64,000 nt of DNA, from the NCBI RefSeq assembly GCF_024970185.1, contig NZ_CP103965.1, positions 5,289,001 to 5,353,000 of the forward strand, read 5' to 3'. A program made the translations under genes and the position numbers. Below the pieces are notes generated by a model that searched no databases, had not been told where the DNA came from, and was given only the letters and a program-made list of their open reading frames with translations. The DNA comes from Pseudomonas sp. N3-W (lineage in GTDB: Bacteria; Pseudomonadota; Gammaproteobacteria; Pseudomonadales; Pseudomonadaceae). Of the stretch, positions 1 through 64,000 are shown in pieces (the stretch's first letter is position 1; each line of letters begins with the position of its first letter).

Positions 1-209
1 GCCTCTGCACTGGCGTCACCGACGGTCAAATCCGCGAAGCGATCTATGAAGGTTGCTGCAGCTACCGTGAAGTACGTCAGGCCACCGGCGTTGCCAGCCA
101 ATGCGGTAAATGCGCCTGCCTTGCCAAGGAAGTGGTCCGCGAAACCCTGACCAAATTGCAAACCGCCCAGGCCGCGATTCCTTTTCCCGTAGAATTTACC
201 GCCGCTTAA
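1..209 (+). CDS. bfd: Bacterioferritin-associated ferredoxin, 3' part
   Basis: This is the C-terminal 68 residues of Bfd; the start lies outside the window. Bfd is a small [2Fe-2S] ferredoxin that passes electrons to bacterioferritin so that stored ferric iron can be released. Two Cys-rich elements are visible: CLCTG near the left edge and the later pair in QCGKCAC, which fit the BFD-like fold (one upstream Cys missing because of the cut). The frame ends at TAA 207-209, is followed by a strong terminator, and the next gene is bacterioferritin itself, its redox partner. The placement supports the family call strongly. Confidence 0.9.
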   Translation, partial: LCTGVTDGQIREAIYEGCCSYREVRQATGVASQCGKCACLAKEVVRETLTKLQTAQAAIPFPVEFTAA

Positions 210-225
210 ATAACGCATTTTAAAG

Positions 226-251
226 AACCGGACTTGATGTCCGGTTTTTTT
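226..251 (+). terminator. Rho-independent terminator after bfd
   Basis: AACCGGAC and GTCCGGTT form a perfect 8-bp stem around a 5-nt loop, followed by a T run. It separates bfd from bfr. Confidence 0.85.
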
Positions 252-289
252 ATGCCCGAAAATCAATTGCTTAGGCGCCAGACGCGGAA

Positions 290-400
290 CTTAGTCATTC
301 TTATTCGGATTTATTTTCACTTATTATTCAATAACTTAGGTTTGACACTTATAAATACGCGGCTCAAACTCTGCCTTATATACCGCGAATACAGGGCAGG
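290..400 (+). promoter_or_regulatory. A/T-rich bfr promoter region
   Basis: The stretch before bfr is conspicuously A/T-rich compared with its surroundings. TTGACA at 342-347 is a perfect -35 hexamer, but no good -10 lies at 16-18 bp; TATATA at 377-382 is too far away. The A/T-rich blocks at about 296-334 could hold an iron-responsive (Fur-type) site, but I find no clean match. A ribosome site (GGCAGGA, about 397-402) precedes the bfr ATG. Confidence 0.3.
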
Positions 401-408
401 ACCCCATC

Positions 409-882
409 ATGAAAGGCGACATTACAGTCATCCAGCATCTCAACAAGATCCTTGCCAATGAGCTGGTCGCGATCAATCAATACTTTTTGCATGCGCGCAT
501 GTACGAAGATTGGGGCCTGAACAAGCTCGGCAAGCACGAGTACAAAGAATCCATCGACGAGATGAAGCACGCCGACAAGCTGATCAAGCGGATTCTGTTC
601 CTTGAAGGCCTGCCGAACGTCCAGGACCTGGGCAAGCTGCACATCGGCGAACACACCAAGGAAATGCTCGAGTGCGACCTGCGCATCGAACGCACCGGTC
701 ACGCGGATCTCAAAGTTGCCATCGCGCATTGCGAAACCGTGGGTGACTTCGGCAGCCGCGAGCTGCTTGAGGACATTCTTGAATCCGAAGAAGAACACAT
801 CGACTGGCTGGAAACCCAATTGGGCCTGATCGATAAAGTCGGTCTTGAGAACTACCTGCAATCGCAGATGGGCGAAGAGTAA
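409..882 (+). CDS. bfr: Bacterioferritin, haem-binding subunit
   Basis: 157-residue bacterioferritin, a 24-mer shell protein that oxidises Fe2+ and stores the mineral core in the cytoplasm. Full length for the family. The ferroxidase ligands are all in place (E18, E51, H54, E94, E127, H130), and M52, the axial haem ligand, is present in IDEMKHAD, so this is a haem-carrying subunit with a complete ferroxidase centre. ATG 409 has a purine-rich ribosome site just upstream. The neighbouring bfd encodes the ferredoxin that releases iron from it, although a terminator separates the two. Confidence 0.97.
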
Positions 883-909
883 TTCATCGCTCGCTAAACT
901 CGAGGCACT

Positions 910-946
910 AAAAAGCCCCGCCCTCTTTCCAGAGGCGGGGCTTTTT
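910..946. terminator. Bidirectional terminator between bfr and grxD
   Basis: AAAAAGCCCCGCCTC-type stem with matching GAGGCGGGGCTTTTT arm; the A run on one side and the T run on the other let it work for bfr (+) and for grxD (-), which converge here. Confidence 0.85.
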
Positions 947-978
947 CATATCCGGACTTCAGACCTGCCGAAAACCCG

Positions 979-1002
979 CGTGGGAGCGGATTTGCTCCCA
1001 CA
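979..1002. repeat. Single REP element
   Basis: GTGGGAGC and GCTCCCAC arms around a short loop containing GGATTT, a single palindrome related to the window's commonest REP type. It sits just after the grxD stop codon. Confidence 0.7.
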
Positions 1003-1006
1003 TGGA

Positions 1007-1348
1007 TCAGGCTTCGGTCTTGGTCGCAGCCGCCGCTTCAACAGCCGCCTTGATGGTGGTCTGCAGCGAACCGTCAGCGGCCATCTCGGTCATGATGTCG
1101 CTACCGCCGACCAGCTCACCGCCAACCCACAGTTGCGGGAAGGTAGGCCAGTTGGCGTATTTTGGCAGGTTGGCGCGGATTTCCGGGTTCTGCAGGATGT
1201 CCACGTATGCAAACTTTTCGCCACATGCCATCACGGCCTGCGCGGCCTTCGCGGAGAAGCCACACTGCGGGGCATTCGGCGAGCCTTTCATGTAAAGCAG
1301 AATGGTGTTGTTGGCAATCTGCTCTTTAATCGTTTCGATGATATCCAT
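1007..1348 (-). CDS. grxD: Monothiol glutaredoxin Grx4 type
   Basis: 113-residue monothiol glutaredoxin with the diagnostic CGFS active site (NAPQCGFSAKA) and the thioredoxin-fold cis-Pro segment WPTFPQLWVGGELVGG. Proteins of this family bind and transfer [2Fe-2S] clusters with glutathione rather than acting as general reductants. The open frame continues upstream, but ATG at 1348 is preceded by a GAGGTG ribosome site and gives the usual family N-terminus (MDIIETIKEQI). The Ala-rich tail (AAVEAAAATKTEA) is typical of Pseudomonas versions. Confidence 0.95.
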   Translation of the reverse strand: MDIIETIKEQIANNTILLYMKGSPNAPQCGFSAKAAQAVMACGEKFAYVDILQNPEIRANLPKYANWPTFPQLWVGGELVGGSDIMTEMAADGSLQTTIKAAVEAAAATKTEA

Positions 1349-1445
1349 GGAGCACCTCGGCTGAACTTTCCGACTCAGTGGTCGGCACGGTGGCGCATTG
1401 TAACGGAATCCCGAGCGCCCTGCTCGGTCTCCCCGACAGACATGC

Positions 1446-3554
1446 TCAAGCCGCCGCCACCGTGACCGGCACACCGTTCAACGCAGCGTTGCCCGACAAC
1501 TCGTCAAGCTGACACTCATCAGTCAGGTCGTTGGCACTGGAGCCCGGCTGGCTGCTGGCAATCGTCATCTGCACACCCGGTCGCGCATGCCCCCAACCGT
1601 GGGGCAGGCTGACCACGCCTTTCATCATGTCCAGGCTGCCCAGCACTTCAACCTCGATCATGCCCACCCGGGAGCTGACCCGCACTCGCTGCCCGTCGCT
1701 GAGCCCGCGACTGGCCAGATCGTCCGGGTGCATCAGCAATTGATGGCGCGGCTTGCCTTTCACCAGGCGGTGGTAATTGTGCATCCACGAGTTATTGCTG
1801 CGCACATGACGCCGGCCAATCATCAATAACTCATCGACGGCCGGCGCCCGCAGCGCCGCAAAACGCGCCAGGTCGGCAAGGATCGCGGCAGGCGCGGCCT
1901 GCACCTGTTGATCGACCGTCTTCAGGCGTGGCGCCAGGTTCGGCTTGAGCGCGCCGAGGTCGATGCCATGGGGATGATCGAACAACGTCGCCAGTGACAG
2001 CTTGTGCGCAGAAGCATCGCCATAGAGGCCTGCCCGCAAACCACGGTCGATCATCTGTGCCGGCGCAATGGTCGGCTTGAGCGCCTTGCCGGCTTTTGCA
2101 GCGAAGGCCTTGGCCAGCCCGACAAAAATCTCCCAGTCGTGCAACGCGCCTTCGGGCTTGGCCAGAATCGCCCGATTGAAACGAGTGACATTGCGCACGG
2201 CAAACAGGTTGAACGTGGTGTCGTAGTGATCGTTTTCCAGCGCCGAGGTGGACGGCAGGATCAGGTCGGCGTAGCGCGTGGTTTCGTTGATGTACAAGTC
2301 GATACTGACCATGAACTCCAGCCCGTCCAGCGCTTGCTCCAACTGCCGGCCGTTGGGCGTGGACAACACCGGGTTGCCGGCCACGGTGATCAGGGCGCGC
2401 ACCTGGCCCTCGCCTTCGGTGAGCATCTCTTCGGCCAGCGCCGACACCGGCAACTCGCCCGCGTATTCGGGACGACCGGACACCCGGCTCTGCCACTGAT
2501 TGAAATGCCCGCCCGAGGTGGTCGCCACCAGATCGACCGCTGGCTCGGTGCACAAGGCGCCGCCAACCCGGTCGAGATTGCCGGTGACCAGATTGATCAG
2601 TTGCACCAGCCAATGGCACAGCGTGCCGAACGCCTGGGTCGAGACGCCCATGCGCCCATAGCACACTGCCGTCGGCGAGCCCGCAAAGTCCCGCGCCAGC
2701 TGGCGAATCTGCTCGGCAGGCACCGCGCACAATGGGCTCATGGCTTCAGCGGTGAACGTGGCAATAGCCAGCCGTACCTCGTCCAGGCCCGCCACCGGCA
2801 GATGGCTGTCACGGCTCAGGCCTTCGTCGAACAGCGTATTGAGCAGCCCGAACAGCAGCGCCGCATCGCCACCGGGACGCACGAACAGATGCTGATCGGC
2901 CATCGCGGCGGTTTCACTGCGGCGTGGATCGACCACCACTACTTTGCCGCCCCGGGCCTGAATCGCCTTCAGGCGCTTTTCCACATCAGGCACGGTCATG
3001 ATGCTGCCATTGGACGCCAGTGGGTTGCCGCCCAGGATCAGCATGAAATCGGTGTGATCGATGTCCGGGATCGGCAGCAACAAACCGTGGCCGTACATCA
3101 AATGGCTGGTCAGGTGATGGGGTAACTGGTCGACCGAAGTCGCAGAAAAACGGTTACGGGTTTTCAACAGGCCGAGAAAGTAATTGCTGTGGGTCATCAG
3201 CCCGTAGTTGTGCACGCTGGGGTTGCCTTGATAGACCGCCACGGCGTTCTGCCCGTGCCGCTGCTGAATGGCTGCCAGACGTTCGGCGACGAGATCAAAC
3301 GCATCCTGCCACTCCATCGGCTGCCACTCACTGCCTACCCGCCGCATGGGCTGATGCAGGCGATCCGGATCGTTCTGGATGTCTTGCAGCGCCACCGCCT
3401 TGGGGCAGATGTGGCCGCGGCTGAAGGTGTCTAGCGGATCACCCTTGATCGAGGTGATCTGCACGTCGCCGCCTTCGCCCTCGGTGGTTTCGATGCTCAG
3501 CCCGCAAATGGCTTCGCACAGGTGGCAGGCACGGTGATGGAGAGTCTTGGTCAT
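1446..3554 (-). CDS. Molybdopterin oxidoreductase family protein
   Basis: 702-residue member of the bis-MGD molybdopterin oxidoreductase (formate dehydrogenase / nitrate reductase-like) family. The N-terminus carries a [4Fe-4S] motif with C10, C13, C17 and C50 (CHLCEAIC ... HICPKA). It is followed by the molybdopterin domains (ILGGNPLASNG, VVVDPRR) and a C-terminal dinucleotide-binding domain (RVRVSSRVGMIEVEV). There is no twin-arginine signal, so it is probably cytoplasmic. The position that usually supplies a Cys or selenocysteine Mo ligand reads TSVDQLPHH, so neither is obvious. ATG 3554 is chosen because the Fe-S motif begins 10 residues later; the extra 36 upstream codons look non-coding. 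Substrate unknown; no partner subunits are adjacent. Confidence 0.85.
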   Translation of the reverse strand: MTKTLHHRACHLCEAICGLSIETTEGEGGDVQITSIKGDPLDTFSRGHICPKAVALQDIQNDPDRLHQPMRRVGSEWQPMEWQDAFDLVAERLAAIQQRHGQNAVAVYQGNPSVHNYGLMTHSNYFLGLLKTRNRFSATSVDQLPHHLTSHLMYGHGLLLPIPDIDHTDFMLILGGNPLASNGSIMTVPDVEKRLKAIQARGGKVVVVDPRRSETAAMADQHLFVRPGGDAALLFGLLNTLFDEGLSRDSHLPVAGLDEVRLAIATFTAEAMSPLCAVPAEQIRQLARDFAGSPTAVCYGRMGVSTQAFGTLCHWLVQLINLVTGNLDRVGGALCTEPAVDLVATTSGGHFNQWQSRVSGRPEYAGELPVSALAEEMLTEGEGQVRALITVAGNPVLSTPNGRQLEQALDGLEFMVSIDLYINETTRYADLILPSTSALENDHYDTTFNLFAVRNVTRFNRAILAKPEGALHDWEIFVGLAKAFAAKAGKALKPTIAPAQMIDRGLRAGLYGDASAHKLSLATLFDHPHGIDLGALKPNLAPRLKTVDQQVQAAPAAILADLARFAALRAPAVDELLMIGRRHVRSNNSWMHNYHRLVKGKPRHQLLMHPDDLASRGLSDGQRVRVSSRVGMIEVEVLGSLDMMKGVVSLPHGWGHARPGVQMTIASSQPGSSANDLTDECQLDELSGNAALNGVPVTVAAA

Positions 3555-3686
3555 GGCCAGTCTCTGTCTTGTTCTGGGCGGGCAGGTCGACCGCGAGAAC
3601 AAAACTATGGCGCGCACGCCGCCGTTGCGCCAGCGACGTTCATCTTGTGAATCGGTCCTCATCAGGTCGGCCGATAGCGGCCGGCG

Positions 3687-3977
3687 TCAACTCGACGGCA
3701 GTCGGGGTGGCGCCTGCAACTGGAGTTCCTGAAGGGTTTCGATCTGCTCGTGCGGAACATGCACGCCAGTGAGTTCGCCGATCAGTCGCCAGTGTTCGTC
3801 GAGCCCGGCGCTGATGGTGGCCATTCGGTCGATCATGCGCCGACCGGCGGCCTTGGTAATTTCGTCTTCACTGCGCAGCAACTCGAACGACATCGAGGTC
3901 ATGGACGCAGTGAGATGGGTCAGGGAGCGGGCCGTGAGACCGAGTAATTCCATTAACAACTGTTCTTTCGATTCCAT
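3687..3977 (-). CDS. Small conserved hypothetical helical protein
   Basis: 96-residue protein, not recognised. It is predicted almost wholly helical (MELLGLTARSLTHLTASMTSMSFELL) with a Pro-rich tail (QLQAPPRLPSS), no signal peptide and no membrane segment. ATG 3977 has an AGGAAG ribosome site about 8 nt upstream, which supports a real gene. It runs in the same direction as the molybdopterin oxidoreductase, 132 bp before its start, so the two may be cotranscribed. A possible promoter (TTGCTA, 16 bp, TATAAC on the minus strand) lies near 4008-4035. Function unknown. Confidence 0.7.
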   Translation of the reverse strand: MESKEQLLMELLGLTARSLTHLTASMTSMSFELLRSEDEITKAAGRRMIDRMATISAGLDEHWRLIGELTGVHVPHEQIETLQELQLQAPPRLPSS

Positions 3978-4005
3978 TCCGAAGTCTTCCTGCGTCGCTC
4001 GTGGA

Positions 4006-4065
4006 GTAGTTATAACCCAGCACTTTGCATTAGCAAATGTTTCAAAGCAGACAAAGTGCCACTAC
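4006..4065. promoter_or_regulatory. Nested palindromes between the small ORF and argF
   Basis: The inner perfect palindrome TTTGC-ATTA-GCAAA (4024-4037) lies inside a wider inverted repeat, GCACTTTG (4020-4027) with CAAAGTGC (4052-4059). A partial outer pair, GTAGT/ACTAC, flanks both. It overlaps the likely promoter of the divergent small gene and could be a regulator site. The rest of the 3978-4240 gap shows nothing recognisable. Confidence 0.4.
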
Positions 4066-4240
4066 GAGCTCCGGATCATAGGTCAAAAACCGACCGCGAC
4101 CATGCCGTCCCCGCCCCGTTTGATTGCAATGCCCCGCAAGCCCGGTGTACAAATGGGTCGCAGCGGTCAGGAAACAGGCTTCAAAAGCGCTATCGAGGTC
4201 ACCCCGTAGCCCCTCCGAATCCCTTAAAAACCGTAGCCTA

Positions 4241-4277
4241 TTGGAAAAACGCGACATTTAATTATAAGATCGCGCCT
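4241..4277. promoter_or_regulatory. argF promoter with tandem ArgR operator
   Basis: TTGGAA (4241-4246), a 16-bp spacer and TATAAG (4263-4268) form a sigma-70 promoter. On the minus strand, TGTCGC-N8-AA (4256-4241) matches the Pseudomonas ArgR half-site exactly. A second copy, AGGCGC-N8-AA (4277-4262), begins exactly 21 bp away. This is the known tandem half-site spacing, and both copies cover the promoter, consistent with arginine repression. Confidence 0.75.
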
Positions 4278-4381
4278 CCCCCTATTTCGTCGCCCCGTGC
4301 GGCTTACGCCGCAGGTCTCGCCCGTTTTTCAAATAAACAAGGCTTTGAGTATCTGCGGTCTGTTGCAAAAGGTAGTCAATG

Positions 4382-5302
4382 ATGAGCGCAAGGCACTTTC
4401 TCTCCCTGATGGATTGCACGCCCGAAGAGCTGGTCAGCGTGATCCGTCGAGGCGTTGAGCTCAAGGACCTGCGTAACCGCGGCGTACTGTTCGAGCCCTT
4501 GAAAAACCGCGTCCTGGGGATGATCTTCGAGAAGTCCTCGACCCGCACCCGGATCTCGTTCGAAGCCGGCATGATCCAGCTCGGCGGCCAGGCGATCTTC
4601 CTCTCGCCCCGCGATACCCAACTGGGTCGTGGCGAGCCGATCGGTGACTGCGCCATCGTCATGTCGAGCATGCTCGACGCCGTGATGATCCGTACCTTTG
4701 CCCACAGCACCCTGACCGAATTTGCCGCCAACTCCCGCGTGCCAGTGATCAACGGCCTGTCCGACGACCTGCACCCGTGCCAGTTGCTGGCCGACATGCA
4801 GACCTTTCTTGAGCACCGCGGCTCTATCCAGGGCAAAACCGTGGCCTGGATCGGCGACGGCAACAACATGTGCAACAGCTATATAGAAGCGGCGGTCCAG
4901 TTCGACTTTCAGTTGCGCATTGCCTGCCCGCAAGGCTATGAGCCAAACCCTGACTTCGTGGCAAAGGCCGGCGATCGTGTGACCATCGTCCGCGATCCTC
5001 AAGATGCCGTGCGCGGCGCCCATCTGGTCAGTACCGACGTCTGGACCTCCATGGGCCAGGAAGAAGAAACCGCCAAACGCCTGAAGCTGTTCGCACCGTT
5101 CCAGGTCAACCGCGCCCTGCTCGACCTCGCCGCCGCGGACGTGCTGTTCATGCACTGCCTGCCCGCCCACCGCGGTGAAGAAATCAGCCTCGACCTGTTG
5201 GACGATCCGCGCTCGGTAGCCTGGGATCAGGCGGAAAACCGTCTTCATGCACAAAAGGCCCTGCTCGAATTCCTTGTCCCGCCTTCGTACCACCACGCAT
5301 GA
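4382..5302 (+). CDS. argF: Ornithine carbamoyltransferase, anabolic
   Basis: 306-residue ornithine carbamoyltransferase: carbamoyl phosphate plus ornithine gives citrulline, in arginine biosynthesis in the cytoplasm. It carries the carbamoyl-phosphate loop SSTRTR, the HPCQ motif ([14 protein letters not shown]) and the ornithine-binding [10 protein letters not shown] near the C-terminus. Length and N-terminus (MSARHFL) fit the Pseudomonas anabolic enzyme; a second ATG 3 bp upstream is possible. An ArgR operator covers its promoter. The stop codon overlaps the start of the next gene (ATGA), so the ABC ATPase is probably translated from the same mRNA. Confidence 0.97.
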
Positions 5303-6405
5303 GCCAGCCATTACTGCTTAACCTGCGCAACCTCGCCTGCGGCTATCAAGACCAGCGCGTGGTGCAGAACCTCAATCTGCACCTGAACGCAGGCGACATC
5401 GGTTGCCTGCTCGGCTCCTCGGGCTGCGGCAAGACCACCACGTTGCGCGCGATTGCCGGTTTCGAACCGGTGCACGAAGGGGAAATCCAGCTGGCCGGGG
5501 AAACCATCTCCAGCGCCGGTTTCACCCTCGCCCCGGAAAAACGCCGGATCGGCATGGTGTTCCAGGACTACGCGTTGTTCCCGCACCTGAGTGTCGCGGA
5601 AAATATCGCCTTCGGGATCCGCAAGCATCCGCAAAAGGATCGCGTCACCGAAGAGCTGCTGGAACTGGTCAACCTGAAAAACCTCGGCAAGCGCTTCCCG
5701 CACGAATTGTCCGGCGGCCAGCAGCAGCGTGTTGCACTGGCCCGCGCCCTGGCACCGGAGCCCCAGTTGCTGCTGCTGGACGAACCGTTTTCAAACCTCG
5801 ACGGCGAACTGCGACGCAAGCTCAGCCACGAGGTGCGCGACATTCTCAAAGCCCGGGGCACCAGTGCGATTCTGGTGACTCACGATCAGGAAGAAGCCTT
5901 CGCGGTCAGCGATCATGTCGGCGTGTTCAAGGAAGGTCGACTCGAACAATGGGATACGCCCTATAACCTGTATCACGAACCGCTGACGCAGTTTGTGGCC
6001 AGTTTCATTGGCCAGGGTTATTTTATTCGCGGTCAGTTGAGCAGCCCGGAATCGGTGCAGACCGAACTGGGTGAGTTGCGCGGCAATCGAGCTTATACAT
6101 GGCCGCCGGGTGGCGCTGTGGATGTACTGCTGCGCCCGGACGATATCGTTTACGCACCGGACAGCGCATTGAGAGCCCGGATCGTCGGCAAGACCTTCCT
6201 CGGCGCCTCAACCCTGTACCGCCTGCAACTGCCCACCGGCGCACAGCTGGAGTCTATCTTCCCGAGCCATGCCGATCATCAGGTCGGTGCGCAGGTGGGC
6301 ATTCGGGTGGCGGCCGAGCATCTGGTGTTGTTCCAGGCATCCGGCAGCACGGCGGCGCAGATTCCGGCGGTGGAACAAGGGGTTCGGCGGTATAGCACTG
6401 CCTAA
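5299..6405 (+). CDS. ABC transporter ATPase, FbpC/PotA-like
   Basis: 368-residue importer ATPase. Walker A is GSSGCGKTT (about 39-47), the signature LSGGQQQR, Walker B LLLLDEP, the H-loop switch VTHDQ, and a C-terminal TOBE-type region follows from about residue 240. Its closest type is the ferric-iron (FbpC) or polyamine/thiamine importer ATPases. It overlaps argF by 4 nt. No permease or binding protein is adjacent, so it must serve membrane partners encoded elsewhere and its substrate cannot be told from context. Odd point: an orphan importer ATPase tied to arginine control through argF. Confidence 0.85.
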
Positions 6406-6423
6406 CGACTCGCTGACGATTAA

Positions 6424-6508
6424 TGGGGGAGCTGGCTTGCCTGCGATGCTATCAACTCGGTTCCAGGTAAAACCGAGTCGCCTGCATCGCGGGCAAGCCC
6501 GGCGCCCA
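6424..6508. repeat. REPIN-like inverted repeat
   Basis: Two imperfect REP-like arms (GGAGCTGGCTTGCCTGCGATG and CATCGCGGGCAAGCCCGGC, about 6427-6447 and 6485-6503) face each other. An inner hairpin ACTCGG...CCGAGT lies between them. Located between convergent genes. Confidence 0.7.
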
Positions 6509-6536
6509 CAAAAACTTGCTCCACACCTGGTTGAGG

Positions 6537-7319
6537 TCAACCCAGAATCAGTGTTCCACTCGCCACCAGCGTCGCGTTTCCGCCAATTTTCACCCGTTCC
6601 CCCTCCAGCCGGCAAAACAACTCCCCGCCCCGTAACGAGCGCTGGCACGCCGTCAGACTCGACTTGCCCAAACGTTTCGACCAGTACGGAATCAGGCTGC
6701 AATGAGTCGAACCGGTCACCGGGTCTTCGTTGATACCAATCGCCGGAGCAAAATAGCGGGACACAAAATCATGCTGATTGCCCTTGGCGGTGACAATCAC
6801 CCCCGGCCACGGCAGTTTCGCCAGTGCCACCATGTCGGGCTGACAGTCGAGCACCGCTTGCTCGGACTCCAGCACCACGAACAATTCGTTTGAGCCCAGC
6901 ACATCGACCGCTTCCACACCCAGTGCGCGCTCGACGTCCAGCGTCACGCCCACTTCTGAAGGCACGATGGCCGGGAAGTCCAGCCACAAACGCCCGCCGT
7001 CGCGAGTCACACTCAGCGGCCCGGACTTGCAGGTAAAGTCCAGACGCTCGGCAGTCTCTTGATAGATTTCAAATAACACATAGGCACTGGCCAGCGTCGC
7101 GTGTCCGCACAGCGGAACTTCGGTCGTCGGGGTAAACCAGCGAATGTGCCATACCGGGCCTTCACGCACCAGGAAGGCGGTTTCGGCGAGGTTATGCTCG
7201 GCGGCGATCTTCTGCATCAAGTCGTCGGCAAGCCAGGCATCGAGCCGATACACCATCGCCGGGTTGCCACTGAACGGCCGATCACTGAACGCATCGACCT
7301 GATGAAACTCAAGCTGCAT
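6537..7319 (-). CDS. PhzF family isomerase-like protein
   Basis: 260-residue PhzF/YddE family protein with the two-domain diaminopimelate-epimerase-like fold. Family marks: N-terminal FHQVDAFSDRPFSGNPAMVY, the catalytic Glu segment AEHNLAETAFLV, and TPTTEVPLCGHATLASAYVLF. A second repeat, INEDPVTGSTHCSLIPYW, lies near the C-terminus. The presence of the catalytic Glu suggests an active isomerase, but no phenazine genes are nearby, so a phenazine role is unlikely; the substrate is unknown. ATG 7319 has a GGGAGAAGG ribosome site immediately upstream. Monocistronic by appearance, with ybaK 95 bp upstream on the same strand. Confidence 0.85.
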   Translation of the reverse strand: MQLEFHQVDAFSDRPFSGNPAMVYRLDAWLADDLMQKIAAEHNLAETAFLVREGPVWHIRWFTPTTEVPLCGHATLASAYVLFEIYQETAERLDFTCKSGPLSVTRDGGRLWLDFPAIVPSEVGVTLDVERALGVEAVDVLGSNELFVVLESEQAVLDCQPDMVALAKLPWPGVIVTAKGNQHDFVSRYFAPAIGINEDPVTGSTHCSLIPYWSKRLGKSSLTACQRSLRGGELFCRLEGERVKIGGNATLVASGTLILG

Positions 7320-7414
7320 AACCTTCTCCCTATTGTCCGGACACCGAGCATGAAGCCCACGTCAATCCGGCACCAGTGACAGAACAGGCAGATTTGCACC
7401 ATACAGTGCCGGCG

Positions 7415-7885
7415 TCAGGGTCGACCGATATCGGCGAATTTCGCCTGAGTGTGTTCGGCCAGGACTGAGGGCGCCAATTCAACTTCGAGACCGCGTCGCC
7501 CGGCGCTGACAAAAATACTGGCAAAGGGCTGCGCCGAATGATCGATAAAGGTACGCAAGCGCTTCTTCTGCCCCAGCGGACTGATCCCGCCCAACAAGTA
7601 ACCGGTGGATCGTTGCGCGGCGGCGGGATCAGCCATTTCGACTTTTTTCACTCCGGCGGCCTGAGCCAGGTGTTTTAAATCCAGACTTCCGACGACCGGC
7701 ACCACGGCGACCAGCAATTCACCCTTTTCACTGGCCGCCAGCAGCGTCTTGAACACCTGCGCAGGGTCCAGCCCCAGTTTTTCCGCGGCTTCCAGCCCGT
7801 AGGAAGCTGCCTTCGGATCATGTTCGTAACTGTGCACGCGATGTTCGGCACGAACTTTTTTCAACAAATCCAATGCAGGGGTCAT
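7415..7885 (-). CDS. ybaK: Cys-tRNA(Pro)/Cys-tRNA(Cys) deacylase YbaK
   Basis: 156-residue YbaK/EbsC protein. The family edits Cys mischarged on tRNA-Pro in trans. The conserved Lys sits in QVFKTLLA, and the glycine-rich [16 protein letters not shown] and the terminal [13 protein letters not shown] motifs are present. Single-domain, normal length. ATG 7885 is preceded by GGAG on the minus strand. No promoter was identified in the 7886-8080 stretch upstream, which otherwise appears featureless. Confidence 0.92.
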
Positions 7886-8084
7886 GGCAGCTCCAAGCCG
7901 AGTGGCAGAAGAAAAATACTGGCCAGGATTCTAGGACATCGGCCGTCAAAAGGCTCTATTTCGGCATTATTTCAAAGGCCTGCAACGCCCGTTTCCGGGG
8001 ATCAAACGCAGGTTTGGCGAGTCTGCGTCGCGATCATTCACCGGCCCGACAGATGAATTGTGACTGATGGTTCACTTTCGACCT

Positions 8085-8137
8085 TTGACAGCAGTGTTTC
8101 TTGTCTATATTTTTTCGAATGTGAATACTGTACGAAT
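8085..8137 (+). promoter_or_regulatory. glpF promoter with GlpR-type operator
   Basis: TTGACA (8085-8090), 17 bp, TATTTT (8108-8113) make a sigma-70 promoter. TTTTCG-N4-TGAA (8112-8125) followed by TGTACGAAT (8129-8137) overlaps and follows the -10. The same arrangement, TTTTCG-N4-TGAA then TGTTCGAAT, lies before glpD, so both probably bind GlpR. The remainder of 7886-8253 shows only a GGATCC-centred palindrome near 8171-8187. Confidence 0.55.
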
Positions 8138-8253
8138 GATCCAAAGTAGCACCCGGCAGTAAGCCAGGAACAGGATGGGGATCCTGTCTCGGTGAAAATC
8201 GCGCTTTGACCCTGATGAAAAAGCGCCCAACAACAAAAACAATGAGGTTTTCG

Positions 8254-9105
8254 ATGACAACTGCTCTGAAACAACCGTCGCTCTCGAGCCAATGCATGGC
8301 CGAATTCCTGGGCACCGCCCTGTTGATCTTCTTCGGTACTGGCTGCGTTGCTGCGCTCAAGGTAGCGGGTGCAACTTTCGGCCTGTGGGAAATCAGCATC
8401 ATCTGGGGGGTCGGCGTGAGCATGGCGATCTACCTGACCGCTGGTGTTTCCGGGGCGCACCTCAATCCTGCCGTCAGCATTGCCCTGAGCATTTTTGCCG
8501 ACTTCGAAAAGCGCAAACTGCCCTTCTACATCTTCTCCCAGGTGGCCGGCGCATTCTGCGGGGCACTGTTGGTTTACACGCTGTACAGCAATCTCTTCTT
8601 CGATTTCGAACAAACTCACCATATGGTACGTGGCACTCAGGCAAGCCTTGAGCTGGCGTCGGTGTTCTCCACCTTCCCGCACCCGGCCCTGTCCACCGCC
8701 CAGGCTTTCCTGGTTGAAGTGATCATCACGGCCATCCTGATGGGCGTGATCATGTCCCTGACCGACGACAACAACGGCCTGCCCAAAGGCCCGCTGGCGC
8801 CACTGCTGATCGGTTTGCTGATTGCAGTGATCGGCAGCTCCATGGGCCCGTTGACCGGTTTTGCGATGAACCCTGCGCGTGACTTCGGTCCTAAACTGAT
8901 GACGTTCTTCGCTGGCTGGGGTGAAATCTCCTTCACTGGCGGTCGCGATATCCCGTACTTCCTGATTCCGATTTTTGCACCGATTGTCGGTGCCTGCCTC
9001 GGCGCTGCCGCTTATCGCGGGCTGATTGCCCGTCATCTGCCAAGCGTCACACCTGCTGCACAGGACGCCACACCGGCCATTGACGGCAAGCAACGAATTT
9101 CCTGA
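8254..9105 (+). CDS. glpF: Glycerol uptake facilitator
   Basis: 283-residue aquaglyceroporin of the MIP family, a channel for glycerol across the inner membrane. Both pore half-helix motifs are present: SGAHLNPAVS and GFAMNPARD (the Arg of the selectivity filter). Six hydrophobic segments fit the fold. The frame is open further upstream, but ATG 8254 follows GAGG at the ideal distance and gives the usual N-terminus, so I chose it. It heads a run with glpK 75 bp downstream, probably one operon under GlpR control. Confidence 0.95.
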   Translation: MTTALKQPSLSSQCMAEFLGTALLIFFGTGCVAALKVAGATFGLWEISIIWGVGVSMAIYLTAGVSGAHLNPAVSIALSIFADFEKRKLPFYIFSQVAGAFCGALLVYTLYSNLFFDFEQTHHMVRGTQASLELASVFSTFPHPALSTAQAFLVEVIITAILMGVIMSLTDDNNGLPKGPLAPLLIGLLIAVIGSSMGPLTGFAMNPARDFGPKLMTFFAGWGEISFTGGRDIPYFLIPIFAPIVGACLGAAAYRGLIARHLPSVTPAAQDATPAIDGKQRIS

Positions 9106-9135
9106 ACCAGTCGGCGCGCAATCCTGCCAATCTGA

Positions 9136-10686
<1,551 letters not shown>

Positions 10687-10781
10687 GCCAAGCTGAGGAC
10701 CCTAATAGGGTTGTAACTGGTAGGGAGCGGATTCCTGCGGCATCATGGGCAAATTTTGCACGGCAGCCCAAAGGAAGCCCC

Positions 10782-11537
10782 ATGAATCTGCCTCCCCGTC
10801 AGCAGCAAATCCTCGAACTGGTCCGCGAACGCGGCTATGTCAGCATCGAGGAAATGGCTACGCTGTTCGTCGTTACACCGCAAACCATCCGCCGCGACAT
10901 CAATCAGCTCGCGGAAGCCAATTTACTGCGTCGCTACCACGGCGGTGCAGCTTACGATTCCAGTGTCGAAAACACCGCCTACGCCATGCGTGCCGACCAG
11001 ATGCGCGATGAAAAACAGCGTATCGGCGAAGCCATTGCCGCGCAGATCCCCGATCACGCCTCGCTGTTCATCAATATCGGCACCACCACCGAGTCGATTG
11101 CGCGAGCACTGCTCAATCACAATCACCTGAAGATCATCACCAACAACCTGCACGTGGCCTCGATGCTCAGCGCCAAGGACGACTTCGACGTTCTGCTGAC
11201 CGGCGGTAACGTGCGGCGCGATGGCGGCGTGGTCGGTCAGGCGAGTGTCGACTTCATCAACCAGTTCAAGGTCGATTTCGCCCTGGTCGGCATCAGCGGC
11301 ATCGACGAAGACGGCAGTCTGCTGGATTTCGATTACCAGGAAGTGCGGGTGTCGCAGGCGATCATCGCCAACGCCCGGAAGGTGATTTTGGCGGCGGACT
11401 CCAGTAAATTCGGGCGCAACGCCATGATTCGCCTGGGACCGATCAGCCTGATCGATTGCCTGGTGACTGATCAGCAGCCGGTTCCGGCGCTGGTGCAGTT
11501 ATTGAATCAGAACAAGATTCGGCTGGAAGTGGTTTAA
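10782..11537 (+). CDS. glpR: Glycerol-3-phosphate regulon repressor
   Basis: 251-residue DeoR-family repressor. The N-terminal helix-turn-helix reads [21 protein letters not shown] with the recognition part [12 protein letters not shown]; the C-terminal sensor domain carries [10 protein letters not shown] and the [16 protein letters not shown] segment that binds the phosphorylated sugar in this family. In Pseudomonas GlpR represses glp genes and glycerol 3-phosphate relieves it. ATG 10782 is preceded by AGGAAG. It sits between glpK and glpD, the two operators being before glpF and glpD. Confidence 0.95.
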
Positions 11538-11566
11538 CCCCCCCTTTCGAAAGCAGTGCGCTCCCT

Positions 11567-11698
11567 TGTGGCGAGGGAGCTTGCTCCCGTTCGGCTGCGC
11601 AGCAGACGCAAATCAGACGACAGGCTCTTTTCGAAATACCGCCATTGCCAATTTTAGGGCCGCTTCGCAGCCCAGCGGGAGCAAGCTCCCTCGCCACA
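11567..11698. repeat. REPIN, GTGGCGAGGGAGC type
   Basis: TGTGGCGAGGGAGCTTGCTC at the left and its mirror, ending GCTCCCTCGCCACA, at the right enclose about 85 bp. The core differs from the common GTGGGAGCGAGC type, so this is a separate sequence class. Confidence 0.85.
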
Positions 11699-11804
11699 GA
11701 AGCACTCCCCCCCCTCGCTCAATGTTCGTAAATTTTCCTTTAATGGCCCTTCGATCAGTATTTTCAATCGAAGTTGACTAGCTGTGGGCGCCTTTATGGG
11801 CTAC

Positions 11805-11834
11805 CATTTTCGTAAATGAACATTAATGTTCGAA
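11805..11834 (+). promoter_or_regulatory. GlpR-type operator before glpD
   Basis: TTTTCG-N4-TGAA (11807-11820) is followed by AATGTTCGAA (11825-11834), and the two share the perfect palindrome GAACATTAATGTTC (11818-11831). The pieces fit the GlpR consensus (WATGTTCGWT and its complement) as one operator plus a half-site, and resemble the glpF site. Confidence 0.6.
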
Positions 11835-11871
11835 TTACAAACCGAAAATCATAAAAGCCCGAGGCCAGCCG

Positions 11872-13410
11872 ATGCCCACTTCTACCTTGCCTACGCCCCC
11901 TCTCGCCGAGGTTTACGATATCGCCGTCATCGGCGGTGGGATCAATGGCGTGGGGATCGCAGCAGATGCCGCTGGACGCGGCCTCTCGGTGTTCCTTTGT
12001 GAAAAGGATGATCTGGCCAGCCACACCTCGTCGGCCAGCAGCAAGCTGATCCACGGTGGCCTGCGCTACCTCGAGCATTATGAATTCCGTCTGGTGCGCG
12101 AAGCCCTGGCCGAGCGTGAAGTGCTGCTGGCCAAGGCGCCGCACATCGTCAAGCAAATGCGCTTTGTGTTGCCGCACCGCCCGCACCTGCGTCCAGCCTG
12201 GATGATCCGCGCCGGCCTGTTCCTGTATGACCATCTCGGCAAGCGCGAAAAACTCGCCGGCTCGAAAAGCCTGAAGTTCGGTCCGGACAGCGCCTTGAAA
12301 AGCGAAATCACCAAAGGCTTCGAATACTCCGATTGCTGGGTCGATGACGCCCGCCTCGTGGTCCTGAACGCCATGGCCGCCCGCGAAAAAGGCGCGCATA
12401 TCCACACCCAGACCCGTTGCATCAGCGCCCGTCGCACCAATGGCATGTGGGACCTGAACCTGGAACGCGCCGATGGCAGCCTGTTCTCGATCCGCGCCCG
12501 GGCGCTGGTGAATGCGGCCGGCCCATGGGTCGCCAAGTTCATTCGTGACGACCTGAAGATGGACTCGCCGTACGGCATCCGCCTGATCCAGGGCAGCCAC
12601 CTGATCGTGCCGAAACTGTACGAAGGCGAACACGCGCACATTCTGCAAAACGAAGATCAGCGCATCGTTTTCACCATTCCGTACCTGAACCACTTCACCC
12701 TGATCGGCACCACCGACCGCGAGTACACCGGCGACCCGGCAAAAGTGGCAATCACCGAGGGCGAAACCGATTACCTGCTCAAAGTGGTCAATGCCCACTT
12801 CAAGGCACAAATCAGCCGCGACGACATCCTGCACAGCTACTCCGGTGTGCGTCCGCTGTGCAACGACGAATCCGACAACCCGTCGGCCGTGACCCGCGAC
12901 TACACCCTCGCGTTGTCGGGCAGTGCCGAAGAAGCACCACTGCTGTCGGTGTTCGGCGGCAAGCTGACCACCTACCGCAAACTGGCCGAGTCAGCCATGG
13001 CGCAACTGGCGCCGTTCTTCACGCAGATGCGTGCGAGCTGGACCGCCAGCGCCACCCTGCCGGGCGGCGAAGACATGACCACCCCGCAGGCGCTGACCGC
13101 GTTGATCCGCGACAAATATGACTGGGTGCCAAGCGAAATCGCTCGTCGCTGGGCCACCACCTACGGCAGCCGCACCTGGCGCCTGCTGGAAGGCGTGCAG
13201 AGCCTTGCCGATATGGGTGAACACATGGGTGGCGGCCTTTACACCCGCGAAGTCGATTACCTGTGCAGCGAAGAATGGGCGACCACGGCGCACGACATTC
13301 TGTGGCGCCGCAGCAAGCTGGGCCTGTTCACCACCCAGGCCGAGCAGGAAAAGCTGGGGGAATACCTGAACAAGGTGGAACTCAACCGCAGCAAGATCGA
13401 AGCGGCCTGA
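11872..13410 (+). CDS. glpD: Aerobic glycerol-3-phosphate dehydrogenase
   Basis: 512-residue FAD-dependent dehydrogenase that oxidises sn-glycerol 3-phosphate to dihydroxyacetone phosphate and passes electrons to the quinone pool; membrane-associated. The N-terminal dinucleotide fold is DIAVIGGGINGVGIAADAAGRG, followed by SKLIHGGLRYLE and a later FGGKLTTYRKLAE motif, both hallmarks of the family. The C-terminal domain and length are normal. ATG 11872 follows a GAGG ribosome site. A strong terminator follows; glpM, usually linked to glpD, is about 7 kb away here. Confidence 0.97.
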   Translation: MPTSTLPTPPLAEVYDIAVIGGGINGVGIAADAAGRGLSVFLCEKDDLASHTSSASSKLIHGGLRYLEHYEFRLVREALAEREVLLAKAPHIVKQMRFVLPHRPHLRPAWMIRAGLFLYDHLGKREKLAGSKSLKFGPDSALKSEITKGFEYSDCWVDDARLVVLNAMAAREKGAHIHTQTRCISARRTNGMWDLNLERADGSLFSIRARALVNAAGPWVAKFIRDDLKMDSPYGIRLIQGSHLIVPKLYEGEHAHILQNEDQRIVFTIPYLNHFTLIGTTDREYTGDPAKVAITEGETDYLLKVVNAHFKAQISRDDILHSYSGVRPLCNDESDNPSAVTRDYTLALSGSAEEAPLLSVFGGKLTTYRKLAESAMAQLAPFFTQMRASWTASATLPGGEDMTTPQALTALIRDKYDWVPSEIARRWATTYGSRTWRLLEGVQSLADMGEHMGGGLYTREVDYLCSEEWATTAHDILWRRSKLGLFTTQAEQEKLGEYLNKVELNRSKIEAA

Positions 13411-13430
13411 TCTGTAATCCGGTTAAAGAA

Positions 13431-13463
13431 AAGCCCCTGAATCGTGAGATTCAGGGGCTTTTT
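13431..13463 (+). terminator. Terminator after glpD
   Basis: Perfect 13-bp stem AAGCCCCTGAATC / GATTCAGGGGCTT with a GTGA tetraloop and T run. Confidence 0.92.
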
Positions 13464-13490
13464 GCTGTCTGTCATCCGCCAAATATCCAA

Positions 13491-13578
13491 GTGGGAGCGA
13501 GCTTGCTCGCGATGGCGGTCTGTCAGGCACCATCAATGCTGAATTTCATGGCCTCATCGCGAGCAAGCTCGCTCCCAC
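13491..13578. repeat. REPIN, GTGGGAGCGAGC type
   Basis: GTGGGAGCGAGCTTGCTCGC at the left and its inverse complement GCGAGCAAGCTCGCTCCCAC at the right, separated by about 48 bp. Confidence 0.92.
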
Positions 13579-13609
13579 AGGGGATTAGGGGTCCTCCATC
13601 AAGATTGCA

Positions 13610-13654
13610 TTCGGATTTCCGAACGCGGCCACCCTACTCATTCGGTTAACCGGA
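13610..13654 (+). promoter_or_regulatory. Two AauR-type activator boxes
   Basis: TTCGG-ATTT-CCGAA (13610-13623) is a perfect match and TTCGG-TTAA-CCGGA (13641-13654) a one-mismatch match to the inverted repeat TTCGG-N4-CCGAA known for AauR. They lie 31 bp apart and roughly 80-110 bp upstream of the sigma-54 promoter, as expected for enhancer sites. Confidence 0.75.
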
Positions 13655-13731
13655 CTACCCAGGCACCAAAACCAGCGTCTTAAATATTTAATCTCCTTAT
13701 AAATCAATGAACTAACGAGTGCAGCCCTGCC

Positions 13732-13747
13732 TGGCACGACTCATGCT
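13732..13747 (+). promoter_or_regulatory. Sigma-54 promoter of aatJQMP
   Basis: TGGCAC-N5-ATGCT with GG at 13733-13734 and GC at 13745-13746, exactly the 10-bp spacing needed by RpoN; one mismatch to TTGCT. Transcription would start near 13758. Confidence 0.8.
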
Positions 13748-13863
13748 CTACACTCCTCCGACGAATGCCTGCCGCGCCAATACTTCAGGAGCCGTCAGGC
13801 ATTCGAAGCACAAAAGGGCCGACGAACTGGCTCCATAAAAAAAACAATGTCGAGGAAAATTTG

Positions 13864-14778
13864 ATGCGCATCGTTCCCCATATCCTGGGCGCAGCCATTG
13901 CTGCCGCTCTGATCAGCACGCCAGTTTTCGCTGCCGAACTGACCGGCACACTGAAGAAAATCAAAGAATCCAACACCATCACCCTCGGGCATCGTGACGC
14001 CTCCATTCCGTTCTCCTACATTGCGGACGCCACCGGCAAACCGGTTGGCTACTCTCACGATATCCAGTTGGCCATCGTCGAAGCGATCAAAAAAGACCTC
14101 GACCTGCCGAACCTCCAGGTCAAATACAACCTGGTGACCTCGCAAACCCGTATCCCGCTGGTGCAGAACGGCACCGTGGACGTCGAATGCGGCTCCACCA
14201 CCAACAACGTCGAACGTCAGCAGCAAGTTGACTTCTCCGTCGGCATCTTCGAAATCGGTACGCGCCTGCTGTCCAAAAAGGACTCGACCTACAAAGACTT
14301 CGCCGACCTCAAGGGCAAGAACGTCGTGACCACCGCCGGTACCACGTCCGAGCGCATCCTCAAGTCGATGAACGCCGACAAGCAGATGGGCATGAACGTC
14401 ATCTCCGCCAAAGACCATGGCGAGTCGTTCCAGATGCTGGAATCGGGCCGCGCTGTTGCCTTCATGATGGACGACGCCTTGCTGGCCGGTGAAATGGCCA
14501 AGGCCAAGAAACCGACCGACTGGGCCGTAACCGGCACTCCACAGTCCTACGAAATCTACGGCTGCATGGTCCGCAAGGGTGACGAACCGTTCAAGAAGGC
14601 TGTGGACGACGCCATCGTCGCTACCTACAAATCGGGCGAGATCAACAATATCTACGCCAAGTGGTTCACCCAGCCAATCCCGCCAAAAGGCTTGAACCTG
14701 ATGTTCCCGATGAGCGACGAGCTCAAGGCCCTGATCGCCAATCCGACCGACAAAGCGGCTGACGACAAGAAGTCCTGA
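13864..14778 (+). CDS. aatJ: Glutamate/aspartate ABC transporter binding protein
   Basis: 304-residue periplasmic solute-binding protein of family 3 (GltI/AatJ). A classical signal peptide (MRIVPHILGAAIAAALISTPVFA, cleaved after AFA-like VFA) precedes TGTLKKIKESNTITLGHRD. Family motifs are SIPFSYIAD, GYSHDIQ and CGSTTNNVERQQQVDFS. It captures acidic amino acids and Gln/Asn-derived products for the AatQMP permease. The frame extends upstream of 13864, but only this ATG gives a signal peptide. Controlled by a sigma-54 promoter with AauR boxes. Confidence 0.93.
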   Translation: MRIVPHILGAAIAAALISTPVFAAELTGTLKKIKESNTITLGHRDASIPFSYIADATGKPVGYSHDIQLAIVEAIKKDLDLPNLQVKYNLVTSQTRIPLVQNGTVDVECGSTTNNVERQQQVDFSVGIFEIGTRLLSKKDSTYKDFADLKGKNVVTTAGTTSERILKSMNADKQMGMNVISAKDHGESFQMLESGRAVAFMMDDALLAGEMAKAKKPTDWAVTGTPQSYEIYGCMVRKGDEPFKKAVDDAIVATYKSGEINNIYAKWFTQPIPPKGLNLMFPMSDELKALIANPTDKAADDKKS

Positions 14779-14793
14779 TTACTGACTAACCTT

Positions 14794-14825
14794 ATCCCGG
14801 AAAAGGCCGCTGCCCTTTCCGGGAT
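14794..14825 (+). other. Intercistronic hairpin aatJ-aatQ
   Basis: ATCCCGGAAA / TTTCCGGGAT form a 10-bp stem without a following T run. Such hairpins between binding-protein and permease genes usually stabilise the upstream message and keep binding-protein levels high. Confidence 0.65.
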
Positions 14826-14971
14826 TGTCACTCCCTGCTGGCATATTTTTGGAAAACACTCGAACCGGTAGCTGTCGAGCCGATCGGGTGTGCCTGACTC
14901 TCAAGGTCGGGCGGGAATGGAGCTTCCCCAGGCGGGCACTTGTACTCTGATCGATCCGAGGGGAGACCCTA

Positions 14972-15718
14972 ATGAATTACAACTGGGACTGGGGCGTGTT
15001 CTTCAAGTCCACCGGCGTGGGCAGCGAGACGTATCTCGACTGGTTCATCTCGGGGCTTGGCTGGACCATTGCCATCGCCGTCGTGGCCTGGATTGTCGCG
15101 TTGCTGCTGGGCTCTATTCTGGGCGTCATGCGCACCGTGCCGAACCGCATCGTATCGGGCATCGCGACCTGCTACGTCGAACTGTTTCGTAACGTGCCGC
15201 TGCTGGTTCAGCTGTTCATCTGGTACTTCCTGGTGCCCGATCTGCTGCCGCAAAACCTGCAGGACTGGTACAAACAGGACCTGAACCCGACCACTTCGGC
15301 CTACCTGAGCGTCGTCGTGTGCCTGGGCCTGTTCACCGCCGCGCGCGTTTGTGAGCAAGTGCGCACCGGCATCCAGGCCTTGCCTCGCGGCCAGGAATCC
15401 GCCGCTCGCGCCATGGGCTTCAAGCTGCCGCAGATCTACTGGAACGTGCTGCTGCCCCAAGCCTACCGGATCATCATTCCGCCACTCACCTCGGAATTCC
15501 TCAACGTCTTCAAGAACTCCTCCGTGGCGTCCCTGATCGGCCTGATGGAGCTGCTCGCGCAGACCAAACAGACCGCCGAGTTCTCGGCCAACCTGTTCGA
15601 GGCCTTCACCCTGGCCACGCTGATCTACTTCACCCTGAACATGAGCCTGATGCTGCTGATGCGCCTGGTCGAGAAGAAAGTTGCCGTACCGGGCCTGATC
15701 TCCGTAGGGGGTAAATGA
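14972..15718 (+). CDS. aatQ: Acidic amino acid ABC permease subunit 1
   Basis: 248-residue inner-membrane permease of the HisMQ family. It has about five hydrophobic segments, starting with WTIAIAVVAWIVALLLGSILG, and the EAA loop (EQVRTGIQALPRGQESAARAMGFKLPQIYWNVLLPQA), which docks the ATPase AatP. ATG 14972 is preceded by GAGGGGA. The stop overlaps the start of aatM. Works with AatJ, AatM and AatP to import glutamate and aspartate. Confidence 0.93.
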   Translation: MNYNWDWGVFFKSTGVGSETYLDWFISGLGWTIAIAVVAWIVALLLGSILGVMRTVPNRIVSGIATCYVELFRNVPLLVQLFIWYFLVPDLLPQNLQDWYKQDLNPTTSAYLSVVVCLGLFTAARVCEQVRTGIQALPRGQESAARAMGFKLPQIYWNVLLPQAYRIIIPPLTSEFLNVFKNSSVASLIGLMELLAQTKQTAEFSANLFEAFTLATLIYFTLNMSLMLLMRLVEKKVAVPGLISVGGK

Positions 15719-16389
15719 TGGAATTCGATTTCAGCGGCATTATTCCGTCCCTGCCCGGCTTGTGGAACGGCATGGTCATGACCCTGCAACTGATGGCGCT
15801 GGGCGTCGTCGGCGGGTTGGTCCTGGGCACCATCCTGGCGCTGATGCGCCTGTCGTCGAGCAAGCTGCTGTCGCGGCTGGCCGGCGCCTACGTGAACTAT
15901 TTCCGCTCGATCCCGCTGCTGCTGGTAATCACCTGGTTCTACCTGGCGGTGCCGTTCGTGCTGCGCTGGATTACCGGTGAAGACACGCCGATCGGCGCGT
16001 TCACCTCGTGCATCGTGGCCTTCATGATGTTCGAAGCGGCGTACTTCTGCGAAATCGTCCGCGCCGGTGTGCAGTCGATTCCCAAGGGCCAAATGGGCGC
16101 CGCCCAGGCACTGGGCATGACCTATGGCCAGATGATGCGGTTGATCATCCTGCCCCAGGCGTTTCGCAAGATGACGCCGCTGCTGCTGCAACAAAGCATC
16201 ATCCTGTTTCAGGACACCTCGCTGGTCTACACCGTCGGCCTGGTGGACTTCCTCAATGCTTCGCGGGCCAGTGGCGACATCATCGGCCGCTCCAATGAGT
16301 TCCTGATCTTCGCAGGTCTCGTGTACTTCACAATCAGCTTTGCCGCCTCGCTGCTGGTCAAGCGTCTGCAAAAAAGGTTTGCCGTATGA
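15715..16389 (+). CDS. aatM: Acidic amino acid ABC permease subunit 2
   Basis: 224-residue partner permease of the same HisMQ family, with the EAA loop [37 protein letters not shown] and several membrane segments ([26 protein letters not shown]). Its ATG overlaps the aatQ stop and its stop overlaps the aatP start (ATGA), so all three are translationally coupled. A second ATG lies immediately downstream of the first (MMEFDF), so the start is uncertain by one codon. Confidence 0.93.
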
Positions 16390-17120
16390 TCTCTATCAAG
16401 AACATCAACAAGTGGTATGGCGACTTCCAGGTACTGACTGATTGCAACACCGAGGTCAGGAAAGGCGAAGTGATTGTGGTCTGCGGCCCGTCGGGCTCGG
16501 GCAAATCCACGCTGATCAAATGCGTGAACGCACTGGAGCCGTTCCAGGAAGGCGACATCGTGGTCGACGGCACGTCCATTGCCGACCCGAAGACCAACCT
16601 GCCGAAACTGCGTTCGCGTGTCGGCATGGTGTTCCAGCATTTCGAACTGTTCCCGCACCTGACCATCACCGAAAACCTGACCATCGCGCAGATCAAGGTG
16701 TTGGGCCGCAGCAAGGAAGAAGCCACCAAAAAGGGCCTGCAACTGCTGGAGCGCGTCGGCCTGTCCGCCCACGCCCACAAGCACCCTGGCCAGCTTTCCG
16801 GTGGTCAGCAACAGCGTGTGGCAATTGCCCGTGCGCTGGCGATGGACCCGATCGTCATGTTGTTCGACGAACCGACCTCGGCGCTGGACCCGGAAATGGT
16901 CAACGAAGTGCTCGACGTGATGGTGCAGCTGGCCCACGAAGGCATGACCATGATGTGCGTGACCCACGAAATGGGCTTCGCTCGCAAAGTGGCCGACCGA
17001 GTGATTTTCATGGACGCCGGCAAGATCATCGAAGACTGCCCGAAAGAGGAATTCTTCGGCGACATCAGCGCCCGTTCCGAGCGTGCGCAGCACTTCCTTG
17101 AGAAGATTTTGCAGCACTAA
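16386..17120 (+). CDS. aatP: Acidic amino acid ABC transporter ATPase
   Basis: 244-residue ATPase of the polar amino acid importer type (GlnQ/GltL). Walker [11 protein letters not shown]-loop [12 protein letters not shown], signature LSGGQQQR, Walker [15 protein letters not shown] and switch His in VTHEMGFA are complete. It powers AatQM. Last gene of the aatJQMP operon; a REPIN follows before the regulatory genes. Confidence 0.95.
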
Positions 17121-17153
17121 GGCACCCGTCACGTGCTCGATACCGCACCAATC

Positions 17154-17250
17154 CCCTGTGGGAGCAAGCTTGCTCGCGATAGCGCACTGACATTCAACAT
17201 CAATGTTGACTGTAAAGGCCTCATCGCGAGCAAGCTCGCTCCCACAGGGG
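17154..17250. repeat. REPIN, GTGGGAGC type
   Basis: CCCCTGTGGGAGCAAGCTTG at the left and CAAGCTCGCTCCCACAGGGG at the right enclose a spacer that itself holds AACATCAATGTT, a palindrome. Between aatP and aauS. Confidence 0.92.
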
Positions 17251-17299
17251 CCGGCGGTGGCTCGCGATCAAGTGTTGTGGTTGACCCAAGGCATCTGTG

Positions 17300-19201
17300 A
17301 TGAAATGCGACCCCACCCTCTATTGCGCCGCGCCGCCATCACTCGCCGTGAAACCCCGTCTGATTCGCCACCTGCTCCTGCCGCCGCTGATCATCGCCCT
17401 GATGATCGGACTGGGTTACGTCGGCTTCTGGACCAGTGAACACTATGGCATTCGCAGCCTCAGCGAGAACGGCCAGCGTCAGCTTGAACTGCATGCCCGC
17501 GCCGTCGAGAGCGAGATCAGCAAATACACTTATCTGCCCAGCCTGCTGGAACTCGAATCCAGCGTGTCCAGGCTCCTGGACGACCCGTCCCCGGAGAACC
17601 GTCAAGCGGTCAACGATTACCTTGAAGGCTTGAACCGGCGCAGCCGCAGTCGGGCTATCTATGTAATGGACACCACGGGCCGCGTGGTCGCCACCAGCAA
17701 CTGGCGCGATGTCGACAGTTACCTGGGCGAAGATCTGTCTTTCCGAGCCTATTTCCAGGACGCCGTTCGCGGTCAGCCCGGGCGTTTCTACGGCATTGGC
17801 AGCACCAATGGCGAGCCCGGTTACTACCTGGGCCACGGCCTGGAAGAGCACGGCAAGATCATTGGCGTCGCCGTGGTCAAGGTGCGCCTCGAAGCCATGG
17901 AAGAACGCTGGCAGCGGGCGCGTCTGGAGGCCTTTGTCAGCGACGAAAACGGCATCATCATTCTGTCCAGTGATCCGGCGCGGCGGCTCAAATCCGTGGT
18001 GCCATTGAGCGACGACACCAAGGAAAAACTCGCCCGCAGCCTGCAGTACTACTGGTTCCCGCTCAACGAACTGGAACCGCTGGCCCGGGAGACCCTGGCC
18101 GAAGGCGTGGAGAAACTGACCTTTCCCGCCAACAGCGAAGTGGCGTCCGATGAACAGGACATCAGTTACCTGGCCCAGACCCGGCCCCTGAGCGACACCC
18201 CATGGAATTTCACCCTGCTCACGCCACTGGCAGACTTGCGCCGTGAAGCGATCAATCAAGGCATTCTGGTCGCCGTGGCCTTCGCGCTGGTGGCGTTTCT
18301 GCTGATTGCCTGGAACGAGCGGCGCAAAGTGATCGCTACCCGCCTCGCCGCCCGCGAAGCCTTGCAGGAAGCCAACAGCCAGCTTGAACGTCGGATTACC
18401 GAACGCACCACCGACCTGCGGGCCAGTAACGAGCGACTCAAGAGCCAGATCCGCGAACGCCGGCAAGCTGAAGAAACCCTGCGTCGTGCCCAGGATGAAC
18501 TGGTGCAGGCTGGCAAACTCGCGGCCATCGGCCAGATGTCCACCAGCATCGCCCATGAACTGAACCAGCCATTGGCGGCGCTGCGCACGTTGTCCGGCAA
18601 TACCGTGCGTTTTCTGGAGCGCGGGCAACTGGACGTGGCCAGTACCAACCTCAAGACCATCAACGAACTGATTGACCGCATGGGCCGGATCACCGCCAGC
18701 CTGCGCTCCTTCGCCCGCCGCGGCGATGATCAGGGCCAGGCCAGTCTCGGCAAGGCCGTGGACGCGGCCCTGCAATTGCTGGGCAGTCGCATCGATAACA
18801 ATCAAATGAAACGGCATCGTGAATTCGCCGATGTGCAGGTACGGATCAGCCAGACACGGCTGGAGCAGATTCTGGTCAACCTGATCAGCAACGCCCTCGA
18901 CGCCATGCAGTCGCAGCCGCTGCCGGAGCTATGGCTGGAAGGCGACGAGTTCGACGGCAAGTATCGCCTGCGCGTGCGCGACAACGGCCACGGCATTGAT
19001 GCGCACGCGCGCAAGCACCTGTTCGAGCCGTTTTTCACCACCAAACCCGGCGCTCAGGGCCTGGGCCTCGGCCTGACCCTGTCGGCCAGCCTCGCCGCCG
19101 CCGCCGGCGGGCATCTGGGTGTCGAACACCCGGCCAGCGGCGGCACCACCTTCGTCCTCAGTTTACCGTTGGTAAGCCCCACTCCCGCCGAGCCAATATG
19201 A
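17300..19201 (+). CDS. aauS: Sensor histidine kinase, DctB-like
   Basis: 633-residue membrane kinase of the DctB type. The first membrane helix (LLLPPLIIALMIGLGYVGF) and a second at about residues 320-340 (LVAVAFALVAFLLIAW) enclose a periplasmic tandem-PAS sensor. After a coiled coil come H419 in IAHELNQPLAALRTL and an ATPase domain with NLISNALDA, DNGHGID and GLGLGLTLS. It is expected to sense acidic amino acids and phosphorylate AauR. The start is uncertain: ATG 17300 has AAGG upstream, while GTG 17348 would give a shorter N-terminus. Overlaps aauR by 4 nt. Confidence 0.9.
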   Translation: MKCDPTLYCAAPPSLAVKPRLIRHLLLPPLIIALMIGLGYVGFWTSEHYGIRSLSENGQRQLELHARAVESEISKYTYLPSLLELESSVSRLLDDPSPENRQAVNDYLEGLNRRSRSRAIYVMDTTGRVVATSNWRDVDSYLGEDLSFRAYFQDAVRGQPGRFYGIGSTNGEPGYYLGHGLEEHGKIIGVAVVKVRLEAMEERWQRARLEAFVSDENGIIILSSDPARRLKSVVPLSDDTKEKLARSLQYYWFPLNELEPLARETLAEGVEKLTFPANSEVASDEQDISYLAQTRPLSDTPWNFTLLTPLADLRREAINQGILVAVAFALVAFLLIAWNERRKVIATRLAAREALQEANSQLERRITERTTDLRASNERLKSQIRERRQAEETLRRAQDELVQAGKLAAIGQMSTSIAHELNQPLAALRTLSGNTVRFLERGQLDVASTNLKTINELIDRMGRITASLRSFARRGDDQGQASLGKAVDAALQLLGSRIDNNQMKRHREFADVQVRISQTRLEQILVNLISNALDAMQSQPLPELWLEGDEFDGKYRLRVRDNGHGIDAHARKHLFEPFFTTKPGAQGLGLGLTLSASLAAAAGGHLGVEHPASGGTTFVLSLPLVSPTPAEPI

Positions 19202-20526
19202 ACAACGACCTTAGTGTGCTGATTGTCGAAGACGATCCCCATGTCCTGCTCGGCTGCCAGCAGGCGCTGACCCTCGAAGACATTCCCTGCATCGGCGTCG
19301 GCAGTGCCGAAGAAGCGCTGGAGCGGGTCGGCGACAACTTTGCCGGCATCGTCATCAGCGACATCCGCCTGCCGGGCATCGATGGCCTGGAACTGCTGAC
19401 CCGCCTCAAGGCCCGGGATCGCAGCCTGCCCGTGGTGCTGATCACCGGCCACGGCGACATTTCCATGGCCGTTGGCGCGATGCACAAAGGCGCCTACGAT
19501 TTCATGGAGAAACCCTTCTCCCCGGAACGCCTGGTGGATGTTGCCCGCCGCGCCCTGGAGCAGCGCAGTCTGGCGCGCGAAGTGTCGTCGTTGCGTCGTC
19601 AGTTGGCGGAGCGTGATTCACTTGAAGGGCGGATCATCGGACGCTCGCCGGCCATGCAGAACCTGCGCGAATTGATCGCCAACGTCGCCGATACCTCGGC
19701 GAACGTGCTGATTGAAGGGGAAACCGGTACCGGCAAGGAACTGGTCGCCCGTTGCCTGCACGATTTCAGCCGGCGGCACACCCGACAGTTCGTCGCGCTC
19801 AACTGCGGCGGCCTGCCGGAGAACCTGTTCGAAAGCGAAATCTTCGGCCACGAAGCCAACGCTTTCACCGGCGCCGGCAAGCGGCGGATCGGCAAAATCG
19901 AACATGCGGACGGCGGCACGCTGTTTCTCGATGAAGTGGAAAGCATGCCGCTGCCGTTGCAGATAAAACTGCTGCGGGTGTTGCAGGAACGCACCCTCGA
20001 ACGTCTCGGTTCGAACCAGAGCGTGGCGGTGGATTGCCGGGTGATTGCGGCGACCAAATCCGATCTGGACGAGTCGAGCCGCAGCGGCGAGTTTCGCAGC
20101 GACCTGTATTACCGCCTCAACGTCGTGACCCTGGAACTGCCGCCACTGCGCGAACGTCGCGAGGACATCCTGCAACTGTTCGAACATTTCCTGCAGCAGT
20201 CTTCGCTACGTTTCGACCGTGCAGTACCGGAGCTGGATAACCAGACCCTGTCGCACCTGATGAGCCACGACTGGCCGGGTAACGTGCGCGAGCTGCGCAA
20301 CGTCGCCGAACGCTTCGCCCTCGGCCTGCCGGCGTTCAAAAAAACCGGCGCCAGCGGCAGCAATCACGGTCTTGCCTTTGCCGAAGCGGTGGAAGCCTTT
20401 GAACGCAACCTGCTCAGCGATGCCCTGCAACGCAGTGGCGGCAACCTGACCCAGGCCAGCCTGGAACTGGGCATGGCCAAGACCACGCTGTTCGACAAAG
20501 TGAAGAAGTACGGGCTGAGTCACTGA
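19198..20526 (+). CDS. aauR: Sigma-54-dependent response regulator, DctD-like
   Basis: 442-residue NtrC-family activator. The receiver domain carries D55 (VISDIRLPG). The AAA+ domain follows with Walker A GETGTGKE and Walker B GGTLFLDEVES, and a Fis-type helix-turn-helix (NLTQASLELGMAKTTLFDKVKKYG) ends it. Once phosphorylated by AauS it should activate the sigma-54 promoter of aatJ through the TTCGG-N4-CCGAA boxes. Odd point: the sigma-54 contact loop reads NAFTGA instead of GAFTGA. Its stop overlaps the glpM start (TGATG). Confidence 0.92.
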   Translation: MNNDLSVLIVEDDPHVLLGCQQALTLEDIPCIGVGSAEEALERVGDNFAGIVISDIRLPGIDGLELLTRLKARDRSLPVVLITGHGDISMAVGAMHKGAYDFMEKPFSPERLVDVARRALEQRSLAREVSSLRRQLAERDSLEGRIIGRSPAMQNLRELIANVADTSANVLIEGETGTGKELVARCLHDFSRRHTRQFVALNCGGLPENLFESEIFGHEANAFTGAGKRRIGKIEHADGGTLFLDEVESMPLPLQIKLLRVLQERTLERLGSNQSVAVDCRVIAATKSDLDESSRSGEFRSDLYYRLNVVTLELPPLRERREDILQLFEHFLQQSSLRFDRAVPELDNQTLSHLMSHDWPGNVRELRNVAERFALGLPAFKKTGASGSNHGLAFAEAVEAFERNLLSDALQRSGGNLTQASLELGMAKTTLFDKVKKYGLSH

Positions 20527-20864
20527 TGGACCTGATTCTCAAGGCCGCCCTGGGTGCGGCAGTGGTGCTGATCCTCGCCGCGCTGGCGAAGACCAAAAAC
20601 TATTACATCGCCGGGCTGGTGCCGCTGTTCCCGACCTTTGCGCTGATTGCCCATTACATCGTCGGCAAGGGCCGCTCGCTGGATGACCTGAAAACCACCA
20701 TCGTGTTTGGCATGTGGTCGATCATTCCGTACTTCATCTACCTGGCGACCTTGTATGTGATGGTCGACCGGATGCGGCTGGAGGCGTCGCTGGCGGTGGC
20801 GGCGGTGGCGTGGTTGATGGCGGCGACGGTGCTCGTCACGGTCTGGCTGCGCTTTCAAGCCTAA
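20526..20864 (+). CDS. glpM: GlpM-like inner-membrane protein
   Basis: 112-residue integral membrane protein with four hydrophobic segments. The core KNYYIAGLVPLFPTFALIAHYIVG and TTIVFGMWSIIPYFIYL is the conserved GlpM signature. GlpM was named in Pseudomonas for its proximity to glpD and an effect on alginate; its biochemical role is unknown. Here it starts inside the stop codon of aauR, so it is probably translated with the aau genes rather than the glp genes. High confidence in family, low in function. Confidence 0.85.
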   Translation: MDLILKAALGAAVVLILAALAKTKNYYIAGLVPLFPTFALIAHYIVGKGRSLDDLKTTIVFGMWSIIPYFIYLATLYVMVDRMRLEASLAVAAVAWLMAATVLVTVWLRFQA

Positions 20865-20923
20865 CCTCCAGCCCCTACTGGCGAAGGCCGAGTGTCAGGC
20901 GACATCATTGCTGATTGACCCAC

Positions 20924-20951
20924 CGCCTTCGCGAGCAGGCTCGCTCCCACA
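20924..20951. repeat. REP element, degraded REPIN
   Basis: Intact right arm CTTCGCGAGCAGGCTCGCTCCCAC; the left partner (TGGCGAAGG near 20879) is mostly lost. Confidence 0.65.
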
Positions 20952-20975
20952 TTAGGTCTCAGCGTTACAGACAGC

Positions 20976-20991
20976 TGGCCCGGCCCTTGCA
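20976..20991 (+). promoter_or_regulatory. Putative sigma-54 promoter before DMT pair
   Basis: TGGCCC-N5-TTGCA with GG and GC exactly 10 bp apart; one mismatch (A to C) from the RpoN consensus. It lies about 105 bp before the first small transporter gene. No paired activator box is evident. Confidence 0.45.
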
Positions 20992-21071
20992 TTTGCCCCT
21001 CAAAGCCTTCCCGGTGTGCGGGAGGATCTGCCAAGGGTAAACCTGACGTTGAATATTTTCCCGACCGCTCA

Positions 21072-21088
21072 GGCCCTGATCGAGGGCC
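21072..21088 (+). promoter_or_regulatory. Hairpin enclosing the ribosome site
   Basis: GGCCCT-GATCG-AGGGCC, a perfect 6-bp stem whose 3' arm holds the GAGGG ribosome site 7 nt before ATG 21096. When folded, it would hide the site. Confidence 0.5.
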
Positions 21089-21095
21089 GACACCC

Positions 21096-21470
21096 ATGAC
21101 CTTGACCGTTATCCTGCTCGTCGCGTTTTCCATCGTGCTGGACGTCATTGGCCAGCTCTGCTTCAAACTCGGCCTGGACCGTTTGCCGGAACTGGAAGGC
21201 GGCTTTCGGCTGAACGCATTCTGGGGCCAGGTGTTTAACGCGCCGCTGCTGTGGGCTGGCATCGGCGCCTATGCGCTGGAGTTCTTCGTCTGGCTCGAAG
21301 CGCTGTCCCGTGCACCGCTGAGTCTGTTGTTCCCCGCCGGGGCCCTGGCCTATTGCGGCGTGGTGCTGGCAGGCAAGGTGGTGCTGGGCGAAACCGTCAG
21401 CCGTCGGCGCTGGCTCGCCACCCTGGTGATTACGGCGGGCGTGATGCTCGTGTGTGCCGGCCATGCCTGA
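21096..21470 (+). CDS. Half-size DMT/EamA-like transporter
   Basis: 124-residue membrane protein with four hydrophobic segments, resembling one half of an EamA/DMT carrier (SMR and ArnE-like size). It carries QLCFKLGLD near the first helix and the final TAGVMLVCAGHA segment typical of the fold. Such half-size proteins work as dimers, often as heterodimers; the neighbour 31 bp downstream is a second half-size member, so the two probably form one transporter. Substrate unknown. Ribosome site lies inside a hairpin. Confidence 0.75.
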   Translation: MTLTVILLVAFSIVLDVIGQLCFKLGLDRLPELEGGFRLNAFWGQVFNAPLLWAGIGAYALEFFVWLEALSRAPLSLLFPAGALAYCGVVLAGKVVLGETVSRRRWLATLVITAGVMLVCAGHA

Positions 21471-21501
21471 GGCTCAATTGACGATCAAAAGGAACAACTC
21501 G

Positions 21502-21885
21502 ATGGATTGGCTGCACGGGCGACTGGGCACAGTGGTGCTGTGGGCGCTGCTGATCATTCTGGAAAGCGCCGGGCAGATCGCGACCAAAGTCGGCGGCGAT
21601 CAACTGGGGCAAATGAGTTTCTCCCTGCAATGGCTGCAATCGGTGGCGGTCGATCCCGGCGTGTTGTTTGCGGTGGGTTGTGGCATCGGCGCGTTCTTTG
21701 TCTGGATGCTGATCTTGCGCCGCAGCAGCCTGTCGCTGGCGTTTCCGCTCAGTTCGCTGGTGTTTGTGGGGGTGTTGCTGGGGTCATGGCTGGGGTTGGG
21801 CGAGCAGATCAGCGCCCTGCACTGGCTGGGTGTTGCGGTGATCATTGGCGGGATTGCGTTGCTGGCCGAGGGGGAGCAGGCCTGA
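21502..21885 (+). CDS. Half-size DMT/EamA-like transporter, partner
   Basis: 127-residue four-helix membrane protein, similar in layout to the preceding gene (GQIATKVGGDQLG corresponds to its QLCFKLGLD; FPLSSLVFVGVLLGSWLGLGE corresponds to FPAGALAYCGVVLAGKVVLGE). ATG 21502 has an AAGGA site at good distance, preferred to the earlier ATG 21454, which lies inside the upstream gene. Likely heterodimer partner of the upstream protein. Substrate unknown; ArnE/ArnF-like undecaprenyl-linked sugar flipping or small cation efflux are both possible. Confidence 0.75.
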   Translation: MDWLHGRLGTVVLWALLIILESAGQIATKVGGDQLGQMSFSLQWLQSVAVDPGVLFAVGCGIGAFFVWMLILRRSSLSLAFPLSSLVFVGVLLGSWLGLGEQISALHWLGVAVIIGGIALLAEGEQA

Positions 21886-21947
21886 GGCCTCTCCCCAATT
21901 CTTGTCAATTCACACAATCCCACAGGTTTTACGTTCACCTGTTCAGA

Positions 21948-22700
21948 TCAATGAAACTTATAGGCAATCGCTACCTGCGCTTCGCCCTGATCTTCATGGC
22001 CTTCCTGCTTGACCAGGCTGCTGTCCGCCGCCGAGCCGGTCAGATGAATCCAGCTGACGCTGGTCAGCAACGACCAATTGTCGGCCAGGGGAAACTCGAA
22101 ACTCTGGGTCAGCGTCACGTTCTGAAAGCCGCCGCTGGCGTTGTACCGGGCAATGCCGCTATTGCGCGAGGCATGGTTACTGACGCCAAAAAACGCCTGA
22201 TTCTGCTGCGCATCGGCAAAGTGTGCGGTCAATTCACTGCTGCCGATCACGCCTGCGCCCAGCGGATAACCCAGCTCGCCACCCAGGCGTCCCACAATAC
22301 CTTCCAACCCGCCGACGGTCTGGCCCAAGGAGGCAAACAGCCGCCAGAAGTCAGCCGGGGCATACTGCACAAAGCCACCGACCACGCCCATATCCGGCAC
22401 GTCGTGAAAGCCTTGCAGACTGCCGTTGGCGGTGCGTCCCGGCAGGTAATTGAGGAAGGGGCCGGCGCTGAAACCATTGCTCTTGAGCGCGCTCCAGGTC
22501 AGGCCGTCATCGGTACTGAGGCTAACATCGCCCCAGTCCAGGTCGAGGTAGGGGATGGGCCGGACTTCGGTGCGACTGCCCGTCGGGTCATGGGGCTGAT
22601 AGCTGAGCCCCAGGCCCGCTTCACCGGTAATGCCGTCGGCCATGGCACAGGCCGATAGCCCGGTCAGCGCAAAAAATACAGCGCAAGTGATCCTCTTCAT
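21948..22700 (-). CDS. MipA/OmpV family outer-membrane protein
   Basis: 250-residue outer-membrane beta-barrel of the MipA/OmpV family. Signal peptide MKRITCAVFFALTGLSACAMA, then repeated amphipathic strands (LGLSYQPHD, PYLDLDWGDVSLST, GFVQYAPADFWRLFASLG) and a C-terminal strand ending in aromatic YKFH. MipA proteins scaffold murein enzymes in some bacteria, while others are induced by antibiotics or osmolarity; no specific role can be told here. ATG 22700 has AAGGA upstream. Transcribed away from the HAD/aminotransferase operon. Confidence 0.85.
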   Translation of the reverse strand: MKRITCAVFFALTGLSACAMADGITGEAGLGLSYQPHDPTGSRTEVRPIPYLDLDWGDVSLSTDDGLTWSALKSNGFSAGPFLNYLPGRTANGSLQGFHDVPDMGVVGGFVQYAPADFWRLFASLGQTVGGLEGIVGRLGGELGYPLGAGVIGSSELTAHFADAQQNQAFFGVSNHASRNSGIARYNASGGFQNVTLTQSFEFPLADNWSLLTSVSWIHLTGSAADSSLVKQEGHEDQGEAQVAIAYKFH

Positions 22701-22771
22701 GAGGCGATTCCTTATCTGAACATGCGCGCATCAATCCCCAGATGCCCCCCGTCGCGCAAGCACTCATGTTG

Positions 22772-22812
22772 TTTGTAGCAACCTACAAAAATTGTAGCTT
22801 GATTTGATACAA
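22772..22812. promoter_or_regulatory. Paired TTTGTAG/CTACAAA activator sites
   Basis: TTTGTAG-CAAC-CTACAAA (22772-22789) is a perfect 7-bp-arm palindrome. An imperfect second copy, TTGTA...TACAA, follows at 22792-22812. They lie about 75-100 bp upstream of the expected start from the sigma-54 promoter at 22852, the usual place for an enhancer-binding activator. Confidence 0.6.
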
Positions 22813-22851
22813 ACACCGCATCACCCCCGCCAATACGGGGCCATCGGTACT

Positions 22852-22867
22852 TGGCACAGTCCCTGCT
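22852..22867 (+). promoter_or_regulatory. Sigma-54 promoter of the HAD/aminotransferase operon
   Basis: TGGCAC-N5-CTGCT; GG 22853-22854 and GC 22865-22866 are exactly 10 bp apart. Only the first base of the -12 element differs from TTGCT. Confidence 0.75.
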
Positions 22868-22931
22868 CTACCCCTTCGCAAGCGCAAACAGCGCGCCCTG
22901 AGCACTGTCTCGACAGAAGTAGGTAATACAG

Positions 22932-23651
22932 ATGATTGACTGGCACATTGTGTGTGATTTCGACGGGACCATCACCCGCACCGACGTGATCGACAGCATT
23001 CTCCAGCGTTTCGCCGACCCGAGCTGGGAAGCGATCGAAAACGAATGGCTGGCCGGTGACATCGGTTCCCGTGAATGCCTCAGCCGCCAGCTTTCGCTGG
23101 TCAAGGCCACACCGACCCAATTGCTTGAATTCTTCGACAGCATCGACATTGATCCGGATTTCCCCGACTTCGTCGATCACGTGATCGGCCTCGGCGCCTC
23201 GCTGGAAGTGGTCAGCGACGGCATCGAACAAGGCATCGCGCGGATCCTGGCACGCAACTACGTCACCCTGCTGCCGATCCTCGCCAACCGCCTGCGTCAA
23301 CTCGATCACGAGAGCTGGCGCATCGACTTTCCGTATTCAAGCGATGCCTGCCGCGCTGCGTCCGGCAACTGCAAATGCAAATCCACACCCAAGTCCAAGC
23401 GGGTGCTGGTGATTGGCGATGGCCAGTCCGACATGTGCGTGGCGTCCACCGCCGACTTCGTGTTTGCCAAAGACCGTCTGGCCGAGTACTGCGAGCGCAA
23501 CGCCATCCCGTATGCGCGCTTCGACAATTTCGCTGAACTGCCGGCCCTGCTCGCCGCGCTGCCTACCGGCCGCGCCGCCAACGCCACCGCTTTCGCTCTT
23601 GAATCCTCCGAACTTTCGACTCAAAACCAGGAACTCTTCCATCATGTCTGA
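22932..23651 (+). CDS. HAD-family phosphatase, MtnX-like
   Basis: 239-residue HAD superfamily phosphatase of the MtnX/phosphoserine phosphatase-like subfamily. Motif I DFDGTITRTD (nucleophile and acid-base Asp), motif II in VVSDG, and the motif III/IV Lys and Asp in KRVLVIGDGQSD are intact, so it should be active. A Cys-containing insertion, CRAASGNCKCK, may bind metal or be a loop. The methionine salvage partners expected for true MtnX are absent; instead it overlaps a class III aminotransferase by 8 nt. Probable role: dephosphorylating an intermediate before or after transamination; substrate unknown. Confidence 0.8.
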   Translation: MIDWHIVCDFDGTITRTDVIDSILQRFADPSWEAIENEWLAGDIGSRECLSRQLSLVKATPTQLLEFFDSIDIDPDFPDFVDHVIGLGASLEVVSDGIEQGIARILARNYVTLLPILANRLRQLDHESWRIDFPYSSDACRAASGNCKCKSTPKSKRVLVIGDGQSDMCVASTADFVFAKDRLAEYCERNAIPYARFDNFAELPALLAALPTGRAANATAFALESSELSTQNQELFHHV

Positions 23652-25038
23652 TATTCGAATTGCTACCCCGGAAGACCAGATTCTTCTGGACAAAGAAGCC
23701 AAATATTGCTCCTACGGCGACACCGTTCACTACATCGATCCGCCGCGCATCTTCAGCCGCTGCGAAGGTTCCTACGTCTGGGACACCGAAGACCAGGCTT
23801 ACCTCGACCTGCAAATGTGGTACTCGGCCGTCAACTTCGGTTACGCCAACCCGCGCCTGAACAACGCGCTGAAACAGCAGATCGACACCCTGCCGCAGAT
23901 CGCCAGCCAGTACTTGCACAAAGGCAAGATCGAGCTCTCGGAAATGATCGCGGTCGATGCCAAGAAGAAGTTCGGCCTCGACGGTCGCGTGCACTTCAAC
24001 GTCGGCGGTTCGCAGTCCATCGAAGATTCGTTGAAAGTCGTGCGTAACGCTTCCAACGGCAAGAGCCTGATGTTCGCCTTCGAAGGCGGCTACCACGGCC
24101 GTACCCTCGGTGCTTCGTCGATCACCTCCAGCTTCCGCTATCGTCGCCGCTACGGCCACTTCGGCGAGCGTGCCAACTTCATCCCGTTCCCGTACCACTT
24201 CCGCGGCCCGAAAGGCATGACCAAAGAAGAATACGGCAGCCAGTGCGTGAAGAATTTCGCTCGCCTGTTCGAGACCGAATACAACGGCGTCTGGGACCCG
24301 AAAACCAACCAGTGCGAATACGCAGCCTTCTACGTCGAGCCGATCCAGGGCACCGGCGGCTACGTGATTCCGCCAATGAACTTCTACAGCGAACTCAAGC
24401 AAGTGCTGGATCAGCACGGCATCCTGATGGTCGTCGACGAAATCCAGATGGGCTTCTGGCGCACCGGCAAGCTGTGGTCGATCGAGCACTTCGACGTCAA
24501 GCCGGACGTGATCGTCTTCGGCAAAGCACTGACCAACGGCCTCAACCCGCTGGGCGGCATCTGGGCCAAAGAAGAACTGATCAACCCGAAAATCTTCCCG
24601 CCAGGTTCGACTCACTCCACCTTCGCCTCCAACCCGTTGGGTACTGCGGTAGGTCTGGAAATGTTCAAGATGACCAGCGAAGTCGATTACGGCGCGATGG
24701 TCATGGCCAAGGGCAAGTACTTCCTCGAAGGCCTGAAAGACCTGCAGAAACGCTACCCGATCATCGGCGACGTCGATGGCCTGGGCCTGGCACTGCGCTG
24801 TGAAATCTGCGGCCCGGACGGCTTCACACCGGACAAGGCAACCCTGGATTTCATGGTCGACGAAGGCATGAAAGGCGACATCGAAATCGACGGCAAACGT
24901 CTGGGTCTGATCCTCGACGTGGGCGGTTACTACAAGAACGTGATCACCCTGGCACCGTCGCTGGAAATCAGCTACCCGGAAATCGACCTCGGTATCGCTC
25001 TGCTCGACCGTCTGCTTGATCGGGCCATGAAAAGATGA
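23644..25038 (+). CDS. Class III PLP-dependent aminotransferase
   Basis: 464-residue aminotransferase of fold type I, class III (ornithine/4-aminobutyrate/diaminobutyrate type). Seen: VHFNVGGSQSIEDSLKVVRN, the substrate and PLP-stacking segment FEGGYHGRTLGASS, VVDEIQMGFWRTG with the PLP-binding Asp, and the Schiff-base Lys in IVFGKALTNGLNPLGG. ATG 23644 gives MSDIRIATPEDQ and lies inside the preceding gene. Its stop overlaps the next start (ATGA). Substrate unknown; the firm coupling to a phosphatase and a hydrolase suggests a short biosynthetic or catabolic route under sigma-54 control. Confidence 0.85.
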   Translation: MSDIRIATPEDQILLDKEAKYCSYGDTVHYIDPPRIFSRCEGSYVWDTEDQAYLDLQMWYSAVNFGYANPRLNNALKQQIDTLPQIASQYLHKGKIELSEMIAVDAKKKFGLDGRVHFNVGGSQSIEDSLKVVRNASNGKSLMFAFEGGYHGRTLGASSITSSFRYRRRYGHFGERANFIPFPYHFRGPKGMTKEEYGSQCVKNFARLFETEYNGVWDPKTNQCEYAAFYVEPIQGTGGYVIPPMNFYSELKQVLDQHGILMVVDEIQMGFWRTGKLWSIEHFDVKPDVIVFGKALTNGLNPLGGIWAKEELINPKIFPPGSTHSTFASNPLGTAVGLEMFKMTSEVDYGAMVMAKGKYFLEGLKDLQKRYPIIGDVDGLGLALRCEICGPDGFTPDKATLDFMVDEGMKGDIEIDGKRLGLILDVGGYYKNVITLAPSLEISYPEIDLGIALLDRLLDRAMKR

Positions 25039-25913
25039 TCCACGACGAGATCGATATGGGCGAAGGCAACGCCGGTTTCGTTCTCGGCACAGGGGAGGTC
25101 GCGGTGTTGTTGATCCACGGCCTCACCGGCACCCCGACGGAACTCCGTCGGGTGGCCATGGGCCTGGCGAAAGCCGGGCACACGGTGTATGTGCCGACCC
25201 TGGCCGGGCACTGCGGGGGCAACGCCGACCTGCAAGCCACCGGCTGGCGCGACTGGTATGAAAGCGCGCGTAACACCTTCACCGGCGTGCGCCGCAAGCA
25301 CGAAAAAGTCTACGTCGGTGGCTTGTCCATGGGCGCAGTGCTGTCGATGTACATGGCTGCCGAACATCCGGGGCAGATCGAAGGCTTGCTGCTGTATTCG
25401 ACCACCCTGCGCTACGACGGCTGGAGCATCAACAAGCTGGCGTTCCTTACGCCGTTGCTGATGAAAATCCCGTTCGGCGTGCACCTGTGCAGCTTCGAAG
25501 AAAAACCGCCCTACGGCATCAAGAATGAGCGCCTGCGAGCCATCGTCGAACGCCAGATGAAAGAAGGCGAAAGCAGCCAGGCCGGCTTGCTGACCATGGA
25601 AGGCGTCACCGTGCGCGAACTGCACCGGCTCAACGCCGTGGTGAAAAAATGCATGCCGTCGATCACCACACCGGCGTTGGTGCTGCACTCCATCGAAGAC
25701 GACATCACCAGCCGCTGGAACGCCGATTACGTCGAACGCAAACTCGGCGGCCCCGTGGTCAAGGTGCTGCTGGACGACTGCTATCACATGATCACCGTCG
25801 ACCTGCAGTACCGCCGCGTGATTGAACTGAGCGTGGACTTCATCGAACAGCGTTTCATGCAACAACGCGCCACCCCACAACCCCTGCGCGAAGAGTATCG
25901 GCAGCTGGCGTAA
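25035..25913 (+). CDS. Alpha/beta hydrolase, Est30-like carboxylesterase
   Basis: 292-residue alpha/beta hydrolase related to Est30-type carboxylesterases. The oxyanion-hole region is LLIHGLTGTPTE, the nucleophile elbow GLSMG, the acid is probably the Asp in LHSIEDDITS and the base His in DDCYHMITVD. No signal peptide, so cytoplasmic. Third gene of the operon, coupled to the aminotransferase by ATGA. It could cleave an ester or amide, or a thioester, of the amino compound made or used by its partners. A REPIN follows, marking the likely operon end. Confidence 0.85.
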   Translation: MIHDEIDMGEGNAGFVLGTGEVAVLLIHGLTGTPTELRRVAMGLAKAGHTVYVPTLAGHCGGNADLQATGWRDWYESARNTFTGVRRKHEKVYVGGLSMGAVLSMYMAAEHPGQIEGLLLYSTTLRYDGWSINKLAFLTPLLMKIPFGVHLCSFEEKPPYGIKNERLRAIVERQMKEGESSQAGLLTMEGVTVRELHRLNAVVKKCMPSITTPALVLHSIEDDITSRWNADYVERKLGGPVVKVLLDDCYHMITVDLQYRRVIELSVDFIEQRFMQQRATPQPLREEYRQLA

Positions 25914-25950
25914 TGGTTGAGTACACAATGCTTGATGACAGGCTGACTCC

Positions 25951-26045
25951 CCCCGTGGGAGCGGACTTGCTCGCGAAAGCGGTATGTCAGCGACGTTGAT
26001 GTTGACTGACACCACGCTTTCGCGAGCAAGCCCGCGCCCACAGGG
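25951..26045. repeat. REPIN, GTGGGAGCGGAC variant
   Basis: CCCCGTGGGAGCGGACTTGC on the left and a mismatched right arm, GCGAGCAAGCCCGCGCCCAC. The spacer carries GACGTTGATGTTGACTG. Confidence 0.85.
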
Positions 26046-26117
26046 ATTGCGTCTGTTCCTCATGTTTTCCAGCGATCAAAAGACGTGTAGATAGCCACAG
26101 AAATCCAAGGAAAGAAC

Positions 26118-27245
26118 GTGATCACTGCCCTTGCCTTCTCGACCATCGAGGCCATCGACCGCTGCGCCTGGAATGATTGCTTCGCCGATGGGCCGCAGGA
26201 CTGGGATTACTATCGCTGCGTTGAACAGGCCGGGATCACCGATTTTCAGTGGCGCTACCTGGCGCTGTATGAAGACGACGTGTTGATTGCGGCGGCAGTG
26301 GCGTTCATCACCGCCTATTCGCTGGACACTCGCGCGCAGGGATTGGGCAGGCGCATCTGCCAACAGCTGCGTCAATGGTGGCCGGGCTTGTTCGAGGTGC
26401 GCACGTACGTACTCGGCGCACCATTGACCCATGGCTCTCAGGTGGCGACCGCCCCCTCCATTGACTCTTCCCGGCGCCCGGCACTGCTGGACCAACTGCT
26501 GAGCCTCGCCAGGTCTGATGCCGATCATGCCGGGATCGGGCTGTTGGCGGTCAAGGATGCCTCTGACCGTGATCCACAATGGCTGCAAACCTGCCGCGAA
26601 GCCGGCCTGCAAAGCCTGCCCGAGCGACCCGATGCCGAACTGTCGGTGGCCTTCGGCTCCGTCGACGCCTATCTGGGCAGCCTGGACAACACCACCCGCA
26701 GAGACCTGCGTCGCCTGCTGCGCGGCCAGGGCCCGCGCGTCGAATGGCGGCGTTCTGTCGAGGATGTACTGCCGCGCATGATGGCGCTGTATGAAACCAG
26801 CCTGGCCCAGCGCAAACAGTCAGCACAACGCCTGCCGCCGGCCTGGTTTCAACAGCTGTTTGAACACCTCGATAGCCGCGTGGTCTGTGTGCTGTACTGG
26901 GTCGGCGACGAGCTGGTGGCGTTCAATCTGGTCATGCTGGACAAACAACGACTGGTGGACAAACTGTTCGCCCATGATCAGTCACGTACGGTGGATCAGC
27001 ACTGGCCGCTGCGGCGCTGGCTGGTCAATGTCAGCTACTGTATTGAACACCGGATCGCGATCTACGCCAGTGGCAAGGCCACTGACGCCAACACGCGGCA
27101 CCTGGGTTGTTCGTTGACCGGTAATACCCTGTTTTTCCGCCACCGCAACCCGGCGCTTGATACGCTGTTGCGCGTGGTGAAAGTGTTGATCCGAGCGGAC
27201 CGATCCGCCCCCGTCATGGCTGCTGCGATAAGCGAAACCCGATGA
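26118..27245 (+). CDS. FemAB/GNAT-like N-acyltransferase family protein
   Basis: 375-residue protein with two successive GNAT-like halves, of the FemAB-like/peptidogalycan biosynthesis (COG3146-like) type. Visible segments: VEQAGITDFQWRYLALYEDDVLIAA, DNTTRRDLRRLLRG, DSRVVCVLYWVGDELVAFNLVMLD and HRIAIYASGKATDANTRHLGC. It starts with GTG 26118 after AAGGAAAG. Its stop overlaps the start of the histidine kinase (ATGA), an unusual pairing of an acyltransferase with a two-component system. It might modify a cell-surface or small-molecule amine; donor and acceptor are unknown. Confidence 0.65.
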   Translation: MITALAFSTIEAIDRCAWNDCFADGPQDWDYYRCVEQAGITDFQWRYLALYEDDVLIAAAVAFITAYSLDTRAQGLGRRICQQLRQWWPGLFEVRTYVLGAPLTHGSQVATAPSIDSSRRPALLDQLLSLARSDADHAGIGLLAVKDASDRDPQWLQTCREAGLQSLPERPDAELSVAFGSVDAYLGSLDNTTRRDLRRLLRGQGPRVEWRRSVEDVLPRMMALYETSLAQRKQSAQRLPPAWFQQLFEHLDSRVVCVLYWVGDELVAFNLVMLDKQRLVDKLFAHDQSRTVDQHWPLRRWLVNVSYCIEHRIAIYASGKATDANTRHLGCSLTGNTLFFRHRNPALDTLLRVVKVLIRADRSAPVMAAAISETR

Positions 27246-29003
27246 TCAAAGACCACCGCACCAAAGCCCGACCTTTTGCCCTTTCCGGCTGGAGCCTGCA
27301 ACGCAAACTGGTGTTGGCGTTCTGGCTGGTCAGTGTGATCCCGACCATGATCGCCGCCGAACTGGCCGCCACCACCCTGTCGCAGATTTTCGACAGCAAC
27401 GTGCGGATCTGGCTGCAGGAATCGACCAAGATCGTCCAGGACGAAATCACCGAGATCCTGCGCGACAACGCCCGGGTCGCGCAGCTGTTCCTGCGTTATA
27501 CGCGCCCGCCCACCGACCGCCAGTCGGCCAAACACGACAAGCTGACCACTGACATCGCCGATTCCATGGGCATAGACGTGGTGGCCCTGATCCGCGACAG
27601 CGACAACAAAGTGGTATTCAGCACCGCCGCCGACGATATCGTGCGCCAGATCAGCACCGCCCCCAAAGCCGTGTTGCAAACCCTGCAACTCAGCGGTATT
27701 GCCACCGGCACCGTGGTCTCGACCTTTGCCACCGAACAGGCTGGCGTTGACTACAAACTGGTGATCGCCACCTATCTGGACAGCAGTTTTCTCACCAGCG
27801 TGGCCGATGTGCACTCTCTGGACCTGCGCCTGTACCTGGCCAAGGGCGATCGTTTTTCAGAGATTTTCTCTACCCAGCGCTTCGAAGACCACCCGGCGGT
27901 CGTGCCGGAAAAAATTCAACAAATCCTCAGTACCACCCACCAGCCGACCGAACAATTCACCAGTCGCTACAGTGGCATCTACCGGCCGATCCTCAGCGAA
28001 AGCGGAGAACTGCAGGGCGTGATCTTCAGCGGTCTGCGGCGCAATACCAGCCTGGTCGGGCTGGTGAACCAGAGCAACCTGTTCATCCTGATTTTCATCC
28101 TCAGCTCGGCGGCCTCGCTGGCAGTTGGCTGGCTGGTCTCCCAGCGCCTGACCAAGCCGTTGCGCGGTCTCTCCAATGGCGTGCAGGCGGTGATTGCCGG
28201 CGATTATCGACAGCGTCTGCCGGTCACCGGTGGCGACGAACTGGCGGAACTGAGCAGCACCTTCAACCACATGAGCGAGCGTCTGGAGGAACTGCAGAAT
28301 CTGGAATCACAACTGCGCCGCCGCGATCGCCTGCACGCCTTGGGTGAAGTGGCCATGGGCCTGGCACATGAAATCCGCAACCCGCTGGGCATCATCAAGA
28401 CCGCCACGCAGCTGTTGCATCGCCGGGCCGACTTGCCGGAAACCGACAAACGTCATCTGGAATACGTGGTCAGCGAAGTCAGCCGGATCAACGACCTGAT
28501 CACCGAGTTCCTCGACTTCGCCAAACCCAGTGCACCGATGCGCTCCACCCAACCGGCGCGCACGCTGGTGGATGAACTGGTCGGCTTCTGCGCCCCGGAA
28601 CTGGCCAGCCACAACATTGACGTGCGCATCGACGATCAGGCGCCCGGCGCGACGATTTACGCCGACGCCCGGCAGCTCAAACAGGCCGGACTGAACCTGA
28701 TCGTCAACGCCATCGATGCCATGCCCGATGGCGGGCGGCTGACCCTGTCGATCCGCAACGACACCACTTACACCATTATCGGTGTGACAGACACCGGCCA
28801 GGGCATCGAAGCCGATATGCTGGAACGCATCTTCACACCGTTCGTCACCACCAAGGCCTCGGGCACCGGCCTGGGCCTGGCCAAAGTCTTTTCGATCATG
28901 GAAAACCACGACGGGCGTATCGAATGCATCAGCGAAAAAGATGCCGGCGCCACGTTCAGCCTGTACATTCCGGCCCATGGCGAAGACTTCGATGAGGGCA
29001 GCG

Positions 29004-29014
<11 letters not shown>
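27242..29014 (+). CDS. Membrane sensor histidine kinase with HAMP
   Basis: 590-residue kinase. TM1 at about 22-46 (LVLAFWLVSVIPTMIAA) and TM2 at about 280-300 (LFILIFILSSAASLAVGWLV) enclose a periplasmic sensor of about 230 residues. HAMP follows (RLTKPLRGLSNGVQAV), then H376 in LAHEIRNPLGIIKTATQLL and an ATPase domain (NLIVNAIDAM, DTGQGIE, GTGLGLAKV). It resembles the NtrB/AtoS/ZraS group that pairs with sigma-54 activators, and its partner overlaps its 3' end by 11 nt. Signal unknown. Confidence 0.9.
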
Positions 29015-30395
<1,381 letters not shown>

Positions 30396-30409
30396 TCGCT
30401 CAAGACGTT

Positions 30410-31105
30410 TCATGGCGAGAACGGCGTGATCATCTGCTGACGGCTACTGTCCACGGCTTGATAAAACGCCTTGGACAGGCTGGAGTAGGTTGGCTCATCC
30501 CACTCGCCATGGGCGGCCAGTACCGTGGCAAAAGGTTGAAACCACAGCAGTTTGTTGTCACTCAGATCGATCAGCATGCCCTGCCCGCTCACCTGTGCCT
30601 TCGGTACGCTGAGCGGTATGTAGACGTAGTAGCTGCGGGTGGCGCCGACGGTGAAGACATTCAGCAGCAACAGACGATCCACGCCGTAACGGGCCTTGAT
30701 CGCCGACATGTCATGGTCCATGTAGCCTTCGCGAAAACCGGTTTCCTTGTAAGCACTCAAATCCACCGGCTCGTAGATTCGCCTGGCTTTGTAGCCCTTG
30801 GCTTGCAGCTTGGCGACGATGACATCCGGCAAGGTGTTGAGACTGCTCACCTGCCATTTTTCGACGGCATCAATGAGCCTGCTGTTCACACCCCGATTGA
30901 TGACATAACCGAGAATGCCCTGATGGCCGGTCACGGCCAGTTCCGGCTCCGGCATCACGGTGATCGCCACGCCGATGGTCGTCTCTTTGGCGGCCCAGAA
31001 TTGTGGGTCCAGCGGTACGGGAGGTTGTACATGGGCGCAACCGGTGAGAATCAGGCACGCCAGCACCGTGATAGCTGCCCGGATGCGCAGAGCGTGAGTG
31101 TTCAT
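30410..31105 (-). CDS. Conserved hypothetical lipoprotein
   Basis: 231-residue predicted lipoprotein: lipobox LILTGC with Cys at about residue 22, followed by AHVQPPVPLDPQFWAAKETTIGVAITVMPEPE. Ser at position +3 or Asp at +2 are absent (the sequence after Cys is AHVQ), so outer-membrane sorting is likely. No known domain is recognised; the body looks like a mixed alpha/beta secreted domain. It converges with the sigma-54 regulator gene 14 bp away. No partner gene is evident. Confidence 0.75.
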   Translation of the reverse strand: MNTHALRIRAAITVLACLILTGCAHVQPPVPLDPQFWAAKETTIGVAITVMPEPELAVTGHQGILGYVINRGVNSRLIDAVEKWQVSSLNTLPDVIVAKLQAKGYKARRIYEPVDLSAYKETGFREGYMDHDMSAIKARYGVDRLLLLNVFTVGATRSYYVYIPLSVPKAQVSGQGMLIDLSDNKLLWFQPFATVLAAHGEWDEPTYSSLSKAFYQAVDSSRQQMITPFSP

Positions 31106-31209
31106 TAATCATGTCCATATGATTGATAACGAAGCGCCTGTCAGGGCGGCAACCGTATTGATCATAGTGGCTCAGCGGTATGTCCTGCGCACCTTCCGAC
31201 ATGCGGGCT

Positions 31210-31875
31210 TCAGCTCACCGTGCCGCCCTTGGCCTCGCTCATGATCTGCCGGATCGCCCCGACGAACGTTTCCACCGGCTGCCCGCCGGTAACGGCGTAT
31301 TGCCCGTTGAAGACCACCGTCGGCACGGAACTCACCCCGCGCGTCAGCCACAGCTGTTCTTCTTCGTGCACTTCTTTGGCGTATTCGTCCGAGGCCAGGA
31401 TCGCTTCGGCTCGCTGCCGGTCCAGCCCCACGCTTTCGGCGACCTGCGCCAACTGGCCGTGATCCGACGGGTTACCGCCGTCGGTGAAATACGCCTTGAA
31501 CAGTGCCTCCTTCAGATTGAACTGCAAGCCCTCAAGCGTCGCCCAGTAGAGCAAGCGATGGGCATCGAAGGTGTTGTAGATCCGGCTGTTGCCGTCGGTG
31601 CGAAAGGCAAACCCCACTTCGGCACCCCGGGCGCGGATCATCTCGCGGTTCTTCTGCGACTGCTCTTTGGTCGAGCCGTACTTTTCGGTGATGTGTTCGG
31701 TGATGTTCTGGCCGTCGGGGCCCATCTTCGGGTTCAGCTCGAATGGCTGGAAATGAATCTCGGCCTGCACTTCATCGCGCAGCACCTCAAGCGCCCGGGT
31801 CAGGCTGTACAGACCGACGGCGCACCAGGGACAGGACACGTCGCTGACGAATTCGATTTTCAAGGGGGTACTCAT
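31210..31875 (-). CDS. DsbA-family oxidoreductase, FrnE-like
   Basis: 221-residue thioredoxin-fold protein of the FrnE/2-hydroxychromene-2-carboxylate isomerase branch of the DsbA family. The active site is SCPWC (CPWC) after IEFVSDV, and the cis-Pro loop is SSVPTVVFNGQYAVTGGQP. It lacks a signal peptide, so it works in the cytoplasm, as FrnE proteins do. ATG 31875 is preceded by GAGG at 6 nt, better than the longer frame. Monocistronic. Confidence 0.9.
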   Translation of the reverse strand: MSTPLKIEFVSDVSCPWCAVGLYSLTRALEVLRDEVQAEIHFQPFELNPKMGPDGQNITEHITEKYGSTKEQSQKNREMIRARGAEVGFAFRTDGNSRIYNTFDAHRLLYWATLEGLQFNLKEALFKAYFTDGGNPSDHGQLAQVAESVGLDRQRAEAILASDEYAKEVHEEEQLWLTRGVSSVPTVVFNGQYAVTGGQPVETFVGAIRQIMSEAKGGTVS

Positions 31876-31975
31876 GACACACCTCGCAGACTTGAGCAGG
31901 ACCGCAAAGGTTGCACGATACACCCGCTATCTCGTCCTCCCACAGGGGTTTGGTGTGTAACAGGGGAATTGGGGA

Positions 31976-33001
31976 TTACAAAAGATTCGGCACCGCCGCC
32001 GGATCGATCTGCGCCCAATGCGAAGTGTCTTCGCGATGCGCCTGCAAGTACGGCAGTACTGCCGCCAGCAACGGCGCCTTGAACGCTTCCTGGAAACGAT
32101 GGGCCAACCCCGGAATCAACTTCAATTGGCTGCCATGAATATGCGCCGCCAGATGGATGCCATGCATCACCGGCAACAGCGGATCGGCGGTGCCGTGTAC
32201 CACCAGCGTCGGCACGCGCAGTTGATTGAGCAGCGCCACCCGGCTCGGTTCGGCGAGGATTGCCATGATCTGGCGCTTCACGCCTTCGGGGTTGAACGCG
32301 CGGTCATAAGAGGCCGCCGCCTGTTGCAACAGCATTTGCCGATCATCGTGCACCTGCGGGCTGCCAAGCGCGGCGAGCAAGTCCGCTTGCTGTTCCAGCG
32401 CCACTTCGCGATTCGGCGCGCTGCGACGCGACAACAATTGCACCAGCGCCGCACTCGGTGCCGGCAAGCCTTCGGCGCCGGAGCTGGTCATGATCAGGGT
32501 CAGGCTCTCCACTCGCTGCGGCGCCATGGCCGCCAGATGCTGGGCGATCATCCCGCCCATGCTCGCGCCCAGCACATGGAATTGCTCGATGTGCAACGCG
32601 TCCATCAGCCCCAGCGCGTCGTCGGCCATGTCCGTCAGCGTGTACGGTGCCGCCACCGGCAAGCCGAGTTTGTAACGCAGCACTTCGAAGGTCAGGTTGG
32701 CGCTGGCCGGAGCCTGGCGCCAGGTGGACAGGCCGACATCGCGGTTGTCGTAACGAATCACCCGAAACCCCTGCTGACACAGCGCCACGACCACTTCGTC
32801 CGGCCAGTGGATCAGCTGCCCTCCGAGCCCCATCACCAGCAGCAACGCCGGGTCCGAGGCGCGGCCAATGCTCTGGTACGCCAGGCTCACCTGCGCCAGA
32901 TCGACGTGCTCGGTCGGGACGTTGACATCGCACCGCGAAGCCGCAAACGACGGCAGGCCGAACAGCAGCGCGGCCAGAAAAATCACTCGTGATAAAAACA
33001 T
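31976..33001 (-). CDS. Exported alpha/beta hydrolase
   Basis: 341-residue alpha/beta hydrolase with an N-terminal signal peptide ([22 protein letters not shown]). Oxyanion-hole region [17 protein letters not shown], nucleophile elbow GASMGG, acid in [10 protein letters not shown] and base His in PGLAHRFQE form a complete triad. Likely a periplasmic or secreted esterase or lipase-like enzyme. The frame extends upstream to GTG 33070, but the ATG at 33001 puts the signal peptide at the N-terminus, so I prefer it. Divergent from metR. Confidence 0.8.
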
Positions 33002-33228
33002 GAAAAACACCGAAACGCAGAACCCCAGTAGAGCGCGAGTCTGATGAACTTTGTTGTGGCGCGCTGCCACAGTTGCGTGACAGTTTGATGAAGATTGCCC
33101 AGCGGTACGTGGGGCGCTCTGATGGTCGGGTAACCGGCTAAACGTTCAGCCCTTGTCGACAGCACGCTTACCATGAGACAAACTCACTCTTTTTGCCTTT
33201 ATCACAAATTTTCCTCATGGAGCCCCCG

Positions 33229-34146
33229 GTGCTTGAAATTCGTCACCTGAAGACCCTGCACGCCCTGCGCGAAGCCGACAGCCTGGTGGATGCCGCCGAC
33301 AGGCTGCACCTGACCCAGTCCGCCCTGTCCCACCAGTTCAAGGAGCTGGAAGAGCGCATGGGCATGCCGCTGTTCGTGCGCAAGACCAAACCGGTGCGCT
33401 TCACCAGCGCCGGCCTGCGCCTGCTGCAACTGGCCGATGCCACCCTGCCGCTGCTGCGCGGTGCCGAGCGCGATATCGCCCGGCTGGCCGGTGGCACCGC
33501 CGGGCGCCTGCACATGGCGATCGAATGCCACAGTTGCTTTCAGTGGCTGATGCCAACCATCGACCAGTTCCGCGATGCGTGGCCGGAAGTCGAGCTGGAC
33601 CTGGCGTCGGGCTTCTCGTTCGCCCCGCTGCCGGCCCTGGCGCGCGGCGATCTGGATCTGGTGGTGACGTCCGACCCACTGGAACTGGCCGGCATCACCT
33701 ATGTGCCGCTGTTCACCTATGAAGCCATGCTCGCAGTGGCCAATCAGCATCGACTGGCGAGCAAGGCCTACATCGTCCCCGAAGACCTGCTGTCGGAAAC
33801 CCTGATCACCTACCCGGTGGAGCGCGACCGGCTGGACATCTTCACCCGCTTCCTGGAACCGGCAGACATCGAGCCGGCACAAGTGCGAACGTCGGAGCTG
33901 ACGGTGATGATGATGCAACTGGTGGCCAGTGGTCGCGGCGTGTGTGGCATGCCGCACTGGGCGCTGCATGAATACAGCTCACGCGGCTATGTGAAGGCCA
34001 AGCGGCTGGGGGACAAAGGCCTGTTCGCGACGCTGTACGCCGGCATCCGCGCCGACATGCTCGACGCGCCGTACATGCGCGACTTTTTGCTGACGGCGAA
34101 AGACACGTCGTTTTCGACGCTCGATGGGGTGAGTGCGGTGCGTTAA
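33229..34146 (+). CDS. metR: LysR-type regulator of methionine genes
   Basis: 305-residue LysR-family regulator. The N-terminal HTH (SLVDAADRLHLTQSALSHQFKELEERMGMPLF) and overall sequence match MetR, which activates metE and related methionine genes with homocysteine as co-inducer. GTG 33229 follows GGAG by 6 nt and gives the usual N-terminus LEIRHLKTLHALREA; ATG 33217 or a TTG further up are possible but less fitting. No met structural gene is adjacent. Confidence 0.88.
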   Translation: MLEIRHLKTLHALREADSLVDAADRLHLTQSALSHQFKELEERMGMPLFVRKTKPVRFTSAGLRLLQLADATLPLLRGAERDIARLAGGTAGRLHMAIECHSCFQWLMPTIDQFRDAWPEVELDLASGFSFAPLPALARGDLDLVVTSDPLELAGITYVPLFTYEAMLAVANQHRLASKAYIVPEDLLSETLITYPVERDRLDIFTRFLEPADIEPAQVRTSELTVMMMQLVASGRGVCGMPHWALHEYSSRGYVKAKRLGDKGLFATLYAGIRADMLDAPYMRDFLLTAKDTSFSTLDGVSAVR

Positions 34147-34175
34147 TTCGGATAATCGGGGCAACATGGAACAAA

Positions 34176-34265
34176 TGTGGGAGCGAGCTTGCTCGCGATA
34201 GCAATGGGACCGTCAGCATCTGCGTTGAATGCTCAACCGCTATCGCGAGCAAGCTCGCTCCCACA
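34176..34265. repeat. REPIN, GTGGGAGCGAGC type
   Basis: TGTGGGAGCGAGCTTGCTCG and its mirror CGAGCAAGCTCGCTCCCACA with a spacer of about 50 bp. Between metR and a GNAT gene. Confidence 0.92.
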
Positions 34266-34316
34266 GTGGTTTTGTGTGGGTGTCAGATTTCGCGCCAGAG
34301 GTGAAGTACGGTGAAA

Positions 34317-34814
34317 TCAGACCTCGCGCCACATGTGGATCTTGTCGAAATACTCCTCGCCCACCCGCACCGCCAGCGGCTCCAGGCCGTACTGGATGAA
34401 GCCGCAACGCTGATACAGCTTGAACGCGGCATCGTTGCCAGCCGTGACGGTCAACTGGATCAGCCTCAGGCCCTGATGGTTTTGTGCTTCAGCCAGAGCG
34501 GCCTGCACCAGTTCAAATCCAAGCCCGCGCTGGCGAACCTTGCCTGATACGTACATGCCAAACAGTGTCGCCTTGTGCCGGGCCTTTTCCCGGGGTTCAA
34601 AGGCCAGGCCGACGATACCGGCAAGCACCCCGTCTTCAAAGGCACCGAGTACCCGATCCAGCTTGCTGCTCAGGCGCGCCTCCCACCAGCTCAATGGCAT
34701 GACCGCCCGTTCACGCACGCTGGAGGTGAATGCCTGCGGGTGCAGCTCATAGGCCTCAAGCATCAGTGCCCGATACTCCAGGGCATGGCTGGCGTCCAGT
34801 CGTTCAATCCACAT
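34317..34814 (-). CDS. GNAT family N-acetyltransferase
   Basis: 165-residue single-domain GNAT. The acetyl-CoA loop lies in MYVSGKVRQRGLGFELVQAAL (R-x-x-G-L-G type variation of Q/RxxGxG/A), followed by the last-strand motif AAFKLYQRCGFIQYG. Substrate unknown. ATG 34814 is used; an alternative TTG two codons upstream is closer to the AAGG site. Independent of the neighbouring NUDIX gene except for the same direction. Confidence 0.85.
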   Translation of the reverse strand: MWIERLDASHALEYRALMLEAYELHPQAFTSSVRERAVMPLSWWEARLSSKLDRVLGAFEDGVLAGIVGLAFEPREKARHKATLFGMYVSGKVRQRGLGFELVQAALAEAQNHQGLRLIQLTVTAGNDAAFKLYQRCGFIQYGLEPLAVRVGEEYFDKIHMWREV

Positions 34815-34877
34815 GTTCAAGTCGCCTTGGGTTGTTCAAACATCAACCATACGGCCAGATCATTCAGCCAGAACGGA

Positions 34878-35312
34878 TCAAGCCATCGCAGTCAACGAAG
34901 CCCGATAAAACGGCAGGATCACGTCCCGTGTCAATGGCGCCAGGACGACATTGCCATCGGTGGCCGGATCGATCCAGATCACCTCTTCAATCTCGGCGGC
35001 CGGGGACACGTCTGAATGGATGGTCAGTAAAAACAGCTCGGCCTGTACGACAAAACCCGGCTCATTGACGGCGGGCGCCGAGAACTGACCGAGGAACGTC
35101 GCCTGCGCCGGGTCAATCTCCAAACCCAGCTCTTCGTCCAGCTCACGGGCCAACGCGTGGACAGGCCGCTCAAAAGACTCGATCTTGCCACCCGGTTGCA
35201 TGAACGCCTGGGTGCCGCGTTTACGCACCAGCAGCGTACGGCCATCAGGGCCGATCAACAGGGCGCAGGCGATGCGGATGAGATTGGGTGCAGCGGTGGT
35301 TGAAAGAGGCAT
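34878..35312 (-). CDS. NUDIX hydrolase
   Basis: 144-residue NUDIX protein. The Nudix box is complete: G-x5-E-x7-RE-x2-EE-x-G running from GGKIESFE to RELDEELGL. It probably hydrolyses a nucleoside diphosphate-linked compound; the family is too broad to name a substrate. ATG 35312 has no strong ribosome site, and the frame extends 11 codons further upstream, so the start is uncertain. Followed downstream by a GNAT gene 63 bp away. Confidence 0.85.
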   Translation of the reverse strand: MPLSTTAAPNLIRIACALLIGPDGRTLLVRKRGTQAFMQPGGKIESFERPVHALARELDEELGLEIDPAQATFLGQFSAPAVNEPGFVVQAELFLLTIHSDVSPAAEIEEVIWIDPATDGNVVLAPLTRDVILPFYRASLTAMA

Positions 35313-35408
35313 GGATGCAGAGGGACCTTGGTGAAAAAGACGCAAGGATCACATGGGGGTTGGCCGCTCGTCACGCTGAAACAATTTCTGCATACCTGTA
35401 CCGCACTC

Positions 35409-35502
35409 CCTGTGGGAACGAGCTTGCTCGCGATAGCGATGGGTCAGCCTACATAGATGTTGGATGTCAGGCCCTCATCGCGAGCAAGCTCGCTCCCACA
35501 GG
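35409..35502. repeat. REPIN, GTGGGAGCGAGC type
   Basis: CTGTGGGAACGAGCTTGCTC (one mismatch) opposite GAGCAAGCTCGCTCCCACAG, with a spacer of about 50 bp. Between the NUDIX gene and the YN-GFP protein. Confidence 0.92.
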
Positions 35503-35524
35503 AGAACAGTGCAGATCAGGACAT

Positions 35525-36883
35525 TCAACCCACCTCCAGAATCCCGCCCTCCTCTTCCTCCGGCACTTTCACGAATACGCTGTACTTCGCGCCTTCCATG
35601 GATTCGAAGGCAATCAACTTGTCCACCAGCGGCCCGTTCAGCACCTTGCCGGCGTTGAGCAGCAGCATGCCGTTGTCGGCGTTGAGGTTGCGCGCCAGGA
35701 TCATGCCTGGCGCCAGTTCCCGGGTGGTCAGCACCTTGACCGACGGATCGGCCAGCGTCACATCGCTGAGGAACGCCGCGCAGACCTGAATGAAGTCTTC
35801 GATCAGGTCCGGGTCATAGAGCCGGCCGGCGTACTGGCGGATATACACCAGCGCCTCATCGCTGTTCATCTGCCGCTCCAGGATCAACCCGCGCTGCAAC
35901 TCGATGAAATCCACCGCCAGTTTCAACAGCCGTGAACCGAACGGGATCGCTTCGCCCTTGAGCCGGTCGGGGAACCCGCTGCCGTCCCAGCGCTCCTGAT
36001 GGTGCAGGATCAGACGAGCGGCGTCTTTCATCGGGTCGAGGGTCATCAACAGTGACTCGCTCTGCTTCGGGTACGCACGATAGCGGTCGCGGTCAATATG
36101 ATGCAGCAGGTCCGAAGGGGTGATCATCATGCTGTCGGTCCAGCTCAGCTTGCCGATGTTGTAGAGCGCGGCGGCCATGGTCAGGTCACGGCTGCTGCCC
36201 TCGTCCAGCCCGTGGCGTTTGCAGTACACCCGCACCAGTTCGATGATCTGCCGGTTGGTCTGCTTGGCCGGCGGCAGACGCAGGTTGGCCAGCAACGAAA
36301 ACACCTCGGTGCCGGTGACGTAGCTGTGCTTGAGCTCCTCGTAGGCCAGGTCCAGCATGTCGGCGGTCTGTTGTAGCTCGGCCGTGCGCGACACCACGTG
36401 TTTTTCCAGCGTGGCATTGAGGGTTTTCAACTGCTCGTTCTGCAGGCGGGTCAACTTCAACAGACGCAGGCGCTCGCGCTCGGAGTGCTGGAGCTCCAGA
36501 GCCTGGCGCAAGGTCAGCAGCAGTTCTTCGTCATTCCAGGGTTTGCTGATGTAGCGATGAATCTGGCCTTCGTTGATGGCCTTGATGATCGTCGGCAGGT
36601 CGGCATAACCGGTCAGCAAGATACGCGTGGTGGCGGGATGGCGCTGATGGATCTGCGCCAGCAGCGTGGCACCGTCCATGCCGGGCATGCGCGCGTCGCT
36701 CATGACCAGGTCGACGGGATGCTGCCCCATGATTTCCAGCGCCTGGGCACCGCTGCTAGCCAGCAACACATCATAAGGCTGGCCGCGCAGCAGGCGGCGC
36801 AGGCTACTGAGAATTGATTCCTCATCATCGACCAGCAGCACCTTGGGCTTGTCGATTACGGACGAGGGTATTTGCTCTTCCAT
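35525..36883 (-). CDS. Response regulator with degenerate HD-GYP (YN/GFP) domain
   Basis: 452-residue protein. The receiver (13-125) has D63 in VMSDARMPGMDG and is followed by a coiled coil (about 135-180) and an HD-GYP-like domain. Catalytic HD is replaced by Y241-N242 (ALYNIGKLSW), while HHQERWDGSGFP (294-305) keeps the second part with GFP instead of GYP. It should therefore not cleave c-di-GMP in the usual way. It resembles the Pseudomonas aeruginosa group of noncanonical YN-GYP regulators (PA2572-like), thought to act by binding partners. It diverges from a c-di-GMP signalling operon, suggesting functional contact. Confidence 0.85.
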   Translation of the reverse strand: MEEQIPSSVIDKPKVLLVDDEESILSSLRRLLRGQPYDVLLASSGAQALEIMGQHPVDLVMSDARMPGMDGATLLAQIHQRHPATTRILLTGYADLPTIIKAINEGQIHRYISKPWNDEELLLTLRQALELQHSERERLRLLKLTRLQNEQLKTLNATLEKHVVSRTAELQQTADMLDLAYEELKHSYVTGTEVFSLLANLRLPPAKQTNRQIIELVRVYCKRHGLDEGSSRDLTMAAALYNIGKLSWTDSMMITPSDLLHHIDRDRYRAYPKQSESLLMTLDPMKDAARLILHHQERWDGSGFPDRLKGEAIPFGSRLLKLAVDFIELQRGLILERQMNSDEALVYIRQYAGRLYDPDLIEDFIQVCAAFLSDVTLADPSVKVLTTRELAPGMILARNLNADNGMLLLNAGKVLNGPLVDKLIAFESMEGAKYSVFVKVPEEEEGGILEVG

Positions 36884-37105
36884 GGCGTTACCTCAAGTAA
36901 AACGGGCAAATTCGTCGCGACAGGACTCGGCCAGACATCCGCTATTACCGGAACATGGCCTACAGGCTAGATGATTTTTGCCCCGACCCGGAAAATGATT
37001 ACGGCCAACAGGCAGGGTGAAGTCCTGCCGAACGACTATGCTCAGTTCACTCGGATCCATAATCTGTACCCGTTCGGCCAGGTGATCAGGGAAAAGGATG
37101 CCCCT

Positions 37106-37153
37106 ATGAGCACACGCAAACCCACTGCTGCCTGTTCCGGTGCATGTCGATGA
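37106..37153 (+). CDS. Short upstream ORF, possible leader peptide
   Basis: [15 protein letters not shown], 15 codons. ATG 37106 follows AAGGA at a good distance (about 37094-37098), whereas the large gene after it has a weak ribosome site. Its TGA (37151-37153) overlaps ATG 37150, the second start of the downstream protein, in an ATGA arrangement. Translation of the downstream gene could therefore be coupled to this short frame. No further evidence that the peptide is functional. Confidence 0.35.
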   Translation: MSTRKPTAACSGACR

Positions 37154-39425
37154 ACACGCTGTTGGCACGGGCCAACCGGCGGATCCTCATCGTCGACGAT
37201 ACCGCCTCGATTCATCAGGATTTCATCAAGATCCTCAGCCCGTCATCGACCGAAGACGAACGCCTGGACAGCGCCGAGATGGCCCTGTTCGGCACCACGG
37301 CGGTGGCTGCGCTGCAAAGTTTCGTGCTGGAGTCGGCCTTTCAGGGCCGCGAGGCGCTGGACAAGGTCGAGACCGCCCTGGCCAATGACTTGCCCTATGC
37401 CATGGCGTTTATCGACATGCGCATGCCTCCGGGCTGGGACGGCCTGGAAACCATCGAACGGCTGTGGCAGGTCGATCCCAAGCTGCAAGTGGCGCTGTGC
37501 ACCGCCTATTCCGATTACTCCTGGGAAGATATCGACGAGCGCCTGGAACTGGGCGACCGTCTGCTGATCCTGAAAAAACCCTTCGATGCCATCGAAATCC
37601 GCCAGATGGCCAGTGCATTGACCGCCAAATGGCAGATGACCGAAGACGCCGCGCTGAAGATGTCGTTGCTTGAGCAGGCTGTCGAAGAGCGCACCCGGGA
37701 GTTGTCCGACGCCAACATCATCGTGCAGAACAGCCCGACCATCCTCTACCGGCTGCGCGGCGAGCCCTCGTTTCCGCTGATGTACATCTCGCACAACATC
37801 ACCAAGTACGGCCATGTCGCGGCGGACCTGGTGGCCTCGGCCAACTGGGCCAAGGAGTTGGTTCATCCCGACGACCACGCGGTACTCGATTCGGCCATGG
37901 CCCGGGTCCTGGACCGCCATGCCGTCGGCGCCTCTATCGAGTTTCGCATGCGCACCGGCGACGGCGGCTGGCGCTGGGTCGAGAACCGCTATATCCCGGT
38001 GCGCGACAGCGAAGGCCGGTTGCTGGAAGTCGAGGGCATCGTCATCGACATCACCGAGCGCAAACTGGCCGAAGAAAAAATCGCCCTGCTCGCCCGCACC
38101 GACGGGCTGACCGGGCTTGCCAACCGCGCCACCCTGATCGACCGGCTGCACCAGGCCTTCGCCGCTGCCCGGCGGGGCGCCGCTGCGTTCGCCATTTTTT
38201 ACCTGGACCTGGATCACTTCAAACGCATCAACGACACCCTCGGCCACCCGGTGGGCGATCTGCTGTTGCAGGAGGTGGCGCGGCGGATCAAGGCCTGCGT
38301 GCGGGAAAACGATGTGGTCGCCCGGCTGGGCGGTGACGAGTTCGCCATTCTGCAACTGGACGTCAGCGACCCGACCCAGTCAGCCGCCATGGCCGCCAAG
38401 GTCCGCGATGCGCTGGTGCTGCCTTACTCCCTGGACGGCAACGATGTGCGAGCCTCGGTCAGCATCGGTATCAGCAGTTGCACCCCGGACACCCTCAGCG
38501 CCGAAAGCCTGCTGACCCAGGCCGACATGGCGTTGTATCGCTCCAAGGAGCAGGGCCGCAATCAGTACCACTTCCACTCCGAGGAGATCAATCAGGAAGT
38601 GGTGGAGCGCATGGCCATCGCCAGCGACTTGAAAGCCGCCATCGAAAACGGCGAACTCGAACTGCACTACTGGCCGGAAGTGGATCTGAGCAGCGGCAAG
38701 ATTCTCGGCATGGAGGCGCAGGTCAGCTGGAACCATCCCGAACGCGGTTTGCTGGATGCCCCCGCGTTTCTGCCGGCGGCGGAAAAGACCGGCACCATCG
38801 TTGTCCTGGGGCATTGGGTGCTGGATCAGGCCTGCCGGCAGATGCGCCAGTGGCGAGACGAGGGCATGGCGCCGCCGGTGATTGCGATCAAGCTGTCGCT
38901 GGCCCAGCTCAAGAGCGGGCCTGAACTGATCTACGACGTGTTGCGCACCACTGCGCGCTGGGAACTTTGCCCCTGGGACCTGCGTTTTGACGTCACGGAG
39001 GCGACCCTGGCGCAGACCAAGTGGACCCACAACGATGTGTTGCCACGCTTGCGCGAGTTGGGGGTGAAGATCGCCATTGACGACTTCGGCACCGAATATT
39101 CGTCGTTCGACTACCTCAAGACCTACCAGGTCAACCACCTCAAACTCGCCCAATCGTTTCTCGACACCGCCGCCCGGGACCCGGCCAGCGCAACGACGCT
39201 CAAGGCCATCATCAATTTCGCCCGCGACGTGGGGATCGGCATCATCGCCGAAGGCATTGAAACCCAGGAGCAACGCAGTTCGCTGATGGCCACCGGTTCG
39301 CCGATGAACGCCCAGGGGTATTTCTTCAGCAAGGCCGTCAGCAGCCAGCAAGCCGCCGAGCTGCTCAAGGCCGGCAGCATTTTGCCCGGACCGGGCAGCC
39401 CGCGGCAGCTCACGGAGGATGAGGA

Positions 39426-39429
<4 letters not shown>
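37144..39429 (+). CDS. REC-PAS-GGDEF-EAL protein, probable diguanylate cyclase
   Basis: 761-residue c-di-GMP enzyme. An unusual long receiver (12-165) carries D91 in [12 protein letters not shown], then PAS/PAC (about 193-307, ending VIDITERK) and GGDEF (310-475). The GGDEF half has every active-site element: [21 protein letters not shown] (396-400) and an inhibitory RxxD site (R387-D390). The EAL half is degenerate: EAQ 524-526, HYWP for HYQP, IKLS for the Asn ligand, DDFGTE for DDFGTG and KLAQ for KID. So it should make c-di-GMP but not degrade it. The start may be ATG 37144 or 37150. Overlaps the next gene (ATGA). Confidence 0.88.
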
Positions 39430-41300
<1,871 letters not shown>

Positions 41301-41344
41301 ATACCGGGCAACACCATTGCACCCAACCGCCAAGGAAGCCGCCG

Positions 41345-42304
41345 ATGCTGACTTACCGTGCCGCCCTGCTCTGGGTATGTACCCTGGCAACCTGGCTGAC
41401 AGCCGTTGGCGCGCCGCTGGATGAACCTCTCAAACCCCTGCCCCCGGTGCCACAGCTCGACCCTCTGCGGGTCGAACTCGGTCACCGGCTGTTCAATGAA
41501 CCGCGCCTGTCGGTCAACGCCAACCTGTCCTGCGCCAGTTGCCACCACCTGCAAAGCGGTGGCGCCGATGACAAGCCGTTTTCCATCGGTGCCAACGGCC
41601 AGCCGGTGACGGTCAACACCCCCAGCGTGTTCAACGTCAGCCTGAACTTCCGGCAGTTCTGGGATGGCCGGGCCGACACGCTCAACGCCCAGGTCCACGA
41701 ATCCATGCAGAGCCCCAGCGAAATGGGCAGCAACTGGGAACATGTGGTGCAAACCCTGACCGCCGACCCGACCTGGAAAACCGGGTTCGCCAACGCCTAC
41801 CCGGACGGCGTGACCATGGACAATGTGCAAAATGCCCTGGCGACCTACGAGCGCACCCTGCTCAGCAGCAACTCGCGCTTCGATCAGTACCTCAAAGGCA
41901 ATACCGACATTCTGACCCTCGATGAAAAATACGGTTACCAGCGCTTCAAGGACTACGGCTGCATTGCCTGCCATCAAGGGGTGAACATCGGCGGCAACAT
42001 GTTCCAGAAGTTCGGGGTCATGGACGACTACTTCAAGGCCCGGGGCAACCCCGTCGACACCGACCTGGGTCGCTACCTGGTGACCAAGGACGAAGACGAC
42101 CGCAACGTGTTCAGGGTTCCGAGCCTGCGCAACGTCGCGGTGATCGCACCGTACTTCCATGACGCTTCGGCCAAGACGCTCGAAGACGCAGTGGATGTGA
42201 TGTTCAAGTTCCAGCTCGGCCGTATGCCCTCCGCCGATGACAAGGTGCTGATCATCAAATTCCTCAAGACCCTGACCGGCGAATGGGAGGGCAAACCCTT
42301 ATGA
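41345..42304 (+). CDS. Dihaem cytochrome c peroxidase-like protein
   Basis: 319-residue exported dihaem protein of the bacterial cytochrome c peroxidase/MauG family. Signal peptide MLTYRAALLWVCTLATWLTAVGA, haem motifs CASCH (63-67) and CIACH (206-210), and FRQFWDGRADTL, SPSEMG and PYFHDASAKTLEDAV, all typical of the family. In the periplasm it would reduce hydrogen peroxide or carry out a related oxidation. ATG 41345 follows AAGGAAG. Its stop overlaps the start of the histidine kinase (ATGA), so enzyme and sensor are made together, which is unusual and suggests it senses or produces the signal. Confidence 0.88.
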   Translation: MLTYRAALLWVCTLATWLTAVGAPLDEPLKPLPPVPQLDPLRVELGHRLFNEPRLSVNANLSCASCHHLQSGGADDKPFSIGANGQPVTVNTPSVFNVSLNFRQFWDGRADTLNAQVHESMQSPSEMGSNWEHVVQTLTADPTWKTGFANAYPDGVTMDNVQNALATYERTLLSSNSRFDQYLKGNTDILTLDEKYGYQRFKDYGCIACHQGVNIGGNMFQKFGVMDDYFKARGNPVDTDLGRYLVTKDEDDRNVFRVPSLRNVAVIAPYFHDASAKTLEDAVDVMFKFQLGRMPSADDKVLIIKFLKTLTGEWEGKPL

Positions 42305-44112
42305 ACCGTTCCCCCCGTCGCAACATGGCACTGCTCGGCGTCGTCGCCTTGCTCCTGGCCTCCACACTGCTGTTTCTGTACCTCAAGTCCAGCTCCGGCC
42401 AGACCTCGACCTACACCGAATCCCGGGACCTGATTGGCCGGATGAAACAGCTCAACGCGCAGTGGGACACCGAGATTCTCAAGGCGCGGATTGCCATCAC
42501 TCACAACTACGATCCCCTGGTCTTGCCCCTGATCGAAATGACAAGACTGTGGAGTCGCTTCGACAGCATGGAGTCGAGCCACGGCCGCGACGACTCTCTG
42601 ATCTGGAGCAGCAGCCACGACGCCTATCTGGCCGCCATCGCAGAAAAGACCCGGCTGGTGGAGCAATTCAAATCGCACAACGCGGTGTTGCGCAATTCAC
42701 TGGCGTTCCTGCCCACGGCCGAAGACGACATTCAACAGCCGCTGGCCGAACTGGTGGACGGCGACAAACTGCAACTGCAGAACATCGCCACCGACACCTA
42801 TGACTTGCTGCTGAGCAGCATGGAGTTCGCCCAGGTCACGTCGGACGACAAGGCCGCCGAGATTCTGGTGGGCCTGAACAAACTGGCGGTCAACAAAACG
42901 CGCCTGCCGGAGCAGTTCCACGAGCCGATCGACACCCTGAGCAACCACATTGCGCTGATCGTGCGCGAGCAACCGAAAGTCAATCAGTTGCTGGACAGCA
43001 TCGAAGCCATACCGCTGTCCGAACGCCTGGACGACATCACCGGCCTGTTGAACAAGGATCAGCAAGAGGTCGATGCGGTTGACCAGCGCTATCACTTCTA
43101 CATGTTGTTGTTTTCCACGTTGCTGGTGCTGCTGCTGGTGTACCTGGCCATTCGCCTGATGCGCAGCTTCGCCGAGGTCCATCAGGTCAACAAAGCCCTG
43201 CACACCGTCAACGAAGAACTCGAACAGCGCGTCGAAGAACGCACCCGCGAACTCAAGGACACCCAGAGCGAACTGCTCGACACCGCGCGCCAGGCCGGCA
43301 TGGCCGAGATCGCCACCAATGTGCTGCACAACGTTGGCAACGTGCTCAACAGCGTGAACATTTCCGCTGACCTGGTCACCCGCAAACTGCGCGCCAGCAA
43401 AGCCCTGGGCCTGGGCAAAGCCATGCAGTTGATCAACGACCACTCGCACGACCTGGGCCGCTTTCTGACCGAAGACGAGAAAGGCAAGTTGCTGCCCGGC
43501 TACCTCAATCAACTGGTGGAGGCCATTGCCCTCGAACAGCAAGGCATGAGCGACGAGCTGGCACAACTGACCAAAAGCGTCGACCACATCAAGGACATCG
43601 TCGCCACCCAGCAATCCTATGCCGGCGCCAACAGCCTGATGGAACCGGTGCGCATCAGCGAGCTGCTGGAGGATGCCCTGCGCATGAATTCCGGCGCCCT
43701 GACCCGGCACCACGTCACGGTGGTCAAGGAGTACGCCGACGTGCCCCAGGTCATGGGCGACAAACACCGGTTGCTGCTGATCCTGATCAACCTGATCAGC
43801 AACGCCAAATACGCGATGTCGAACCTGAGCAACCGTCCGCGCCAGATCACCCTGGGGGTGAAAATCATCGACGACACGCTGCTGCAAGTCAGCGTCAAGG
43901 ACGACGGCGAGGGCATTCCCGAGGAGAACATGACGCGAATTTTTGCCCACGGTTTCACCACTCGCAAGGACGGCCACGGCTTCGGCCTGCACAGCTGCGC
44001 CCTGGCCGCCATCGAGATGAACGGCCACCTCACCGCCCACAGTGACGGGCCCGGAAAAGGCGCTCTTTTCACGTTGCAAATCCCCCTTAAAACCGTCGCA
44101 GGTGACGCATGA
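42301..44112 (+). CDS. Membrane histidine kinase with DAHL-type sensor
   Basis: 603-residue kinase. TM1 at about 10-28 and TM2 at about 266-286 enclose an all-helical periplasmic domain of about 235 residues of the DAHL kind (WDTEILKARIAITHNYDPLV, ALAFLPTAEDDI-like region near 134-144). After a coiled coil ([21 protein letters not shown]) the phospho-acceptor is H343 in ATNVLHNVGNVLNSVN. The ATPase part has NLISNAKYAM, DDGEGI and GFGLHS. The Asn-Val-Leu-His-Asn-Val-Gly motif marks a distinctive kinase subfamily. Overlaps both neighbours by 4 nt. Confidence 0.85.
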   Translation: MNRSPRRNMALLGVVALLLASTLLFLYLKSSSGQTSTYTESRDLIGRMKQLNAQWDTEILKARIAITHNYDPLVLPLIEMTRLWSRFDSMESSHGRDDSLIWSSSHDAYLAAIAEKTRLVEQFKSHNAVLRNSLAFLPTAEDDIQQPLAELVDGDKLQLQNIATDTYDLLLSSMEFAQVTSDDKAAEILVGLNKLAVNKTRLPEQFHEPIDTLSNHIALIVREQPKVNQLLDSIEAIPLSERLDDITGLLNKDQQEVDAVDQRYHFYMLLFSTLLVLLLVYLAIRLMRSFAEVHQVNKALHTVNEELEQRVEERTRELKDTQSELLDTARQAGMAEIATNVLHNVGNVLNSVNISADLVTRKLRASKALGLGKAMQLINDHSHDLGRFLTEDEKGKLLPGYLNQLVEAIALEQQGMSDELAQLTKSVDHIKDIVATQQSYAGANSLMEPVRISELLEDALRMNSGALTRHHVTVVKEYADVPQVMGDKHRLLLILINLISNAKYAMSNLSNRPRQITLGVKIIDDTLLQVSVKDDGEGIPEENMTRIFAHGFTTRKDGHGFGLHSCALAAIEMNGHLTAHSDGPGKGALFTLQIPLKTVAGDA

Positions 44113-45518
44113 GCAGCCCTTCCAACCGACGGATTCTGTTGATCGACGACACACCGTCGATCCATGACGACTTCCGCAAGATCCTCAACCCGCCCACTGA
44201 GCAGCAAGCGGAACTGGACGAAATGGAGGCCGCCCTGTTCGGTGCCGAAGCGAAATCGGCCAGTGCCCTGTTCGAACTGGACTCGGCCTATGGCGGCCAG
44301 GAAGGCCTGGGCAAACTGACCCAGGCGTTGCAGGAAAATCGCCCCTACGCCATGGCCTTCGTCGACATGCGCATGCCGGATGGCTGGGACGGCGCGCAAA
44401 CCATCGAACATTTGTGGCAGGCGGACCAGCGCCTGCAGGTGGTGGTGTGCACCGCCTATTCCGACTATTCATGGGACGAACTGCTGGATCGTTTGCAGGC
44501 CCATGACCGGCTACTGATCCTGAAAAAACCGTTCGACAACATTGAAGTCCAGCAAATGGCCAACACCCTGCTGACCAAATGGGAAATGACAGAACGGGCC
44601 AGCGTCCAGATGGATCATCTGGGGCAGATGGTCGAACGCCGGACCCGGCAGTTCAAGGAAGCCAGCGTCGAGTTGCAACGGGAAGTCGACGAACGCAAAC
44701 AGCTCGAATCGCAACTGGTGCAATCGGAAAAACTCGCCTCACTGGGGCAACTGGCCGCCGGTGTCGCCCACGAAATCAACAACCCCATCGGCTTCATTTC
44801 CTCCAACCTCGGCACACTGGACGGCTACTTCAAGCAACTGCAGGAAATGCTCGATGCCTATCGAGAGGCCGAAGAGGCCATTGCGTCGGGCGAGGTCATT
44901 GAACGTCTGGGCCAATTACGCGATCGGGTCGAACTGGACTTCCTGCGCGAGGACATTCCGCTGCTGATCAAGGAGTCCAAGGACGGCATTGGCCGGGTCG
45001 GGCAGATCGTCAAGGATCTGAAAGACTTCTCCCGGGTGGATTCCAGCGAGCATTGGCAGTGGGCCAATCTGCAACAGGGCATCGAATCGACCCTGAACAT
45101 TGTCGCCAGCGAGCTCAAGTACAAGGCCGACGTGGTGAAGCAGTATCAGGAGTTGCCCGAAATCGAGTGCCTGGCGTCGCAAATCAATCAGGTGATCATG
45201 AACCTGATCGTCAACGCATCCCAGGCGATAGGACCGGAACGCGGCATCATCACCTTGCGCACAGGCGTTGAGGGCGAAAACGTGTGGATTGAAGTGCAGG
45301 ACACCGGCTCCGGTATCGAGCCTCACAGCCTGCAGAAAATCTTCGACCCCTTCTTCACCACCAAGCCGGTGGGCCAAGGGACGGGGCTGGGATTGTCGCT
45401 GTCGTACGGCATCGTGAAGAAACACCGAGGAGAGATTTCGGTACGCAGCGAAGTGGGCGTGGGCAGCACATTCCGGGTTGAACTGCCGGTGCGCCAGACC
45501 GCCCCGACAGCAGGCTGA
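44109..45518 (+). CDS. Receiver-histidine kinase hybrid, soluble
   Basis: 469-residue cytoplasmic protein with an N-terminal receiver (7-160, D86 in FVDMRMPDGWDG) and then a coiled coil. A histidine kinase follows with H221 in GVAHEINNPIGFISSNLG and an ATPase part (NLIVNASQAI, DTGSGIE, GTGLGLSLSYG). The receiver is of the same elongated type as in the two GGDEF-EAL proteins ([42 protein letters not shown]). It has no membrane segment and no output domain, so it probably relays phosphate from the DAHL kinase to other receivers. Last gene of the operon. Confidence 0.88.
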   Translation: MSSPSNRRILLIDDTPSIHDDFRKILNPPTEQQAELDEMEAALFGAEAKSASALFELDSAYGGQEGLGKLTQALQENRPYAMAFVDMRMPDGWDGAQTIEHLWQADQRLQVVVCTAYSDYSWDELLDRLQAHDRLLILKKPFDNIEVQQMANTLLTKWEMTERASVQMDHLGQMVERRTRQFKEASVELQREVDERKQLESQLVQSEKLASLGQLAAGVAHEINNPIGFISSNLGTLDGYFKQLQEMLDAYREAEEAIASGEVIERLGQLRDRVELDFLREDIPLLIKESKDGIGRVGQIVKDLKDFSRVDSSEHWQWANLQQGIESTLNIVASELKYKADVVKQYQELPEIECLASQINQVIMNLIVNASQAIGPERGIITLRTGVEGENVWIEVQDTGSGIEPHSLQKIFDPFFTTKPVGQGTGLGLSLSYGIVKKHRGEISVRSEVGVGSTFRVELPVRQTAPTAG

Positions 45519-45544
45519 ACACAAATCAACCTGTGGGTGATAAA

Positions 45545-45572
45545 CCTGTGCGAGCACGCTCGCTCCCACAGG
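45545..45572. repeat. REP element
   Basis: CCTGTGCGAGCACGCTCGCT then CCCACAGG; a single REP palindrome, with no partner, between convergent genes. Confidence 0.65.
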
Positions 45573-45593
45573 GTTTCAGGTCAGGCGACGTAC

Positions 45594-46919
45594 TCAGGTG
45601 GCCTCTTGAAAATCCATTTCCGGCGGCTGCCGACGGAAACCACCGGTCAGCACCGCCAGGTACACCACGCCAATCGCCAGCCAGCTGAGGCCCAGGTAAA
45701 TAGCCAGATGATCAAGGCTGACCATCAGCCACAGATCCGCGACCAGCCCGATGAACGGAAACAGCAGGAACAGCACAAACGCCCGTGCCCCACGCGCTTT
45801 TCCGCCAATCCAGTAATGAAAGATCACCGACAGGTTCACCAGGCTGAACGCCAGGAACGCGCCGAAGTTGATGAACGAGGTCGAGGTGGTGACGTCCAGT
45901 TTCAGCGCCAGCAACGCCACCACCGCGCACAGCAGGATGCTGTTGACCGGCGTGCCGAAACGCTCATGCAAGGTGCCGAAGAACGACGTTGGCAACACAC
46001 CGTCGCGGCCCATGGCGAACAGCAAACGCGAGCCACTGGCCTGTGCCGACAACCCCGAGGCGAACTGGCCGACAATCAAGCCGATCAGGAAGATCGAGAC
46101 AAACAGGTCGCCGCCGATGTTGCGGGCAATTTCATAGGCTGCCGAATCGACGTTATCGAACTGGAACGAGGGGTGGGCGATCTGCACGAAGTACGACACA
46201 CCGACGAAAATCAGCCCGCCGATCAGGGTGATCAACATGATCGCCCGCGGGATGGTGCGGCGTGGGTCGCGGGTTTCTTCGGTCAGGGTGCTGACCGCGT
46301 CAAAGCCCAGGAACGAATAACAGGCAATGGCCGCGCCGCTCATGATCAGCGGCATTTGCATGTCGCCGTTGAAGAACGGTTTGACCGTCCACAAGGGCGT
46401 GCTCGCATCACCGCCAATGTAATGAACGCACAGCACGACGAAGGCGATCAGCACCAGGAACTGCACCAGCATCAGCAAGGCGTTGATGCCATTGGCCAGT
46501 TTCAGGCCGACGATGTTGATGGCACTGGTGATGCCGATGAACGCCAGCACCCAGATCCACTGCGGCACCGCCGGGAAGGCCGAGTTGAGGTAAGCGGCAC
46601 CGATCAGCCAGATCGCCATGGGCAGGAACAGATAATCGAGCAACACCGCCCAACCGGCGATAAAGCCGAGTTTGGGGCTGATGGCCTTGCGCACATAGCT
46701 GTAGGCCGAACCGGCAACCGGGAACGCCGAAGCCATGCGGCCGTAACTCATGGCGGTGAAAAACATCGCCACCAGGGCCGCCAGATAAGCCGCCGGGACC
46801 ATGCCGGCGGTGGATTGAGCGAGGATGCCAAAGGTGCCGAGCACAATGATCGGCGTCATATAGGCGATGCCAAACAGCACCACCGACCCCAATGACAGGG
46901 TCCGTTGCAAACGAGCCAT
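45594..46919 (-). CDS. APC-family amino acid/amine permease
   Basis: 441-residue inner-membrane transporter of the APC superfamily, about 12 hydrophobic segments. Helix 1 starts with VVLFGIAYMTPIIVLGTFGI, near the PuuP-type putrescine importers in style; SYSYVRKAISPKLGF and FLGFDAVSTLTEETRDPRRTIPRA are conserved marks. The substrate is not settled by sequence. It lies next to a carbon-nitrogen hydrolase gene on the same strand and a divergent LuxR regulator, an arrangement also found in other Pseudomonas. The start at 46919 follows GGAG. Confidence 0.85.
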   Translation of the reverse strand: MARLQRTLSLGSVVLFGIAYMTPIIVLGTFGILAQSTAGMVPAAYLAALVAMFFTAMSYGRMASAFPVAGSAYSYVRKAISPKLGFIAGWAVLLDYLFLPMAIWLIGAAYLNSAFPAVPQWIWVLAFIGITSAINIVGLKLANGINALLMLVQFLVLIAFVVLCVHYIGGDASTPLWTVKPFFNGDMQMPLIMSGAAIACYSFLGFDAVSTLTEETRDPRRTIPRAIMLITLIGGLIFVGVSYFVQIAHPSFQFDNVDSAAYEIARNIGGDLFVSIFLIGLIVGQFASGLSAQASGSRLLFAMGRDGVLPTSFFGTLHERFGTPVNSILLCAVVALLALKLDVTTSTSFINFGAFLAFSLVNLSVIFHYWIGGKARGARAFVLFLLFPFIGLVADLWLMVSLDHLAIYLGLSWLAIGVVYLAVLTGGFRRQPPEMDFQEAT

Positions 46920-47037
46920 GAGCGACTACTCCGAAATATTATTGGATTTATGGCAGAGCCGAGTTCGGCGCAAATTTATGGGTGTTGCGGTTGTTGTTCT
47001 GGTTGCACGGTCAAACAGGTGTGTCGTCTGTCAGGGC

Positions 47038-47136
47038 CTCTTCGCGAGCAAGCTCGCTCCCACATGTGATCTCTGTCGCTCACAAATTCTTTGTCCACTG
47101 AAGATCCCCTGTGGGAGCGGGCTTGCCAACGAAAGC
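47038..47136. repeat. Two REP elements in outward order
   Basis: CTTCGCGAGCAAGCTCGCTC (about 47039-47060) and CTGTGGGAGCGGGCTTGCCA (47109-47128) are the right and left arms of REPINs, in reversed order with about 45 bp between. They occupy the 46920-47163 gap; a permease promoter is not obvious. Confidence 0.75.
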
Positions 47137-47163
47137 GCCAGCCCGAACAGCAAAACATCCGGA

Positions 47164-47985
47164 TCAGTTCGAAGGAATCAGCAACTCCCGAAGCCCATCA
47201 GCATGCTCGACAATCGTCCCCGGCAACTTCAGCCGCTGGTCATCCAGATACCGATAATCCTGGCGCGCCGCCGCCAGCTGATTCAGATCCAGTTCAACCG
47301 CAAACTGCCCCTCATCGCGCCCGGCCTCGAACAACAACGTCCCCAGCGGATCCACCAGCGCACTGCCGCCGGCGAACAACAGCCCGCCATCGCCCGCCCC
47401 GACCCGGTTGACCATCAGCGCAAACGCCTGATTCTCCTGGGCACGGGCCATGATCGCGGTGCGGTGGGTCGGGCCATACGGGTCCATGTTGCCGTTGGTC
47501 ACCAGCAGCAACTCAGCCCCCAGTTGCGCCAGGGCGCGGGCGGTTTCGGGGAATTCGATGTCGTAGCAAATCAGCAACCCGACCCGCACACCGTTCCACA
47601 GCGCAGTGGCATAGCGGTCGCCCGCCTCGTACACGCCGCGATCCGACGCCCACAGGTGGGTCTTGCGGTATTTCAGGGCGATGCCTTCAGGGGTGATCAA
47701 CAGCGTGGTGTTGTAGAAACGGCCGTTGTCGTTCTCGGCCGTACCGATGACCACGGCGATATTGCGTTCACGGGCCGCCGCGATAACCGCACTGACCGTC
47801 GGCCCGTCCAGCGGCTCGGCAATCCCGGCCACGGTTTCGGCCGAGGGAAACCCCATCAGGTGCGATTCTGGAAACAGGATCAGCTGCGTATCGGCAGCGC
47901 ACGCGGCGATGGCCGTCAGGGCACGTCGCAGGTTGTAAGCCGTGTCGTTGTCACGGCCCGCCAATTGGGCGAATTCGACTTTCAT
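47164..47985 (-). CDS. Carbon-nitrogen hydrolase (nitrilase superfamily)
   Basis: 273-residue amidase of the nitrilase superfamily. The catalytic triad is visible: Glu in LILFPESHLMG, Lys in LKYRKTHLW and Cys in GLLICYDIEFPE, with GDRY following the Lys motif. It probably releases ammonia from an amide. The adjacent APC permease (same strand, 244 bp downstream) could import the substrate, and the divergent LuxR regulator 125 bp away could control both. ATG 47985 follows AAGGAC. Confidence 0.88.
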   Translation of the reverse strand: MKVEFAQLAGRDNDTAYNLRRALTAIAACAADTQLILFPESHLMGFPSAETVAGIAEPLDGPTVSAVIAAARERNIAVVIGTAENDNGRFYNTTLLITPEGIALKYRKTHLWASDRGVYEAGDRYATALWNGVRVGLLICYDIEFPETARALAQLGAELLLVTNGNMDPYGPTHRTAIMARAQENQAFALMVNRVGAGDGGLLFAGGSALVDPLGTLLFEAGRDEGQFAVELDLNQLAAARQDYRYLDDQRLKLPGTIVEHADGLRELLIPSN

Positions 47986-48110
47986 CGGGAGTCCTTGTCA
48001 TGCGCGCCGGGCGGGGAAAGATTGCCCGGTCGCTGTCTGTGCGCCAGTATGCGCAGCAAGCAACCGGCCAGGGAATTACGCGGCAGGGGTAACCCGATAG
48101 GGGTAGAGGC

Positions 48111-48911
48111 ATGACACTTTCGCTGGATGACATCACCTGGCACCGCTCGGTCGGGCAACTGATCGACGCGCTGGACAAGCCCAATTTCTGGGCACAGCTG
48201 GTGCGTTTGCTGGATCAGTACGTGAGCTTCGACAGTTGGGTAGCGCTGCTTTTCAGCGCCGACCGCCACCCGCAAGTCTTCGCCGAATGCCCTGGCATCG
48301 ACGGCAGCCCGGACCAGTTATTTCAGGATTACCTGCGCGGTCTTTACCTGCTGGACCCGTTCTACATCGCCTGCCGCGAACAGTCGCACACCGGCCTGTA
48401 TCGCCTGTCGGAAGTCGCGCCGGAACACTTTGAGCTCACCGAGTATTACCAGCGCTACTTTCGTCTGAATGTGGTGGCCGACGAAATCCAGTTCAATTGT
48501 CAGCTCGAAGGCGACCGCACGCTGTGCCTGTCACTGGGCAGCAAACAGCGTTTCAGTGGTCAGCAGATTGCCTTTTTGTCGTTGATCCAGCCGTGGGTAC
48601 TGGGCCTGTTGCGCCAGCGCCTGCCCTATGAGATCAACGAAACCGTGGCGCTGGCCCCGCCACCGCCGCAGGCCGACTGGCGGGTGCAACTGGAAACGTC
48701 GGTGCAGCAACTCAAAGGTGCGCAGCTGACCGCTCGGGAACTGGACGTCGGGCGTTTGATGCTCAGCGGTTGCTCCAGCAAAGAAATCGCCCGTAAGCTG
48801 CAAATCTCTGTAGAGACCGTGAAAGTCCATAAGAAACACATGTACAGCAAGCTGGGGATCAAGTCCCAGTCCGAGCTGTTTTCGATATTTCTTCAGGCGC
48901 AGAGTGCCTGA
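48111..48911 (+). CDS. LuxR-family transcriptional regulator
   Basis: 266-residue regulator with a C-terminal LuxR-type HTH (LTARELDVGRLMLSGCSSKEIARKLQISVETVKVHKKHMYSKLGI). The N-terminal sensor of about 170 residues (SFDSWVALLFSADRHPQVF, LLDPFYIACREQSHTGLYRL) is GAF-like and not a receiver, and lacks the conserved residues of acyl-homoserine-lactone sensors. ATG 48111 has GAGG directly upstream. Divergent from the hydrolase and permease genes, which it probably regulates in response to their substrate. Confidence 0.85.
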   Translation: MTLSLDDITWHRSVGQLIDALDKPNFWAQLVRLLDQYVSFDSWVALLFSADRHPQVFAECPGIDGSPDQLFQDYLRGLYLLDPFYIACREQSHTGLYRLSEVAPEHFELTEYYQRYFRLNVVADEIQFNCQLEGDRTLCLSLGSKQRFSGQQIAFLSLIQPWVLGLLRQRLPYEINETVALAPPPPQADWRVQLETSVQQLKGAQLTARELDVGRLMLSGCSSKEIARKLQISVETVKVHKKHMYSKLGIKSQSELFSIFLQAQSA

Positions 48912-48931
48912 CCGGTCAGAGGAATGCTTTT

Positions 48932-49023
48932 CTGTGGGAGCGAGCCTGGTCGCGATAGCGCTCAGATATTCAACATTGCCTTTGAATATCAGGCCCTCAT
49001 CGCGAGCAAGCTCGCTCCCACAG
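48932..49023. repeat. REPIN, GTGGGAGCGAGC type
   Basis: CTGTGGGAGCGAGCCTGGTC (two differences) paired with GAGCAAGCTCGCTCCCACAG; the spacer holds ATATTCAACATTGCCTTTGAATAT, which is itself an inverted repeat. Confidence 0.9.
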
Positions 49024-49085
49024 GGACTGTAAATACCTGCACCCGCTGCGCCGAAAACAACCGAGTCCGAACCCAGGGAAACCGT

Positions 49086-50705
49086 ATGAGCCTGTCACTC
49101 CTGAGCCGCTACGCCTTCTTTGCCGCTTGCGTGATCTTCACCCTCGCCAGCCTGCCATTCCTGCAACACGACTGGCTCTGGCCAATCACCGCCGTGACCG
49201 GCGTGCTCAGCCTGCTGGGCATTTTCGACATGCTGCAAAGCCCTCACGCGGTGCGCCGCAACTACCCGATCCTGGGCAATATTCGCTACCTGGTAGAAGG
49301 CATTCGCCCGGAAATCCGCCAGTACCTGCTCGAATCCGACAGCGACGCCCTGCCCTTTTCCCGGGCCCAGCGTTCGCTGGTCTATTCTCGCGCCAAGAAT
49401 GAAAGCGCCGACAAACCGTTCGGCACGCTGATCGATGTCTATCAGTCGGGCTTTGAGTTCATCGGCCATTCCATGCGCCCGGCGCCCCTGACCGACCCAA
49501 GCAGCTTCCGGGTGATCGTCGGCGGCCCACAGTGCACCCAGCCGTACTCGGCGTCAGTGTTCAACATCTCGGCCATGAGCTTCGGCTCGCTGAGCGCCAA
49601 CGCCATCCGCGCCTTGAACCAGGGCGCCAAGCTTGGCAACTTCGCCCACGACACCGGCGAAGGCAGCATCAGCCCCTACCACCGGGAAAATGGCGGCGAC
49701 CTGACCTGGGAACTGGGCAGCGGCTACTTCGGCTGCCGCACCGCGGACGGCCGTTTCGACCCGGAGCGCTTCGCCGCCCAGGCACAGACGCCGCAAGTGC
49801 GGATGATCGAAATCAAGATGAGCCAAGGCGCCAAACCGGGCCACGGCGGCATCTTGCCCAAGCACAAGGTGACCCAGGAAATCGCCGACACTCGCGGCAT
49901 CATGATGGGCGAGGACTGCATCTCGCCGTCACGCCACAGCGCGTTTTCCACACCCATTGAAATGATGCACTTCATCCAGCAACTGCGAGAGTTGTCCGGC
50001 GGCAAACCGGTGGGCTTCAAGTTCTGCCTTGGTCATCCGTGGGAATTCATGGGCATCGCCAAGGCCATGCTGGAAACCGGCATCCTGCCGGACTTCATCG
50101 TCGTCGATGGCAAGGAAGGCGGCACCGGCGCCGCTCCCGTGGAGTTTACCGATCACATCGGCGTACCAATGCGCGAAGGACTGCTGTTCGTGCACAACAC
50201 GCTGGTGGGCCTGAACCTGCGGGACAAGATCAAGCTTGGCGCCAGCGGCAAGATTGTCAGCGCCTTCGACATCGCCAGCGTCCTGGCCATTGGCGCCGAC
50301 TGGGCCAACTCCGCGCGCGGCTTCATGTTCGCCATCGGCTGCATCCAGTCGCAAAGCTGCCACACCAACAAATGCCCGACCGGCGTCGCCACCCAGGACA
50401 ACTTGCGCCAGCGTGCACTGGTGGTGCCGGACAAGGCTCAACGCGTGTTCAACTTCCACCGCAACACCCTCAAGGCTCTGGCGGAAATGCTCGCCGCTGC
50501 CGGGCTGGAACATCCTTCGCAGTTGTCGGCCAAGCACCTGGTACGGCGCATGTCAGCCACCGAGATCAAGCTGTTCTCGCAGCTGCATGTGTTTCTGAAA
50601 CCGGGGGAGTTGCTCACTGGCGAAGTGAATGGCGAGTTCTATTCGCGGATGTGGCAAATGGCGCGGGCGGATAGTTTTGAGGCGAATGAGGTGGCAGCAG
50701 CGTAA
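49086..50705 (+). CDS. FMN-binding glutamate synthase-family protein
   Basis: 539-residue protein with one or two N-terminal membrane helices (SRYAFFAACVIFTLASLPFL) and then the FMN-binding TIM barrel of glutamate synthase large subunits. Segments seen: ISAMSFGSLSANAIRALNQGA, GHGGILPKHKVTQEIA, ASGKIVSAFDIASVLAIGADW and the Cys-rich GCIQSQSCHTNKCPTGVA, which fits the [3Fe-4S] region. It lacks the amidotransferase domain, so it is not a complete GOGAT; it may use another electron partner. Substrate not known. ATG 49086 follows AGGGAAA. Confidence 0.85.
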   Translation: MSLSLLSRYAFFAACVIFTLASLPFLQHDWLWPITAVTGVLSLLGIFDMLQSPHAVRRNYPILGNIRYLVEGIRPEIRQYLLESDSDALPFSRAQRSLVYSRAKNESADKPFGTLIDVYQSGFEFIGHSMRPAPLTDPSSFRVIVGGPQCTQPYSASVFNISAMSFGSLSANAIRALNQGAKLGNFAHDTGEGSISPYHRENGGDLTWELGSGYFGCRTADGRFDPERFAAQAQTPQVRMIEIKMSQGAKPGHGGILPKHKVTQEIADTRGIMMGEDCISPSRHSAFSTPIEMMHFIQQLRELSGGKPVGFKFCLGHPWEFMGIAKAMLETGILPDFIVVDGKEGGTGAAPVEFTDHIGVPMREGLLFVHNTLVGLNLRDKIKLGASGKIVSAFDIASVLAIGADWANSARGFMFAIGCIQSQSCHTNKCPTGVATQDNLRQRALVVPDKAQRVFNFHRNTLKALAEMLAAAGLEHPSQLSAKHLVRRMSATEIKLFSQLHVFLKPGELLTGEVNGEFYSRMWQMARADSFEANEVAAA

Positions 50706-50746
50706 GGCGTTGTTGAGCGCCAGCCTCTGGGGGGGCTGGCGCAGCG

Positions 50747-52342
50747 TCAAGATTTACATGGGCTCGCGCCTCCATGGTCAGCATCCTTTTGCGCCCGACC
50801 AATCACATAAAGTCGCAACTCCATATCCCCGGCATCCTCGGCAAACAAACACTGCCAGTTATCTGGAAACAGATTCTTATCATCCGCCTGGGCCGTTGCG
50901 GTTATCCACCATAGCCGTTTTATATTCGCGGGTAATTGCCTGAGGTCTTCGAGAAAGACCTTGTCGCGGTCCTGGTACATCAAGGTAGAAGCACCATAAC
51001 CATTGGGTCGGTTATCGGTGCTGCCATCCGTAGAGGGGTCATACAACAAGGGGTAAATGCCGGTGCGACTGTAATACACCACGGTTAACCACCAATAACC
51101 GCCATCCACGACAAGACCATCGCCGGCAATGGCGCTCTCGTTGACACGAGCCACCATGTCATCCAGCGGATGGCTCGCCTCGTTGCGCGGGTCATCCAGA
51201 TCGTCGCCCTGTTGATAAACAGTGTTTAAACCGACGCACTGAATACCCAGCAACACACACACGCACATGACCGCCAGAATAAAGTGTCGACGCGCCACTC
51301 TCACAATGGCCAGCGCCAACACCATGGGTATCCCCATCGCGGCAAAGGCCATGTAGCGCTCGATAAACATCGGGAACTTGAAGGAGATCAAGGCAATCGC
51401 CACTAGCGGGAAAAACGTGTAGATCAACAGTAACAACCCTGACTTCAATCGGCCGTTTTCCTTGAGCGCCACCCAGACCGTCGCCAGCAGCACTAGCGTG
51501 GGGAGCGCCAGATAAAGCGCGACCGGCAACTCCTGGTTGTCGCGTACGGTTAAAAACCGCCAGATCGAAGAAGGCACGGTATTCAGGGTCATCGCCGGAA
51601 TCCAGAAAATATCGCCGCCGGCCTTCAATTGCTCCGTATGCAGAAAAACTTCACTGACCAGGCTGATCAACCAGGGAATATAAAGAATGGATATCGCTAC
51701 ATACGTCATCCATAGCCCTGGACGCGACAGGTAGTGCAATGTCTTGTCCCGTTGAAACCGCAAAATCACCAGATACAGGAAATGCGACAGCGCACATAAA
51801 ATAGCGAGGTAGTGTGTGTACAGCGCGGCAGACATCAATAACCCATACGCCAGCAGGTATCGGCTGCGCAGGCTCATCAACCAATAAACCAGAGCGATAG
51901 TTGCACCCAGCAACCAGACGGTTTCCAGGGTGTACATACGTGCTTCTTGACTGTATCGCACGGATATCGGCAATAGCGCGATCAACAGCCCGGCCAGCAT
52001 TGCGGTTCTTGATGTACTGATCAGTCGCATGAACCACATGCTCAGGACGACCGTTATGATCCCCGCCACTGCGCTCATTGAACGTATAGCCAACACCCCG
52101 TCGCCAAAAACGGTGATCCATAGATGCAGCAGTAAAAAATAACCGGGTGGATGAACCTCGTGGCCCATGTGAAACCAGATAGCTTGCGGCGAGAGAACGC
52201 TCACCAATGCTGAATAGGCTTCATCGGTCCAGAAATAAGGGACGCTGATATTGTGCAAGCGCACAGCGGTTGCCAGCAGCGTAATCAACATCCAGCCGGT
52301 AATTTCCAGTCCCGAGCGCCGAAAAACAAACGAGCCCTTCAT
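50747..52342 (-). CDS. Glycosyltransferase family 39 (ArnT-like) membrane protein
   Basis: 531-residue polytopic protein with about 11-12 membrane segments. The first loop has SVPYFWTDEAYSALVSVLS, a catalytic Asp-Glu pair as in GT39/ArnT enzymes (lipid-linked sugar donors, periplasmic transfer), and then SMSAVAGIITVVLSMWFMR. The last about 150 residues form a soluble periplasmic tail (GDGLVVDGGYWWLTVVYYS). The local sequence is more A/T-rich than around it. It is coupled (ATGA) to the GtrA flippase gene upstream. It may add a sugar to lipopolysaccharide or another surface glycan. Confidence 0.8.
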   Translation of the reverse strand: MKGSFVFRRSGLEITGWMLITLLATAVRLHNISVPYFWTDEAYSALVSVLSPQAIWFHMGHEVHPPGYFLLLHLWITVFGDGVLAIRSMSAVAGIITVVLSMWFMRLISTSRTAMLAGLLIALLPISVRYSQEARMYTLETVWLLGATIALVYWLMSLRSRYLLAYGLLMSAALYTHYLAILCALSHFLYLVILRFQRDKTLHYLSRPGLWMTYVAISILYIPWLISLVSEVFLHTEQLKAGGDIFWIPAMTLNTVPSSIWRFLTVRDNQELPVALYLALPTLVLLATVWVALKENGRLKSGLLLLIYTFFPLVAIALISFKFPMFIERYMAFAAMGIPMVLALAIVRVARRHFILAVMCVCVLLGIQCVGLNTVYQQGDDLDDPRNEASHPLDDMVARVNESAIAGDGLVVDGGYWWLTVVYYSRTGIYPLLYDPSTDGSTDNRPNGYGASTLMYQDRDKVFLEDLRQLPANIKRLWWITATAQADDKNLFPDNWQCLFAEDAGDMELRLYVIGRAQKDADHGGASPCKS

Positions 52343-52713
52343 GGTTCACGCCCGCGAAACACGAAGAACTTCGAAAAAAAGAATCCGGTCATCAGGCTCA
52401 ACAGTGAAAACGCCGTCACCGTTATCAACCCCTGGATCCGCCATGCATCCGCGACACGGCCAAAGCCATAACTCATGGCGCCCATCACGCCAATGAACAT
52501 CAGGTAGCCAAAAATCGAGACCTTGGCATCGAAGGTGTACAGCGAATTGACATAAAAAGAGAACGACGCGGCCACACAAAACGCTGCAAAGTTACTGGCT
52601 GCCTGGCTGAATTCGACGCCTACCGTCAGCACGAAAAAGATCTGCCAGTGGATCAGCGTATTGGCCACCCCAACAACGGCGTAACTGGAAAACCCTTTCC
52701 ACAACGCTTTCAT
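52339..52713 (-). CDS. GtrA-family flippase
   Basis: 124-residue four-helix protein of the GtrA family, which flips undecaprenyl-phosphate-linked sugars. Segments: FSSYAVVGVANTLIHWQIFFVL, AASNFAAFCVAASFSFYVNSLYTF and the final TGFFFSKFFVF, which fit the family well. ATG 52713 follows AGGAG at the best distance. It precedes and overlaps the GT39-like gene, so the two should act together. No GtrB (bactoprenol glucosyltransferase) is next to it, which is needed for the usual O-antigen glucosylation set. Confidence 0.85.
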   Translation of the reverse strand: MKALWKGFSSYAVVGVANTLIHWQIFFVLTVGVEFSQAASNFAAFCVAASFSFYVNSLYTFDAKVSIFGYLMFIGVMGAMSYGFGRVADAWRIQGLITVTAFSLLSLMTGFFFSKFFVFRGREP

Positions 52714-52833
52714 CCTGACTCCTGGTTTACCACCCGTTTCCTCTGAAGCTAGAGCTGTGACCAGAGGCTGTCTACTGTCAGAAATAACAGGCTGGCCACT
52801 CTTCCAGACCAGTGGTCTCTGGCCTGCTTCTCC

Positions 52834-54339
52834 TTACCAATGAAGTTCGGTGATCCGGGGCGGCTCTTTAATGACAATAAACCCGTAATCACCCCGCAGA
52901 TAAATCCGGTAAAACTGGCTGTCCACCAATGCTGGATAACCCTGATACCCCACCCGCGTCGCGTTGCGCCGCTCCCTTTCGGCCACCACGTTGGTGATGC
53001 CGGCCTTCGGCAGGTTCTCAGCCAGCATGTAGAAGTCGACGTTCAGTAGATAGCGCAGCACAGGCATTTGCTTGAGTGAAGCCTGCGCGCCCACCAGCCA
53101 GTGATCGGAATAACTCACCGACAGATAAATACGTTTGACATTACGCAGGGCCGGGCGCGATGCGATGTCGTAACTCAGGGTGCTCAAGGCCTGGGTGGCG
53201 AAAGCCTTCTGAATGACCAACACCCGTCCATAGGCGTAGGACAGCGAAAGCATGGCCAGCAACGGTATCAACAAGAGCATCGGCAGGCGCTCATGCAAGG
53301 ACGCCAACGCCAGATGGCTGAGGTAGAACAGCAACACCAGCAATACGCCAAAGCCCATCAAGGTCCGGGCGCCTTCATTGAAGTCCCGGAAAAACAGGGC
53401 CGCCCCTGACACCAGCAGCACTATCGCCAGCACGGCGAGCAGGCACAGCAGGCCGATCACGCTCTTTTTCAGGCCGCTGTCCTGACGTTCAACAATGCGT
53501 CGCCCGACCTGTAAGCTGCCAGCCACCGCACACAGCAACAACCCGCCGAAGACCCAGCCAAAACCACCGTGAAACAGCAGCACCACTTTTTCCAGCACCC
53601 TGCCCGCATTGATCTGCAGTTGCAGCAACAGGTCAGCGGACCCGTTCAGTACGTCCGTGCGCTGCTGATTCATATAGGCATACGCCGTGACGTAGTAGAT
53701 CAACCAAGCGAGCCCCAGCTGTAGCGCTTTCCAGCCAATCAGGCGCAAACAGTCGGGCCAGGGCAGTTTGTCGTTCGCGCCCCGCAGCAGCTCCAGGCAG
53801 CACAACCCGAGAAACACATTGATACTCAGCTGATACAGCCCAAGGGCCAAGGCTATCAGCAGTGCCGGAACGGCTAACTGCGAGACGCGGGAGCTGGCGC
53901 GATAAGTGATCGCATAAATCACTGCCACCAGACTCAAGGTCGTGGCCGGCCCGTCGTATTGATAAGACAGGTTCTGCAGGAAAAACGGGTTGTAACCCAG
54001 TGCCAATACCACCAGGCATCGGGAGAGTGTCGGCTCGGCAAAATAATGGAACGTCAGGCGCGTCAGTGCCCCGGCCATGGCCAGCGTGGAAATCAACAGC
54101 GGCAGAGGGAAGATGTTCGGTGCGGCGCCGCTAAAGGTCAGCCAGTTGTACAGCCACTGAGTGAACAGACGGCCTTCTTCTGCCCAGTTCATCCCGGCGG
54201 ACAGCAAGCGCCAGTTATCATCGATGTAGGGGTAATCGGCCAGGATCAGCGGGAGGATGAACACAAACAGGGCGATCAGAAAAAACAGCCAGACCTGGCG
54301 CTCGCCGAGTTCTTTGTTGATCCAATCACCCATCTTCAT
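52834..54339 (-). CDS. GtrII-like glycosyltransferase, membrane
   Basis: 501-residue polytopic protein with a GtrII-type N-terminus (LADYPYIDDNWRLLSAGMNWAEEGRLFTQWLYNWLT) carrying the Asp-Asp pair proposed as catalytic. About 10 hydrophobic segments follow and a soluble C-terminus (YRIYLRGDYGFIVIKEPP) ends it. GtrII enzymes attach glucose to O-antigen in the periplasm. The start may be either of two ATGs (54339, 54333). It lies 120 bp upstream of gtrA and is A/T-richer than flanking genes, suggesting that all three came as one island. Confidence 0.75.
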   Translation of the reverse strand: MKMGDWINKELGERQVWLFFLIALFVFILPLILADYPYIDDNWRLLSAGMNWAEEGRLFTQWLYNWLTFSGAAPNIFPLPLLISTLAMAGALTRLTFHYFAEPTLSRCLVVLALGYNPFFLQNLSYQYDGPATTLSLVAVIYAITYRASSRVSQLAVPALLIALALGLYQLSINVFLGLCCLELLRGANDKLPWPDCLRLIGWKALQLGLAWLIYYVTAYAYMNQQRTDVLNGSADLLLQLQINAGRVLEKVVLLFHGGFGWVFGGLLLCAVAGSLQVGRRIVERQDSGLKKSVIGLLCLLAVLAIVLLVSGAALFFRDFNEGARTLMGFGVLLVLLFYLSHLALASLHERLPMLLLIPLLAMLSLSYAYGRVLVIQKAFATQALSTLSYDIASRPALRNVKRIYLSVSYSDHWLVGAQASLKQMPVLRYLLNVDFYMLAENLPKAGITNVVAERERRNATRVGYQGYPALVDSQFYRIYLRGDYGFIVIKEPPRITELHW

Positions 54340-54585
54340 GACGGTGCTTCCCAGATGCCTGCCCTTGACCCATAAAGCTGTAGCCCATCAACGGCCATCA
54401 ATCGTGAGGCCGTGCGTTTTTTAGACAGGCGGCTCTCCAGCGGGGGCTGGTCCAGAGACATCCCGTAATACCCAGCCTTTGCAATTACCGGCCAATCACG
54501 CCAACCTGCGCGCCGCCGATGTGCGGCGCGCAACCTTTTGCCTGCGTCGCCACTCACTATTCAACACACTCCAGAGCCCGCAGCC

Positions 54586-55704
54586 ATGCTTGACGGACGC
54601 GACCCTCGCATCGACTTTTTTCGTGGTCTGGCGCTGATCTTCATTTTCTGGGATCACGTGCCCCAGAACCCGCTCGCCCAGTTCACCGTGCGTAATTTCG
54701 GCTTCAGCGATGCGGCGGAGATTTTCGTGTTTCTCGCCGGATACGCTGCTGTTCTGGCCTACGGCAAGATCGCACGACGCGACGGCATGATGATCGCCAC
54801 GGTGAAAATCCTGCGCCGCGCCTGGGTGTTGTATGTGGTGCATATCTTCCTGTTGGCGTTGCTGATGGGCATCGTGTTTTTCGCCAACAGCCACGTCGAA
54901 ACCCGCGACCTGGTGCATGAAATGGGCTTGCAGTATTTCCTCAGCAACCCGCAGCAGGCACTGGTGGACGAATTGCTGTTGCGCTTCAAGCCGAACCTGA
55001 TGGACCCGTTGCCGCTGTACATTCTGTTGTTGATGGGCCTGCCCCTGGTATTGCCGGCGCTGCTGCGCAAGGCGCAATGGGTGCTGGGATTGTCAGTGGC
55101 GGTTTACCTGCTGGCGCCGTGGTTGCAGTGGAACCTGGCGAGTACCGATGGCGGCGTGTGGTTTTTCAACCCGCTGGCCTGGCAGCTGCTGTTTATCCTC
55201 GGCGGTGCGGCGGCGCTTCATCGGCCTCAGGTGCGAGACACGCGGAAGCTGAATCGCCAGCCGCTGTTCATCGCGGCGGCGAGTTATCTGCTGATTACCG
55301 GGGTGATTGCACTGTCATGGAAATGGCCGCAGGTGCATGACGCCTTCATGCCCAAGGTGATCGGTGAATGGCTGTACCCGATCAGCAAGACCAACCTGTC
55401 GCCGGTGCGGCTGCTGCACTTCCTGGCATTGGCCTATGTCACTGCAAAACTGCTGCCGGAGAGCGGCTGGACGCGCCACTGGCTGGCCCGGCAAAGCTGT
55501 CGCATGGGCCGTTATTCGCTGGAGGTGTTTTGCCTCGGGGTGTTGCTGGCGCCATTGGCAGACATGCTCAATGCGCTGGGCAATGATGCCTTGGCGATGC
55601 AGGTTTTCAGTGCGTTGCTGGGGGTAGGGTTGATGGCGTTGCTGGGGGCGTGGCTGGACTTCAACAAGCGGTTGAATCGGCCGGTGTCAGTGGTGCCCGC
55701 TTAG
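54586..55704 (+). CDS. OpgC-domain membrane acyltransferase
   Basis: 372-residue membrane protein with about 10 hydrophobic segments and the OpgC signature DPRIDFFRGLALIFIFWDHVP followed by FGFSDAAEIFVFLAGYAAVLAYGK. OpgC succinylates or otherwise acylates periplasmic glucans or surface sugars. The frame is open upstream to TTG 54538, but ATG 54586 begins right at the conserved region; the ribosome site is weak. It diverges from the glycosyltransferase genes, hence it may decorate their product. Confidence 0.85.
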   Translation: MLDGRDPRIDFFRGLALIFIFWDHVPQNPLAQFTVRNFGFSDAAEIFVFLAGYAAVLAYGKIARRDGMMIATVKILRRAWVLYVVHIFLLALLMGIVFFANSHVETRDLVHEMGLQYFLSNPQQALVDELLLRFKPNLMDPLPLYILLLMGLPLVLPALLRKAQWVLGLSVAVYLLAPWLQWNLASTDGGVWFFNPLAWQLLFILGGAAALHRPQVRDTRKLNRQPLFIAAASYLLITGVIALSWKWPQVHDAFMPKVIGEWLYPISKTNLSPVRLLHFLALAYVTAKLLPESGWTRHWLARQSCRMGRYSLEVFCLGVLLAPLADMLNALGNDALAMQVFSALLGVGLMALLGAWLDFNKRLNRPVSVVPA

Positions 55705-55741
55705 AAGATCAAAAGATCGCAGGCTGCGATCTTTTGATCTT
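55705..55741. terminator. Perfect 18-bp hairpin after opgC-like gene
   Basis: Arms AAGATCAAAAGATCGCAG and CTGCGATCTTTTGATCTT match at all 18 positions around a single G. It starts immediately after the TAG stop. Similar GATC-containing hairpins recur in Pseudomonas intergenic regions, so it could be a mobile small repeat used as a terminator. Confidence 0.7.
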
Positions 55742-55752
55742 GAACATACAAC

Positions 55753-55779
55753 GCCCCGATCACCTCGACCGGGGCTTTT
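55753..55779 (+). terminator. Second terminator after opgC-like gene
   Basis: GCCCCG...CGGGGC with an 11-nt loop and a T run; acts in the + direction. Confidence 0.65.
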
Positions 55780-55799
55780 GCATGTCAGGCGTTACGTGT

Positions 55800-57221
55800 T
55801 CAAGAAGCCGACCGCGCCGCGCCGCGTGGCGCATTGTTCGGTTGCAGCTTGAACGCGTAGAACAGCACCGTCAGCAGCACCAGGAACGCCGGGCCCACAT
55901 ACAAAGCCACACGGGTGTCCGGGAAGTACGCCATCAGGCCGACTACCAGCACCAGGAATATCAGTGCCAGGTAGGAGCTGACCGGGTACAGCCACATCTT
56001 GTATTGCAGGCCGGCACGTTCGCTGGCGCTCAGGCCTTTACGGAATTTGAGCTGGGCCAGCAGGATCATCACCCAGGTCCAGATCGCCCCGAAGGTGGCA
56101 ATCGCGGTGACCCAGACAAAGACTTTTTCCGGAACCATGTAGTTGAGCAGCACGCCCAGCAACAACACGAAGATCGACAGCAGCAGCGCCCGACGCGGCA
56201 CGCCGTTACTGGAGGTCTTGGCAAAGCCGGCAGGCGCCTGGCCGTTCTGCGCCAGGCTGTAGAGCATGCGCCCGGTGCTGAAGATGCCGCCGTTGCAGGA
56301 CGATAGCGCCGCGGTAATCACCACGAAGTTGATGATGCCGGCGGCGGTCTTGATACCCAGACGCTCGAAGGTCATCACGAACGGACTGCCCTGGGTGCCG
56401 ATCTCGTTCCACGGGTAGATCGACAGGATCACGAACAAGGCGCCGACGTAGAACAACAGGATCCGCCAGAACACCGAGCCGATCGCATTGGGGATGGTCT
56501 TCTGCGGGTTCTTCGCTTCACCGGCAGTCAGGCCGATCATCTCGACACCGAGGTAGGCGAACATCACCATTTGCAGGGACATCAGCACGCCTTGCACGCC
56601 GTTGGGCATGAAGCCGCCGTGGGCCCACAGATTGGAAATGCCCAACGCCACGCCGTCGTTGCCGAAACCGAAAGCGATCACGCCGATACCGCCGATCACC
56701 ATGGCGATGATGGTGACGATCTTGATCAGGGCGAACCAGAATTCGAACTCGCCGAAGGCCTTCACCGCGATCAGGTTGATCGTGCCCATGCTCATCAAAG
56801 CGGCCAGCGCCCAGATCCAGCGCGGTACATCGGGGAACCAGACACCCATGTACACCGCTACCGCGGTGATTTCCGCGACGCAGGTCACCAGCCACAGGAA
56901 CCAGTAGTTCCAGCCGGTGAGAAAGCCTGCCAATGGGCCCAGATAATCTTGCGCATAACGGCTGAAGGAGCCGGCGACCGGGTTGTGCACGGCCATCTCG
57001 CCGAGGGCACGCATGATCACCAGAATCGCCAGACCGCCGATGATGTAGGACAGCATGATCGCCGGACCGGCCATTTCGATGGCCTTGGCGGAGCCGAGAA
57101 ACAGACCGACGCCGATACAGGCGCCGAGCGCCATCAAGCGAATATGCCGTTCGCCGAGTTCGCGTTTGAGCGGGCCGCCCTGAGCGGTCTCGCCATGGGG
57201 CAGGGGATTGCCGACTGGCAT
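55800..57221 (-). CDS. AAT-family amino acid permease
   Basis: 473-residue APC-type amino acid permease of the AAT (GabP/ProY/CycA) group, 12 membrane segments. Conserved: RHIRLMALGACIGVGLFLGSAKAI near the N-terminus, GRYSF-like NPVAGSFSRYAQDYLGPLAGF, FAYLGVEMIGLTAGEAKNPQKTIPNAI and GRMLYSLAQNGQAP. It imports a neutral or aromatic amino acid; the exact substrate is not told by sequence or neighbours. ATG 57221 starts the typical N-terminus (MPVGNPLPHG) with GAGG about 10 nt before it; the frame is longer upstream but non-homologous in look. Confidence 0.88.
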   Translation of the reverse strand: MPVGNPLPHGETAQGGPLKRELGERHIRLMALGACIGVGLFLGSAKAIEMAGPAIMLSYIIGGLAILVIMRALGEMAVHNPVAGSFSRYAQDYLGPLAGFLTGWNYWFLWLVTCVAEITAVAVYMGVWFPDVPRWIWALAALMSMGTINLIAVKAFGEFEFWFALIKIVTIIAMVIGGIGVIAFGFGNDGVALGISNLWAHGGFMPNGVQGVLMSLQMVMFAYLGVEMIGLTAGEAKNPQKTIPNAIGSVFWRILLFYVGALFVILSIYPWNEIGTQGSPFVMTFERLGIKTAAGIINFVVITAALSSCNGGIFSTGRMLYSLAQNGQAPAGFAKTSSNGVPRRALLLSIFVLLLGVLLNYMVPEKVFVWVTAIATFGAIWTWVMILLAQLKFRKGLSASERAGLQYKMWLYPVSSYLALIFLVLVVGLMAYFPDTRVALYVGPAFLVLLTVLFYAFKLQPNNAPRGAARSAS

Positions 57222-57591
57222 AGGGGTACAACCTCGTCTTGTTATTGGATATGACCGCCGAGTGTCGAGCGCGGACCGATAAGCCATTGCTCGCCAAACC
57301 GGGCCTGCTTCATGGGCAGGACCGTCCTTGCAGGACAAACCGTCAGGATCAGCGGGGCGTGCAGTATAAAAAGCTCGCGACAGGGGTTTTCACTCTATAA
57401 ATCACAACATTCAGCGGGAACTCTCGGCAAACGCGGGGTTTACGGAGGGGCATTACCTGGTTTTATCGCCATCAAGCCTGACCGAAACGGCGCCGAGTAT
57501 TGCACAGCAATGGTGCACCGTCATGCCCCTGCTTTGGCCGTATTTACCCGCTGAAAGGCTCTAACCCGGCCATATCAGGCACTACAGAGCC
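57222..57591. promoter_or_regulatory. Intergenic region before the permease and REPIN
   Basis: No gene is supported here. Two short direct TATAAA-like stretches (57366-57371, 57396-57401) could be promoter parts; I see no clear operator. CATATCAGGCACTACA at 57571-57586 is a degraded copy of the 45-bp unit found in the array at 58284-58931. Confidence 0.35.
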
Positions 57592-57681
57592 GTGGCGAGC
57601 GAGCTTGCTCGCGCTTGAGAGCGCAGCGCTCACAAAAAGGGGCCTGCTGCGCAGTCCAGCGCGAGCAAGCTCGCTCGCCAC
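57592..57681. repeat. REPIN, GTGGCGAGCGAGC type, left of RAYT
   Basis: GTGGCGAGCGAGCTTGCTCG opposite CGAGCAAGCTCGCTCGCCAC, spacer including GCGCAGCGCTCACAAAAAGG. Same class as the four copies downstream of the RAYT gene. Confidence 0.93.
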
Positions 57682-57800
57682 AACAGCCATACGGGTTTAG
57701 ATCCTTCAATGGATTCGGAATCTTCAGACAATCGTTGCCGACATGGGTAGGAAGGTGGCGGGCTAGGATCAGTTGAGGAATTTAAAGAGCAGGCAATGGA

Positions 57801-58259
57801 ATGCAAGAACGTCCCAACTCACATCGACTCCGCCAAGGACGCCATTCAGAAAAGGGTCGAGGCTATCTGATCACGGTGGTTGTGCATCAACGCCGACAGA
57901 TATTCACTGACTGGCAACTGGGACGTTTACTTGTCACTGAATTCAGGAGAGCCCACGAGCAAAAATGGGTCAGTTCGATTGCCTGGGTCATCATGCCGGA
58001 CCACTTTCATTGGCTGGTGCAACTTGAGCAGCGATCCTTGGCGCAGCTCATGCAGGCCATCAAGTCCCGAAGCACGCTGAACATCAACCGGGCTTCAGGT
58101 ACTCAAGGCTCATTCTGGCAAACCGGCTATCACGACCGGGCGATTCGTGATGATGAAGATCTGCGACCGTTTGCTCGCTATATCGTGGCCAACCCCTTAC
58201 GCGCAGGCTTGGTAGAGAAAATCGGCGACTACCCACTGTGGGATGCCTGCTGGCTCTGA
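57801..58259 (+). CDS. REP-associated tyrosine transposase (RAYT)
   Basis: 152-residue RAYT of the Y1/HUH transposase family. It has the HxH metal motif in MPDHFHWLV (His-Phe-His), the catalytic Tyr in ARYIVANPLRAGLV and the start LITVVVHQRRQIFTDW. Such single-copy enzymes recognise REP palindromes and are thought to move REPINs. The gene is flanked on both sides by REPINs of one class (GTGGCGAGCGAGC), one on the left and four on the right, so these are its probable substrates. ATG 57801 with GCAGG upstream. Confidence 0.93.
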   Translation: MQERPNSHRLRQGRHSEKGRGYLITVVVHQRRQIFTDWQLGRLLVTEFRRAHEQKWVSSIAWVIMPDHFHWLVQLEQRSLAQLMQAIKSRSTLNINRASGTQGSFWQTGYHDRAIRDDEDLRPFARYIVANPLRAGLVEKIGDYPLWDACWL

Positions 58260-58336
58260 GCACCTCTCCCTGACTTACCATTGACTGTGGACCTTTTAGG
58301 GTTTCTGAATCAGCTATATCCGGCACCACACACCCT

Positions 58337-58427
58337 GTGGCGAGCGAGCTTGCTCGCGCTTGAGTGCGCAGCGCTCACAAAAAATGGGCCTGCTGCGCAG
58401 CCCAGCGCGAGCAAGCTCGCTCGCCAC
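58337..58427. repeat. REPIN A in RAYT array
   Basis: GTGGCGAGCGAGCTTGCTCG with mirror CGAGCAAGCTCGCTCGCCAC; centre GCGCAGCGCTCACAAAAAATGGG. Confidence 0.93.
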
Positions 58428-58521
58428 GGGACCTTTTAGGGGTTCTGAATCAGCTATATCCGGCACCACACACGGGACTTTTAGGGTTTCTAAATCAGCT
58501 ATATCCGGCACCACACACCCT

Positions 58522-58611
58522 GTGGCGAGCGAGCTTGCTCGCGCTTGAGTGCGCAGCGCTCACAAAAAGGGGCCTGCTGCGCAGTCCAGCGCGAGCAAGC
58601 TCGCTCGCCAC
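58522..58611. repeat. REPIN B in RAYT array
   Basis: Same arms as REPIN A; centre shows CACAAAAAGGGGCC. Nearly identical to copy C. Confidence 0.93.
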
Positions 58612-58747
58612 GGGACCTTTTAGGGTTTCGAATCAGCTATATCCGGCACCACACACGGGACTTTTAGGGTTTCGAATCAGCTATATCCGGCACCACACAC
58701 GGGACTTTTAGGGTTTCGAATCAGCTATATCCGGCACCACACACCCT

Positions 58748-58837
58748 GTGGCGAGCGAGCTTGCTCGCGCTTGAGTGCGCAGCGCTCACAAAAAGGGGCC
58801 TGCTGCGCAGTCCAGCGCGAGCAAGCTCGCTCGCCAC
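58748..58837. repeat. REPIN C in RAYT array
   Basis: Nearly identical to copy B, indicating recent duplication. Confidence 0.93.
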
Positions 58838-58931
58838 GGGACTTTTTAGGGGTTCTGAATCAGCTATATCCGGCACCACACACGGGACTTTTTAGGGTTT
58901 CGAGTCAGCTATATCTGGCACCACACACCCT

Positions 58932-59022
58932 GTGGCGAGCGAGCTTGCTCGCGCTTGAGTGCGCAGCGCTCACAAAAAATGGGCCTGCTGCGCAGTCCAG
59001 CGCGAGCAAGCTCGCTCGCCAC
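58932..59022. repeat. REPIN D in RAYT array
   Basis: Same arms, centre like REPIN A (CACAAAAAATGGGCC). Last element before the PBP-like gene. Confidence 0.93.
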
Positions 59023-59144
59023 GGGGTTATCAGTCATTTTCATAAAACACAGCCAATACCCAAATTCAAAACCTGGAATCGACAATTTTTCCCCCACCGC
59101 CAACCACCGTCTAAGCTTCAGACAAGTCCGATCAATCTGCGTGA

Positions 59145-62100
59145 ATGGATCAGTCGACTATGGGCGCTCTATGGCAAACCGATTCGAACAAACCTGTGGT
59201 TCCGACTGAGCCTGTGGATCAAGCGCCTTTACCCGCAAAAAAACGCCGTCACCGGCATGGCTGGAAGGCGTTCTTTGTGTTGCTGCTGATCATTCTGATT
59301 GCGCTGGGTATGGCGGCGATGCGGGAGATGCGCACCTCGAAGCTTCAAGCCCGGGAAGTCAGCAAGTACGCCGCGTCCTTGAGTTATGACCTGCAACCCG
59401 GCCCCAGCGATGCCATTCGCTACCCCGGCGACGGCCCTTTTGACCTGCGTCTGGGTTACAGCTCGATGGGTGAGTTTCTGCCACGCCTGCTCAAGCGCGA
59501 CTACGTGATTGCCGCGCAAACCCGCTTCTCCCCTGCCCTGATGAGCTACAGCGACAAAGGCCTGTTCGTGCCCTATTCGGAGAAAATCCAGGCCGGGCTG
59601 TCGATCACCGATTGCCGTGCGGCGCCGCTGTATCACTTCAATTACCCACAGCAGCTCTATTCAAGTTTCGAGTCGATCCCACCGGTGGTGATCAACAGCC
59701 TGTTGTTTATCGAAAACCGCTTCCTGCTCGACCCGGCCCAGCCGCAGGCCAATCCTGCTGTGGACTGGCCGCGATTCGGCATGGCCGCGTGGTCGCAGAT
59801 CGCCAAGCTGATCCACCTGCCGGGGCAATCGGCAGGTGGCAGTACCCTGGCGACACAGCTTGAAAAGTACCGCCACTCTCCCGACGGTCTGACCGTCTCG
59901 GGCGCGGAGAAAATCCGTCAGATGATTTCCGCCAGCGTGCGCGCCTATCAATTCGGGCCGCAAACCCTGCAGGCGCGGCAGAACGTGGTACGCGACTACC
60001 TCAACAGCGTGCCGTTATCCGCCGTACCGGGGCACGGTGAAGTACACGGCATGGCCGAAGGCCTGCGGGTCTGGTACGGGGCCGACTTCGCCAAGGCCAA
60101 TGCCAGCCTGACCAGCACCGCCACTGATCGGAAAACCATGGCCGCCAAAGGCCTGGCCCTGCGCGAAATGCTCTCGCTGATGATCGCCCAGCGTCGTCCT
60201 TCCCACTACCTGACCAAAGGCCACGAAGAGCTGGCCGACCTCACCGACAGCCACATTCGCCTGTTGGCCCAGAACGACGTGATCGATGCAAAGCTGGCCA
60301 GCGCCGCCTTGGCCAGCAAGGTGACCTACCGTGACTGGCTGACCCAGCCGACCATTCAGCCCATCGAAACCAACAAAGGCATCAGTGTCGCCCGCAGCCG
60401 ACTGGCTTCGATGCTCAATCGCCCACTGTACGACCTCGACCGCCTTGACCTGTCGGCCACCAGTACCCTGCAAGGTGATTTGCAGACCCAGGCCACCGAG
60501 TACCTGAAAAACCTCGCCGACCCGGTGTTCGCCGGCAAGATCGGCCTGCTCGGCGAACGCTTGCTCACCCCCACCAGCACCACGGCCGTGCGCTACAGCT
60601 TCACCCTGTTCGAGCTGACTCCGGACGGCTCGCGGGTACGGGTGCAGACCGACAGCACCGACCAGCCGTTCGACATCAATGAAGGCAGCAAACTGGAGCT
60701 GGGCTCCACTGCCAAGATGCGTGTGCTGACCACCTATTTGCAGATCATCTCCGAACTGCACGACAAGTACGCCGACAAGAGCAACGCCGAGCTGAAGAAA
60801 GTCGAGATCAACGATCAGGATCGCCTGAGTCGCTGGGCCGTCGATTACCTGATGGCCAACAGCGACCGCAACTTGCCGAAAATGCTCGGTGAGGCGCTGG
60901 ACCGCAAATACTCGGCCAGTCCCGGCGAGGCGTTTTTCACCGGTGGCGGCCTGCACGTATTCCACAACTTTCGTAACGAAGACAACGGCCGCATGCCCAG
61001 CCTGCGCGATGCCCTGCGTGAGTCGATCAACCTGCCGTTCATTCGGCTGATGCGCGATCTGGTGCGCTACAGCACCTACTCCGGCCCCAACAACAGCGCC
61101 GAGTTGCTCAAGGACGACAGCGATCCACGGCGCCAGGAATACCTGGCGCAATTCGCCGACCGTGAAGGCACCGCGTTCCTGCTCCGGTTCTGGAAGAAAT
61201 ATCAGAACAAGGACACCCAGGCACGGCTCGACACGTTCCTCGACGGCATGCACCCGACCGCCATGCGCCTGGCCGCCGTACATCGTTATCTGCAGCCGCA
61301 AGCCAGTCAGGAGAGTTTCAATACCTTCGTGCGTTCGCACCTGAAAAACGTCAAGGATCCGGAAAAACTCACGGATGACCGCCTCGACAGGCTCTATCAA
61401 AGCTACGGCCCCGGCGCCTACGATCTGCCGGATCAGGGCTTTATCGCCAAGGTCCACCCCTTGGATCTGTGGTTGATGGGTTACCTGCTGAACAACCCGG
61501 ACGCCAAGTTCAGCCAGATCGTCAAAGCCAGCGAGTTCGAGCGTCAAGAGGTGTATAGCTGGCTGTTCAAAAGCAAACACAAGAGCGCCCGCGACAGCCG
61601 TATCCGCACCATGCTGGAGATTGAAGCGTTTCTGGATATTCACCAGCGCTGGCAGAAAGTCGGCTATCCGTTCGACCATCTGGTGCCGTCGCTGGCCACG
61701 GCGATTGGCAGCTCCGGCGATCGCCCCGCCGCGCTGGCCGAACTGATCGGCACCATTCTCAATGACGGCATTCGCATGCCGACACTGCGTATCGACAGCC
61801 TGCACTTTGCCGCCAATACGCCTTATGAAACCCAGGTCATCAACGACCCGAACGTTGGCAAACGGGTGATGCCGTCCGAAGTTGCCACGGCCATGCGCGA
61901 GGCGTTGTCACAAGTGGTGGATGCCGGGACGGCGAAACGGGTGGCGGGCAGCTTCAAATTGCCGGACGGCACGCCGCTGTCGATGGGTGGCAAGACCGGC
62001 ACCGGGGATAACCGCATCGAAGCGATTGGCGCGGGCGGGCGGATTCTCAGCTCCAAATCGATCAACCGCACGGCGACCTTCGTGTTCTACATCGGCGATC

Positions 62101-62270
62101 ACCACTTCGGCACCCTGACCGCCTTTGTGCCAGGCCGCTCCGCCGAGGCGTTCAAATTTACCTCGGCGTTGCCGGTGCAGGTCCTCAAAGGGATGGCGCC
62201 GATCCTCACGCCGTACCTGCAGCCGGGGACCGGGACGCTGTGTCAGGCGCCCACGGTGGCAGGTAAATAA
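59145..62270 (+). CDS. Bifunctional penicillin-binding-like peptidoglycan synthase
   Basis: 1041-residue class A PBP-like protein. One membrane anchor (about 44-60, AFFVLLLIILIALGMAAM) precedes a GT51 glycosyltransferase domain with a reduced active-site motif FIENRFLL and GGSTLATQLEKYRHS (about 228-242). A transpeptidase-like domain follows with STAK (about 520), SIN (about 627) and KTGTG (about 949). The usual GT51 EDxxFxxHxG is not intact, and the protein is longer than PBP1a/1b. It might polymerise or only bind peptidoglycan. Start uncertain: ATG 59145 or 59160, neither with a strong ribosome site. Its promoter must lie within or next to the REPIN array. Confidence 0.85.
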   Translation: MDQSTMGALWQTDSNKPVVPTEPVDQAPLPAKKRRHRHGWKAFFVLLLIILIALGMAAMREMRTSKLQAREVSKYAASLSYDLQPGPSDAIRYPGDGPFDLRLGYSSMGEFLPRLLKRDYVIAAQTRFSPALMSYSDKGLFVPYSEKIQAGLSITDCRAAPLYHFNYPQQLYSSFESIPPVVINSLLFIENRFLLDPAQPQANPAVDWPRFGMAAWSQIAKLIHLPGQSAGGSTLATQLEKYRHSPDGLTVSGAEKIRQMISASVRAYQFGPQTLQARQNVVRDYLNSVPLSAVPGHGEVHGMAEGLRVWYGADFAKANASLTSTATDRKTMAAKGLALREMLSLMIAQRRPSHYLTKGHEELADLTDSHIRLLAQNDVIDAKLASAALASKVTYRDWLTQPTIQPIETNKGISVARSRLASMLNRPLYDLDRLDLSATSTLQGDLQTQATEYLKNLADPVFAGKIGLLGERLLTPTSTTAVRYSFTLFELTPDGSRVRVQTDSTDQPFDINEGSKLELGSTAKMRVLTTYLQIISELHDKYADKSNAELKKVEINDQDRLSRWAVDYLMANSDRNLPKMLGEALDRKYSASPGEAFFTGGGLHVFHNFRNEDNGRMPSLRDALRESINLPFIRLMRDLVRYSTYSGPNNSAELLKDDSDPRRQEYLAQFADREGTAFLLRFWKKYQNKDTQARLDTFLDGMHPTAMRLAAVHRYLQPQASQESFNTFVRSHLKNVKDPEKLTDDRLDRLYQSYGPGAYDLPDQGFIAKVHPLDLWLMGYLLNNPDAKFSQIVKASEFERQEVYSWLFKSKHKSARDSRIRTMLEIEAFLDIHQRWQKVGYPFDHLVPSLATAIGSSGDRPAALAELIGTILNDGIRMPTLRIDSLHFAANTPYETQVINDPNVGKRVMPSEVATAMREALSQVVDAGTAKRVAGSFKLPDGTPLSMGGKTGTGDNRIEAIGAGGRILSSKSINRTATFVFYIGDHHFGTLTAFVPGRSAEAFKFTSALPVQVLKGMAPILTPYLQPGTGTLCQAPTVAGK

Positions 62271-62337
62271 ATGCCCCGTCACACCAGCAGCATCGCCGCC
62301 AGCGGATCGCCGTTCGTCGCCGTGCCTTGCACTCTCG

Positions 62338-62353
62338 TTAAGATATATCTTAA
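62338..62353. promoter_or_regulatory. Perfect palindrome, probable NfeR operator
   Basis: TTAAGATATATCTTAA, a perfect 16-bp palindrome 33 bp before the PadR start, with a further TATCT half at 62359-62363. Probably the auto-repression site of the downstream regulator. Confidence 0.7.
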
Positions 62354-62385
62354 GTTGTATCTAAACACGACGAGAGAACGCAAAA

Positions 62386-62961
62386 ATGAGAGACCATCAT
62401 TCCCACCACCGCGAACACGGTGACGGCCGCGACGGCTTCGAGAAACGCCCAGGCCGCGAACGCGGCGGACGCGGCCCACGGGTGTTTGCCCCTGGCGACC
62501 TGAAATTGCTGTTGCTGGCGCTGATCGCCGAACAGCCCTGCCACGGCTACGACCTGATCCGTCAGATCGAAGCCATGTTCGACGGCGCGTACAGTCCCAG
62601 CCCCGGTGTGATCTACCCGACCCTGACCTTTCTGGAAGAAAGCGAAATGATCGAGGGCGACGCCGAAGCCGGCAAAAAACGCTACAGCGTGACCGACGCC
62701 GGGCGTCACTCCCTGAGCGACCAGGCCATCGCCCTCGAAGGCGTGCGCATGCGCATCGACGTCAGCAAACGTTCGCTGCGTGGCCATGACCGTCCCGCCG
62801 AAATTCACGAAGCGGTGCACAACCTGCGTCATGCCCTGCAACTGCATCACGGTCGCTGGAGCCCTGAAGAAATCATCCGTGTGGCGGCCCTGCTCAACAA
62901 CACCGCCAAAGCCATTGTCGACGGCCCCGCCGTTCAAGCCGTACAGGAGAAAGCCGAATGA
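62386..62961 (+). CDS. nfeR: PadR-family metal-responsive repressor, NfeR (YqjI)-like
   Basis: 191-residue PadR regulator. The N-terminal 32 residues are His- and Arg-rich (MRDHHSHHREHG...), as in E. coli YqjI/NfeR, where they bind nickel or iron. Then the winged helix: LLLLALIAEQPCHGYDLIRQI and SPSPGVIYPTLTFLEESEMI, followed by a helical dimer region. The gene is coupled (ATGA) to a ferric reductase like the one YqjI represses in E. coli. A perfect palindrome lies before it. So it likely senses metal and represses itself and the reductase. Confidence 0.85.
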   Translation: MRDHHSHHREHGDGRDGFEKRPGRERGGRGPRVFAPGDLKLLLLALIAEQPCHGYDLIRQIEAMFDGAYSPSPGVIYPTLTFLEESEMIEGDAEAGKKRYSVTDAGRHSLSDQAIALEGVRMRIDVSKRSLRGHDRPAEIHEAVHNLRHALQLHHGRWSPEEIIRVAALLNNTAKAIVDGPAVQAVQEKAE

Positions 62962-63743
62962 GTGCAGTTGATAACCCGACCATTCACCGTGTCATGCATG
63001 AAATCAAACGCCGTCGCCTGCAAGTGCTGCGGGTGGTGGACCTGACGCCACGCATGCGCCGTATTACCCTCGGCGGCCCGGAGCTGGCCGGGTTTGTCAG
63101 CCTGGGCACCGACGACCACGTCAAGTTGCTGTTCCCGCAGAACGCGGCAGAAACGGCAGCACTGGAGCACCTGATTCTCGGCGCCGGCAAGACCGATCAA
63201 CCGATGCCTGCCATGCGCGACTACACCCCGCGCCGCTACGACCTCAAGACCCTGGAACTGGACATCGACTTCGTGCTGCACGGCGACGGCCCTGCCGCGA
63301 CCTGGGCCGAACAGGCCAAACCGGGGCAGTTCCTGCACATCGGCGGCCCACGGGGCTCGATGATCGTGCCGGACATCTTCGACAGCTACTTGCTGATCGG
63401 TGACGAAACCGCCCTGCCCGCCATCGCCCGGCGTCTTGAAGGCCTGGCGGCCAACCGGCGAGCGCTGGTGATTGTCGAAGTGGAAAACGGTGCCGAACAG
63501 CAACGCCTCGAAAGCGCCGCGCAGGTCGATGTGATCTGGGTGTTGCGCGAGGGCGGCAAGCATCACCTGCTGACCACCGTGCAGCAAATCACCGTACCGA
63601 GCGGCAACCTGTATGCGTGGGTCGCGACCGAAAGCAAAGTGTCACGGCAGATTCGCCGGGTGCTGCTTGATGAGCACGGGTTGGATGATCAGTTCGTGAA
63701 GGCGGCCGGGTATTGGCGGCTGGATGGCAGCGACGACGAGTAA
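62958..63743 (+). CDS. nfeF: Siderophore-interacting ferric reductase, NfeF (YqjH)-like
   Basis: 261-residue SIP-family flavoprotein. It has the FAD-binding RDYTPRRYD motif (R-x-Y-T) and the phosphate-binding GGPRGSMIVPD, followed by an NAD(P)H-binding part (YLLIGDETALPAIARRLEGL). Cytoplasmic. It reduces Fe3+-siderophore complexes to release Fe2+; the coupled PadR gene matches the E. coli yqjI/yqjH pair. Starts within the stop codon of the regulator gene. Confidence 0.9.
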   Translation: MSAVDNPTIHRVMHEIKRRRLQVLRVVDLTPRMRRITLGGPELAGFVSLGTDDHVKLLFPQNAAETAALEHLILGAGKTDQPMPAMRDYTPRRYDLKTLELDIDFVLHGDGPAATWAEQAKPGQFLHIGGPRGSMIVPDIFDSYLLIGDETALPAIARRLEGLAANRRALVIVEVENGAEQQRLESAAQVDVIWVLREGGKHHLLTTVQQITVPSGNLYAWVATESKVSRQIRRVLLDEHGLDDQFVKAAGYWRLDGSDDE

Positions 63744-63764
63744 TCAAGCCTGAGCAAAATCCCC

Positions 63765-63856
63765 ATGTGGGAGCGAGCTTGCTCGCGATGACGGTGTCAC
63801 ATTCAACATCAATGTTGACTGATCCACTGCCATCGCGAGCAAGCTCGCTCCCACAT
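63765..63856. repeat. REPIN, GTGGGAGCGAGC type
   Basis: ATGTGGGAGCGAGCTTGCTC and its mirror GAGCAAGCTCGCTCCCACAT; the spacer includes AACATCAATGTTGACTGATC, nearly the same as the copy at 17154. Confidence 0.92.
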
Positions 63857-63877
63857 TTGATTTTCGACACTCGCAGA

Positions 63878-64000
63878 CTATCGCCGCCGATCCAGCCCGA
63901 CCAACACCACCGCGATCCCCAAAAACCCGGCCAATATCCCCCCGGCATTGATAAACACCTGTGGATAACCCAGCGTCCCGACATCAACGAACGGATACAC
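63878..64000 (-). CDS. C-terminal end of a membrane protein
   Basis: The last 40 codons of a minus-strand gene that continues beyond the window: VYPFVDVGTLGYPQVFINAG then ILAGFLGIAVVLVGLDRRR and stop. One membrane helix and a short basic tail. The YPF-DV-LGY motif resembles the C-terminus of Pr6Pr-type membrane proteins, but the fragment is too short for a sure call. Confidence 0.6.
   Translation of the reverse strand: MYPFVDVGTLGYPQVFINAGGILAGFLGIAVVLVGLDRRR

What the first reader, a model, noticed from the sequence alone, without database searches (positions are those of the whole stretch)
35525..45518. Redox-linked c-di-GMP phosphorelay: peroxidase, DAHL kinase and three shared receivers
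Three proteins (cyclase-like, phosphodiesterase-like, REC-kinase) begin with the same long receiver ([29 protein letters not shown]). They are encoded in one overlapping run with an exported dihaem cytochrome c peroxidase and a membrane kinase; the peroxidase and kinase genes overlap. A YN-GFP regulator diverges from it. Inference: the periplasmic haem protein senses or shapes a redox signal read by the kinase, which distributes phosphate to receivers that set c-di-GMP. I know of no described system with this full set.
Basis: partly seen in the sequence, partly recalled or inferred. Interest (0 to 1): 0.85.

Follow-up and report, generated by a model that had tools for sequence, protein, structure and literature searches.

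The report
Peroxidase-coupled c-di-GMP signalling relay
A run of six Pseudomonas genes appears to let a haem peroxidase outside the cell membrane report its state to a signalling kinase, which then sets the messenger that controls biofilm and motile lifestyles; the peroxidase-kinase pairing recurs in many other bacteria, and no description of it turned up.

Summary
A Pseudomonas chromosome carries A (divergent REC-degenerate HD-GYP), B (REC-PAS-GGDEF-EAL), C (REC-GGDEF-EAL), D (exported di-haem peroxidase), E (DAHL membrane kinase) and F (REC-histidine kinase). The shared long receiver occurs three times in this genome, all here. D (>=59% identity) and E occur in the same 61 of 149 Pseudomonas genomes. 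Of 52 operons read elsewhere, 27 have all six genes, 15 lack B, 3 lack B and C, 3 fuse the DAHL sensor to the F kinase, 4 are other or cut pieces.

The wiring looks two-tiered: E feeds the long receivers, F feeds A. A keeps its phosphosite in 58 of 58 copies beside an F-type kinase and lost it in 10 of 10 without one.

The larger finding is the sensor pair. Outside Pseudomonas a di-haem peroxidase lies directly upstream of DAHL genes in 56 of 62 judgeable places. These peroxidases lack the distal haem histidine (0 of 60; stand-alone 26 of 29) and co-vary with DAHL more than with the kinase core. DAHL is predicted to fold like TorS, which reads a periplasmic partner. Stimulus and protein contact remain inferred.

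The parts
35525..36883 (-). A: canonical receiver + degenerate HD-GYP (YN..GFP), 452 aa; NCBIfam NosR family
   Evidence: Pfam Response_reg + HD_5; NF053512 590 bits, cut-off 400; motif columns
36884..37143 (.). Divergent promoter region; AGGCTAGATGATTT (single 10-mers of it exact in up to 20 of 27 regions, window included) and a CTATGCT element conserved
   Evidence: function not tested
37144..39429 (+). B: long receiver-PAS-GGDEF (intact)-EAL (degenerate, EAQVSW), 761 aa
39426..41300 (+). C: long receiver-GGDEF (degenerate, GSDEF)-EAL (intact), 624 aa
41345..42304 (+). D: exported di-haem c peroxidase lacking the distal His of the P haem (ORF open from 41297; likely start 41345); export read from the N-terminal sequence, no predictor run
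   Evidence: CCP_MauG 186 bits; solved bCCP relatives; motifs; start by homologues and sequence
42301..44112 (+). E: membrane histidine kinase with periplasmic DAHL sensor and HNVGN-type phospho-acceptor region (ORF open from 42283; likely start 42301)
   Evidence: DAHL 176 bits, HATPase_c 65 bits; start by homologues, sequence
42388..43110 (+). DAHL periplasmic domain of E (about residues 36-276 of the longer ORF); TorS-like all-helical fold predicted
   Evidence: model of residues 30-285, pLDDT 93.9; PDB comparison
44109..45518 (+). F: long receiver-HisKA-HATPase_c, 469 aa; inferred kinase of A

Best explanation
D and the DAHL half of E form one periplasmic sensing unit: the di-haem peroxidase D, whose P haem lacks its distal histidine and so should be open to peroxide at all times, docks on the TorS-like DAHL domain, and its redox or peroxide-bound state sets E's kinase activity. 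E passes phosphate to the long receivers of B (cyclase), C (phosphodiesterase) and F. The state of F's receiver switches F's own kinase, whose target is the receiver of A, a degenerate HD-GYP protein that probably acts as a c-di-GMP effector or as a modulator of C or B. Net effect: periplasmic peroxide/redox state sets c-di-GMP. Shown: genes, domains, motif states, co-occurrence, synteny, co-variation, a predicted fold. Inferred: D-E contact, stimulus, direction of every phosphotransfer, output.
Against: No experiment. Six of 62 judgeable non-Pseudomonas DAHL genes have no CCP nearby, and orphan DAHL kinases 53-58% identical to E occur in 16 Pseudomonas genomes, with no CCP in the 8 surroundings read, so DAHL can exist without an adjacent peroxidase. 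Three of 29 stand-alone CCPs also lack the histidine. Adjacency and co-variation do not prove contact. The complete six-gene set was not seen outside Pseudomonas. Changed GGDEF or EAL letters do not prove loss of activity. Foldseek gave no hit at E <= 0.001, its first hit being McpS, a small-molecule receptor, and helical bundles score high by nature. 'F-type' was judged against only two kinase queries, E and F.
Confidence: 0.64

Rival explanations
1. D is an enzyme, not a co-sensor: it removes periplasmic peroxide (or oxidises a substrate), and DAHL senses a small ligand or product. The two genes are linked because the response and the enzyme serve the same stress.
Against: The peroxidase tracks the DAHL domain rather than the kinase core; the two share 61 of 61 genomes, also where the kinase half is swapped (L033-L035); absence of the distal His marks the DAHL-linked class (60/60 against 3/29).
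Confidence: 0.22
2. E is the only kinase that matters, and F acts mainly as a phosphate sink or phosphatase; A is driven by other kinases.
For: F and A have no demonstrated biochemistry; 4 of 52 operons read show no A in the piece held, at least one of them (L037) from a genome without any A match at E <= 1e-80.
Against: An F-type kinase is A's neighbour in every row with an intact phosphosite (58/58) and absent from the stretch read where it is lost (10/10).
Confidence: 0.15
3. The network senses nitric oxide, not peroxide: A belongs to the NCBIfam NosR (nitric-oxide response regulator) family and di-haem proteins might bind NO.
For: A scores 590 bits against NF053512, cut-off 400.
Against: No FIST (NosP) match in the genome and no HNOB or FIST domain in the six proteins; a family label is not a test of function.
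Confidence: 0.12

Closest known systems
HnoX-HnoK-HnoB-HnoD network of Shewanella/Vibrio (PMC8846402, passages seen)
   Same: A haem protein acts on a kinase that controls a receiver-linked c-di-GMP phosphodiesterase, and a further protein (HnoD) inhibits that enzyme; HnoD being a degenerate HD-GYP is recalled.
   Different: Sensor is an H-NOX protein for NO; here the haem protein is an exported di-haem peroxidase, the kinase a membrane DAHL kinase, and a second kinase (F) sits before the HD-GYP protein.
NosP-NahK-NarR (PMC8846402, passages seen)
   Same: Separate sensor protein, kinase, and a receiver output with GGDEF and EAL domains.
   Different: NosP is a FIST protein; no FIST match in this genome. 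E scores 36 bits against the NahK model, cut-off 1500.
TorT-TorS (solved complexes 3o1h-3o1j, titles seen)
   Same: All-helical periplasmic sensor domain reading a separate periplasmic protein.
   Different: TorT is a periplasmic binding protein (recalled); the partner here is a di-haem peroxidase; DAHL and TorS are 9% identical over the alignment.
ChvE-VirA (PMC9149312, passages seen)
   Same: Periplasmic protein sensitises a membrane kinase through its periplasmic region; E matches the VirA-like model PRK13837 below cut-off (137 bits against 647).
   Different: ChvE binds sugars; no haem or peroxidase; no relay to long receivers (recalled).
Bacterial di-haem cytochrome c peroxidases (PDB 3o5c, 1iqc, 1eb7 and others)
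   Same: Two CxxCH haems, active-site Gln, mostly Glu, Met on the E haem.
   Different: The DAHL-linked class lacks the distal His of the P haem (0/60 against 26/29).

Membership tests
Bacterial cytochrome c peroxidase (CCP_MauG) | Two c-type haem motifs and Pfam CCP_MauG | tested here: met
   186 bits, cut-off 25.6; first CxxCH in 53 of 53 rows, second in 52 of 53
Bacterial cytochrome c peroxidase (CCP_MauG) | Distal His on the low-potential P haem (classical class; its role in reductive activation is recalled) | tested here: not met
   No His at that place in D; 0 of 60 DAHL-linked, 26 of 29 stand-alone
MauG / MbnH | NCBIfam MauG or MbnH model above cut-off | tested here: not met
   MauG 129 bits against 444; MbnH 178 against 363
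DAHL-domain histidine kinases | PF19443 domain followed by a kinase core | tested here: met
   176 bits, cut-off 38, and HATPase_c
HD-GYP c-di-GMP phosphodiesterase | HD and GYP catalytic motifs | tested here: not met
   YN or HN for HD and GFP for GYP in 68 of 68 rows
NosR-family response regulator | NCBIfam NF053512 above cut-off | tested here: met
   590 bits, cut-off 400
NosP-NahK system | FIST-domain NosP in the genome | tested here: not met
   0 matches in the own genome
Hno network | H-NOX (HNOB) haem sensor encoded with the kinase | tested here: not met
   None of the six proteins carries it; rest of genome not searched
TorS-type sensor | Two-bundle all-helical fold | tested here: met
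TorS-type sensor | Physical complex with a periplasmic partner | not testable with these tools
   Only adjacency, co-occurrence and co-variation tested

The most novel reading that the evidence does not exclude
DAHL domains across Pseudomonadota are receptors for a dedicated clade of former cytochrome c peroxidases that have become periplasmic peroxide/redox co-sensors; the Pseudomonas operon is one elaborate version in which that pair drives a two-tier relay with a split cyclase/phosphodiesterase output.
Probability: 0.58. Interest if true: 0.86.

Novelty: new variant of a known kind. Interest (0 to 1): 0.79.

Why it matters
How Gram-negative bacteria sense peroxide or electron-transport state in the periplasm is poorly understood compared with cytoplasmic OxyR-type sensing (recalled). 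A widespread peroxidase-kinase pair would supply a ready-made sensor class, suggest a function for the DAHL domain, and link periplasmic redox state to c-di-GMP; in the main text of a 2022 review of c-di-GMP stimuli no word begins with 'peroxid'. The relay makes clear predictions about who phosphorylates whom that an in-vitro profiling experiment can test.

Tried and rejected
Rejected: A shares the long receiver with B, C and F (it does not match). Rejected: D is a MauG/MbnH-type modifying enzyme (below cut-offs; Met kept on the E haem). Disfavoured: NosP-type NO input. Led nowhere: the sigma-70 scan found 0 promoter-like sites against 2.2 expected by chance, and terminator-like sites at chance level (9 against 9.5); ANR and sigma-54 patterns gave nothing with up to 2 mismatches in 48 intergenic regions. 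Surroundings of CCP paralogues 41-46% identical to D (11 loci fetched): no E or F relative over 150 bits in any of the 11, a GGDEF-EAL protein near 2 (L199, L205); gene lists were printed for 5. One protein search with a non-Pseudomonas DAHL query returned only itself, so organism names outside Pseudomonas are missing. Gene fusions of CCP with DAHL were not searched for. In the PDB comparison no family absence is claimed.

Literature: ten searches over open-licence PubMed Central only. Listings were read by title and abstract start; passages were read in three papers. 'DAHL domain' with 'histidine kinase' gave 0 papers; whole-word 'DAHL' with 'sensory domain' and 'histidine kinase' gave 15, and in the one opened both uses were an author's name. 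No title or abstract start in the listings describes a CCP-kinase pair; the other papers were not opened, and subscription papers and preprints are not covered.

Dropped rows: 8 of 60 other-species operons were not fetched; 9 of 76 non-own A places were not examined (8 in those genomes, 1 at a contig end); 12 DAHL matches were not read (11 under the family cut-off, one above it, G694); the CCP comparison used the 30 loci that one search returned plus Pseudomonas paralogues and the DAHL loci, not a random draw, and identical cores were counted once; 48 of 68 pairs had a kinase core long enough. Species relatedness was not corrected for in the co-occurrence counts, whose genome lists and positions I copied by hand.

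Full report
WHAT IS THERE. The window lies at 5,289,001-5,353,000 of a single 6.67-Mb contig. The closest named relatives of the kinase gene are from P. frederiksbergensis, P. mandelii, P. lini and unnamed Pseudomonas, so the host is a Pseudomonas, by those names of the P. fluorescens complex (grouping recalled). Six genes: A 35525-36883 (-), B 37144-39429, C 39426-41300, D 41345-42304, E 42301-44112, F 44109-45518 (+). D's and E's likely starts are downstream of the first possible ones, going by the length of close homologues (319 aa; 603 aa); D and E then overlap by ATGA.

DOMAINS AND MOTIFS. A: receiver plus HD_5 with YN instead of HD and GFP instead of GYP. B: long receiver, PAS, GGDEF, EAL. 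C: long receiver, GGDEF, EAL. D: CCP_MauG with two CxxCH. E: DAHL plus HATPase_c, with an HNVGN phospho-acceptor region. F: long receiver, HisKA, HATPase_c. Across relatives (window included) B keeps GGDEF in 32/32 rows while the E-L-R signature of EAL is lost in 27/32; C has a changed GGDEF (GSDEF or GADEF in 43) in 45/45 and keeps the EAL signature in 45/45. Loss of activity from these changes is inferred.

A CLOSED RECEIVER SET. Searching the whole genome with F's receiver gives 3 matches at E <= 0.001, all here. DAHL also occurs once. In 149 Pseudomonas genomes E is in 61, D (>= 59% identity; 9 further genomes have only 41-46% paralogues) in exactly the same 61, the long receiver in 58 of these plus 2 others, A in 58 of these plus 17 others. 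Of 52 of the 60 other operons, which I read, 27 are A-BCDEF, 15 A-CDEF, 3 A-DEF, 3 have A, D and a DAHL-F fusion, and 4 show no A in the piece read, some at contig ends. Among 80 named loci 61 have all six. In 368 other genomes of the class no match reached into the DAHL half of E at E <= 1e-60, only kinase halves. The full set thus looks like a Pseudomonas system.

WHO TALKS TO WHOM. (i) E to the long receivers: outside the genus, kinases with the same HNVGN core directly precede a separate long-receiver ORF in 9 of 14 loci. (ii) F to A: where A has a kinase neighbour it is F-type (kinase core 48% identical or more), but with four different input parts: long receiver (window type), DAHL (L033-L035), a membrane helix (L189), PAS (L180, L190-L195, L198). 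A's acidic pair and phospho-acceptor are intact in 58 of 58 rows with such a neighbour. In 10 of 10 rows without one in the stretch read, the acceptor Asp is Ala and the acidic pair is broken, while the YN/GFP (one HN) output motifs are kept. All ten share flanking genes with the window (LysR, NUDIX, permease or synthase) with B-F missing at that place; eight come from genomes without E or any long receiver, and two (L196, L197) from genomes that carry the operon with its own A elsewhere. The tree needs two separate losses, also when built from the HD-GYP part alone, where one clade is rejected (AU p 0.0235). (iii) In L179, where D and E are gone and F remains, one letter of the acidic pair of F's long receiver is gone; its acceptor Asp is still there. 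(iv) The DAHL-F fusion sits inside the operon clade of A's tree, so it looks like a shortened version of the same path. These facts point to a two-tier relay: E to B, C, F; F to A. All are evolutionary inferences.

EXTRA INPUTS. Twenty of the 61 operon genomes carry further HNVGN kinases and none of the other 88 does at E <= 1e-60 (relatedness not corrected). Sixteen of these twenty include an orphan DAHL kinase 53-58% identical to E; the 8 surroundings read hold no CCP. The long receivers may be a hub for several sensors.

HOW IT MOST LIKELY WORKS. D works like a redox-active counterpart of TorT or ChvE (TorS-TorT complexes; VirA-ChvE, PMC9149312 passages): it meets peroxide or respiratory electrons in the periplasm and reports through the DAHL helices to E. 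E sets the balance of B (synthesis), C (breakdown) and F, and F sets A. The overall plan resembles HnoX-HnoK-HnoB-HnoD (PMC8846402 passages), but it is not a member: no H-NOX in these proteins, a different kinase, an extra tier. Polarity is unknown.

KNOWN OR NEW. NCBIfam places A in a NosR family, yet no FIST (NosP) match is in this genome. The c-di-GMP stimulus review has no word beginning with 'peroxid' in its main text. Ten literature searches, read as listings, showed no account of the pair or the operon; coverage is open-licence only. I rate it a new variant of a known kind: two-component and c-di-GMP parts are familiar, while a peroxidase as the kinase's partner protein, seen across the phylum, is the new element.

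Noticed in passing
L025-L032 (Pseudomonas relatives): Orphan DAHL-HNVGN kinases 53-58% identical to E in 16 genomes that all also carry the operon; no peroxidase in the 8 surroundings read.
   Followed up: partly
window 36950-36975 and about 37035: In the A-B intergenic region AGGCTAGATGATTT and GACTATGCTCA are conserved; CTATGCT resembles an RpoS-type -10 element (recalled).
   Followed up: partly
L265, L266, L267, L270, L274: DAHL genes above the family cut-off with no peroxidase match in the stretch read (up to 4 kb each side): candidates for DAHL receptors with other partners.
   Followed up: no
L036 (around 7579) and L037 (around 16099): Additional HNVGN kinase genes inserted in or beside the operon, suggesting extra inputs to the same receivers.
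   Followed up: no
window about 35.4, 47.0 and 49.0 kb: Spurious ORFs share the translated string ASKLAPT, probably the trace of intergenic Pseudomonas REP-like repeats (string; repeat identity recalled).
   Followed up: no
L180, L190-L195, L198: A second A-type arrangement: PAS-F kinase, REC-HD-GYP, and in some a stand-alone receiver and a very large GGDEF-EAL protein.
   Followed up: partly
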